A DNA stretch of 36,953 nucleotides, taken from an uncultured Peptococcaceae bacterium. Lineage in GTDB: Bacteria; Bacillota; Peptococcia; Peptococcales; Peptococcaceae. This document shows positions 1 through 36,953 of the stretch, piece after piece. The stretch spans positions 1 through 36,953 of the forward strand of contig CATJSX010000080.1 in NCBI GenBank assembly GCA_949743265.1. The letters run 5' to 3'. The position numbers and the translations under genes were made by a program. Under the pieces are notes generated by a model. That model saw only the letters and a list, made by a program, of their open reading frames with translations. It was not told where the DNA came from and did not search any database. The first letter of the stretch is position 1, and each line of letters opens with the position of its first letter.

Positions 1-673
1 AGCGGGTGATATTGAAGAAAAATATCTGACACGCACAGAAGTAGAGCTCTTAATGCAAGCTGCTAAAGACTACGGCACCTTTCAGAATTTTGCACTATTA
101 CATCTACTGATTTACTCTGGATTACGCATCGGCGAAGCGCTGGCACTTGAAACGTCGAATATTGACTTTAAACATTCAGCAGTTAAAGTGCGGCAAACTA
201 TTAGCACTGGCGTAGTCAAAAACGTCAAAGATTTTCAGCTTCAAACGCCAAAACAAGCACCAGCATTCGAGACGTCGAACTAGATAACGAAACCATGGCA
301 ATATTACATCAAAACAGGTTATAGAGCAAAAAAAGAAACGATTAAAAGCAGGTCCACAATGGTACAATGAATACGACTTTGTATTTTTACTTCTGTTCAT
401 TATACTGGCTATCCACTGCTTTATCATACTTTTAAATCATCGTTTATTCAATTATTAAAAACTTTAGAAGTAAGCAAACACATCACAGTCCATTCTTTGC
501 GCCATACTCATGCATCATTATTAGCAGAAAGCGGTGCTACATTGGAACAGATTCAGCAACGGTTAGGTCACTCAAATGATGATATAACTAAGCAAGTCTA
601 TTTGCACGTGACTAAAGATTCTAAAGCTAATATAATTGCTAATTTTGCTGCTTTTATGGCTGCTGAAAAATGA
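1..673 (+). pseudogene. Decayed phage-type tyrosine recombinase (integrase), 5' end outside window
   Basis: The C-terminal catalytic domain of a tyrosine recombinase is readable only by changing frame three times. The first part (to about 250) carries the catalytic Arg in SGLRIGEAL. The last part carries the HSLRHTHA box, the LGHSN His and the VYLHV segment with the nucleophilic Tyr, and ends at the TGA at 671-673. Single-base losses in A or T runs near 249-255, 317-324 and 381-391 break the frame, and in-frame stops lie between them. The three losses sum to one codon, so the last part is back in the original frame. This family normally integrates phages or conjugative elements. Here it is almost certainly inactive, the relic of an element lying to the left. 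Sequencing error is a less likely explanation because the rest of the window is clean. Confidence 0.85.
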
Positions 674-710
674 TAAAATGTTACGCGAATGTTACTTTCT
701 TATATCAACG

Positions 711-742
711 ATGGTTAAGAATGTGTTAACCATCAAATTTTT
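711..742 (+). terminator. Stem-loop with short T run after the recombinase relic
   Basis: An 8-bp perfect stem (711-718 with 726-733, 7-nt loop) is followed by CAAA and a five-T run at 738-742. It sits between the recombinase relic and the convergent trmL gene. The gap between stem and T run makes it a weak terminator call. Confidence 0.4.
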
Positions 743-758
743 AAAGATAGTATAACAA

Positions 759-1226
759 TCAAATCAGTCCTTGAAAATTGATTTGACGAAAGGCTTCATA
801 AATGATGATAGAAACAGAATTGGACAGATTGAGAGAACGCGCTGCTTCATTGTCCAACATGGGAATTTTGATACAGCCATCAGCATATCTTTGGCGTAAA
901 TCCGCTGGTAATCCTTTGGTTTCTTTGCCAAAAAGAAAAAAATCATCAGCTTGATATGTCATTTCTGAATAATAACGATTGGCTTTGGTCGTTGCCAGAT
1001 AGAGATTTTTATCGCCATGCAAAGATAGAAAATGGGTTAAGTTATCATAAAGCTGTACGTCTAACAAATGCCAGTAATCCAATCCTGCCCGTTTTAGATG
1101 TTTATCATCAATGGAAAACCCTAACGGCTGTACTAAATGCAGTTTACAGTTGGTTACAGCGCATGTTCGCGCAATATTGCCAGTATTGGCGGGAATTTCT
1201 GGTTCTATCAAAACAATATTAAACAT
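759..1226 (-). CDS. trmL: tRNA (cytidine/uridine(34)-2'-O)-methyltransferase, TrmL-type SPOUT enzyme
   Basis: A 155-residue single-domain SpoU/TrmH-type protein. It opens with FNIVLIEPEIPANTGNIAR, the N-terminal signature of the TrmL group. It ends with the SAM-binding trefoil-knot motifs LFGKETKGLP, KIPML and LNLSNSVSIIIYEA. Enzymes of this family methylate the 2'-OH of the wobble nucleotide of some leucine tRNAs, using SAM, as cytoplasmic homodimers. The length fits the family, which lacks an extra RNA-binding domain. The ATG at 1226 is preferred over an upstream in-frame ATG at 1283 because an AGGAGG site lies at 1237-1242 and the family's conserved N-terminus begins here. It stands alone, convergent with the recombinase relic and divergent from the next gene. 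Confidence 0.9.
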   Translation of the reverse strand: MFNIVLIEPEIPANTGNIARTCAVTNCKLHLVQPLGFSIDDKHLKRAGLDYWHLLDVQLYDNLTHFLSLHGDKNLYLATTKANRYYSEMTYQADDFFLFGKETKGLPADLRQRYADGCIKIPMLDNEAARSLNLSNSVSIIIYEAFRQINFQGLI

Positions 1227-1374
1227 ATGATCCAATCCTCCTGAAATAAAATAAGGTTTTTGCTTTTCAGTATAGCTAATCAATTATAAAAGGTCAACGC
1301 TTCTCTTCTCCGCTGCAAAAAGAGGTCTAAAAAAACAATGCTTTCATATATTTGAAAAAAGAGAGGTGAGGACA

Positions 1375-1686
1375 ATGATAAAAGGTATAGCGGCGGCGAT
1401 TATTTTTTTGTTGCTGTTTTATCTGGCAGTTAGAGCAAAAGCTGGCAATAATCAATATCGTTCGGAACAGGCAATAGTGGATAGTCCTATGGCGGAGGCG
1501 CTTACTCAGTTAATCGGCATTGCTGGAGGAATTTATTTGTCTTTAATCATGGGGGCGTCTTTTTTGGGCATAGAAGCGCCGGAAAAAGTGATTATTTTAG
1601 GCGCCGCTATTGACCCTTTGGCAGCCGCTTCTATTGGTTTGGCATTGGTACAGCCTATCTTGCTTTGTATCCTGCGGAAATTTTGA
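1375..1686 (+). CDS. Small integral membrane protein of unknown function
   Basis: A 103-residue hydrophobic protein. It has an N-terminal membrane segment (about residues 4-21), a short polar stretch rich in Asn/Gln/Arg (about 24-36), then two further hydrophobic stretches (about 43-65 and 72-100), and ends in a basic tail. I do not recognise the family. The ATG at 1375 is chosen over the GTG at 1366 because the GAGAGGTGAGG stretch just upstream supplies the ribosome site and overlaps the GTG. It lies 17 nt before a YlmC/YmxH-type gene that has its own ribosome site, so the two are probably cotranscribed. No function is assigned. Confidence 0.7.
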   Translation: MIKGIAAAIIFLLLFYLAVRAKAGNNQYRSEQAIVDSPMAEALTQLIGIAGGIYLSLIMGASFLGIEAPEKVIILGAAIDPLAAASIGLALVQPILLCILRKF

Positions 1687-1703
1687 CGAGGAGGAAAAAG
1701 TGA

Positions 1704-1979
1704 ATGATTATACGGCTTAGTGAATTGATGGGCAAAAATATCGTCAATATTTATGATGGCGTACGCTTAGGAATTGTACAAGACTGTGATTTGACTTTTG
1801 AAAGCGACAGTGGACAATTGCGGGAAATGATTCTGCCCAAGCGGCTGGGTTTTGGTTCTTTATGGGGTGAACGCGGCGGACTGATTATTCCATGGCAAAA
1901 TATTCATAAAATCGGACAAGAAGTGATCATTGTTGATATGGGACAAAGTCAGCCCAAAAATCGCAGAAGTATTTTTTAA
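1704..1979 (+). CDS. YlmC/YmxH family PRC-barrel protein
   Basis: A 91-residue protein matching the YlmC/YmxH family: IRLSELMGKNIVNIYDGVRLG at the start, then ILPKR, GFGSLWG and IPWQNIHKIGQEVIIV. This is a single PRC-barrel fold. In endospore formers the genes are often seen among sporulation-associated genes, but no biochemical role is firmly known. Soluble and probably cytoplasmic. The start follows a GAGGAGG site with 9-nt spacing. The C-terminal tail (QPKNRRSIF) is polar and probably disordered. Its presence fits a lineage with sporulating ancestry but does not prove that this organism sporulates. Confidence 0.85.
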   Translation: MIIRLSELMGKNIVNIYDGVRLGIVQDCDLTFESDSGQLREMILPKRLGFGSLWGERGGLIIPWQNIHKIGQEVIIVDMGQSQPKNRRSIF

Positions 1980-2186
1980 ATTTTGTTCGTGTTGAAGACA
2001 CTGACAGACTATGTGCAAAGCACTCAAAAATAGGCAGTATAAAAACAGAGATACCAAAAGAGAAAATATTTCGTTTATACTTTTTTATATTAGAGGCTGC
2101 TCACAAACATGAAATAAATTTCCTCCGTTATCGGTTTGAAATAAACATCATCAAATTGTAATGTCAAGCAACTTGATTGATTTAAG

Positions 2187-2215
2187 TTGGCATAGATAAA
2201 TTGATGCTATATACT
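2187..2215 (+). promoter_or_regulatory. Sigma-A-type promoter for the DUF6440 gene
   Basis: TTGGCA (2187-2192) and TATACT (2210-2215) are separated by 17 bp, about 38 bp upstream of the next start codon. The rest of the 1980-2252 gap shows only an imperfect inverted repeat (CAACTT...AAGTTG, about 2169-2190) and no other gene. Confidence 0.55.
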
Positions 2216-2252
2216 GTCATTATAAATTCGACAAATAATAGAGGTGTATTGA

Positions 2253-2414
2253 ATGGAACGGTTTAAAAAAGTTTATAGCCAAGGCGTAGTTGTTGTCATG
2301 GAAATTTGGGTTGATACCGAAACTGGCGTAAACTATGTGTTTCATCGTGATAGTAATGCCTCAGGTTTTACACCATTGCTTGACAAAGAAGGAAAACCAA
2401 TAATAACACTATAA
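2253..2414 (+). CDS. DUF6440 family small protein
   Basis: A 53-residue protein. Its pattern (RFKKVYSQG, then IWVDTETGVNYVFH, then GFTPLLDKEGKPI) matches what I know of the DUF6440 family, small soluble proteins common in Firmicutes and of unknown function. The conserved TGVNYxF and TPLLDKxGKP segments suggest a small beta-rich domain. A GAGGTG ribosome site lies at 2241-2246. It is monocistronic, with its own promoter at 2187-2215 and a strong terminator at 2430-2461. No catalytic residues are evident. Confidence 0.8.
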   Translation: MERFKKVYSQGVVVVMEIWVDTETGVNYVFHRDSNASGFTPLLDKEGKPIITL

Positions 2415-2429
2415 GTTTTCAATTTATTA

Positions 2430-2461
2430 GGCAGCTATCCGCAGAGGATAGCTGCCTTTTT
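2430..2461 (+). terminator. Rho-independent terminator after the DUF6440 gene
   Basis: A perfect 11-bp stem (2430-2440 with 2446-2456), 5-nt loop, then five T. Confidence 0.9.
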
Positions 2462-2670
2462 GGATTGGTTAAATCTATTGAGCTGATGTATTCGTATAGA
2501 ATGAAATTTGCGCAATAGATTTTCATTCAACTACTAAGACAATCTGATAAAATTGCAAAATATGCGAAAATGTAGAAAGTACAAAGGATTTCTTTAGGCA
2601 AAGATGTACTTTTTTCATGGAATATGCTAAAATCATGACCATAAATTTTTATGCAAACGAGGCTGAAAAC

Positions 2671-4836
2671 ATGACTTTGGTGATTACAGAAAAACCTAGT
2701 GTTGCTCGCGATATTGCTCGTATTTTAAAAGCTATTGGCAAGCGAGATGGTTATTTAGAAGGAAACGGCTATCAGGTGACTTGGTGTGTAGGTCATTTGG
2801 TGCAGCTGGCACCGCCAGAAAGTTATGGCAAAGAGTATAAACGATGGCGTATAGAAACGCTGCCAATTTTGCCGCAAAATTTCAAAAAAGAAATCCCCCC
2901 GCAAACCCAGAAACAATTTGCTATCGTCAGCCACTTGATCAAGCAGAACGATACCATTATTTGCGCCACTGATGCTGGTCGTGAAGGACAATTGATTTTT
3001 GAATACGTTTATCGGATGAGCACTACTGATGAAGCCAAAACGGTTAAACGTTTGTGGATTAGTTCTATGACTGATGAAGCCATCAAAGATGGTTTGAAAC
3101 ATCTGAAAAATAACGAAATGTATGAACGGCTTTACCAAAGCGCACGTTGTCGCAGTGAAGCTGATTGGTTAGTGGGAATGAATTTTACGCGGTTGTTCAG
3201 TGTCAAATACAATGCCAAATTAACCGTTGGTCGTGTGCAAACGCCTACATTGGCTTTAATCGTGGAGCGCCAACAAGCCATTGACCATTTTGTATCAACG
3301 CCTTATTTTCAACTGCAAGGTTTATTCGGTCAAATCAAAGCGTTGTGGTCAAAAGATGATAGCAATCGTGTCAATACGCGCCAAGAAGCTGAAGCTATTC
3401 AAAAGCGGCTGACTGGAAAAATAGGCATCGTTAGCAAGTTAACGTGTACTCGCAAAAATGAAGAACGTCCATTGCTATATGATTTGACCGAATTGCAAAG
3501 AGAGGCTAACCGTCGTTTTGGCTATACGGCACAGGAAACCTTAAGTATTGCGCAAAGTTTATACGAAACGCATAAATTGTTAACGTATCCGCGTACAGAT
3601 AGCCGTTATTTGAGTAACGATATGAAAAGCCATATACCTGCGCTGCTGAAAAAAATGGCAGCCGCTTATCCTGAAGGTGAACCGTTTATCACCCAACTAT
3701 TACAAAAAGGTCTCAATTTGGATAAACGGATCATCAATGATAGCAAAGTCAGCGATCATCATGCTATTATTGTCACCGATCGCATTCATATGTATCAACC
3801 AACGACATTAAGCCAGCGGGAAAATCATATTTTGCAGTTAGTTCTGGTGCGCATCATCACTGCTCTTTCTGGCAAAAAAATTTTTGATGAAACAAAACTG
3901 GAAATCACGGTTGGCGATGACCTTTTTAAAGCTACTGGCAAAAAAATCATTGACGAAGGATGGGCATTGGTTGAGCGAACGCTTTTGGGCAAAGGAAACC
4001 CTGAAGAAGATGACAGCGAAGATGAGCAGCTACTAGACGAAATTAAACCGCAGCAGCAATTGCCACTAGACGAATTGGTAATTATCGAAAAGAAAACAAC
4101 GCCGCCCAAGCCGTATACAGAAGCCACTCTCTTGACAGCGATGGAAAAAGCCAGCCGTGAAATCGACGATAAAGAACTGAAAGATTCACTCAAAGGTAAA
4201 GGGTTAGGCACGCCAGCTACTCGCGCCAGTATTATCGAACGGCTAATTGCCGTTGGCTATGTTGAGAGACAAAAGAAAAATCTATTGCCTACCAAACAAG
4301 GTATTATCTTTTTGCAGTTGGTGCCTGATTCTATCAAAGCGCCGGAACTCACCGCCCAATGGGAAAAACGGCTGACTGATATTTGCGATGGCAAAGATGA
4401 TGCGGACGCTTTTATGGCGGATATTCGTCAGTATGTCGCCGCTATTGTCAGCGAAAACTGCAAAACCACTGCTGCGTCTGTCGTCTCAAGAGGCGGCGTG
4501 CTCAAAGAAATTATCGGTAAATGTCCCAAATGTGGCAAAAACGTTTTTGAAAGCGACAAATCTTTTTACTGTGAAGGATTTAAGGATGATCCCAAATGTT
4601 CTTTTTCGCTTTGGAAGAATAATAAATATTTCGCCGCTAGAGGCTTAACGATTACGAAAGAAATGGCGCAGCAATTTTTGCAGACCGGCAAAGTGCAAAT
4701 CAATGGTCTGCGTTCCAAAGCTAATAATGTGTATAACGGCATTTTCTATATGGAAACTGCCGGACAATTTGTCAGCTTTCATATGGAATTTGCTCCAAAA
4801 AAATCAGAAGATTCATCGTCATCCAATCAGCCATAA
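2671..4836 (+). CDS. topB: DNA topoisomerase III (type IA)
   Basis: A 721-residue type IA topoisomerase, which relaxes and decatenates DNA through a 5'-phosphotyrosyl intermediate. The Toprim domain starts with LVITEKPSVARDIA and includes CVGHLVQL and ATDAGREGQLIFEY (the DxD-type metal site). The active-site Tyr is residue 306 in LLTYPRTDSRYLS. The C-terminal part has a zinc-ribbon-like segment with CPKCGK followed by two further Cys, as in many Firmicute TopB proteins. The ATG at 2671 is chosen over one 18 codons upstream because GAGG lies 7-8 nt before it and the family begins at MTLVITEKPS. An acidic stretch around 445-460 (EEDDSEDEQ) looks like a linker. Single-gene unit, sharing a terminator with the convergent pckA. 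Confidence 0.95.
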   Translation: MTLVITEKPSVARDIARILKAIGKRDGYLEGNGYQVTWCVGHLVQLAPPESYGKEYKRWRIETLPILPQNFKKEIPPQTQKQFAIVSHLIKQNDTIICATDAGREGQLIFEYVYRMSTTDEAKTVKRLWISSMTDEAIKDGLKHLKNNEMYERLYQSARCRSEADWLVGMNFTRLFSVKYNAKLTVGRVQTPTLALIVERQQAIDHFVSTPYFQLQGLFGQIKALWSKDDSNRVNTRQEAEAIQKRLTGKIGIVSKLTCTRKNEERPLLYDLTELQREANRRFGYTAQETLSIAQSLYETHKLLTYPRTDSRYLSNDMKSHIPALLKKMAAAYPEGEPFITQLLQKGLNLDKRIINDSKVSDHHAIIVTDRIHMYQPTTLSQRENHILQLVLVRIITALSGKKIFDETKLEITVGDDLFKATGKKIIDEGWALVERTLLGKGNPEEDDSEDEQLLDEIKPQQQLPLDELVIIEKKTTPPKPYTEATLLTAMEKASREIDDKELKDSLKGKGLGTPATRASIIERLIAVGYVERQKKNLLPTKQGIIFLQLVPDSIKAPELTAQWEKRLTDICDGKDDADAFMADIRQYVAAIVSENCKTTAASVVSRGGVLKEIIGKCPKCGKNVFESDKSFYCEGFKDDPKCSFSLWKNNKYFAARGLTITKEMAQQFLQTGKVQINGLRSKANNVYNGIFYMETAGQFVSFHMEFAPKKSEDSSSSNQP

Positions 4837-4853
4837 AATTGGCCGCGCTAAAA

Positions 4854-4897
4854 AGCCCTATTATTGTTGCATCGCTTCAATAACAGGGCTCTTTTTT
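4854..4897. terminator. Terminator between convergent topB and pckA
   Basis: A 13-bp stem with one wobble pair (4854-4866 with 4878-4890) is followed by six T on the plus strand (4892-4897). The A-rich left flank (4851-4854) gives a short U run on the other strand, so it may serve both genes. Confidence 0.85.
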
Positions 4898-4908
4898 AAC
4901 GGCATCAA

Positions 4909-6501
4909 TTATTTTGTTGTGGGACCAGCGTTTTTGATATGGTTCGGTATCTCATTAAAGCGAGCGAAATTATCTTCAAATTTTTGCGCCAGCATTTTAG
5001 CTTGAGCTTCATAAGCCGCTTTATCTGTCCACAAATTAGCAGGATCAAGCAGATTGCTATCCACTTCCGGACAAGTTTTAGGCATGGCTATTTTAAAAAT
5101 AGGATGTTCCTGATAATCGACTTGACTAAGCTGACCGCTTAATGCTGCGGTAACAATGGCGCGAGTATATTTTAGCGGAATCCGTTCACCAACGCCGTAA
5201 GCGCCGCCAATCCAACCTGTATTGATTAAAAAGACTTCTACATTGTACTGTTCAATCCGTTCGCCTAGCATTTCTGCGTATTTGATTGCGGCTAATGGCA
5301 AAAACGGTTCGCCGAAGCAAGCAGAAAAAGTAGCCTGCGGCTCGGTGACGCCTCGTTCGGTGCCCGCCAACTTACTGGTATAGCCAGAAAGCAAATGATA
5401 CATTGCTTGTTCTTTAGTCAATTTAGAAATCGGCGGCAAGACGCCAAAAGCATCAGCCGTTAGAAAAATAACGGTTTTGGGAATACCGCCTTTGCCGTTT
5501 AATTGTGCATTAGGAATATACTCTACTGGATAAGCCACGCGAGTATTTTCTGTTAAACTGTCATCGTCAAAATTGATTTTACGGCTATTGGGAAAGAAAA
5601 CGGCATTTTCTACTACCGCGCCGAAGCGTACAGCATCAAAAATCTGAGGTTCTTGTTCTCTATTGAGACGAATAGCTTTCGCATAGCAACCACCTTCAAT
5701 ATTAAATACGCCGTCTTTTGTCCAAGCGTGCTCATCATCACCGATCAGCATGCGTTTGGGATCAGCGGAAAGCGTTGTTTTACCCGTACCAGAAAGACCG
5801 AAAAATAGCGCTACACTGCCGTCTTCCAAACTCATATTAGCAGAACAATGCATTGACAAAATATCTTTTTTGGGCAATAAATAATTCATCGCCGAAAAAA
5901 TAGATTTTTTCATTTCGCCACAATAGCTGCTGCCAATAATCAAAATAATTTTTTTATCCAAATTTAGCACAATGGCGGCTTCCGAATTAACGCCATCGGC
6001 TTGTGGATCACATTTCAAATTCGGCGCGCAAATCATCGTAAATTCCGGCGTATAATCGGCTAGATCTTGTTCTTGCGGTCGTACTAACATTTGGCGCATG
6101 AACAAATTTTGGTGTGCCAATTCGTTGATAGCACGAAATTTTGTCTGATATTTTTTATCGGCTCCGGCAAATCCGTCAAAGACATATATGGTTTTTCCCT
6201 GCAAATAACCAAGTGTTTTTTGATAGAGACGCTCAAAAACACTCTCGCTGATAGGAACATTTACCTTGCCCCACGCAACATCGTTTTTGGCGTCGTCTGT
6301 TTCGACAATAAAACGATCTTTTGGGGAACGTCCAGTATATTTGCCCGTTTCTACCCGAAAAGCGCCAGTCTCTGTCAAAACGCCTTCGTTATTTTTAATC
6401 GCTTCCTCAATCAATTCTTCTACGGATAAATTGTATGCAACCGCTTGCAAATGCTCCAAACCCATCTGACGCAATTCTTCAACTATTTTTGCCTTCTCCA
6501 T
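4909..6501 (-). CDS. pckA: Phosphoenolpyruvate carboxykinase (ATP)
   Basis: A 530-residue ATP-dependent PEP carboxykinase, interconverting oxaloacetate plus ATP with PEP plus CO2 plus ADP in the cytoplasm. Visible motifs are TGKYTGRSPKDRF (about 52-64), the P-loop GLSGTGKTTLS (235-245), the metal site IGDDEHAW (253-260) and FNIEGGCYAKAIRL. Length is typical of the bacterial ATP-type enzyme. In fermentative anaerobes it often runs toward oxaloacetate, and the SLC13-type dicarboxylate carrier elsewhere in the window would fit C4-acid metabolism; that link is inference. The start follows a GAGGAG site. Monocistronic, with its own promoter at 6569-6597. Confidence 0.96.
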   Translation of the reverse strand: MEKAKIVEELRQMGLEHLQAVAYNLSVEELIEEAIKNNEGVLTETGAFRVETGKYTGRSPKDRFIVETDDAKNDVAWGKVNVPISESVFERLYQKTLGYLQGKTIYVFDGFAGADKKYQTKFRAINELAHQNLFMRQMLVRPQEQDLADYTPEFTMICAPNLKCDPQADGVNSEAAIVLNLDKKIILIIGSSYCGEMKKSIFSAMNYLLPKKDILSMHCSANMSLEDGSVALFFGLSGTGKTTLSADPKRMLIGDDEHAWTKDGVFNIEGGCYAKAIRLNREQEPQIFDAVRFGAVVENAVFFPNSRKINFDDDSLTENTRVAYPVEYIPNAQLNGKGGIPKTVIFLTADAFGVLPPISKLTKEQAMYHLLSGYTSKLAGTERGVTEPQATFSACFGEPFLPLAAIKYAEMLGERIEQYNVEVFLINTGWIGGAYGVGERIPLKYTRAIVTAALSGQLSQVDYQEHPIFKIAMPKTCPEVDSNLLDPANLWTDKAAYEAQAKMLAQKFEDNFARFNEIPNHIKNAGPTTK

Positions 6502-6568
6502 GATATTCGCTCCTCATGATCTTCAAATTCATCTTTTATACTACAGAGTATACAATAAACGCATCTAT

Positions 6569-6597
6569 AGTTTACACAAAAAACCGTATAAGGTCAA
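6569..6597 (-). promoter_or_regulatory. Promoter of pckA
   Basis: On the minus strand TTGACC (6592-6597) and TAAACT (6569-6574) are 17 bp apart, about 68 bp upstream of the pckA start. A second TATACT-like hexamer lies closer to the gene without a good -35. Confidence 0.55.
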
Positions 6598-6851
6598 CTA
6601 TTTTCCTGAAAAAAGATAAATATGCCGCTTTATTTGCCAAATAATCGCCTTTTATGCAGCCAGAATCAGGAAAATCAATGATGATGCATATATTGGACAG
6701 TATATGGTGGGGAATCATGTAAGGCACAGGGAAAAATTTTTGCGTATAAAAGCGTAGCAACTATGCATGAATTTTTAAATAGAGGAATTTTCTCAGCTTA
6801 TTGATAGAAAAACTTTTTTAAAAAAGCAAACGGTAAAATTTTTAAAAACGG

Positions 6852-6880
6852 TTGACGAAATAAACTAACTGTGATAGGAT
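6852..6880 (+). promoter_or_regulatory. Promoter of the methionine operon leader
   Basis: TTGACG (6852-6857) and TAGGAT (6875-6880) with exactly 17 bp between them. Transcription would start about 6887, giving a leader of roughly 375 nt before the first enzyme gene. The 6602-6851 stretch upstream holds no supported gene. Confidence 0.7.
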
Positions 6881-6923
6881 AAGCACATTAAAAATGAACT
6901 AACCACGAGAGGAGAGACTGATA

Positions 6924-7052
6924 ATGCGTACAGAAATTTTATCAAATCGTATGATGTGCTTATGTATGATGTGGAAATCAAGTGATTGCATCATACCATT
7001 TTTGTATGCGTTAAATACGGCTGTCTCTTTAAAAAAGCGATTGGCTAACTAA
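6924..7052 (+). CDS. Met/Cys-rich leader peptide of the methionine operon (candidate)
   Basis: A 42-codon ORF about 37 nt downstream of the expected transcription start, with a GAGAGGAG ribosome site. Residues 10-16 read MMCLCMM: four Met codons and two Cys codons within seven positions, followed by Trp. A third Cys is at 22. Met and Cys are rare amino acids, and the downstream operon makes homocysteine/methionine using reduced sulfur, so the composition matches the pathway as in classic leader-peptide attenuators. The second Met-Met pair falls in the 5' arm of a hairpin (6964-6971 with 6989-6996). The end of the ORF (7035-7043) is the segment that can pair with the terminator. No protein similarity is recognised. 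That it acts by being translated rather than through its product is inference. Confidence 0.6.
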   Translation: MRTEILSNRMMCLCMMWKSSDCIIPFLYALNTAVSLKKRLAN

Positions 7053-7110
7053 TACAAATAATGATATTGGGCAATTACTTGGGAGCGCTGTTACAGTCGC
7101 TTCCATTTTT
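6964..7110 (+). promoter_or_regulatory. Attenuator: Met-codon hairpin, anti-terminator segment and intrinsic terminator
   Basis: Three elements can be drawn. (1) An 8-bp stem, 6964-6971 with 6989-6996, whose 5' arm contains Met codons 15-16. (2) A 9-bp duplex with one wobble, 7035-7043 (AAGCGATTG) with 7094-7102 (CAGTCGCTT). (3) A terminator, 7081-7087 with 7098-7104, with a nested CTG/CAG stem and the T run at 7106-7110. Elements 2 and 3 are mutually exclusive because both use the terminator's 3' arm. A ribosome stalled at the Met/Cys codons leaves 7035-7043 free, favouring read-through. A ribosome reaching the stop at 7050-7052 covers it, favouring termination. No S-box (SAM-I) or T-box signature was seen in this leader. 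Confidence 0.6.
7081..7110 (+). terminator. Intrinsic terminator inside the methionine leader
   Basis: A 7-bp stem with one wobble pair (7081-7087 with 7098-7104) encloses a small inner stem, with ATTTTT directly after. It lies 150 bp upstream of the enzyme genes, so it can only make sense as a regulatory terminator. Confidence 0.75.
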
Positions 7111-7143
7111 ATTATCAGCCTAAAAAACGGAGGAATAGCCGAT

Positions 7144-7224
7144 ATGCAAAATTGTTATATTCATCAATGGTTTTATCTTTTGCGCCACAATTGGCGGCAT
7201 GAACGAATGCGACCAAATCAATAA
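7144..7224 (+). CDS. Second small ORF in the methionine leader
   Basis: A 26-codon ORF beginning MQNCYIHQWF, 33 nt after the leader terminator and 38 nt before the sulfhydrylase gene. A GGAGG site ends about 10 nt before its ATG. It is rich in aromatic, His and Arg residues. It has no recognisable family and no hydrophobic segment. It could be a translated spacer that couples translation into the operon, or chance. Its good ribosome site is the only positive evidence. Confidence 0.35.
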   Translation: MQNCYIHQWFYLLRHNWRHERMRPNQ

Positions 7225-7262
7225 TAGATTCCAATAAATTATTATCAAAAGGAGACTATCAA

Positions 7263-8558
7263 ATGACTATGATTAAAGATACTTCCAACTGGGGATTTGA
7301 AACCAAACAGCTGCATATTGGACAGGAATTTCCCGATCCAGCAAGCGATGCCAGAGCAGTACCTATTTATCAAACGACATCCTATGTGTTCAAAAATTCA
7401 GCTGATGCAGCAGCGCGATTCAGTTTAGAAAAAGAAGGCAACATCTATGGCAGACTTAATAACTCAACACAAGATGTTTTGGAAAAACGTGTAGCGGCAT
7501 TGGAAGGCGGTGTAGCAGCACTGGCAACGGCTTCTGGTGCAGCCGCTATCACTTATACCATTCAAAATTTAGCTGAAAACGGCGATCATATTGTGGCGCA
7601 AAAAACCATTTATGGCGGAACGTACAATTTATTGGCACATACTTTGGCAAGCTACGGCGTTAGCACCACCTTTGTTAATATTCACGATCTTAGCGAAGTC
7701 AAAGCGGCTATTTTGCCTAATACAAAGGCAATTTTTATTGAAGCGTTAGGTAATCCCAACAGCGACATTCCTCATGTGGAAGCCTTAGCAGAAATTGCTC
7801 ATGAAGCAAAAATTCCGTTGGTCATTGATGCCACTTTTGCAACGCCTTATTTATTCCGTCCTATTGAGCACGGCGCTGATATTGTCGTTCATTCCGCTAC
7901 TAAATTTATGGGCGGTCATGGAACGACATTGGGCGGTATTATCGTTGATAGTGGCAAATTTGATTGGGAAGCCAGCGGCAAGTTTGCCTCTCTAGTAGAG
8001 CCCAATCCCTGCTATCACGGCGTATCTTTTACTAAAGATATCGGCGCTGCGGCTTTTGTCGCCAAAGCCCGCAATATATTACTGCGCGATATGGGTGCAT
8101 GTATTTCACCATTTAATGCATTTCTGCTTTTGCAAGGTTTGGAAACTTTATCTTTGCGTGTGGAACGCCATGTAGAAAATACCAAAAAAGTTTTGGCGTT
8201 TCTTGTCAATCATCCGCGTGTGGAAAAAGTTAATCATCCAGCGCTGCCCGATCATCCTAATCATGACTTGTATGAAAAATATTATCCTAATGGCGGCGGC
8301 TCCATCTTTACCATTGAAATTAAAGGCGGTGCCAAAGAAGCGCAAGATTTTATTGATCGTTTACAGATTTTTTCACTTTTAGCCAACGTTGCCGATGTGA
8401 AGTCTTTGGTGATTCATCCTGCCAGCACAACGCACGCACAGCTCACAGAAGAAGAATTACTGGATCAAGGCATCAAACCTAATACGATACGACTATCTAT
8501 CGGCACAGAAAGCATTAAAGATATTATTGCCGATCTGGAACAAGCACTTAATGCATAA
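7263..8558 (+). CDS. O-acetylhomoserine sulfhydrylase (PLP, Cys/Met metabolism family)
   Basis: A 431-residue fold-type I PLP enzyme of the Cys/Met metabolism family. It starts with WGFETKQLHIGQ and has PIYQTTSYVF, NIYGRLNNST and the PLP-lysine motif HSATKFMGGHG with Lys214. The long form (about 430 residues) and the motif pattern match MetY-type O-acetylhomoserine aminocarboxypropyltransferase. That enzyme makes homocysteine from O-acetylhomoserine and sulfide, rather than the shorter cystathionine gamma-synthase (about 380). Its neighbour is an acetyl-type MetA, which supplies O-acetylhomoserine, so the two form a direct-sulfhydrylation pathway. The ATG at 7263 follows AGGAGA. Regulated, by inference, by the attenuating leader upstream. 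Confidence 0.9.
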   Translation: MTMIKDTSNWGFETKQLHIGQEFPDPASDARAVPIYQTTSYVFKNSADAAARFSLEKEGNIYGRLNNSTQDVLEKRVAALEGGVAALATASGAAAITYTIQNLAENGDHIVAQKTIYGGTYNLLAHTLASYGVSTTFVNIHDLSEVKAAILPNTKAIFIEALGNPNSDIPHVEALAEIAHEAKIPLVIDATFATPYLFRPIEHGADIVVHSATKFMGGHGTTLGGIIVDSGKFDWEASGKFASLVEPNPCYHGVSFTKDIGAAAFVAKARNILLRDMGACISPFNAFLLLQGLETLSLRVERHVENTKKVLAFLVNHPRVEKVNHPALPDHPNHDLYEKYYPNGGGSIFTIEIKGGAKEAQDFIDRLQIFSLLANVADVKSLVIHPASTTHAQLTEEELLDQGIKPNTIRLSIGTESIKDIIADLEQALNA

Positions 8559-8612
8559 GGCAAAACGCTTTATCGACGGGTTACTGAGCAAATAAAAAGG
8601 AGTCTGATCATC

Positions 8613-9539
8613 ATGCCAATCCGAATCAAAGGTACTATGCCGGTAGTACAAAAATTGGAAGCAGAAAACATTTTTGTGATGACCGAAAAACGAGCAATTC
8701 ATCAAGATATTCGCCAACTGCGGATCGCTATTGTCAATATCATGCCACAAAAAGAAACAACAGAACTTCAATTATTGCGCTTGCTTTCCAATTCACCGCT
8801 GCAAGTAGAGATAACGTTCATTCGCTTGGAAACACATCGTTACAAAAATGTATCGACATCATATTTGGAGGAACATTATAGATTATTTAACGAAATCAAA
8901 AATATCCGTTTTGACGGTTTGATTATTACTGGCGCGCCAGTGGAAAATTTAGAATATGAAGATGTTGATTATTGGGATGAGATTACCGAAATCATGGCAT
9001 GGAGCCAAACCCATGTCACCTCAACGTTATATATTTGTTGGGCGGCACAAGCGGGACTGTACTATCATTATGGCATTCCTAAATATACGCTGCCGAAAAA
9101 ATTATCTGGTATTTTTCTGCATCGAGTAAAACGTCGGTCATCTAAGCTGATGCGGGGATTTGATGATGAATTTTATGCGCCGCACTCTCGGTATACCGCT
9201 GTATCAACGGAAGAAATCAACAAAAGAGACACCTTAGAAATATTGGCTGAATCCGATGAAGCTGGTCCTTATATCATTTTTACCAAAGGCGGTAAACAAA
9301 TTTTTGTCAATGGTCATCCCGAATATGATGCCATGACGTTGGCCGAAGAATATGAACGGGACAAAAAACGCTATAGCGATCCCGTCATGCCGCAAAATTA
9401 TTTTCCTGACGACGACCCACAAAAAGTGCCGCCTATGCGGTGGAGAAGTCACGGCAATATGCTGTTGTCCAACTGGCTCAATTATTTTGTTTATCAAATT
9501 ACACCATATGATATTGATCAACCAGTAGAAAATATTTAG
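8613..9539 (+). CDS. metAA: Homoserine O-acetyltransferase, MetA family
   Basis: A 308-residue MetA-family protein starting with MPIRIKGTMPVVQKLEAENIFVM. Cys142 in YICWAAQAGLYY is the acyl-accepting Cys. His and Glu of the triad fall in the FVNGHPEYD segment. The residue known to decide acyl-donor choice in this family is at 111: Glu in acetyl-CoA-using enzymes, Gly in succinyl-CoA-using E. coli MetA. Here residue 111, in GAPVENLEYE, is Glu, so acetyl transfer is predicted, matching the O-acetylhomoserine sulfhydrylase just upstream. It makes O-acetylhomoserine for homocysteine synthesis in the cytoplasm. It lies 54 nt after the sulfhydrylase and ends the operon at the terminator at 9568-9604. 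Confidence 0.95.
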   Translation: MPIRIKGTMPVVQKLEAENIFVMTEKRAIHQDIRQLRIAIVNIMPQKETTELQLLRLLSNSPLQVEITFIRLETHRYKNVSTSYLEEHYRLFNEIKNIRFDGLIITGAPVENLEYEDVDYWDEITEIMAWSQTHVTSTLYICWAAQAGLYYHYGIPKYTLPKKLSGIFLHRVKRRSSKLMRGFDDEFYAPHSRYTAVSTEEINKRDTLEILAESDEAGPYIIFTKGGKQIFVNGHPEYDAMTLAEEYERDKKRYSDPVMPQNYFPDDDPQKVPPMRWRSHGNMLLSNWLNYFVYQITPYDIDQPVENI

Positions 9540-9567
9540 TACTAACGATAATAAATGATGTTACAAA

Positions 9568-9604
9568 AACCTGCCGCGAATCTTATTTTTGCGGCAGGTT
9601 TTTT
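9568..9604 (+). terminator. Terminator of the methionine operon
   Basis: A 10-bp perfect GC-rich stem (9568-9577 with 9591-9600) flanked by A and T runs, with six T from 9599. Confidence 0.9.
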
Positions 9605-9662
9605 GTATGATTTACTGCTATCAATAGGATGAAGATAAAAAAGGGATTATTACGCTAAATTA

Positions 9663-9691
9663 TTTTCAAGTCAAGCATCGTATGATATGAT
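9663..9691 (+). promoter_or_regulatory. Promoter of dinB
   Basis: TTTTCA (9663-9668) and TATGAT (9686-9691) with 17-bp spacing, 23 bp before the dinB start codon. No LexA-like palindrome was seen. Confidence 0.45.
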
Positions 9692-9714
9692 AGAGAGCGA
9701 AGAGGTGAAACTCA

Positions 9715-10905
9715 ATGACAAGAGCCATCATACATATTGATATGGATGCTTTTTTTGCGGCTATTGAGCAACGGGATCATGCAGCGTATCGTCATCAGCC
9801 AGTTATTGTGGGCGGCAGCAAAGACAGCCGCGGCGTTGTCTCTACAGCATCTTATGAAGCGCGTCAGTTCGGCATTCATTCAGCTATGGCGATGAGCGAA
9901 GCTCTCAGACGTTGTCCCAATGGTATTTATTTACCTGTGGATATGGCAAAATATCGTGGCGTTTCGGCGCAAATCATGGCAATTTTTCACCGTTATACGC
10001 CATTGGTAGAAGCAATCTCTTTAGACGAAGCTTTTCTGGACGTCACGGAAAGCCGCTTATTATTCGGTGAAGCGGCAGATATTGCCCATGCTATCAAGAG
10101 AGAAATCAAAGCAGAAGTACATTTAACTGCTTCTGTCGGCATTGCTCACTGTAAATTTTTGGCCAAATTAGCATCGGAAATGAATAAACCCGATGGTTTT
10201 TATCAAATCAATGCAGATGAATTACCGCAAAAAGTTTGGCCGCTAGCTATTCAAAAAATGATGGGCGTTGGCAAAAAAACGGAAGCACTGCTCTTAAAAA
10301 TGGGCATTCGCACCATCGGACAGCTGGCGAAATGCGATCGCAACATTTTGAGCCAAATTTTGGGCAAACAAGGATTGTTGCTCCACGATTTAGCTAACGG
10401 CGTAGATCAGCGTCCAGTAGAAGCGGAACGAGCAGCCAAATCTATTGGCAGAGAAACTACCTTCGCGCAAGATATTGACGATCAATATATTTTAGAAACT
10501 ATCTTGATGGATCTCACAGAAGACGTAACGGCAACGCTGAGACGTCGCCGATTAAAAGGACGTACTGTACAGATAAAAATACGCTACGATGATTTTAAAA
10601 GTGTTACCAGAGCCATGACTATTGCTGATTATACCGCTAATTTTGCTTTGATTTTTTCTATCGCGGAACAATTATTTCGCGATCATTATTCCGTCAATCG
10701 CCCTGTGCGGCTTTTGGGCGTTTCGGTATCTCATTTAGCGGCTGACGAAGAAATTGTGAGTCAAATGCAACTATTTGATTTGAATAAACCAAAAGAAAAA
10801 CAAGAAAAGTTGGATACTGTTTTAGATCATCTCAATGAGCGCTATGGCAAGAAAACGGTGACCCGAGCGCGACAGATGACTAATGAATTGCCCCAAAAGG
10901 AATAA
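9715..10905 (+). CDS. dinB: DNA polymerase IV (Y-family translesion polymerase)
   Basis: A 396-residue Y-family polymerase that copies past damaged bases without proofreading. The catalytic carboxylates are visible: Asp9 in HIDMDAFF, and Asp104/Glu105 in SLDEAFLDV. VIVGG, SVGIAHCKFLAK and the helix-hairpin-helix segment MMGVGKKTEALLLKMGI follow. The little-finger domain is in the last third. Near the C-terminus QMQLFDL (about residues 361-367) fits a beta-clamp binding motif, so the protein should be recruited to the sliding clamp. Start chosen by GAAGAGGTG upstream. Length is normal for Firmicute DinB. It precedes the ECF sigma gene by 71 bp, but that gene has its own promoter. Confidence 0.95.
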   Translation: MTRAIIHIDMDAFFAAIEQRDHAAYRHQPVIVGGSKDSRGVVSTASYEARQFGIHSAMAMSEALRRCPNGIYLPVDMAKYRGVSAQIMAIFHRYTPLVEAISLDEAFLDVTESRLLFGEAADIAHAIKREIKAEVHLTASVGIAHCKFLAKLASEMNKPDGFYQINADELPQKVWPLAIQKMMGVGKKTEALLLKMGIRTIGQLAKCDRNILSQILGKQGLLLHDLANGVDQRPVEAERAAKSIGRETTFAQDIDDQYILETILMDLTEDVTATLRRRRLKGRTVQIKIRYDDFKSVTRAMTIADYTANFALIFSIAEQLFRDHYSVNRPVRLLGVSVSHLAADEEIVSQMQLFDLNKPKEKQEKLDTVLDHLNERYGKKTVTRARQMTNELPQKE

Positions 10906-10918
10906 ATCATACCATTTG

Positions 10919-10944
10919 GGAACAAAACTAAAACCATCAGCGTC
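10919..10944 (+). promoter_or_regulatory. Candidate ECF-type autoregulatory promoter
   Basis: GGAAC (10919-10923) and CGTC (10941-10944) are separated by 17 bp, a layout typical of promoters read by ECF sigma factors, directly upstream of the ECF sigma gene. This suggests the sigma factor activates its own operon. Confidence 0.5.
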
Positions 10945-10976
10945 TTTAAAGTGCTGGTGAGAGGAGGAAGCCAGTT

Positions 10977-11555
10977 TTGTTGGAAGACAATGTATTGATT
11001 GCTCAAAGCCAACAAGGGGATATGACGGCTTTTGAGCAGTTAATTCAAAAGTACGAACGTAAAATATATACCATAGCGTATAAATATATGGGAAATCATG
11101 AAGACGCCAATGATTTAGCGCAGGAGGCTTTTATCAAAGCATATCAAGCTATCGGTACATTTCGTGCTGACGCAGCTTTCAGCACATGGTTAGGACGTAT
11201 TACTGCTAATAAATGTCTTGATGAATTGCGTCGGCGCAAACGGCAAAAGACCGTTTCCTTAGATGAAATGGTAGAAGGTGAAGAAAATTCTTTTTCCAAA
11301 GAGTTGAAAGACCCTAAACCAACGCCGGCAGAAGAAACAGAACGACAGGAAGTTGCGGCTCATCTGCAAATGTTGATTAACCGTTTGCAACCAGATTATA
11401 AAGAAGTCATTATTTTGCGTGAAATCGAAGGCTACAGTTATGAAGAAATCGCCGAAAGACAACAATGTTCCTTAGGCACTGTCAAATCAAGGATCTCGCG
11501 AGCAAGAAAACTGCTCAAGGAATGGATAACGGCAGAAAAGGAGGTTAAAGGATGA
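10977..11555 (+). CDS. ECF-type RNA polymerase sigma factor (RpoE/SigW-like)
   Basis: A 192-residue sigma-70 family ECF factor. Region 2 runs from about residue 17 (FEQLIQKYERKIYTIAYKYM) through DLAQEAFIKAYQAI and FSTWLGRI. Region 4 is at about 135-185, with GYSYEEIAE and the recognition-helix segment GTVKSRISRARKLL. There is no extra C-terminal domain. The start is TTG at 10977, supported by AGGAGG about 9 nt before; the next codon is also TTG and is too far away. It overlaps the anti-sigma gene by 4 nt (ATGA), so the two are translationally coupled. An ECF-like promoter lies just upstream. The stimulus is unknown; SigW-like factors usually answer envelope stress. Confidence 0.9.
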   Translation: MLEDNVLIAQSQQGDMTAFEQLIQKYERKIYTIAYKYMGNHEDANDLAQEAFIKAYQAIGTFRADAAFSTWLGRITANKCLDELRRRKRQKTVSLDEMVEGEENSFSKELKDPKPTPAEETERQEVAAHLQMLINRLQPDYKEVIILREIEGYSYEEIAERQQCSLGTVKSRISRARKLLKEWITAEKEVKG

Positions 11556-12424
11556 ATGACTGCGATAAATGTCGGGAATTGTTACTATTTTATTTTGATG
11601 ATAGCCTAAGCGAAACAGAAAAAGAATTTGTGCAGGCTCATACTGCTATTTGCCGCCAATGTGCTGAAGAAATGGCACAAATGGAAAATCTCGACCATCT
11701 GATGAAACAATGGGCATCTGAAGAAATTGAGCCGCCTCCATCCTTTCATGACGATTTAATGGCACGCTTAGCAAGCGAATCGCCTCAAATAGCCTCTTAT
11801 ACGCCGCCAAAGTCATGGTTCCGGCGCCATTATCCTCAAATACTTCCTATTGTGTTGGCAGCAATTTTGCTCTTCGCTTTACAGCAGCCTTTAACAGAGC
11901 GGAACGAGCAGTCAAGATTAATCGAGCAGCAAAGTGAAAGCAACCAAATTACCGTTGCGCATGATGAACAGGCGTTAAAGAAAAGCATAACATCAACTGA
12001 TGATGAACAAATTCCCAACATGACGAGAAATGCTGCTGGCTCATCTATGGAATCATTCCATGATGATAACGGCGAAAATTTGCCGGAATTAGCTTCTCTT
12101 AATGATGACACTCAGCCTATCAACGATGAGCAAAGCGCGTCAGATATAGAGCAATTTACCAACGCTCCAAAAGACAGAGCAGCCTCTTTAAGCCAGCATG
12201 TTGAAACACATACGCTTGATTGGGCAGCTTTACAAGCGTCAGTAGAAGCAGAAATTGAAGCTTTGACGGCTCAAAAAGAAATGATAACAAAAGAAGAAGT
12301 GAGCGAAACGCCTGATAAAACTTTATCAGAAATTGACGATGCCTTAACAAGAGCAGAGAAATTATTGACTATTATCAAAGCGCAAGATGAAGCTGCTTAC
12401 GAGTCTTTTTTGGCAGAAGAATAA
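11552..12424 (+). CDS. Zinc-finger (ZAS) transmembrane anti-sigma factor
   Basis: A 290-residue single-pass membrane protein. The cytosolic N-terminus carries the zinc anti-sigma motif, His30 then Cys34 and Cys37 (HTAICRQC), with further Cys at 4 and 7. A membrane segment lies at about residues 95-112. The remainder is a low-complexity, Asp/Glu/Gln/Ser-rich extracytoplasmic domain that ends in a likely coiled coil (about 225-280). ZAS proteins hold their partner sigma factor at the membrane until a signal or proteolysis frees it. It overlaps the sigma gene by 4 nt, which makes the partnership very likely. The outer domain matches nothing I recognise, so the signal is unknown. Confidence 0.85.
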   Translation: MNDCDKCRELLLFYFDDSLSETEKEFVQAHTAICRQCAEEMAQMENLDHLMKQWASEEIEPPPSFHDDLMARLASESPQIASYTPPKSWFRRHYPQILPIVLAAILLFALQQPLTERNEQSRLIEQQSESNQITVAHDEQALKKSITSTDDEQIPNMTRNAAGSSMESFHDDNGENLPELASLNDDTQPINDEQSASDIEQFTNAPKDRAASLSQHVETHTLDWAALQASVEAEIEALTAQKEMITKEEVSETPDKTLSEIDDALTRAEKLLTIIKAQDEAAYESFLAEE

Positions 12425-12444
12425 CGCTTATTTTTTATAACCAA

Positions 12445-12492
12445 AAAAGCCCCGTTGGGATTACAATCAAGAATAATCCCAACGGGGCTTTT
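12445..12492. terminator. Strong bidirectional terminator
   Basis: A perfect 19-bp stem (12445-12463 with 12474-12492) whose ends are A4/T4, between two convergent genes. It can terminate transcription in both directions. Confidence 0.95.
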
Positions 12493-12516
12493 GCGTTTCA
12501 TTTATCTAAACTGCGT

Positions 12517-14550
12517 TTAAACGTCTTCAGTAAAGATTTGATATACTGGAGCGCCTTCGCACTGAGCGGGCATTCTAGTACCTAACAGAATCGCCATAGT
12601 TGGTGCAACGTCAACCTGACGAATCATACGATCGGTTTCATAACCTTGTTTAATACCAGCGCCTGCTGCAATAAAGATTGGACCAGCAGAAGTATCGCAT
12701 TCACCCCAAGAGGTAGATAGACTGTCGTCATGGTCATGTTCATAACCTTCGGCCATAGCGTAAACGATATCGCCACATTGTGGATAATCGCCGCCTAAAC
12801 CAATCAAAGCAGCATCTCTGCGACGCAATGCTAAAGCAACGATACGTTTGCCGGTTACTTTATCTTTGTAGCCGTACAAAGCTGTAATAATTTCTTCTTC
12901 TAATTCAAATTGATCAGCAGGATCAACGATGCCATGATCGCTGCGACCTTTCAAATTGAGATAGATATACATTTCGCGGTTAGCGACTGCTTTGGTTTTG
13001 CTCCAATCAATGGTTGGACGTCCGTTTTCATCAGTAGTCATGGTAGTAAAGCCTAATTCGCTCATGATAGAAACGTTACACCCTGTATCGCCAAGCCCTC
13101 TGAGGCCATGAGTCGGGCAGACTTGCGCATGGTCAGATGTGATGATGAATGTCCAGCCTTTATCTAATAAATGAAGGAAACGACCAATATAGCGGTCAAT
13201 TTGAGTATAAACGTCCAACATGAATTTTTCATATTCTTTTGGTTCTAAGTTTGGACGACCAGTTTTCATTTCACGGATAAACATGTGCTTCTGCAAATCC
13301 GGTGAATGGAAATGAGAGAATATAACATCGTAATCATGATGTTCAATCAAATAATTGAGTGAAGCACTTTGCCAATCCAAAGTATGTTCCCAGCAAGCGT
13401 GCATACAATCACTGATTAACTGTTTGTCACCGCCACCTAAAGTAGATGTTGGTGGCGGAAAACCAACGTTGTCCAAAATTTCTTTGTGTAATGTTTGTGG
13501 ATGCCACATTTTATTCATAGCAGTTTCCATGGAAGCTGAAACCCACATTTTAACACGGGAACCATCAGCGGCAATTTCTAAAACGCGCATATCGCGATTG
13601 CAGCTAATAGGATCGTCATGCTTAATACCTTCGTCAACAATGTCACGAACATATTCGCCGTTTTTGATAACAACCATTGGTTCTGCGTCTTTTTTGTTTT
13701 TGTACAACGCAACGCGGTCGTATTCACCTTTTTCATTTTTCAAAAGCAATGCTGGACGACGAATCAAACCTTTGGAGAATAAAATCACAAATTCTTTAGC
13801 GCCTGTCGGAGCGTTTGCCCATTTATCGTCAGCATCTGTTAATGGGGACAAAGAAGCATCTACAGGAATGTTAATGTAATCCCCTTGTCCATCTTTCCAA
13901 GGATCTATAACATAAGATGCCCAACCATCACCATGAGCGCCGCTGGTTAAGCCTGCCAAACCTGTAGCACTGGTGCCGACTTCTTCTTCCTCATCAAGAC
14001 CTGTAATAACGCAAGGAACTTCACTGCTGGAAGAAGCCTGTGTTTTAAACGCTGCACGAACATTGTTTGGCGAAGCAATAACGATAAATTCATTATCAAA
14101 TTGAGCAGTACTCATATTGACACTCCCTGGAGAAGTACCGTCAACAACGCTCAAATTAGGATTATCGCTGCTTGGCGGCCAAGCGCTGCCGGGCCAATGC
14201 CAAACTAAAGTTTTGTAACCAGCTTCTGCCGTAACGTTCCATAATTGTTCAGCTTTGCAGTCTTGGGAATTAAAATTTAATGTCAGCAGATTCAAATCTC
14301 CGCCTTGTCTGAAAAATCCTGTGCAAGTGTGAGTCATTGGATAAGCGCCGGTGCAAAGTGTTGTCCATTGTGGCGGCGTTACCGTCGGCATTGCGCCTAA
14401 AAGCATCAAGTCATGACGAGCAGCACCTCTTTCAATAACTTGTTTGACATTAGGCATAACGCCCATATCAACGTATTTTCTGGTTAGTCTTGGGTCCATA
14501 GCGTCCAGACCAATGACAAACACTTTTTTGGATAATGCTTCACGTTTCAT
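12517..14550 (-). CDS. Alkaline-phosphatase-superfamily phosphodiesterase/nucleotide pyrophosphatase-like protein (paralogue 1)
   Basis: A 677-residue cytoplasmic protein with no signal peptide. It carries the metal-site pattern of type I phosphodiesterase/nucleotide pyrophosphatase enzymes. These are Asp16 in VIGLDAMDP, a nucleophile candidate Thr58 in MPTVTPPQW, Asp and His in HSPDLQKH, Asp-His in TSDHAQV, and a late His in EHDHDDSLST. A long insertion of about 200 residues separates the first and second motif groups. The substrate is unknown. It is clearly paralogous to the gene at 26641-28662; both share DPRLTRKYVD, RGAAR, DLMLLG, LVWHWPGS and CEGAPVYQI. The ATG at 14550 is preferred to the adjacent GTG at 14553 because of spacing from the GAGGAG site. 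Single gene with its own promoter. Confidence 0.8.
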   Translation of the reverse strand: MKREALSKKVFVIGLDAMDPRLTRKYVDMGVMPNVKQVIERGAARHDLMLLGAMPTVTPPQWTTLCTGAYPMTHTCTGFFRQGGDLNLLTLNFNSQDCKAEQLWNVTAEAGYKTLVWHWPGSAWPPSSDNPNLSVVDGTSPGSVNMSTAQFDNEFIVIASPNNVRAAFKTQASSSSEVPCVITGLDEEEEVGTSATGLAGLTSGAHGDGWASYVIDPWKDGQGDYINIPVDASLSPLTDADDKWANAPTGAKEFVILFSKGLIRRPALLLKNEKGEYDRVALYKNKKDAEPMVVIKNGEYVRDIVDEGIKHDDPISCNRDMRVLEIAADGSRVKMWVSASMETAMNKMWHPQTLHKEILDNVGFPPPTSTLGGGDKQLISDCMHACWEHTLDWQSASLNYLIEHHDYDVIFSHFHSPDLQKHMFIREMKTGRPNLEPKEYEKFMLDVYTQIDRYIGRFLHLLDKGWTFIITSDHAQVCPTHGLRGLGDTGCNVSIMSELGFTTMTTDENGRPTIDWSKTKAVANREMYIYLNLKGRSDHGIVDPADQFELEEEIITALYGYKDKVTGKRIVALALRRRDAALIGLGGDYPQCGDIVYAMAEGYEHDHDDSLSTSWGECDTSAGPIFIAAGAGIKQGYETDRMIRQVDVAPTMAILLGTRMPAQCEGAPVYQIFTEDV

Positions 14551-14614
14551 CACTATCTCTCCTCTAAATCAAAATTGAACCAAATTACCGTTAGCTATTT
14601 GGTTTCTTGTGTCT

Positions 14615-14643
14615 ATTATATAGTTTAAATAGAGAAATGTAAA
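14615..14643 (-). promoter_or_regulatory. Promoter of the phosphodiesterase gene, with 5' UTR hairpin
   Basis: On the minus strand TTTACA (14638-14643) and a perfect TATAAT (14615-14620) are 17 bp apart. Just downstream in the transcript, an 8-bp inverted repeat (14578-14585 with 14597-14604, AACCAAAT/ATTTGGTT) lies shortly before the ribosome site. The rest of 14650-15078 holds no supported gene. Confidence 0.65.
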
Positions 14644-15078
14644 ATGAAATATATAAGCAAAATCGAAATATTTATAACAAAATGGAATATTTGTAAGGCT
14701 AAAAAATTCCTCAAACACCATAGAATACCATTTATAAGGAATTGCACAGAATGACGTTCTGACAAAAAGCGTGCCACAGCCAATTATCCATGACTTCCCC
14801 ATGCTCTAAATCGAAATATGTTTCCATATGAGCCAAAAAATTATCCCGCCGTTTTATCCAATTAGCTTAATTGCTAATGTTTTTTAATACCCAGATCTGT
14901 TGGCAGCGAAATAAAAGCAAGAAGTAGAAAATTCGATCAGAAAACTCGCTATTTCCACGCTTTTGGAATTGTGCTATAATGAAAAACGCAAAATATTTAA
15001 CGAACATAGCAAACGAACAAAAAAATCTTTGGCTTTATTTTAGTCAAAAAATTTTTCGCCAGTATTTTGCAATTTGAT

Positions 15079-15107
15079 TTGACCACGCACCATTCAAAGG
15101 GTATTAT
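15079..15107 (+). promoter_or_regulatory. Promoter of the GNAT gene
   Basis: TTGACC (15079-15084) and TATTAT (15102-15107), 17-bp spacing, 78 bp before the GNAT start. A second TATAAT at about 14973, with a weak TTTCCA -35, may add an upstream promoter. Confidence 0.6.
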
Positions 15108-15185
15108 ATATAAGAGAAAGCGTAATGTTAATGATGAGCCAATGCACTTTTTAGTGGTTTGATATTAGCGGAGGTGTTGATAAGA

Positions 15186-15755
15186 ATGTTTACAGGCAGA
15201 AAAATCATTTTGGAACAGCCTGCGGAAAAAGATGCAGCTGTTTTGCAGAAGTGGTATTTGAACAAAGAATTTAGATATTGGTATGATAGTTATGTCAGTG
15301 TATCGCTGGATATGATCACTGAAGATATTAAAAACGGCAAAGCTATTACTGATCCCAGTGCTACTCGAGTAGATTTTATTGTGTGTAATAAACGAAACAA
15401 CGAGCCTATTGGCATAGCGTCTATCAAAGAAATTGATCGACAAAACGGTCATGCTGAAATTGCTTTGGGTATTGCAGACGAAAGCAAACGGCTGGCAGGA
15501 TTTGGCGTTGATTTGATGATTGTTTTATTAGATATTGTTTTTTATGAATTTGGTTTTGAAAAGTGTTACACCAAAGTAAACGATGACAATGATTTGGGAC
15601 TGCGTTCAGCGCTTAGTTTCGGCTTTATCGGCGAAGGCAAATTGCGCAATCATATTTTCAGAGACGGTAAATATATCGACCAATGGATTTTGGGTATGCT
15701 CAAAAGTGAGTACGAAAAAATTGCTATCGTTCCTAAATGGAAAAGCCGTAAATAA
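15186..15755 (+). CDS. GNAT family N-acetyltransferase (RimJ/RimL-like)
   Basis: A 189-residue acetyltransferase of the GNAT fold. It has an N-terminal strand (RKIILEQPAEKDA), a central FIVCNKRNNEPIGIASIKEID followed by HAEIALGIAD, and a late segment with SALSFGFIGEGKLRNHIF, as in RimJ/RimL-type proteins. The acetyl-CoA loop (AGFGVDLMIVLL) is less canonical than the usual Q/RxxGxG/A. The acceptor substrate is unknown; protein N-termini, amino acids or sugars are all possible. The ATG at 15186 follows GGAGGTG with good spacing, so an upstream TTG at 15159 is rejected. It has its own promoter and terminator. Confidence 0.8.
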   Translation: MFTGRKIILEQPAEKDAAVLQKWYLNKEFRYWYDSYVSVSLDMITEDIKNGKAITDPSATRVDFIVCNKRNNEPIGIASIKEIDRQNGHAEIALGIADESKRLAGFGVDLMIVLLDIVFYEFGFEKCYTKVNDDNDLGLRSALSFGFIGEGKLRNHIFRDGKYIDQWILGMLKSEYEKIAIVPKWKSRK

Positions 15756-15765
15756 AAGTACTAAT

Positions 15766-15805
15766 AAATGCCGTAATCACATTTGATAAGATTACGGCAT
15801 TTTTA
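15766..15805 (+). terminator. Terminator after the GNAT gene
   Basis: A perfect 13-bp stem (15766-15778 with 15790-15802) followed by T. It lies immediately before the next ribosome site, so the following operon may depend partly on read-through or on a promoter I did not find. Confidence 0.85.
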
Positions 15806-15829
15806 ATCATGAGCAAAGGAGAATTAATC

Positions 15830-16807
15830 ATGACGATGAGCAAAGGCGTTAGATTGCTGTTACGTTTGCTGTCTAAACCCGATATTCAGGTCAAAAAGAA
15901 TTATAAATTTGACCGCAAGGTCGTCAATGCGGCGCATTATCACCGCTTGCGCCCCTTTTATGATATCATGGACATACAAATTCCTAATGGTGAACGAGAT
16001 ATCCCTCTGCGATTCTTTTTCCCCGACGATCTTGACGGGTGCTATCCCATCTTGCTGTTTTTTCATGGCGGCGGCTGGGTATTGGGTTCCATTGATAGCT
16101 ATAACAAAACCTGTGCTACTTTAGCTAAATATACTGGCTGTCAAGTCGTCAGCGTTGACTATAGTTTAGCGCCGGAGTATCCTTTTCCGCAAGCGGTCAA
16201 TGAATGTTACTTGGCAACGCGACTAATTTTTACTAATGCTGATTTGTTCGGCACAGATCAAGACCATATTACGTTGATTGGCGATTCTGCTGGTGGTAAT
16301 TTGGCGGCGGCAGTGTCACTGATGGCAAGAGATCACGGTGAATTTATGCCGAAACGGCAAATTTTGATTTATCCAGCGACTTACAATGACCACAGTCCTA
16401 ATTCGCCTTTTGATTCCATTCATGACAATGGCACCGATTATATTTTGACTGCCAAACGAATACAAGACTATATGGAATTGTATCTGGGCGACCATCAGGA
16501 AAATTGGTACAATCCTTACTTTGCGCCTTTAATTAGTCAAGATTTATCCCATCAGCCAGAAACGCTGATCATTACGGCGCAATATGATCCTCTGCGCGAT
16601 GAAGGAGAAGCTTATGGCAAAAAATTAGCTTCTTTTGGCAATAAAGTTAAAGTTCGGCGTATTAACGATGCGATTCACGGTTTCTTTACATTGCCGCTCA
16701 GTCAGCCACAAGTCAAAGAATGCTATTTTTATATCAATCATTTTCTTCGTTTCGGTGCCGTTAATTTGTCTGAACCGTTAAAAGAGGGGGCTAATTATGA
16801 AGAATGA
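15830..16807 (+). CDS. Alpha/beta hydrolase, hormone-sensitive-lipase type
   Basis: A 325-residue carboxylesterase-like protein. It has the HSL-family oxyanion motif HGGGW at 79-83 and the nucleophile elbow GDSAGGN with Ser153. A late acidic motif (YDPLRDEGE) and His (AIHGFF) complete the triad. Enzymes of this class cleave short acyl esters, but the substrate here is unknown. The ATG at 15830 is preceded by AAAGGAG; an in-frame ATG at 15809 lies upstream of that site and is less likely. It overlaps the next gene by 11 nt, and the three genes to 18746 form one unit. Cytoplasmic; no signal peptide is visible. Confidence 0.88.
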   Translation: MTMSKGVRLLLRLLSKPDIQVKKNYKFDRKVVNAAHYHRLRPFYDIMDIQIPNGERDIPLRFFFPDDLDGCYPILLFFHGGGWVLGSIDSYNKTCATLAKYTGCQVVSVDYSLAPEYPFPQAVNECYLATRLIFTNADLFGTDQDHITLIGDSAGGNLAAAVSLMARDHGEFMPKRQILIYPATYNDHSPNSPFDSIHDNGTDYILTAKRIQDYMELYLGDHQENWYNPYFAPLISQDLSHQPETLIITAQYDPLRDEGEAYGKKLASFGNKVKVRRINDAIHGFFTLPLSQPQVKECYFYINHFLRFGAVNLSEPLKEGANYEE

Positions 16808-18062
16808 GCCTCGGCAGTGGAGTCGATTAGATAATGCAGCGAAAGTTTTTCCCGCTAACAGCGGTAAAGCAGATACAAAAGTGTTTCGTTTTGCGTGTGA
16901 ACTGACTGAAGATGTCGATGCTGAAATACTAGAGGAAGCGCTGGAGAAAACGCTAAAACTGTTTCCTCATTATAATTTTGTTATGCGTCATGGTTTGTTT
17001 TGGCATTATTTTGAAAGCAGTGATTTGACACCGGAAATTACTCAAGAATGTCAGCGTCCTTGCCGCCCGATGTATGATATTGATGCTGGTCGACTTTTGT
17101 ATGAAGTGACTTATTATCGTCGACGTATCAATGTAGAAGTTTATCATGCCTTGACCGATGGCACTGGAGCGTTACAATTTTTACGAGTGCTGGTTTTTCA
17201 CTATTTGGTGCTTTGTCATGAAGATGATTTTATGGATGCACCACCAAAAATGGATTATGATGCCAGTTTTGCTCAGAAACTGGACGACAGCTTTCGTAAA
17301 TATTACAGCGGTCAAAAAACTCATTACAAAAGCCAGCTAAAGCGTGCGTACAAAATCAAAGGTCAGCGAATTTCGGAACATCGCATCAAAGTAATTGAAG
17401 GCATTATGAATACGCAAACCGTACTAGCTAAAGCGCGAGAGCTAAAAACAACGGTAACGGTTATGCTGACTGCTTTGTTGATGCGAGCTATTGCCGATGA
17501 AATGTCTTTGCGGGAACAGAAACGACCAGTAGTGTTGTCTATCCCTGTCAATTTGCGTAAATATTTTGAGTCGCAGACCGCTCGTAATTTTTTTGGCGTT
17601 ATCAATATTCACTACGATTTTAAAATGCGCTCTGGCACTTTTGACGATTTAGTAGCTGAAGTTGACCGTCAACTGAAATATGAGTTGGAAAAGGAACAGT
17701 TGGAAAAGCGAATGAATGCTATGGCAGCTTTGGAAAATAATTTATTAGCTCGTATGGTACCGCTACCCATCAAAGATATTATCATTAAAGGGGCCGTCAG
17801 TTTGAGCGAACTAGGCGTTACAGCGTCCTTATCTAATATTGGCAGAGTGAGTATGCCGGATGCTTTTAAACCTTATATCAGGCTCTTTGATGTTTTTGTT
17901 AGCACAGACAAACTACAAATTTGCATGTGTTCGTATGAAGACCATATGGTAGTCACTTTTACATCTGCTTTTGTCCATACGGACATTCAGCGGCGTTTTT
18001 TTCGCGCATTGACAGGAATGGGTGTTGATGTGGAGATTGTTTCTAATTTGATGGAGGAATGA
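16797..18062 (+). CDS. Condensation-domain-like acyltransferase (alcohol acetyltransferase-like)
   Basis: A 421-residue protein with the layout of CoA-dependent acyltransferases related to NRPS condensation domains. The active-site-like motif is YHALTDGTGALQFL, where the usual HHxxxDG is reduced to a single His plus DG. The C-terminal half contains PVVLSIPVNLRKYF and ITASLSN-type strands typical of that fold. Such proteins move acyl groups onto alcohols or amines. With an esterase upstream and a DUF6320 membrane protein 9 nt downstream, it probably modifies a lipid or cell-surface molecule, but that is inference. The first codons overlap the hydrolase gene, indicating coupling. Function beyond family level is not assigned. 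Confidence 0.7.
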   Translation: MKNEPRQWSRLDNAAKVFPANSGKADTKVFRFACELTEDVDAEILEEALEKTLKLFPHYNFVMRHGLFWHYFESSDLTPEITQECQRPCRPMYDIDAGRLLYEVTYYRRRINVEVYHALTDGTGALQFLRVLVFHYLVLCHEDDFMDAPPKMDYDASFAQKLDDSFRKYYSGQKTHYKSQLKRAYKIKGQRISEHRIKVIEGIMNTQTVLAKARELKTTVTVMLTALLMRAIADEMSLREQKRPVVLSIPVNLRKYFESQTARNFFGVINIHYDFKMRSGTFDDLVAEVDRQLKYELEKEQLEKRMNAMAALENNLLARMVPLPIKDIIIKGAVSLSELGVTASLSNIGRVSMPDAFKPYIRLFDVFVSTDKLQICMCSYEDHMVVTFTSAFVHTDIQRRFFRALTGMGVDVEIVSNLMEE

Positions 18063-18071
18063 GGCGGCGAG

Positions 18072-18746
18072 ATGAATTACTGTGAACATTGTCAGGTGAC
18101 TATTAGCGGCAACCGCAGTCGTTGTCCGTTGTGCCAAGCACCAACAACGACTCTTGATGAACGCGACGACGAGGTTTTTCCCTATGTGCCGACGATTTAC
18201 CAAAAGTACCATTTATTTTTCAGAGGATTGATTTTTGCTTCTGTGGCTATTGCTGTAGCCGCTATCGTAGCCAATCTCCTTTTTCCCAGCGAACGTTATG
18301 GTAGTTGGTCTATTTTTGTCTTAGCTGGTATTGGTTGTTTATGGGCTGTTTTGTTAATTGCCATTCGCAAGCGCAATAATATCATGAAAAATTTGCTTTA
18401 TCAGGCATTGCTGCTGGCACTTTTGACTGTGTTGTGGGATCGTTTGACTGGCTGGCATTATTGGTCTATAGATTTTGCGGTACCAATCATTATGTTGGTA
18501 ACATTGTGCATCATGATTATCTTAAGTAAAGTATTAAGCTATACCTTAGCCAGTCAGTTGGTGTATTTGCTGATTAGCATCGGCTTCGGAGCAGTGATTC
18601 CACTGGGATTAGTTTTGTTCGGTCAGCCTCAGGTCTTATGGCCGTCCGTTATCACGATTGCGTTCAGTTTACTAATGCTGGCAGCTATTTTAATTTTTTT
18701 AGATAAACCGTTCAAACGAGAATTAAAACGACGATTACATTTTTAA
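18072..18746 (+). CDS. DUF6320-type membrane protein with N-terminal zinc ribbon
   Basis: A 224-residue protein. The first 25 residues form a zinc ribbon (CEHC, then CPLC). After a short linker come six hydrophobic segments (roughly 48-68, 76-96, 105-121, 130-150, 155-175, 185-210) and a basic end (KPFKRELKRRLHF). This matches my recollection of the DUF6320 family, whose role is unknown. It is the third gene of the hydrolase/acyltransferase unit, starting 9 nt after the acyltransferase, and such trios recur in Firmicutes as far as I recall. It may anchor or deliver the substrate of the two enzymes; no direct evidence for this exists in the sequence. Confidence 0.75.
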   Translation: MNYCEHCQVTISGNRSRCPLCQAPTTTLDERDDEVFPYVPTIYQKYHLFFRGLIFASVAIAVAAIVANLLFPSERYGSWSIFVLAGIGCLWAVLLIAIRKRNNIMKNLLYQALLLALLTVLWDRLTGWHYWSIDFAVPIIMLVTLCIMIILSKVLSYTLASQLVYLLISIGFGAVIPLGLVLFGQPQVLWPSVITIAFSLLMLAAILIFLDKPFKRELKRRLHF

Positions 18747-18759
18747 TGACAATATTGAT

Positions 18760-18801
18760 AAAGAGAGGCGCTTATCTTTGCAAGGTAAGCGCCTCTCTTT
18801 T
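18760..18801 (+). terminator. Terminator of the hydrolase-acyltransferase-DUF6320 unit
   Basis: A 15-bp perfect stem (18760-18774 with 18786-18800) ending in a short T run. The following 18802-19036 stretch has no gene on the plus strand. Confidence 0.9.
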
Positions 18802-19036
18802 ATGTTAATAGCCGATTATCCAAAACGAAAATTGTTGCATAATTGATTAGTTTACATTTTCAGCCGTTAGCTTAGTACCAACAAACACCATACTCTACTG
18901 CCTCTCTGTGTCAGCTTTATTATACCATATAAAATTTTGTCAAATAAGACTGGTCATTGTTGACTCACCATGCTAAACTAAGGCAACGTAAACTGAGTTA
19001 ATTTTTGCAAAAGAATTTTCAAAGGAGAACGTTATC

Positions 19037-19360
19037 ATGGAAAAACAGCAAAAAATTGAGGAAATGTATTTAGAAGAAACTATCAACATCGCTCAAAAAC
19101 AGCTCGCTCAAGCACAAAAAGCAATAGCGGAAAATCAATCGGAAATGATTGCTTTAAAACAAGAGATTCGTGATTGTACAGCCCATAGTGCGAGCAATCT
19201 TTCCAGCGCTGACGGTTTTGAAAATCTGGTTGCATTAAGCCAAAGTATGGCGCCTGTTACTAATATAGCGGCAGAATGCGGTCAGCTAACTCAGAAAATA
19301 AAACGTTTGGAACTAATCATAGACTCTCCTTATTTTGCAATAAGTTTTCAGGAAGGGTGA
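19037..19360 (+). pseudogene. Truncated HelD-like (UvrD-family) N-terminal fragment
   Basis: A 107-residue ORF with a good ribosome site (AAAGGAG). It matches the N-terminal coiled-coil arm of HelD, the helicase-like protein that recycles RNA polymerase. There is a long heptad-like helix (about 5-50), GFENLVALSQ, then LELIIDSPYFA, where HelD proteins continue with an RIDF-type strand. Here the frame ends nine residues later at a TGA. About 40 nt of possible further similarity (LFGKFCI) lies in a different frame up to about 19400. The full protein would be around 700 residues, and none of the helicase motifs follow. The break coincides with the start of Tn916-type genes, so an insertion or deletion probably removed the rest. 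Confidence 0.6.
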
Positions 19361-19529
19361 GTACAATGTTATTTGGGAAATTTTGCATTGATAACAGCTC
19401 CGCACAATTTGATACTTCAAAACATTGTACGGGGCCTAAAAAACACGAGAACATTTATATTTAGGCTTGCTCCAACATAACCTTATCATGTGGGGCTTTG
19501 TTTGCGTGTATATATCATTATGATGTTCG

Positions 19530-19606
19530 GGCAGTAGGCAATGTTTTGTCTGCTGCCTTTTGTTATGCAGAGGGCGCACTGTATCGTGGCTACCCTCTGC
19601 TTTTTT
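19530..19606 (+). promoter_or_regulatory. Leader with two tandem terminator hairpins before the MATE gene
   Basis: Hairpin 1: 19530-19537 with 19550-19557 (8 bp, one wobble) followed by TTTTGTT. Hairpin 2: a perfect 8-bp stem, 19567-19574 with 19593-19600, plus six T. A 27-codon ORF (19541-19624, starting MFCLLPF) runs through both but has only a weak ribosome site. Tandem terminators before a drug-exporter-type gene resemble translation-coupled attenuators of antibiotic resistance genes. The 19361-19529 stretch also holds an imperfect 12-bp inverted repeat (about 19397-19435). Confidence 0.55.
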
Positions 19607-19628
19607 ATTCAGAAAGGATTTTGAGAAA

Positions 19629-20957
19629 ATGAAAGAAGAACAGAATTTAACAACAGGAAGCGTACCGAAGAAGCTGATTATATTTGCGCTTCCTCTATTG
19701 TTTGCTAATCTTTTGCAATCTTTTTATAGTATTGTAGATATGCTTGTTGTTGGAAATATCGTAGGAGAAACAGGTATTGCAGCAATCAGCAATGCGTCTA
19801 TGATAAGTTTTATTATCAATTCAATTTGTATCGGCGTAACAATGGGCGGTACTGTTTTAATCGCTCAATATAAGGGGGCAAATGATGAACAAGGACAAAG
19901 TGAAACAGTTGGAACACTATTCGCAATATCCCTTATCGCTTCATTTATCGTAACGATAATAGGATTGATTGTATATAAGCCGCTTTTCCATATTTTGAAT
20001 GTTCCTGCGGCTTCTATGCAAGACGCTTGCGAATATATGAAAATCATCTGCTGCGGCACTGTATTTGTGTTTGGTTACAATGCAGTTTGTTCTATTATGA
20101 AAGGCTTTGGGGATTCAAAAAGTCCTCTATATTTTGTGGCGATTGCAACGGTTGTAAACGTCATATTAGACCTGATTTTAGTCGGCCCCTTTAACATGGG
20201 AACGGCAGGAGCCGCCTATGCAACTATTTTTTCGCAGGGTGTTTCTCTTTTTGTATCAATTATTCACTTGAAAAGGAAAAAGTTTGTCTTTGATTTTAAG
20301 ATAAAGCACTTTGCTATCAAATCAGATAAACTGATAACTGTTTTAAAAGTCGGATTACCTACCGCTATCCAAATGGTAATTGTCAATATATCGTATCTTC
20401 TAATTACAGGAATGCTCAACTATTTTGGCGTATCTGTTGCCGCAGCGTCCGGTGTAGGTCTTAAAATCAATACATTTGCAGGTATGCCCTGTTGGGCGAT
20501 CGGACAGGCTGTTACTGCTATGGTCGGGCAGAATGTAGGGGCAAACGATATAGAGCGTGTGAGAAAAACGACGAAAATTGGATTGTATTTGAATGTATCA
20601 GTTACTTTGATTGCCATTATCATTGTGCAATTATTTGCTGAACAAATCATCATGTTATTTGAGCCGGAAAGCCGAGAGGTCATAAAAGACGGCGTTCTAT
20701 ATCTAAGAATGTGTTGCGGTATTAACAGTCTGATTTATGCAGCCATGTACACATTTGACTCTTTTGCTATCGGAGTAGGCTCCGCAAATGTTGCCATGAT
20801 AAATGCGCTTTTGGACGCGGTATTTGTCCGGTTATCTGTAAGTTGGATTTTAGCGTTTGTCATTCACATTGGATTTACAGGTATCTATATCGGTCAAGCT
20901 GTTTCTCCTGTATTACCCGCGATTGTCGGATTGATATATTTCAAAAGTAAATCATAG
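19629..20957 (+). CDS. MATE family multidrug/Na+ or H+ antiporter
   Basis: A 442-residue integral membrane protein with about 12 transmembrane helices in two related halves. It opens with the typical segment TTGSVPKKLIIFALPLLFANLLQSFYSIVDMLVVG and continues with a second half starting near LITVLKVGLPTAIQM. MATE proteins export cationic drugs or metabolites with Na+ or H+. The start at 19629 is chosen because the family N-terminus lies here and AAAGGA precedes it; the longer reading frame upstream runs back through the terminator leader. The leader hints at drug-inducible expression. Genes on its right are Tn916-type accessory genes, so it is probably element cargo. Confidence 0.92.
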   Translation: MKEEQNLTTGSVPKKLIIFALPLLFANLLQSFYSIVDMLVVGNIVGETGIAAISNASMISFIINSICIGVTMGGTVLIAQYKGANDEQGQSETVGTLFAISLIASFIVTIIGLIVYKPLFHILNVPAASMQDACEYMKIICCGTVFVFGYNAVCSIMKGFGDSKSPLYFVAIATVVNVILDLILVGPFNMGTAGAAYATIFSQGVSLFVSIIHLKRKKFVFDFKIKHFAIKSDKLITVLKVGLPTAIQMVIVNISYLLITGMLNYFGVSVAAASGVGLKINTFAGMPCWAIGQAVTAMVGQNVGANDIERVRKTTKIGLYLNVSVTLIAIIIVQLFAEQIIMLFEPESREVIKDGVLYLRMCCGINSLIYAAMYTFDSFAIGVGSANVAMINALLDAVFVRLSVSWILAFVIHIGFTGIYIGQAVSPVLPAIVGLIYFKSKS

Positions 20958-21004
20958 GAGAAGAAAAAGTTGATGCATCATGCGGAAAGGAGCGTGGGGC
21001 AGCC

Positions 21005-21178
21005 ATGAAGCAAGCAGAATGGTTATTATGCCCTATATGCCATAATAAGACCCGTATCAGAGTACGAGAAGATACCGAACTAAAGAATTTCTTGCTTTAC
21101 TGTCCTAAATGTAGGAATGAAGTTTTAATCAATTTAAAAAAGAAACATATATCCATTATCAAAGAGCCGGACGCATAG
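21005..21178 (+). CDS. Cysteine-rich KTR-domain small protein (Tn916-type accessory)
   Basis: A 57-residue zinc-ribbon protein. CPICHNKTRIRVREDTELKNF is followed by CPKC, giving two CxxC pairs around the KTRIR segment that names the family, and then a basic tail. Such proteins are commonly carried beside tetracycline-resistance and efflux genes in Tn916-like conjugative elements. They have no proven role; many have been taken for conjugative-transposon proteins or transcription-related factors. An AAGGAG site precedes the ATG. A strong terminator follows 6 nt after the stop. It probably shares a transcript with the MATE gene 47 nt upstream. Confidence 0.85.
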   Translation: MKQAEWLLCPICHNKTRIRVREDTELKNFLLYCPKCRNEVLINLKKKHISIIKEPDA

Positions 21179-21183
21179 ACGCA

Positions 21184-21230
21184 GAGCCGATAACACGCAG
21201 AGTAAAAATGCGGTTATCGGCTCCTTTTTT
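21184..21230 (+). terminator. Terminator after the KTR gene
   Basis: An 11-bp perfect stem (21184-21194 with 21213-21223) with a further CGCA/TGCG extension (21096-type inner pairing at 21196-21199 with 21209-21212), followed by six T at 21225-21230. Confidence 0.92.
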
Positions 21231-21246
21231 AATTGCGAGGAGGTCT

Positions 21247-21333
21247 ATGGTGTTTTTTCCTAATTATTACGACATCTTAAAAAAAGACGAATATTTGCAA
21301 CGGGATTTTGTGCCTATAAAGATGAATTTATAA
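21247..21333 (+). CDS. Small ORF, possible remnant of a frameshifted gene
   Basis: A 28-codon ORF with an excellent GAGGAGG-type site at 21238-21243, reading MVFFPNYYDI and ending FVPIKMNL. Just beyond the end, a different frame stays open to the TGA at about 21425 and looks protein-like (YKDEFINHL, then FNLDACSPYW). This suggests a single short gene of about 60 codons broken by a frameshift near 21310. I do not recognise the family. It sits between the KTR gene and the orf7-like sigma gene. Confidence 0.35.
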   Translation: MVFFPNYYDILKKDEYLQRDFVPIKMNL

Positions 21334-21433
21334 ATCATTTAATATGTTCTTATAGCTCATATTGTACAAGCACCCATGTGGTTTTCAATTTAGACGCTTG
21401 TTCCCCCTACTGGGAAGAAAGGGGGTGAGTTAG

Positions 21434-21892
21434 ATGATTTATTCGGAAGAATACAAGGAGCATATCGAATACACCTTTGCCGCTTTTTGTAAAGTCGTTC
21501 TCTATAATGCGGCAATGACCGCTTACCGTGACTTCGGACGGAAACAGAAACGGGAAGTATCACTTGAATACTTGATGTCTGAAACGTCGTTTGAACCGTT
21601 TACAACGGACACTTATTTTGAGCAATACGACCAACCGACTGTCTTTGTTGCAAAAGGGCAAAAAATTGTTGTCGCAAGTAAGCGGTTAGCCGACGCACTA
21701 TCAAAATTGACCGAGCAAAGACGCAATGTTTTGTTTCTGTACTTTTTCTTCGGTTATACCGACACTCAAATTGGAAAAGAGTATGGAAGAAGCAGAAGTA
21801 CCGCAAATTACTGGAAATTAGCGGCATTAAAACAGCTACGAAAAGAAATGGAGAGATTAAAAGATGAGGAACAAGAAGCTGATACCTTTTGA
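21434..21892 (+). CDS. Sigma-70-family factor, Tn916 orf7-like
   Basis: A 152-residue sigma-70-like protein resembling orf7 of Tn916-family elements. The N-terminal part is FEQYDQ/REVSLEYL-type and poorly conserved. The C-terminal region 4-like HTH has LSKLTEQRRNVLFLYFFFGYTDTQIGKEYGRSRSTANYWK at about residues 96-135. In Tn916 the orf7 and orf8 products promote transcription of the excision and transfer genes. A strong GGGGGTGAG site precedes it. The next gene overlaps it by 29 nt, as orf7/orf8 do. With no integrase or transfer genes following, its regulon has probably been lost. Confidence 0.85.
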   Translation: MIYSEEYKEHIEYTFAAFCKVVLYNAAMTAYRDFGRKQKREVSLEYLMSETSFEPFTTDTYFEQYDQPTVFVAKGQKIVVASKRLADALSKLTEQRRNVLFLYFFFGYTDTQIGKEYGRSRSTANYWKLAALKQLRKEMERLKDEEQEADTF

Positions 21893-22067
21893 AGTCATTG
21901 AAAAGGCAGTCGCCGGAGAGCCGGAAGCGATTGACATAGTTTTAAAACATTATATCCCACGCATTAAGTATCTGTCCAAATACCAAGGACATATCAATGA
22001 TGATATTCAAGAACGTTTGAAAGCACAGCTTATTAAAGCTATACTGCAATTCCATTTTGACAGGTAG
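21864..22067 (+). CDS. Helix-turn-helix domain protein, Tn916 orf8-like
   Basis: A 67-residue protein matching Tn916 orf8: IPFEVIEKAVAGEPEAIDIVLKHYIPRIKYLS, then HINDDIQERLKAQLIKAILQFHFDR. These resemble region 2 of sigma factors and are thought to act together with the orf7 product. It starts within the end of the orf7-like gene (29-nt overlap, different frame). In intact elements xis and int usually follow within a few hundred bases. Here only an inverted repeat (22087-22130) and non-coding sequence follow. Confidence 0.8.
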   Translation: MRNKKLIPFEVIEKAVAGEPEAIDIVLKHYIPRIKYLSKYQGHINDDIQERLKAQLIKAILQFHFDR

Positions 22068-22086
22068 CAAGTAGCAAAGCCAGAGA

Positions 22087-22130
22087 AAGCCGTCAAGGAT
22101 AAACTTCGCACTTCGCGTCCTTGACGGTTT
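22087..22130 (+). terminator. Inverted repeat after the orf8-like gene
   Basis: A 13-bp stem with one wobble pair (22087-22099 with 22118-22130; AAGCCGTCAAGGA and its partner) followed by a few T. It is a terminator candidate or an element-specific structure. The 22131-22348 stretch to the next gene shows no supported gene. Confidence 0.55.
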
Positions 22131-22348
22131 TCCCTGTCCTTGCTGTTGGGCAACTAAGAGAGCGCAATCGGGTAAACCTGCTTACGCTCTCAATTCAGTA
22201 TGATATGTTACGGAGTAGAAAGAAAAAAGTCTTTGATTTATGCGGCTTACCGAGAGTGTACAAAGTAAGGCAAGAGTTTTATATTCATATTCTCAAAATA
22301 GCGTTTTTTACTGCGTAACAAAATATCTATCTTTAAAATTATATTTTT

Positions 22349-22984
22349 TCAATACCACCCTTGACGTTCTTTTTCCATATCCTCAAAGTAATCATCATAA
22401 TAGTGGTTAGTTTTGGTGGGATATTTTTGGTTCAAATATTGAGCAAATTGTAACTGTACAAGGTCATCATATTCATTACTATGATTGAAACTATATTTTT
22501 GCAGATACTCCATTTTTTTCTCCGCCGCTTCTTTGCTTAGTCCAAAACATTCTACTAAAAATGGAACATTGATAGAATATCCTCGTTGGGATATGGCTTT
22601 AATTAAAATATTGGGGGCATTCGCTTGTGCGGCAAAGAAATGTGCTTCAATTTCTTCTTGTTCACTATGCTTTTTATGTCCACATTTAATATGTCCAATT
22701 TCATGCCACAAAGTATGTTTCATTCGAGGGCCATATTTTTCTTTGTTATATAAAATTAGTGTAACATGGGGGCGTAACCCTTTAAGAAGAAAAGCATCTT
22801 CTAATTCATGTCCAAGTGTTATTTTTTCAATAGGTAGCCCGGTTTTTTTAGCATACTTTTGATAGCTACTAATTATAACATCTTTACATCTGATTTTTTT
22901 AGCAGGTATAGGAAATTCATGTATATCAAGTTCTAATAATGTTAAATACGCTAAGGAGGTAATTTTCGCCCAGTCGTAACGCAT
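22349..22984 (-). CDS. ImmA/IrrE family metallo-endopeptidase
   Basis: A 211-residue protein with the zinc-protease motif HEIGH inside HTLWHEIGHIKCGH, plus a downstream Glu (EEIEAHFFAAQ), as in ImmA/IrrE proteases. ImmA of ICEBs1 cleaves its partner Xre repressor after DNA damage or cell-cell signalling and so releases the mobile element's genes. The ATG at 22984 is chosen because GAGGAGG lies 7 nt upstream; the TTG at 22990 is too close to that site. It lies 2 nt after the Xre gene on the same strand, as expected of a repressor/anti-repressor pair. The C-terminal part (about 150-211) is an acidic, aromatic-rich extension. Confidence 0.9.
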   Translation of the reverse strand: MRYDWAKITSLAYLTLLELDIHEFPIPAKKIRCKDVIISSYQKYAKKTGLPIEKITLGHELEDAFLLKGLRPHVTLILYNKEKYGPRMKHTLWHEIGHIKCGHKKHSEQEEIEAHFFAAQANAPNILIKAISQRGYSINVPFLVECFGLSKEAAEKKMEYLQKYSFNHSNEYDDLVQLQFAQYLNQKYPTKTNHYYDDYFEDMEKERQGWY

Positions 22985-22986
22985 AA

Positions 22987-23334
22987 TCAATCCTCCTCAT
23001 CGTCGTCATCATCAAGAAGAAATCTATCAATAGTATCATTAAAAATTTTATATACTTCTGCTCGTTTCTCCTCTGATAATTCTCCTGTTTTACGTGCTAT
23101 TATAACAAACTCCTCAGGTATTTCACTATATCCACATTTTGTTAGCAATAATGCTTTGTCAATCTTTAAAGCATTAGCAAGTTTTTCAAGAGTTTTTAAG
23201 TCAGGTGTTACCAAATCTGCTTCAAGCCGGCTGATTGTTGAGTTAGTTACGCCAGCTAATTCAGCTAGTTTTCTTTGACTAATTGATTTCTGTTCTCTTA
23301 AATGGACGAGATATTTTCCAAATGAATTTTCCAT
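22987..23334 (-). CDS. Xre-family transcriptional repressor (partner of ImmA)
   Basis: A 115-residue protein. The HTH domain occupies about residues 6-62 (KYLVHLREQKSISQRKLAEL, then STISRLEADLVTPDLKTLEKLANAL), followed by a helical tail ending in an Asp/Glu-rich stretch (LLDDDDDEED). The ATG at 23334 is used because AAGGAG lies upstream and the HTH family begins here; the longer frame runs back through the operators. The gene is followed directly by the immA-like protease. Its own promoter contains a 16-bp operator, so autorepression is likely. The targets probably include the plus-strand promoter on the other side of the operators. Confidence 0.9.
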   Translation of the reverse strand: MENSFGKYLVHLREQKSISQRKLAELAGVTNSTISRLEADLVTPDLKTLEKLANALKIDKALLLTKCGYSEIPEEFVIIARKTGELSEEKRAEVYKIFNDTIDRFLLDDDDDEED

Positions 23335-23363
23335 ACGAACACTCCTTTCAAAAAGAGTATAAC

Positions 23364-23441
23364 ATGACCGTTCCACAAAAGCAACAAAAGATGTTGCATT
23401 TAAGGAACAAATGTGATATACTATTGTTGCACAGATGGAAC
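23364..23441. promoter_or_regulatory. Three 16-bp Xre operators with divergent promoters
   Basis: The motif GTTCC-N6-GCAAC occurs three times: 23370-23385 on plus, 23393-23408 and 23426-23441 on minus. A minus-strand promoter for xre (TTGCTT, 17 bp, TATACT) and a plus-strand promoter (TTGCAT, 17 bp, TATACT at 23417-23422) each have an operator over the -35 and spacer. The third copy lies just downstream of the plus-strand start. This is the layout of a repressor controlling divergent transcripts. Confidence 0.75.
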
Positions 23442-23452
23442 GGTAGTTGTAT

Positions 23453-23537
23453 AAAAAAGACAACAGATTATGATTCGCACTCACTCTCTGTTGTCCTCTC
23501 TAACGGCACTTTCATAAGAATTTAGCACCAACTTCCT
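23453..23537 (-). ncRNA. Candidate short minus-strand transcript (about 85 nt)
   Basis: On the minus strand a promoter-like TTGTTT (23567-23572) and TAAAAT (23544-23549) with 17-bp spacing is followed, about 45 nt after the expected start, by a perfect 9-bp stem (23487-23495 with 23459-23467) and six U. It would be a short RNA with a possible 15-codon ORF (MKVPLERTTE...). It runs toward the xre gene from the other side of the operators. It could be a small RNA, or simply a terminator insulating xre. Confidence 0.35.
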
Positions 23538-23578
23538 GTACTTATTTTAACATTTTAATACCGAAAAAACAATCGCTA

Positions 23579-23613
23579 TATCTTGTATGTGTCGTGCCTT
23601 CCTATACAAGATA
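23579..23613 (+). repeat. Perfect 10-bp inverted repeat in the DUF3892 leader
   Basis: TATCTTGTAT (23579-23588) and ATACAAGATA (23604-23613) enclose a 15-nt loop, about 40 nt upstream of the DUF3892 start. There is no T run, so it is more likely an mRNA leader structure or an operator than a terminator. Confidence 0.5.
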
Positions 23614-23651
23614 CCAATCTATCTGGAGATTTTTAGAAGGAGGTACACATT

Positions 23652-23930
23652 ATGATGTACGCAAAAAAAATCAAAATGAAATACGGGTGTAGTAACTCAA
23701 ACAATGTTCAGGAGATTGAAGAAATTTACATTGACTGTTGCAATAATCCGGGATACTTTAAAAAGTCTGTTCTTTATGATTATTTAAAAAAGAATCCCAG
23801 AAGTATCAAAGTCTATATTTCTCCTTATCCTGATGTACTGCCTGCATTAAGCTCTCGCGGTGAAAAATATGTTCGTTCAGAACCTAATGATACAGAACGA
23901 GACAATTTACTTAAATTACCAAGAGTATGA
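23652..23930 (+). CDS. DUF3892 family protein
   Basis: A 92-residue protein fitting DUF3892: an N-terminal MKYGCSNSNNVQEIEEIYI, a middle helix KKSVLYDYLKKNPRSIKVYI, and a C-terminal GEKYVRSEPNDTERDNLLKLP. The family is small, soluble and without known function; members often carry the KYVRSxPN...DNLLxLP end. An AGGAGGT site fixes the start at 23652 (the next codon is also ATG). The next small gene follows after 15 nt with its own ribosome site. The pair probably forms one transcript from the plus-strand promoter among the Xre operators and ends at 24105-24147. Confidence 0.8.
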   Translation: MMYAKKIKMKYGCSNSNNVQEIEEIYIDCCNNPGYFKKSVLYDYLKKNPRSIKVYISPYPDVLPALSSRGEKYVRSEPNDTERDNLLKLPRV

Positions 23931-23945
23931 AAGGAGTGAAAGAGT

Positions 23946-24071
23946 ATGGCTGTTCATCACGGCGGAAAAGTTGGGGCTGCTGGAAAAACCTTAGCAACAA
24001 AATCTTCAAGTAAAAGTGCTAAAAGTAAAGCGGGAAAAACTTTAGCTAATCATAAACATGAAAAGCACTAA
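23946..24071 (+). CDS. 41-residue Lys/His/Ala-rich basic small protein
   Basis: Reads MAVHHGGKVGAAGKTLATKS, then a Ser/Lys-rich middle, and ends KTLANHKHEKH. It is strongly basic, with an imperfect internal repeat (AGKTLATK near 12-19 and AGKTLANH near 29-36). There is no signal peptide and no Cys. It starts 15 nt after the DUF3892 gene, with AAAGGAG upstream. I have an impression that similar MAVHHGGKVG-type peptides accompany DUF3892 genes in other Firmicutes, but cannot check that. It may bind nucleic acid, or be a stress or toxin-like peptide; no function is assigned. Confidence 0.7.
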   Translation: MAVHHGGKVGAAGKTLATKSSSKSAKSKAGKTLANHKHEKH

Positions 24072-24104
24072 GTAGTAATTTGTTACAGGAAGTTGTACGA
24101 TGTC

Positions 24105-24147
24105 AAAAGGCGGTATCGCACTAAAAATAGTGCAATGCCGCCTTTTT
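24105..24147 (+). terminator. Terminator after the DUF3892/basic-peptide pair
   Basis: A 17-bp stem with one wobble and one mismatch (24105-24121 with 24130-24146), followed by T to 24147. Just upstream, TACAGGAAGTTG (24084-24095) is the inverse of 23529-23540. Confidence 0.85.
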
Positions 24148-24171
24148 GCTCCCTGTTTGTCAGCCGTTAAT

Positions 24172-24288
24172 TTAGTTTGCTTCTAAAACTTCCTTATCGG
24201 CATTCACCAAATAGATTGGTGCGTACTTTTTTTCGTTTTCATCATGCCGTACAATGTACTCAAGGAACAAGAAAGTTCCTGAATTCAC
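24172..24288 (-). pseudogene. Possible minus-strand gene fragment, 38 codons
   Basis: A minus-strand frame, open from a TGA opposite the ACGX precursor start to a TAA at 24172-24174, reads protein-like: GTFLFLEYIVRHDENEKKY, then PIYLVNADKEVLEAN. The only start is a GTG at 24288 without a ribosome site. It may be the 3' end of a lost gene, placing an old rearrangement junction between it and the ACGX precursor. Confidence is low. Confidence 0.3.
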
Positions 24289-24306
24289 AATGGAGGTATT
24301 GAAAAA

Positions 24307-24432
24307 ATGGCACTCTCAAATTTAACTGGTTGGAATGAAGAATCTGCTACATCTTCTGCTTGTGGAGCTGGTGACAAGCCAGAGGAAAAGCCCGCCGCTT
24401 GTGGTTCTGCTTGCGGGGCTTCGGACAAATAA
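24307..24432 (+). CDS. ACGX-repeat RiPP precursor peptide
   Basis: A 41-residue peptide with a GGAGG site 10 nt upstream. The leader part is MALSNLTGWNEESATSS. The core has three ACGX units at 18-21 (ACGA), 31-34 (ACGS) and 35-38 (ACGA), separated by an acidic, Pro/Lys-rich spacer. All three Cys lie in these units. This matches the ACGX-repeat peptides known to be encoded beside a dedicated radical SAM/SPASM enzyme, which is what follows at 24554. By analogy with other Cys-targeting radical SAM systems, a thioether link from each Cys is a reasonable guess, but the product of this family is not known to me. An inverted repeat (24263-24268 with 24275-24280, AGGAAC/GTTCCT) lies just upstream. 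Confidence 0.85.
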   Translation: MALSNLTGWNEESATSSACGAGDKPEEKPAACGSACGASDK

Positions 24433-24450
24433 GGAGTTTTAATTCCAACA

Positions 24451-24482
24451 ATCTCCGGCAGGGCTGTTGTCCTGTCGGAGAT
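24451..24482 (+). promoter_or_regulatory. Hairpin between the precursor and radical SAM genes
   Basis: A 12-bp stem with one wobble pair (24451-24462 with 24471-24482), 8-nt loop, not followed by a T run. It lies 18 nt after the precursor stop. It could protect the precursor part of the mRNA or cause partial termination, so that more precursor than enzyme is made. Confidence 0.65.
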
Positions 24483-24553
24483 ACTTTCAAATAAAATCCG
24501 ATACAGTCGGTTTTCAGATAAATATTAAATGGCTATCAAACGGAGGAAACAAC

Positions 24554-25564
24554 ATGAAACAATACTTTGCTTTTCAGTGGCATATTACGGACGAGTGCGA
24601 CCAACGCTGTAAACACTGTTACATTTTTTCAGAGGATAATTGTAAAAAGTTAGACGCAATGGATTGGACGCAAATGCAGGAAACTTTTTATAACTGTCTT
24701 GATTTTTGTGAAGTTTACGGGCGGTTGCCTTATTTTTATATCACGGGCGGCGACCCTATTTTGCATCGGGATTTTTTGCAGCTTCTTGCTCTGATAAAAA
24801 AGCACGAAATCCCATTTACGATTTTAGGAAATCCGTTTCATCTATCAGATGAGGTTTGTCAAAAATACCAGCTTTCTCTTGACGGAATGAAAGATTCTCA
24901 CGATTGGTTTCGTAAACCGGGTTCTTTTGATTACACTCTTGAAAAAATTGATTGTATCAAAAAGGCGGGGATTCGTTCTGTCATAATGACTACGGTATCT
25001 GGTACGAACCTCAAGGAAGTTCCCGATATAATTGACACTGTTGTTTCTGCTGGCGTTGATGTGTTTGCTTTTGCCCGTTACTGCCCTACCAGTGAAGAAA
25101 AAGATACGAGCATTTCTCCGCTTGAATACCGGGAATTACTTGCTACATGCAATAACAAATTTCAGAAATATGAAGCGGAGGGCTGTCACACCTATTTTAA
25201 TAAAAAAGACCACCTTTGGACGCTTTACGAGTATGAAAAAGGGATTTTCAAAATCCCGGAGGACGCACAAGACGGTATGATATATGGCGGCTGTAATTGC
25301 GGTAACTGTCACATAACAATCTTACCAACGGGAGATGTTTACGCTTGCCGCCGGGTACAAGGCAGTAAAGTCGGAAACGTATTTAATGACCGTTTTGCGG
25401 ATATTTGGGTTTGCCAAATGGAAGCATATCGTGATTATACAAAATTTGAGAAGTGTTCCAAGTGCGAGCTACTGGCGTTTTGCCGTGGCTGCCCCGCAGT
25501 AGCAAGCGGTAAAGACGGAAATTTTTATGGGGTTGATCCGCAATGTTGGAAGGAGGTTATTTGA
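24554..25564 (+). CDS. Radical SAM/SPASM peptide maturase, ACGX system
   Basis: A 336-residue radical SAM enzyme. The [4Fe-4S]-SAM motif CDQRCKHC is at residues 15-22 (Cys15, 19, 22). GGDP (about 73-76) follows as the SAM-binding GGE-type motif, with Asp in place of Glu. The C-terminal SPASM domain starts near Cys247 (CNCGNC), has Cys265 in DVYACRR, then KCSKCELLAFCRGCP and a final PQCW, enough for two auxiliary clusters. Such enzymes install post-translational links in a short precursor, here the ACGX peptide immediately upstream. GGAGG fixes the ATG at 24554; the longer frame runs back through the hairpin. The next gene begins 2 nt after its stop. Confidence 0.9.
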   Translation: MKQYFAFQWHITDECDQRCKHCYIFSEDNCKKLDAMDWTQMQETFYNCLDFCEVYGRLPYFYITGGDPILHRDFLQLLALIKKHEIPFTILGNPFHLSDEVCQKYQLSLDGMKDSHDWFRKPGSFDYTLEKIDCIKKAGIRSVIMTTVSGTNLKEVPDIIDTVVSAGVDVFAFARYCPTSEEKDTSISPLEYRELLATCNNKFQKYEAEGCHTYFNKKDHLWTLYEYEKGIFKIPEDAQDGMIYGGCNCGNCHITILPTGDVYACRRVQGSKVGNVFNDRFADIWVCQMEAYRDYTKFEKCSKCELLAFCRGCPAVASGKDGNFYGVDPQCWKEVI

Positions 25565-25566
25565 TT

Positions 25567-26154
25567 ATGAATGAAACAATGCAGACCATTTTACACCGCC
25601 GTGCAATCAAACGTTTTGACGCAAGGCAGATAGATGAAGATATTTTACAACAGATATTACAAGCGGGGCTCTATGCTCCAAGTGCGGGCGGGAAACAGGG
25701 AGTGATTTTTGCAGTATGCCAAGACAAAGAAGTGAATGAACGGTTAGGAAAAATCAAACGGGCAAATTCCAATCCCCATATGGCAACAGCAACAAATTAT
25801 GTATCAAGAGAACAGCCGAGCATTGCAGACGACCCGAAATTGACAAACGCTTTTTATGACGCACCGACCGTTATTACAATGTTTGCACCAAAAAAATTCC
25901 TTTTTTCTGTAGATGATTGTGCAGTTGCCGCCGAAAATATGATGTTGGCAGCGGACTCTTTGGGGATTGGTTCATGCTATATCGGACAAGGCTGGACAGC
26001 TTTTGCTGATAGTTATGGACAGGAAATTTTACGTAAATGGGAAATTCGCACAGATTATTATGCTGTTATGCAACTCTTGTTAGGCTATCCAAAAGCAAAT
26101 GATAAGTATCCTACAGCAAAAGTACGCAAACCCGATAGAATTTTAAGATTTTAG
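25567..26154 (+). CDS. Nitroreductase-family FMN protein of the ACGX cassette
   Basis: A 195-residue nitroreductase-fold protein. The FMN phosphate-binding start HRRAIKRFD is at about 10-18, APSAGGKQGVIF at about 37-48, then FYDAPTVITMF, DCAVAAENMMLAADSLGIGSCYIGQG and LLLGYPK near the end. These flavoproteins oxidise or reduce small substrates with NAD(P)H. Within RiPP clusters, related proteins oxidise azolines to azoles, so a redox tailoring step is possible, but detoxification is equally possible. GGAGG lies inside the end of the radical SAM gene 11 nt upstream, and the two genes are almost contiguous, so one operon is very likely. Confidence 0.87.
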   Translation: MNETMQTILHRRAIKRFDARQIDEDILQQILQAGLYAPSAGGKQGVIFAVCQDKEVNERLGKIKRANSNPHMATATNYVSREQPSIADDPKLTNAFYDAPTVITMFAPKKFLFSVDDCAVAAENMMLAADSLGIGSCYIGQGWTAFADSYGQEILRKWEIRTDYYAVMQLLLGYPKANDKYPTAKVRKPDRILRF

Positions 26155-26640
26155 TCATTCGAAAGGCTGTAATATTGTCGCTAGCTTTGGGAATTATAAA
26201 GAAACAACTTATAAAAATGCATATTGCCAGAATTAAAATGCTGTATCAAAAAATAAGCGCATAGTATAATGAAACAAGGAATTGCATTTGCAAAAAGCAG
26301 GTGCGATTTCTTTTTTTATATGAATATGACGGGATGATAATGATCGTTGCATTTTTAACTACGACAATCATTCATAGCTAATCTTTCGGCAACGCTTTTT
26401 TGAAATATTTTTTTGGCTTGCACGTTTAATTTGAATGTGTTTATTTAATGAGTTTTAAAATGTTATACAGTCTTGTTCGTTTTAGCAAGAGCTTTTAATA
26501 GCGATGCTCAAAGTATCAACAAAATGATGATAGAGATAATAATAAATTGAAATAATTGATTATATGCAAAAATGACAATGCAATTTATAGTATAGATAAA
26601 GGCAAGAACATTATTAAATCAAAAGAAGGGAAGAAAGTAC
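26155..26640 (+). other. Intergenic region, 486 bp, no supported gene
   Basis: AT-rich. A weak stem (26280-26286 with 26302-26308, two wobble-type pairs) followed by seven T at about 26311-26317 may end the ACGX operon transcript. A TATAAT at 26265-26270 lacks a good -35. A 25-codon open stretch at its left end has no start or ribosome site. I found no convincing promoter for the next gene, though TATAGTATAGAT near 26588-26600 could supply a -10. Confidence 0.5.
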
Positions 26641-28662
26641 ATGAGACAAACGGCAGACAAAATTATTGTACTAGGAATTGATGGTATGGATCCTAGATTA
26701 ACCAGAAAATATGTGGATCAAGGATATTTACCTAATCTTGCTCAATTTATTCAGCGCGGAGCTGCTAGGAAGGATTTGATGCTTTTAGGCGGTCATCCAA
26801 CGGTAACGCCTTCTATGTGGACGACATTAGCATGCGGTTGTTATGCGACGATACATGGCATTACTGATTTTTACCGACAAAATCCTGCTCATTTAGATCA
26901 GCTGGATTATAATTTAGATTCGCGGTTATGTCAAGCGCAGCAAATTTGGAATGTAACTGCCGAAAACGGCAAAAAGACCCTTGTTTGGCACTGGCCCGGT
27001 TCATCATGGCCGCCGTCGTCATCAAGTGAGAATTTACATGTTGTGGACGGTTCTAGTCCCGGCGGTGTGAATATGAGTAATTCGCAGTTTGAAGCTGAAT
27101 ATTTAGTAGTAGCCGACAGCAGTTATACAGACGTTTCTTTTAAACCTAAAAGTGGCAATGAAATCACGCCTTGTATTATTACGGACTTGGAAGTAGAAGA
27201 TCCCACTAAGCAAAAGAAATTTGGTAACGAAAACACTGGCAAAAATGGTTTTAGTGTGTTAATTACCAAATTCGGCGAAGGAGCAGGCAGCAAAGATTAT
27301 AAATTTGATATTGCCGCCTCTCCCATCAAAGCGGCAGAAAAATGGCAGATTGCGATACCAAAAGGCGCTAAAGAGTTTGTTCTTTTGCTTTCGGGCGGGT
27401 TGATTCAACGCAATGGGCTGATTTTATGTAATGAAATGGGCGTTTATGACCGTATTGTACTTTATAAAAATAAAAAAACCGAAGAACCGATTGTTACGCT
27501 AATGTTAGATGAATTTAAGCCCTATGTTCATGATGAAGCCATTAAAAACGATGAGGTGCACCAAGTTGTTCGTCATTTGCGGCTTTTGGAATTGACGCCT
27601 GACGGCAATCATTTAAAACTGTATGTATCAGCAGCAATGGATAAGGATAACGATACGCTTTTTCACCCTAAAAGATTGTATCAAACCGTTAAAGAAGCTG
27701 CTGGTACGCCACCACCTTCTTCTATGCTTTTTGCTGCAAAAAGCAAAGCACTTTTTCATAAATGTGCGTTAGCTTCTTGGGAAGTTTCTGCCAATTGGCA
27801 GGCTAAAGCGTTGTTAACTTTGTTAAAAACTGAGCAGTATGAAATGGTTTTTTCTCATTTTCACAATATTGATATTCAGGATCACACTTTTTATAAATAT
27901 ATGGCGGAAGGAATTGAGCAAATGACGCCACAGGATTTTGAGGAATTGTCGCGAGCAATTTACCAGCAAACCGATCGTTATTTAGGACAATTTTTACCGC
28001 TTTTGGACGAAGGTTGGACGATCTTTATTGTGAGTGATCATGGTTTAGTTGCGCATGGCAATCAAGTGCCACTTATTGGCGATATGAATGGTTTAAATGT
28101 AGGGCTAATGAAAGAATTAGGCTTCACCGCGCTTAAATGCGATGAACAAGGTCAAGAGATCAAAGCGATTGATTGGAGCCGTACAAAAGCTGTAGCCAAC
28201 CGCGGTTGTCATATATATCTTAATCTTAAAGGGCGCAATCCAGAGGGCATTGTGGCGCCAGAAGATCAATATGAAGTTGAAGAGGAAATTATGACGGCAT
28301 TGTACGGCTATCGTCATCCTGATACAGGTAAACGAGTGATTGCGTTAGCATTACGCAATAAAGATGCCGTACTCTTAGGTCTGGGGGGCAGAGAATCGGG
28401 CGATATCGTTTATTTTACAGCTGAAGGATATAATTATGACCATACGGATGCTCTTTCGACAACGTATGGTATTTTGGATACCAGCGCATCGCCGATCTTT
28501 ATTGCAGCGGGCAAAGGGATCAAAGCAAATCATATAACGGAACGGTATGTGCGTGAAGTGGATTTAGCGCCAACGGTAGCATTATTAAGTGGATTGCCTA
28601 TGCCTGCTGAATGTGAAGGCGCGCCGGTTTATCAAATTTTAGCTGATGGGTTTGGCTGGTGA
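26641..28662 (+). CDS. Alkaline-phosphatase-superfamily phosphodiesterase/nucleotide pyrophosphatase-like protein (paralogue 2)
   Basis: A 673-residue cytoplasmic protein, paralogous along its whole length to the product of 12517-14550. The metal-site pattern is Asp14 in GIDGMDP, Thr56 in HPTVTPSMW, DIQDH, SDHG and NYDHTDALST. The C-terminal part reads DTSASPIFIAAGKGI, ending in CEGAPVYQI. The middle third (about 150-330) is the most divergent from the paralogue, which may reflect different substrates. The start follows GAAGGGAAG. About 200 bp downstream is a carboxylate transporter gene on the same strand, so uptake and hydrolysis could be linked, though there is no shared short-spaced operon. 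The substrate is unknown. Confidence 0.8.
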   Translation: MRQTADKIIVLGIDGMDPRLTRKYVDQGYLPNLAQFIQRGAARKDLMLLGGHPTVTPSMWTTLACGCYATIHGITDFYRQNPAHLDQLDYNLDSRLCQAQQIWNVTAENGKKTLVWHWPGSSWPPSSSSENLHVVDGSSPGGVNMSNSQFEAEYLVVADSSYTDVSFKPKSGNEITPCIITDLEVEDPTKQKKFGNENTGKNGFSVLITKFGEGAGSKDYKFDIAASPIKAAEKWQIAIPKGAKEFVLLLSGGLIQRNGLILCNEMGVYDRIVLYKNKKTEEPIVTLMLDEFKPYVHDEAIKNDEVHQVVRHLRLLELTPDGNHLKLYVSAAMDKDNDTLFHPKRLYQTVKEAAGTPPPSSMLFAAKSKALFHKCALASWEVSANWQAKALLTLLKTEQYEMVFSHFHNIDIQDHTFYKYMAEGIEQMTPQDFEELSRAIYQQTDRYLGQFLPLLDEGWTIFIVSDHGLVAHGNQVPLIGDMNGLNVGLMKELGFTALKCDEQGQEIKAIDWSRTKAVANRGCHIYLNLKGRNPEGIVAPEDQYEVEEEIMTALYGYRHPDTGKRVIALALRNKDAVLLGLGGRESGDIVYFTAEGYNYDHTDALSTTYGILDTSASPIFIAAGKGIKANHITERYVREVDLAPTVALLSGLPMPAECEGAPVYQILADGFGW

Positions 28663-28860
28663 AATTGTTAGGAAACGATTGCAAAACAATCTCTCAGTAG
28701 GATGAAAATACAATCACGATAGGGCGACAAAAGATGTTGTGTCAAGCATAACGTTACTTTGAAATCAAAGTTAGATTGGGCATATTTCAGGGGAGGTTTG
28801 CAGCGACGAAAAGCACTTTTGTCGACAGCCTATCTAAACATGGAGAAAGTGGTGAGGATA

Positions 28861-30309
28861 ATGACAAAAGCAAGTTGTGATTCCGCTAAAATGATTTCAT
28901 ATTATAGCCATTCGTTAATCGTTATTCTGTTGATATTTGGATTTCGTTATTTGCCAACTATTGCGCCGCTCACTGATTACGGTATGCAAATTATTGGGAT
29001 TTTTTTAGGTTGTTTATATGGTTGGACAATGGTTAGTGTCATTTGGCCTAGTTTTTTGGGACTTTTAGCGTTAGGTTTTACACAGTTTGGCAGCGTGAGT
29101 GCCGTATTGCAGCAGACTTACGGTGGTGATACGTATTTATTTTGCTTTTTTATGCTCTCATTTGCAGCTTTAATTACTAAAGCGGGCGTTACTGATTATA
29201 TTGCCAAATGGGTGATTTCGCGCAAAATAGCCAAAGGAAAACCGTGGACCATTGCTTTTTTAGTGTATACGGCAGCCTATGTTGTTGGCGCATTAGTCAG
29301 TGTGATGCCATCTATCGTTATTTGCTGGACGTTGACATATCAATTGTGCGAAAAATTTGGTTATACCAATAAAGATTTGTATCCCAAATTGATGGTTATT
29401 GGCGTTGTGAATGCTGCCTTAATGGGACATTGTTTATTTCCATTCAAGGCTTTTGCTGTTATGATGCTCAATGTGTTAAATGCGCAGCTGGATTTGACGG
29501 TTAATTTCGGGTTATTTACGATTTTTGCTTTTGTTATGGGTTTTGGAGGCGTTGTCTTATATTTATTGATTTGTCGATTTATTTATCGTCCCGATGTTAG
29601 TTTGATAGAAAACAGCGCTTTTGTTTATGAAAATACAGAACGGTTAAATACGTATCAAAAACAAGTTTTGGTTATCTTGGGTTTATTGGTTTTAGCCATG
29701 TTTTTGCCCGGTTTTCTGCCGTCGTGTGGGGTGAAAACGTTTTTAACAGCATTAGGCAATACGGGGATTGTAGTCGCTTTTTTAATGGTTTGCAGCGCTA
29801 TTGTTTTAAAAAACGGTCATAGCTTTGCTGATGCAGCCGAACTGATTAAAACTGGCGTGCCGTGGCCAACAATGATTTTGCTGGCTACAGCTATGACGTT
29901 AGCCGCAGCTATTGGAGGGGAAACGGGCATTAAGGAAATGTTTCAGCAGATTTTAGGACCGATTTTAAATGGTCATGGTACGATGTTATTTTTTGCGCTT
30001 GTAATTATTATTGGTACAATTTTGACGAATATCATCAATAATGTGGTAGTGGGCTTGATTTTAATGCCGATTATTTGCTCTTTTTCTATAACGCTCGGTT
30101 TTCCACCAGAAATTTTGACGGTTGCTATTTGTTTGTTGATGAATGTCACTTTCTTTTTGCCATCAGGCAGTCCGGTGGCTGCTTTTCTGCATGGCAATTC
30201 GCAATGGGTGAGCAGTATTGAAGTTCAAAAATATTCTGTGTTGTATATTTTGTTAATGTTGCTATGGGCTATTGTGGTTTGTTTGACTTTGGGGAATCTT
30301 TTGTGGTAA
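28861..30309 (+). CDS. DASS (SLC13) family anion:Na+ symporter, dicarboxylate-type
   Basis: A 482-residue membrane protein with about 11-13 hydrophobic segments in the arrangement of the divalent anion/Na+ symporter family. It includes VIWPSFLGLLALG early, TGVPWPTMILLATAM, and a late FLPSGSPVAAFLHG segment in place of the second SNT-type substrate motif. Likely cargo is succinate, tartrate, citrate or a related acid; the sequence does not decide. The ATG at 28861 is preceded by GGTGAGGA, so a start 34 codons upstream at 28759 is unlikely. A carrier of C4 acids would fit with pckA in this genome region, which is inference. It ends before a long hairpin at 30372-30429. Confidence 0.85.
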   Translation: MTKASCDSAKMISYYSHSLIVILLIFGFRYLPTIAPLTDYGMQIIGIFLGCLYGWTMVSVIWPSFLGLLALGFTQFGSVSAVLQQTYGGDTYLFCFFMLSFAALITKAGVTDYIAKWVISRKIAKGKPWTIAFLVYTAAYVVGALVSVMPSIVICWTLTYQLCEKFGYTNKDLYPKLMVIGVVNAALMGHCLFPFKAFAVMMLNVLNAQLDLTVNFGLFTIFAFVMGFGGVVLYLLICRFIYRPDVSLIENSAFVYENTERLNTYQKQVLVILGLLVLAMFLPGFLPSCGVKTFLTALGNTGIVVAFLMVCSAIVLKNGHSFADAAELIKTGVPWPTMILLATAMTLAAAIGGETGIKEMFQQILGPILNGHGTMLFFALVIIIGTILTNIINNVVVGLILMPIICSFSITLGFPPEILTVAICLLMNVTFFLPSGSPVAAFLHGNSQWVSSIEVQKYSVLYILLMLLWAIVVCLTLGNLLW

Positions 30310-30371
30310 CGAGTGGCGCGGCAAGTATATTTTGCTCGTTGAATGACTCAAGAAAAAGGTTATAGATGTTA

Positions 30372-30429
30372 CAACCTCGCACCAAAATCTTCATGAGCGT
30401 TTAGTTGCTCCGGTTTTGGTGCGAGGTTG
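30372..30429. terminator. Long inverted repeat between convergent genes
   Basis: A perfect 16-bp stem (30372-30387 with 30414-30429), with an inner GAGC/GCTC stem. Only CATTTTAT follows on the plus strand, so the U run is weak. It lies between the convergent DASS and membrane-protein genes and probably ends one or both transcripts. Confidence 0.7.
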
Positions 30430-30486
30430 CATTTTATACATTTTTGGTAAAATATATATGGGTTATCCTAATGGCGTTTTTGAATG

Positions 30487-30930
30487 TTAATACTTTTCAC
30501 ATAGACGACGGTAAATAACGATACCAATAAGGTATTCAAAAACGATAAATCCCCCTAAATAGATCAAAATTGGCGTAGCATCAGCAATGATTTCCAGTTG
30601 ATCTAAGACGGCAAAAATAAAAGCGCTAAGGCAAGCGGTCGCCATTCCGATGATATAGGCTTGGCGTCCGGCTTTATTGCGTAGCATTTCTTTGCGTTCG
30701 TCAATGGCGTTGATGTGTGCTTCTTCTAAACGTTCTTGGTAGCGAGCGTTATTAGTTGGCGTGCGCCAATAGCAATATTTGGCAATACTAAACAAGCCGA
30801 TTATCAGATAAGTAAAGCCTAAAGAAAATAATAGATTGTCTAATTTGCTTTCAAAGTAAAAGCTGATGACCATTAATATCGCACCAGTGAATAAAAAGCA
30901 TACTGACGTCAATAAATTACTTTTTTTCAT
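30487..30930 (-). CDS. Membrane protein of unknown function paired with Xre regulator
   Basis: A 147-residue protein with four hydrophobic segments in two pairs (about 8-25, 30-47, 90-112 and 118-137), separated by a charged cytosolic-type region (about 52-85, with ERLEEAHINAIDERKEMLRNKAG). I do not recognise a named family, although similar membrane proteins often follow short Xre genes in Firmicutes. Its start overlaps the Xre gene by 14 nt, so the two are translationally coupled. The pair is a common layout in which the Xre protein controls its own operon. Function unknown. Confidence 0.75.
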   Translation of the reverse strand: MKKSNLLTSVCFLFTGAILMVISFYFESKLDNLLFSLGFTYLIIGLFSIAKYCYWRTPTNNARYQERLEEAHINAIDERKEMLRNKAGRQAYIIGMATACLSAFIFAVLDQLEIIADATPILIYLGGFIVFEYLIGIVIYRRLCEKY

Positions 30931-31132
30931 TTTCAGTCCCTCCTTCATAAATGAAAATGTCTTCAATGCGGCAATCAAAAAAGTCTGCGATGATAAAAGC
31001 TAGTTCTAACGACGGATTGTATTTGCCCGTTTCAATAGCGCTGATGGTTTGGCGAGATACTTTTAGCAGCTTAGCAAAAGTGTCTTGCGATAATCCTTGT
31101 TTTTTGCGCAAATTTTCCACATGATTTTTCAA
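30917..31132 (-). CDS. Short Xre-family transcriptional regulator
   Basis: A 71-residue stand-alone HTH protein: VENLRKKQGLSQDTFAKLLKVSRQTISAIETGKYNPSLELAFIIADFF, then EDIFIY. Proteins like this bind palindromes as dimers. Two identical palindromes (31148-31179 and 31198-31223) bracket its promoter, one over the -35 and one after the -10, so it very probably represses itself and the membrane protein gene that overlaps its end. The signal is unknown. Confidence 0.92.
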   Translation of the reverse strand: MKNHVENLRKKQGLSQDTFAKLLKVSRQTISAIETGKYNPSLELAFIIADFFDCRIEDIFIYEGGTENEKK

Positions 31133-31147
31133 TCGGTCACCACCTTT

Positions 31148-31223
31148 TCATTTTTGTCAAGTTTCCTTGACAAAAATGAGTATAGCATGGAGGGGATATT
31201 TTGTCAAGGGAACTTGACAAAAT
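31148..31223 (-). promoter_or_regulatory. Autoregulated promoter with two perfect palindromic operators
   Basis: Operator A: 14-bp arms, 31148-31161 with 31166-31179. Operator B: 11-bp arms, 31198-31208 with 31213-31223. Both contain TTTTGTCAAG-N4-CTTGACAAAA, and their centres are 47 bp apart. The minus-strand promoter lies between and within them: TTGACA (31202-31207) inside operator B, 17 bp, then TATACT (31179-31184) touching operator A. Repressor binding would block it completely. Confidence 0.88.
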
Positions 31224-31317
31224 GCTCTTAAAAAGTAATAGTACAACGCTGCATGGCCTAGAGAATTGTCGGGTTGGTGCTTTCTTATACGTAAGAATAT
31301 CACTTAAAAGTGCGTAC

Positions 31318-31345
31318 TTGACTGCTAAAAAATTCCACTTATAAT
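31318..31345 (+). promoter_or_regulatory. Promoter of the flavodoxin-family gene pair
   Basis: TTGACT (31318-31323) and TATAAT (31340-31345) with 16-bp spacing. A perfect 12-bp palindrome, CACTTAAAAGTG (31301-31312), lies just upstream of the -35 and could be an activator site. Confidence 0.65.
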
Positions 31346-31397
31346 AATGAATGGGGACAAAAAAGAATTATAGTAGAAAGAAAGGGGATTTTTGATC

Positions 31398-31943
31398 ATG
31401 GGTAAAAAAGTTATTGTGATTACCGGAAGTCCAAGAAAAGAAGGGAACAGTTTAGCGATGACAGAAGCCTTTATTGAAGCTGCTAACCAAAAAGGGCATA
31501 CTGTTACAAGGTTTGACGCTGCTTTTGCTAATGTTGGCGGTTGTCATGCTTGCGAAACTTGCTATCAAACAGGAAAACCTTGCACTTTTGATGATGATTT
31601 CAATAAAATTGCGCCGGAGATTTTGGCGGCGGATGTTGTTGTTTTTTCTATGCCTGTTTATTGGTATTCCATTCCAGCGCAAATTAAAAATGTTATTGAT
31701 AAACTCTTTTCTTTTGTTGTTGGACAGAAAAATATTGCCGACAAAGAATGTGCGCTGATAGCTTGTTGTGAAGAAGACGATTTATCTGTGTTTGACGGCG
31801 TGCGTTTACCGATTGAGCGTTCTGCGGCTTTGCTTAAATGGCGTATGATTGGCGAAGTATTGATTCCCGGAGTACTTAATGTTGGTGATATTGGAAGAAC
31901 TGACGGTTGTCAAAAAGCTGCTGAATTGGCAGAGCGCTTTTAA
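31398..31943 (+). CDS. Flavodoxin-family NAD(P)H-dependent oxidoreductase with Fe-S-type Cys motif
   Basis: A 181-residue flavodoxin-like FMN protein. ITGSPRKEGNS at about 7-17 binds the FMN phosphate, and SMPVYWYSIPAQIKNVIDKL (about 84-103) is the typical dimer/FMN segment. Between them CHACETCYQTGKPC gives CX2CX2CX6C, which fits the compact cluster motif of iron-sulfur flavoproteins (Isf). A [4Fe-4S] cluster is therefore possible, though not certain. Such proteins move electrons in anaerobes or reduce quinones or oxidants. The ATG at 31398 is used rather than the TTG at 31392. The next gene, of the same family, follows after 12 nt. Confidence 0.85.
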   Translation: MGKKVIVITGSPRKEGNSLAMTEAFIEAANQKGHTVTRFDAAFANVGGCHACETCYQTGKPCTFDDDFNKIAPEILAADVVVFSMPVYWYSIPAQIKNVIDKLFSFVVGQKNIADKECALIACCEEDDLSVFDGVRLPIERSAALLKWRMIGEVLIPGVLNVGDIGRTDGCQKAAELAERF

Positions 31944-31955
31944 GGAGAGGAAAAT

Positions 31956-32504
31956 ATGAGCAAGAAAATCATGATTTTAAATGGGAGTCCTCGCAAAAAA
32001 GGAAATACCACCGCCTTAACAGCTGCTTTTACCAAGGGTGCTATAGAAGCGGGGAACCAAGTAAATGAATTTTTTCTCGGCGAAATGACGATAGGCGGAT
32101 GCAAAGGTTGTTTTGGCGGTGGAAAAAATATTGGCAGCCCTTGTGTGCAAAAAGACGACATGGACAAGATTTATCCCATTTATCAAGAAGCGGATGTTGT
32201 GGTGCTTGCTTCGCCGCTATATTATTGGACCATCAGCGGACAGTTGAAGACCGCCTTTGACAGACTTTTTGCCGTAGCGGAATGTGATGCAAATTATCGC
32301 AATCCACCCAAAGAGATAGTATTGATAATGGCGGCAGAAGGATATGGTTTTGAAGAAAGTGAGTTTTGGTATGATCGTCTTGAAAAACATCTTGGCTGGC
32401 AAAATCTTGGCAAGATTCTTTGCGGCGGCGTGATGGAAATTGGCGATATAGCTGGGCATGAAAAATTAAAAGAAGCGCATATATTGGGCGCTTCTATTGG
32501 ATAA
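31956..32504 (+). CDS. Flavodoxin-family NAD(P)H-dependent oxidoreductase
   Basis: A 182-residue relative of the gene just upstream: ILNGSPRKKGNTTALT at the start, and LASPLYYWTISGQLKTAFDRL at about 87-107. The Cys motif is reduced (CKGC, then one Cys nine residues later), so an Fe-S cluster is less likely than in its neighbour. AAGGAGAGG precedes the ATG. The two genes form an operon from the promoter at 31318-31345 and end at a long terminator. Likely an FMN-dependent reductase of quinones or other small oxidants. The exact substrate is unknown. Confidence 0.85.
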   Translation: MSKKIMILNGSPRKKGNTTALTAAFTKGAIEAGNQVNEFFLGEMTIGGCKGCFGGGKNIGSPCVQKDDMDKIYPIYQEADVVVLASPLYYWTISGQLKTAFDRLFAVAECDANYRNPPKEIVLIMAAEGYGFEESEFWYDRLEKHLGWQNLGKILCGGVMEIGDIAGHEKLKEAHILGASIG

Positions 32505-32521
32505 AAATTTTTTAAAATAAC

Positions 32522-32589
32522 AGGCTTCAAGTATTTTTTGTGTTGATGTTTTGGACATTTACATTCAAAAATGCTTGAAGTCTGTTTTT
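32522..32589 (+). terminator. Terminator of the flavodoxin-family operon
   Basis: A 17-bp stem with two wobble-type pairs (32522-32538 with 32567-32583), 28-nt loop, followed by five T at 32585-32589. Confidence 0.85.
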
Positions 32590-32743
32590 GTTATACGTAG
32601 TTTCTCTAGTGATAAAATATCATTATCGCGGAAAGTGAAAAAATTTGCTTTTTTGAGGGACAATTTATTGAAGGATATATTAAAATAGGATTGTACAAAA
32701 ATTTTGCACTACAATTTGTGATAATAAACGATGGGGGTTATTT

Positions 32744-33928
32744 ATGCTAAGTTTAACAAAGATGTTGACAGGCGACGTGTATTATGGTGATGAATTACGC
32801 TATAGCGAAAAATCCAAAAATCAACGGCATGGTGTTAGTGAAGGGCGCGGACCGGTGGTTGCTTGGAATTATACTAGGACATGCAATTTAAAGTGCGTGC
32901 ATTGCTATTCCAACTCGGAGGCAAAAGCCTACGATAATGAATTAACAACAGATGAAGCCTTGGCGCTTATCGATCAGTTAGCGGATTTTAAAGTGCCGGT
33001 TATTTTGTTTTCCGGTGGGGAGCCGTTGATGCGGCAAGATTTTTTCACTTTGGCGCAACATGCCAAAGAAAAAGGCATTAGACCGACATTATCGACTAAT
33101 GGTACGCTAATTACGCCGGAAATTGCCCAGAAGCTCAAAGATGTTGGCGTTGGTTACGTAGGAATTAGTTTGGACGGTTTGCGTTCGGTAAATGACCGCT
33201 TTCGTGGCGTTGAAGGCGCTTTTGATCGTGCTATGCAGGGGATTCGCAACTGTCGGGCTGTTGGGCAACGAGTAGGACTGCGTTTTACTATTAACAAAAA
33301 CAACTTTAATGATGTGGGTGCTATTTTAGATTTGATGGAAACGGAAGAAATTGACCGCATCTGTTTTTATCATCTGGTTTACTCTGGACGAGGCAACGCC
33401 ATTGTTCACGATGATTTGAATCATGAAGAAACCCGTCAGGTAATGGATTTGATTATTGAGCGGGTAGAAGATTTTCATCGACGGGGATTAAAAAAAGAAG
33501 TGCTGACAGTGGATAATCATGTTGATGGCGTTTATTTGTATTTGAAATACAAAGATAAAGATCCTCAACGGGCACAGTACATTTATCAACTTCTAAGTAC
33601 GAATGGCGGCAATCGTTCGGGCATTGCTTTTGCTAATATTGACAATGAGGGCAATGTTCATCCTGATCAATTTACGCAGCACCACACGTTTGGCAATATC
33701 CGAGACCGTTCTTTCCAAGAAATTTGGATGGATGAAACCAACCCGTTGATGAAAGGGTTGAAGAATCGTAAGGGGTTATTACAAGGGCGTTGTCAAAATT
33801 GTGTGTGGCTTGACGTTTGCAACGGCAATTTCCGAGCTAGAGGAGAAGCAGTGACAGGTGATATTTGGGGATTTGATCCAGCATGTTATTTGACGGACGC
33901 AGAGTGTGCCGTGGAACGACCGGAGTAA
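32744..33928 (+). CDS. nirJ1: Radical SAM protein NirJ1 / AhbC-type (siroheme-dependent heme synthesis)
   Basis: A 394-residue radical SAM protein. The N-terminus (LTGDVYYGDELRYSEKS, then GRGPVVAWNYTRTCNLKC) is characteristic of the NirJ1/AhbC group. The SAM cluster Cys are 47, 51 and 54 (CNLKCVHC), FSGGEPL follows, and the C-terminal SPASM/Twitch-like region has CQNCVWLDVC and a last Cys in DPACYL. In the alternative heme pathway AhbC removes the acetate side chains of 12,18-didecarboxysiroheme to give Fe-coproporphyrin III. The NirJ name comes from heme d1 synthesis, but no other nir genes are here. The next genes encode the NirJ2-type protein and both siroheme decarboxylase subunits, with short gaps, so heme b is the more likely end product. 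Confidence 0.88.
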   Translation: MLSLTKMLTGDVYYGDELRYSEKSKNQRHGVSEGRGPVVAWNYTRTCNLKCVHCYSNSEAKAYDNELTTDEALALIDQLADFKVPVILFSGGEPLMRQDFFTLAQHAKEKGIRPTLSTNGTLITPEIAQKLKDVGVGYVGISLDGLRSVNDRFRGVEGAFDRAMQGIRNCRAVGQRVGLRFTINKNNFNDVGAILDLMETEEIDRICFYHLVYSGRGNAIVHDDLNHEETRQVMDLIIERVEDFHRRGLKKEVLTVDNHVDGVYLYLKYKDKDPQRAQYIYQLLSTNGGNRSGIAFANIDNEGNVHPDQFTQHHTFGNIRDRSFQEIWMDETNPLMKGLKNRKGLLQGRCQNCVWLDVCNGNFRARGEAVTGDIWGFDPACYLTDAECAVERPE

Positions 33929-33946
33929 AAAAAGGAGGGTTTGTTT

Positions 33947-34936
33947 GTGATCATTTCATGGAATACGACCAATAAGTGTAATATGTTTTGTGATCATTGT
34001 TATCGGGAATCAGGCAAAGAAGCCGGCGGCGAATTGACCACTGCTGAAGGCAAAAAGTTGATTGAAGAAATTGCTAGAGCGGGTTTTAAAATCATGATTT
34101 TTAGCGGTGGCGAGCCGTTAATGCGAGATGATATTGAAGAATTGATTGCTTATGCTAAAACACAAGGTTTGCGTCCTGTTTTGGGGACTAATGGATCGTT
34201 GATTACTGAAAAAGTAGCACATCAGTTAAAAGCTGCCGGACTAATGGGAGCAGGCATTAGTTTAGATAGTTTGGATAAAGTGAAACATGATCGTTTGCGT
34301 AAATTGGATCATGCTTGGGATTTGGCAGTAGAAGGCATGAAAAATTGCCACAAAGCCGGATTAGGTTTTCAAATTCATACGACGGTGATGGATTGGAACC
34401 AACATGAGGTAGAATCACTGACCGATTTTGCGGTGGAAATGGGAGCAGTTGCACACCATATTTTCTTTTTGGTACCTACTGGACGAGGCGAAAAAATTGT
34501 CGATCAAGCATTAAAGAGAGAGGATTATGAAAATCTTTTGATACGCATTATGACCAAAGCGAAAGAAGTGCCTATTGAAATTAAGCCGACTTGTGCGCCT
34601 CAATTTATGCGGGTAGCGGAACAGCTGGGATTAAATTTGCGTTTTGGCAAAGGCTGTTTGGCTGGTACTAGTTATTGTATTATTGGTCCTAAAGGCGATG
34701 TACAACCCTGCGCTTATATGAAAATGGCCATTGGCAATGTTAAGGAAACGCCTTTTGATGTCATTTGGGCGGAAAGCCCTGTTTTTCAAACGCTGCGTAC
34801 GGCAGCATATTCGGGCTTGTGCGGTCAGTGTGGTTATCAAGCGAAATGCGGCGGCTGCCGCGCAAGAGCCGCTTATTATCACGAAGGAGATTATATGAGC
34901 GAAGATCCTTTGTGCATTTTGCAGCAGAATTCCTAA
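33947..34936 (+). CDS. nirJ2: Radical SAM protein NirJ2 / AhbD-type (putative heme synthase)
   Basis: A 329-residue radical SAM protein. The GTG at 33947 is the start because AGGAGG lies 8 nt before it and the family begins with IISWNTTNxCN. The cluster Cys are 11, 15 and 18 (CNMFCDHC), then FSGGEPL. The C-terminal half is Cys-rich (CAPQF, GKGC, SYC, QPC, then CGQCGYQAKCGGCRA and a last Cys), enough for an auxiliary cluster. AhbD oxidatively decarboxylates the two propionates of Fe-coproporphyrin III to vinyls, giving heme b. NirJ2 proteins in Firmicutes are usually proposed for this step by context. It begins 18 nt after nirJ1 and precedes ahbA by 10 nt. Confidence 0.85.
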   Translation: MIISWNTTNKCNMFCDHCYRESGKEAGGELTTAEGKKLIEEIARAGFKIMIFSGGEPLMRDDIEELIAYAKTQGLRPVLGTNGSLITEKVAHQLKAAGLMGAGISLDSLDKVKHDRLRKLDHAWDLAVEGMKNCHKAGLGFQIHTTVMDWNQHEVESLTDFAVEMGAVAHHIFFLVPTGRGEKIVDQALKREDYENLLIRIMTKAKEVPIEIKPTCAPQFMRVAEQLGLNLRFGKGCLAGTSYCIIGPKGDVQPCAYMKMAIGNVKETPFDVIWAESPVFQTLRTAAYSGLCGQCGYQAKCGGCRARAAYYHEGDYMSEDPLCILQQNS

Positions 34937-34946
34937 GGAGGCGTTT

Positions 34947-35408
34947 ATGTATCAATTAGAAGCGGTGGATAAAGCTATCTTGATGATCTTGCAGAAAGGA
35001 ATCCCTTTTGATTCACGTCCGTATTTTGCTATTGGACAAGCGGTTGGTTTGACGGAGCAGGAAGTGATTGAACGAATCAAACGTATGAAAGAAGAACAGA
35101 TTATTCGACGGATGAGCGGCTTTTTTAATTCTCGCAATCTAGGCTATACGTCTGTTTTGTGCGCTGTTTCGGTAGCTGAAGAAAATATTGCTCAAGCTGC
35201 TGAACTCATCAATAGCTATGCGGGGGTCACCCATAATTATGTTCGAGATCATCAGTACAATTTATGGTTTACTTTGATCGCTGCTGGTGAAACAGCGCGG
35301 GAAAACATTCTTGACGAAATAGAGTCTAGTCCTTATGTAGACAAAATGCTGCGCTTGTATACTAATCGGCGTTTTAAAATCAATGTGACCTTTGATTTGG
35401 AGGTGTAA
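34947..35408 (+). CDS. ahbA: Siroheme decarboxylase subunit, AhbA (Lrp/AsnC-like)
   Basis: A 153-residue protein with an Lrp/AsnC-like fold: an N-terminal winged HTH (about 5-62) and a C-terminal RAM-like domain containing VTHNYVRDHQYNLWFTL, the conserved heme-binding/catalytic segment of AhbA/AhbB/NirD-type proteins. It is an enzyme subunit rather than a regulator. With AhbB it decarboxylates siroheme at C12 and C18 to 12,18-didecarboxysiroheme. AAGGAGG lies just upstream. It is followed by ahbB after 3 nt, supporting a stoichiometric complex. Confidence 0.88.
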   Translation: MYQLEAVDKAILMILQKGIPFDSRPYFAIGQAVGLTEQEVIERIKRMKEEQIIRRMSGFFNSRNLGYTSVLCAVSVAEENIAQAAELINSYAGVTHNYVRDHQYNLWFTLIAAGETARENILDEIESSPYVDKMLRLYTNRRFKINVTFDLEV

Positions 35409-35411
35409 AGA

Positions 35412-35882
35412 TTGCTGAGTCCATTGCAAATAGAGATTGTGCGAGCTTTACAAAATGATTTGCCGCTGGTGCCAGAGCCATATAAAGTATTAGCTGATGG
35501 TCTGGGTATTTCTGAAGAAACGTTTTTAAACGAAATGAAAGTGCTGCAGCAGGCAGGGTGTTTAAAACGAATTTCTATAGCGCTGCGGCACAACAATGTG
35601 GGCTATACTATCAATTCTATGATTGTTTGGGATGTGCCAGAAGAGCGAGTAAACGAAGTCGGTGAAAAATTGGCGGCGCATGAACGTGTTACGCATTGCT
35701 ATGACCGCAATAAAGCACCAGATTTTGACTACAATTTGTATTCGATGGTTCATGCGGTAAGTGAGGCTGATTACCAACAGCTTGTCATGGAATTGCAAGA
35801 ATTAGTTAAGCCGGTCAAATTTGCTGAGTTAAAAACATTGGCAGAGCTAAAGAAAATAGGGATGAAGTATTTTATGGAGTAA
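35412..35882 (+). CDS. ahbB: Siroheme decarboxylase subunit, AhbB (Lrp/AsnC-like)
   Basis: A 156-residue partner of AhbA with the same two-domain layout: HTH at about 5-60 with GCLKRISIALRHNNVGYTIN, then VTHCYDRNKAPDFDYNLYSMVH, the AhbB form of the conserved segment. The start is TTG, six nt after GGAGGTG at the end of ahbA. It is the last gene of the four-gene heme cluster and is followed by a terminator at 35903-35937. The enzymes that make siroheme itself are not in this window. Confidence 0.88.
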   Translation: MLSPLQIEIVRALQNDLPLVPEPYKVLADGLGISEETFLNEMKVLQQAGCLKRISIALRHNNVGYTINSMIVWDVPEERVNEVGEKLAAHERVTHCYDRNKAPDFDYNLYSMVHAVSEADYQQLVMELQELVKPVKFAELKTLAELKKIGMKYFME

Positions 35883-35902
35883 TGCAAATTACCATTTATA
35901 AG

Positions 35903-35937
35903 ATCGGCTGTAAACTTTTTGCTTTCAGCCGATTTTT
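35903..35937 (+). terminator. Terminator of the heme cluster
   Basis: A perfect 8-bp stem (35903-35910 with 35926-35933) followed by T to 35937. Confidence 0.85.
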
Positions 35938-36143
35938 GTATCATTAAAGCTATACATATGAGTTTTTAAAATAAGGATAACTTTTAAATCATGTGTATAT
36001 TCGACGATATATGGAGGGAGATACACAAAACGAAAGTAAGCAAAATTTTGGCGCTTTTGATTGTTTTGAAGCGGCTGGAGAAAAAATGTTTTGTCAGTTT
36101 GCCTGCTTTTTTATCGTTAGTTCAACGGTTTGTTTTTAAAGAG

Positions 36144-36169
36144 CCAGTTTAGTTCTCTACTGGTTTTTT
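36144..36169 (+). terminator. Short stem with six T before smpB
   Basis: A 5-bp stem, CCAGT (36144-36148) with ACTGG (36159-36163), followed by six T. It lies in the 35938-36232 gap, which otherwise holds only two overlapping open frames of about 42 codons (about 36011-36151). Neither has a start codon properly placed after the GGAGGGAG at 36013-36020. Confidence 0.5.
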
Positions 36170-36232
36170 AAGTTAAGATATGATATATTAAATTCATCGA
36201 ATGATATTTGGTGATAAAGGTGAGAGGATAAA

Positions 36233-36691
36233 ATGAAAATAATAGCGGAAAACCGCAAGGCAAGACATGACTATATTATTTTAGAAACCTATGAAGCAGG
36301 CATTGAATTAAAAGGTGCAGAAGTTAAATCCATGCGGGCAGGCAAAGCTAATCTGAAAGATAGTTTTGCTAATATTAGAGATGGCGAGTTGTTTCTGTAT
36401 GGCATGCATGTCAGCGCCTATGAACAAGGCAATACCTTTGAAAAGCAAGATCCATTGCGTACGCGAAAACTTTTGATGCATAAAAAAGAAATTATGCGTC
36501 TGTTAGGTAAGCTGAAGGAACAAGGATTAACGTTGGTGCCGTTGAAACTCTATTTTAAACAAGATAAGATTAAAGTTGAATTAGGATTGGCTAAAGGGAA
36601 AAAACTTTATGATAAAAGAGAAGCGGCAGAAGAAAAAAGCGCTAAACGAGAAATAGATCGTGCCATAAAAGAACGCAGCAGAAGTATTTAA
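36233..36691 (+). CDS. smpB: SsrA-binding protein SmpB
   Basis: A 152-residue Smp[43 protein letters not shown] is at the start, then [20 protein letters not shown], and a basic C-terminal tail with [10 protein letters not shown] that folds in the ribosome's mRNA channel. With tmRNA it rescues ribosomes stalled on mRNAs without a stop codon. GTGAGAGG precedes the ATG. tmRNA (ssrA) is often close to smpB; none is seen inside the window, but a consensus promoter lies 220 bp downstream at the edge. Confidence 0.96.
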
Positions 36692-36705
36692 AGTGAGGGT
36701 CTAAA

Positions 36706-36867
36706 ATGAAAATGATTCGTAAAGTGTATTTGGCACAAAAACGTAAAGAAAGCATACGTTATTTACGGCATATTGGTTTGGCTTATGTTGTGGCAGCAGT
36801 ATTAGCTGCTGTACTCAAAATTTGGGATAAATCAGAGAAAAAGGAAGAAAAAGTGACGTTAAATTGA
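36706..36867 (+). CDS. Small single-pass membrane protein, unknown function
   Basis: A 53-residue protein with a basic N-terminus (MKMIRKVYLAQKRKESIRYLR), one membrane segment (about 23-40, IGLAYVVAAVLAAVLKIW) and a charged Lys/Glu tail. GTGAGGG precedes the ATG. It starts 14 nt after smpB and is probably cotranscribed with it. No family is recognised. The positive-inside rule predicts a cytosolic N-terminus. Confidence 0.6.
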   Translation: MKMIRKVYLAQKRKESIRYLRHIGLAYVVAAVLAAVLKIWDKSEKKEEKVTLN

Positions 36868-36907
36868 AAAAAGTAGAAAAAAGAATAAAGAAAATGCAAA
36901 AAAGGTA

Positions 36908-36936
36908 TTGACAAAAGGTGGAGAAAGAAGTAAGAT
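36908..36936 (+). promoter_or_regulatory. Consensus promoter reading out of the window
   Basis: A perfect TTGACA (36908-36913), 17 bp, then TAAGAT (36931-36936), preceded by an A-rich stretch. The strength and A-rich upstream element suggest a stable-RNA or other highly expressed unit beyond 36953. Confidence 0.6.
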
Positions 36937-36953
36937 AAGCAGCGTTGTCGGTC

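Follow-up and report, generated by a model that had tools for sequence, protein, structure and literature searches.

The DNA analysed here (the window) is a stretch of 36,953 nucleotides from an uncultured Peptococcaceae bacterium (genome G000). On its forward strand it carries two methionine genes separated by 54 bases: metY, for O-acetylhomoserine sulfhydrylase (7263-8558; TIGR01326, 610 bits for a cut-off of 495), and metA, for homoserine O-acetyltransferase (8613-9539; NF047918, 467.7 bits for a cut-off of 460.5). Upstream of metY, on the same strand, lie a candidate promoter (6852-6880), a Met/Cys-rich small ORF, uORF1 (6924-7052, MRTEILSNRMMCLCMMWKSSDCIIPFLYALNTAVSLKKRLAN), an intrinsic terminator (7080-7110) and, between the terminator and metY, a second small ORF, uORF2 (7144-7224, MQNCYIHQWFYLLRHNWRHERMRPNQ), which a previous sequence-only reading of this DNA had overlooked.

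Methionine genes of the Bacillota are the textbook case of SAM riboswitch and T-box control. As the sequence-only reading had stated, no such RNA was found at the locus: Rfam searches of the window returned neither a SAM-I (S-box) riboswitch (RF00162) nor a T-box at the gathering score, and no known element except two tRNAs turned up in the window and 40 related metY loci. No S-box was detected anywhere in the G000 genome. The situation differs in the bacterium's own family, where five of the six members tested (e.g. G006:C31 and G003:C2) have a SAM riboswitch directly upstream of metY. The gene itself is present in all 12 own-family relatives searched, with a product only 44-49% identical to that of the window, whereas Clostridia from rumen and gut have MetY proteins that are 80-87% identical to it. 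Phylogeny of 92 MetY proteins separates the window protein widely from those of its family and places it within a supported group of nine (99/87), every one of which bears uORF2; among 46 genomes of the class, uORF2 was found in G000 only. A DNA search of 60 relatives with the whole leader gave no true relatives, and the leader is therefore not shared with the own family. Judged from identity and phylogeny, metY is a horizontal acquisition from Clostridia, and the simplest reading would be that the gene was imported along with its leader and took the place of a metY under S-box control. This would amount to the swap of one regulator for another in the same pathway through horizontal transfer of a gene with its leader. 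Over the genomes compared, an S-box was present in 8 of 30 with uORF2, in 1 of 12 with uORF1 and in 15 of 21 others, counts which are to be read as tendencies because many of these genomes are draft assemblies.

The peptide encoded by uORF1 (42 codons) opens with MRTEILSNRMMCLCMMW, and its ATG at 6924 is preceded by the ribosome-binding site GAGAGGAGAG (6908-6918). Codons 10-16 (6951-6971) read MMCLCMM, i.e. six Met or Cys in seven codons. ORF, codon run and ribosome site had all been pointed out before and are all present. Such a density is rare. In 1.12 Mb of strand sequence (80 metY loci plus the window), 1,621 ORFs of 20-80 amino acids are preceded by a ribosome-binding site; no more than three of them have at least six Met or Cys in any stretch of seven residues, and all three were leaders of the uORF1 type, the window copy and those of L006 and L013, which occupy the equivalent place upstream of metY. 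The promoter is a weaker case. The hexamers proposed by the sequence-only reading are there (TTGACG-17-TAGGAT, 9 matches out of 12, with a TG before the -10), but the quality of the match is by itself that of chance, with five such matches found for 4.6 expected in a region of comparable size; TTGACA-type promoters do occur at the equivalent position in relatives.

The terminator (3:4) is a hairpin, 7080-7105, of sequence TGGGAGCG-CTG-TTA-CAG-T-CGCTTCCA, followed by the T run TTTTTATTAT. Its bulge hid it from a simple terminator scan; it was recovered by folding, and its presence bears out the earlier description. Its general form, GGRAGC...GCTTCC plus a T run, is kept in all six loci of what is called group 1 below, despite sequence drift. 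The leader RNA as a whole folds more stably than 100 shuffled versions (z = -3.7).

Alternative helices were sought in an alignment of four homologous leaders (window, L127, L123 and L151), in which four helices pair in nearly all sequences despite base changes. Two of them make up a first state, A. One is the 1:2 protector hairpin, in which Met/Cys codons (strand 6964-6973) pair with 6987-6996; all four relatives form it, with a both-side change, and the first Met-Met copy (6949-6958) could pair instead. The other is the start-codon helix between 6924-6933 and 7002-7011, for which 39 of 40 cells are paired in the four relatives, with one both-side change. The other two form state B, the antiterminator stem P1 or 2:3 (6978-7082), in which 6978-6989 pairs with 7071-7082 and 7001-7007 with 7052-7058. 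Paired cells amounted to 98.8% for state A, with two both-side changes, and to 95.2% for state B, with three; slid partners gave 30-51% for state B and 12-59% over both helix sets. The covariation is drawn from four sequences. For the 1:2 helix, shuffles by themselves are not decisive (64 of 500). The two states use common strands and are mutually exclusive, and P1 extends into the base of the terminator 5' arm, an overlap that fails in L123. The sequence-only reading had instead drawn an antiterminator that captured the 3' arm of the terminator, through a 9-bp complement between 7035-7043 and 7094-7102, and had noted it as a departure from the textbook layout. The complement is exact, but none of the three closest relatives (L123, L127 and L151) has it in full, the equivalent place offering 4-5 bp or nothing, and it was rejected as the antiterminator. 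Since the conserved competitor, 6978-6989, which follows directly on the Met/Cys codons, pairs with 7071-7082 and so runs into the 5' arm, the layout is after all the classical 1:2 / 2:3 / 3:4 one.

Met/Cys-run ORFs with a ribosome site occupy the same position in 13 loci, the window and 12 others; metQ or an ABC ATPase gene lies downstream in three of them and metY in the rest. Group 1 comprises, besides the window, L006 (MNMCMCMMMC), L013 (MMCMCVMC), L127 (MCMCMMCM), L151 (MCMMC) and L123 (MMCLAGNC). In L123 both leader peptides (1280-1543, motif at 1501) stand ahead of a gene for a taurine/nitrate-type ABC transporter ATPase, and the uORF1 stop codon is, unlike that of the other loci, within the terminator 5' arm. 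Group 2 consists of seven leaders (L122, L149, L161, L162 and L064 upstream of metY; L119 and L120 upstream of metQ) that cannot be aligned to group 1: the codon run is common to both groups, the P1 sequence is not. All seven have an alternative pairing of their own, between a UCUCC after the codon run and the CCGGGAG of the terminator, and in several folds the UCUCC segment pairs with the codon run instead. The T runs of their terminators are weak. The sequence-only reading had staked its case on the conservation of the codons and stems in relatives, with no RNA family taking their place; the comparison showed codon run, terminator and alternative helices to be conserved, and no Rfam family at the locus.

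These data also bear on another reading, in which the small ORFs are incidental and the leader is a riboswitch of an undescribed kind that binds SAM, homocysteine or some comparable metabolite. A long conserved P1 stem adjoining a terminator, in a genome without a detected S-box, would fit such an RNA. We nevertheless regard this reading as very improbable: half of P1 lies within a translated ORF, the conserved columns fall mainly in helix strands, beyond which there is no clear invariant core of an aptamer kind, and it is the Met/Cys run, of exceptional density, that recurs in the 13 loci and persists in group 2.

In order to look at the competition between the helices, the RNA of the six group 1 leaders was folded as it is before the terminator 3' arm is made, with a ribosome placed on the leader. 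For a ribosome sitting at the first or second codon of the Met/Cys run, the terminator 5' arm was paired upstream with a mean probability of 0.66-0.82 in five leaders out of six (window, L127, L151, L006 and L013; the exception was L123). This pairing dropped to 0.23-0.25 in the window, L127 and L013 (three of the four testable leaders) once the ribosome had reached the stop codon; the contrast was weak for L006 (0.77 for the early stall versus 0.54 at the stop). The predicted sequestration of the 5' arm was lost for later stalls in the Met/Cys run. The model without a ribosome also sequesters the 5' arm, and the protector state is therefore not clearly preferred. In the complete RNA at equilibrium, the antiterminator is not favoured and the terminator forms in nearly every state, which means that antitermination must be kinetic.

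Taken as it stands, uORF1 resembles a classical attenuator in every feature that can be read from sequence: an operon mRNA that begins with a short ORF and its ribosome site, a run of regulatory codons, mutually exclusive helices, and an intrinsic terminator before the structural genes. When charged Met-tRNA or Cys-tRNA runs short, the ribosome would stall in MMCLCMM and would keep the Met/Cys stretch from pairing with the next segment, so that P1 could form, take the base of the terminator 5' arm and let RNA polymerase read through. With the tRNAs charged, the ribosome would reach the stop codon, beside the P1 3' strand; P1 would be blocked and the terminator would form. Stalling, readthrough and the nature of the sensed signal are, in this scheme, what we infer.

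In an alternative scheme, the Met/Cys codons would bypass the intrinsic terminator and act by way of Rho, or by affecting how uORF2 or metY is translated. The formation of the terminator in all states at equilibrium and the weak T runs of group 2 would fit this alternative, as would the region behind uORF2: the spacer between uORF2 and its gene, mostly 30-80 bases, is unstructured in nearly all loci, and no terminator follows uORF2 in nearly all of them. There is also a precedent in the mycobacterial cysteine leaders, which have no terminators and for which Rho has been suggested (PMC1262725). It is nonetheless unlikely, given that hairpin and T run have both withstood drift in six of six group 1 leaders and that five of these behave as antitermination would require when folded before the terminator is complete. 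Attenuation at the terminator is the reading retained for uORF1.

The start of uORF2 is preceded by the ribosome-binding site GGAGGA (7129-7135). Its relatives were first found upstream of metY in Clostridia loci, and a survey of about 1,050 genomes with several queries, mostly a DNA pattern of the core, brought the total to 71 distinct sites. They define the core R-x-N-[FWY]-R-x-[GE]-R-M, ending in CGA-ATG, which is at 7183-7209 in the window. Controls with reversed patterns gave zero matches whenever CGA was specified and, as expected, scattered ones when the Arg codon was left open. The next gene 3' of the site is metY in 63 cases, metQ in four, and an uptake gene in three (a sulfate-binding protein in L139, an SsuA-like sulfonate-binding protein in L160 and the ABC ATPase of L123). 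The remaining site, L131, has the core pattern but no sulfur gene anywhere near, and was taken as a chance occurrence. The non-CGA matches of a permissive class-wide search (L128, L130, L140, L148 and L153) either fail the peptide pattern used or are without the downstream gene, and were considered as noise.

The Arg codon before Met was CGA in 56 of the 57 sites found without specifying that codon, against a background of about 13% of the Arg codons in neighbouring genes. Many synonymous codons are used for the first two Arg, the Asn and the Gly; only CGA is fixed. The codon after Met (61 sites) is a stop in about half of the cases, mostly TGA, and Cys in about 40%, and the tails often contain Cys (MCHC, MCRCYK, MCFCCK, MCLCMCTR). 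The window copy departs from this consensus, with H-E for x-G, then RPNQ and neither stop nor Cys after M; the L016 copy has an E at the same place of the core. The window uORF2 may be partly decayed, as if after transfer.

Conservation is confined to the 9-11 C-terminal residues, where that of the amino acids exceeds that of the nucleotides, as in arrest peptides. Conservation at the protein level together with a single fixed codon is as expected of a cis-acting leader peptide. That the amino-acid sequence is kept while synonymous codons vary freely would also suit a small protein acting in trans, a notion we find hardly credible: only the C-terminal end is conserved, a methionine or sulfur gene follows uORF2 directly in nearly every case, two copies stand before different genes in several genomes (G079 and G080), and a fixed CGA codon would matter in cis only. 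As a cis-acting leader, uORF2 would present the nascent-chain motif R-x-N-[FWY]-R-x-G-R-M to the ribosome, which would pause at the leader end, where an almost invariable and poorly decoded CGA stands before ATG and a stop or Cys codon comes next; such a pause, directly upstream of the gene, would follow the supply of sulfur amino acids. It could act on the gene by way of Rho access, mRNA protection or coupling. Since the spacer is unstructured, a fold hiding the metY ribosome site is unlikely, and this candidate was dropped; so was an RNA hairpin around the core (CGTCA...TGACG), which exists in some loci only and is not general.

Most uORF2 loci have no uORF1, which makes the two modules separable. 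Leader-peptide regulation of the locus is well supported by the peptides, the Met/Cys run, the terminator, the exclusive covarying helices and the association with genes for methionine and for sulfur uptake, with known riboswitches absent. We therefore think it probable that the metY-metA operon is under two leader peptides in series, the uORF1 attenuator and then the uORF2 cis leader. The Met/Cys leader with an attenuator, as put forward by the sequence-only reading, is in this way retained, with another antiterminator and as one half of a bipartite element. A broader proposal, which we hold tentatively, is that uORF2 represents an undescribed family of sulfur-regulon arrest peptides, whose nascent chain, with its obligatory CGA-AUG, would turn the ribosome itself into a sensor of methionine, of cysteine or of a metabolite derived from them; the family would have spread across many Clostridia orders, and some lineages would combine it with an attenuator that counts Met/Cys codons and takes over the role of the SAM riboswitch.

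A few further observations were made on uORF2 loci. One carrier of uORF2, Oscillospiraceae bacterium MH27-2 (L072), is a cultured organism. Outside the Bacillota, a Treponema MAG (L062 198) has a uORF2 variant upstream of metY, in which K (AAG) replaces the R (CGA) before Met. About 40 of 69 uORF2 loci, L003, L013, L151 and L161 among them, have a conserved inverted repeat (ACATACTAAACAGATAGGTATTAT; ACCTAAACGATAGGT) that lies 0-35 bases 3' of the -10 hexamer; it is absent at the window promoter (6881-6915). The repeat looks like a repressor operator, the repressor being perhaps, as a guess, of the Rrf2/CymR type.

Attenuation by leader peptides is classic for Trp, His, Leu and similar operons. 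The trp, his, leu and thr attenuators share with uORF1 a run of codons for the pathway product, exclusive 1:2 and 2:3 helices and a terminator before the operon; they differ from it in that the regulatory codons of uORF1 are Met and Cys mixed and that a second conserved leader follows. The conserved C-terminal residues of uORF2, ending at the stop codon, recall TnaC, in which they end likewise. To our knowledge, the combination of a sulfur regulon with a CGA-ATG signature matches no known arrest peptide. Two small ORFs in one leader, as in the window, are also found in the tandem-ORF leader of Salmonella mgtCBR (PMC3641672). Neither TnaC nor mgtCBR has any apparent sequence kinship with uORF2, whose arrest is putative. 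In Firmicutes, his leader peptides are known in place of T-boxes (PMC2965389). Cysteine leaders of actinobacterial sulfur genes have been reported, without terminators (PMC1262725), and polycysteine ORFs of mycobacteria are mentioned in PMC13236596, which cites Canestrari 2020. Like many uORF2 copies (MC..., MCHC, MCRC), these leaders have Cys codons near the stop and sulfur genes behind. They differ from uORF2 by its R-x-N-[FWY]-R-x-G-R-M core and fixed CGA-ATG, and from uORF1 by its Met codons and its intrinsic terminator, reportedly absent there. The window uORF2, which ends in RMRPNQ*, has no polycysteine run beside its stop. NCBIfam and Pfam gave no match to a curated leader-peptide family, which is weak evidence with queries this short. 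In the literature searched by concept and by peptide letters, with subscription papers largely outside its scope, we found no methionine leader peptide and no description of uORF1 or uORF2.

Some Clostridia, and one genome of another class to which the operon came from them, appear to count Met/Cys codons instead of using SAM riboswitches and T-boxes, which would add an amino-acid class to ribosome-mediated attenuation. uORF2 is more general: its signature, CGA-ATG after R-x-N-[FWY]-R-x-G, is short and searchable, it flags genes for methionine and for sulfur uptake in many uncultured bacteria of gut and rumen, and it makes a candidate nascent-chain or codon-context sensor directly testable.

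Elsewhere in the window, two large paralogous proteins, GLDAMDPRLTRKYVDMG / GIDGMDPRLTRKYVDQG, are encoded 12 kb apart, at 12517-14553 on the reverse strand and 26641-28662 on the forward strand; they look like members of the type I phosphodiesterase / nucleotide pyrophosphatase family. Finally, the region 32744-35882 encodes two radical-SAM proteins and then two Lrp/AsnC-like small proteins, an arrangement that resembles an alternative-heme (ahb/nir) set.
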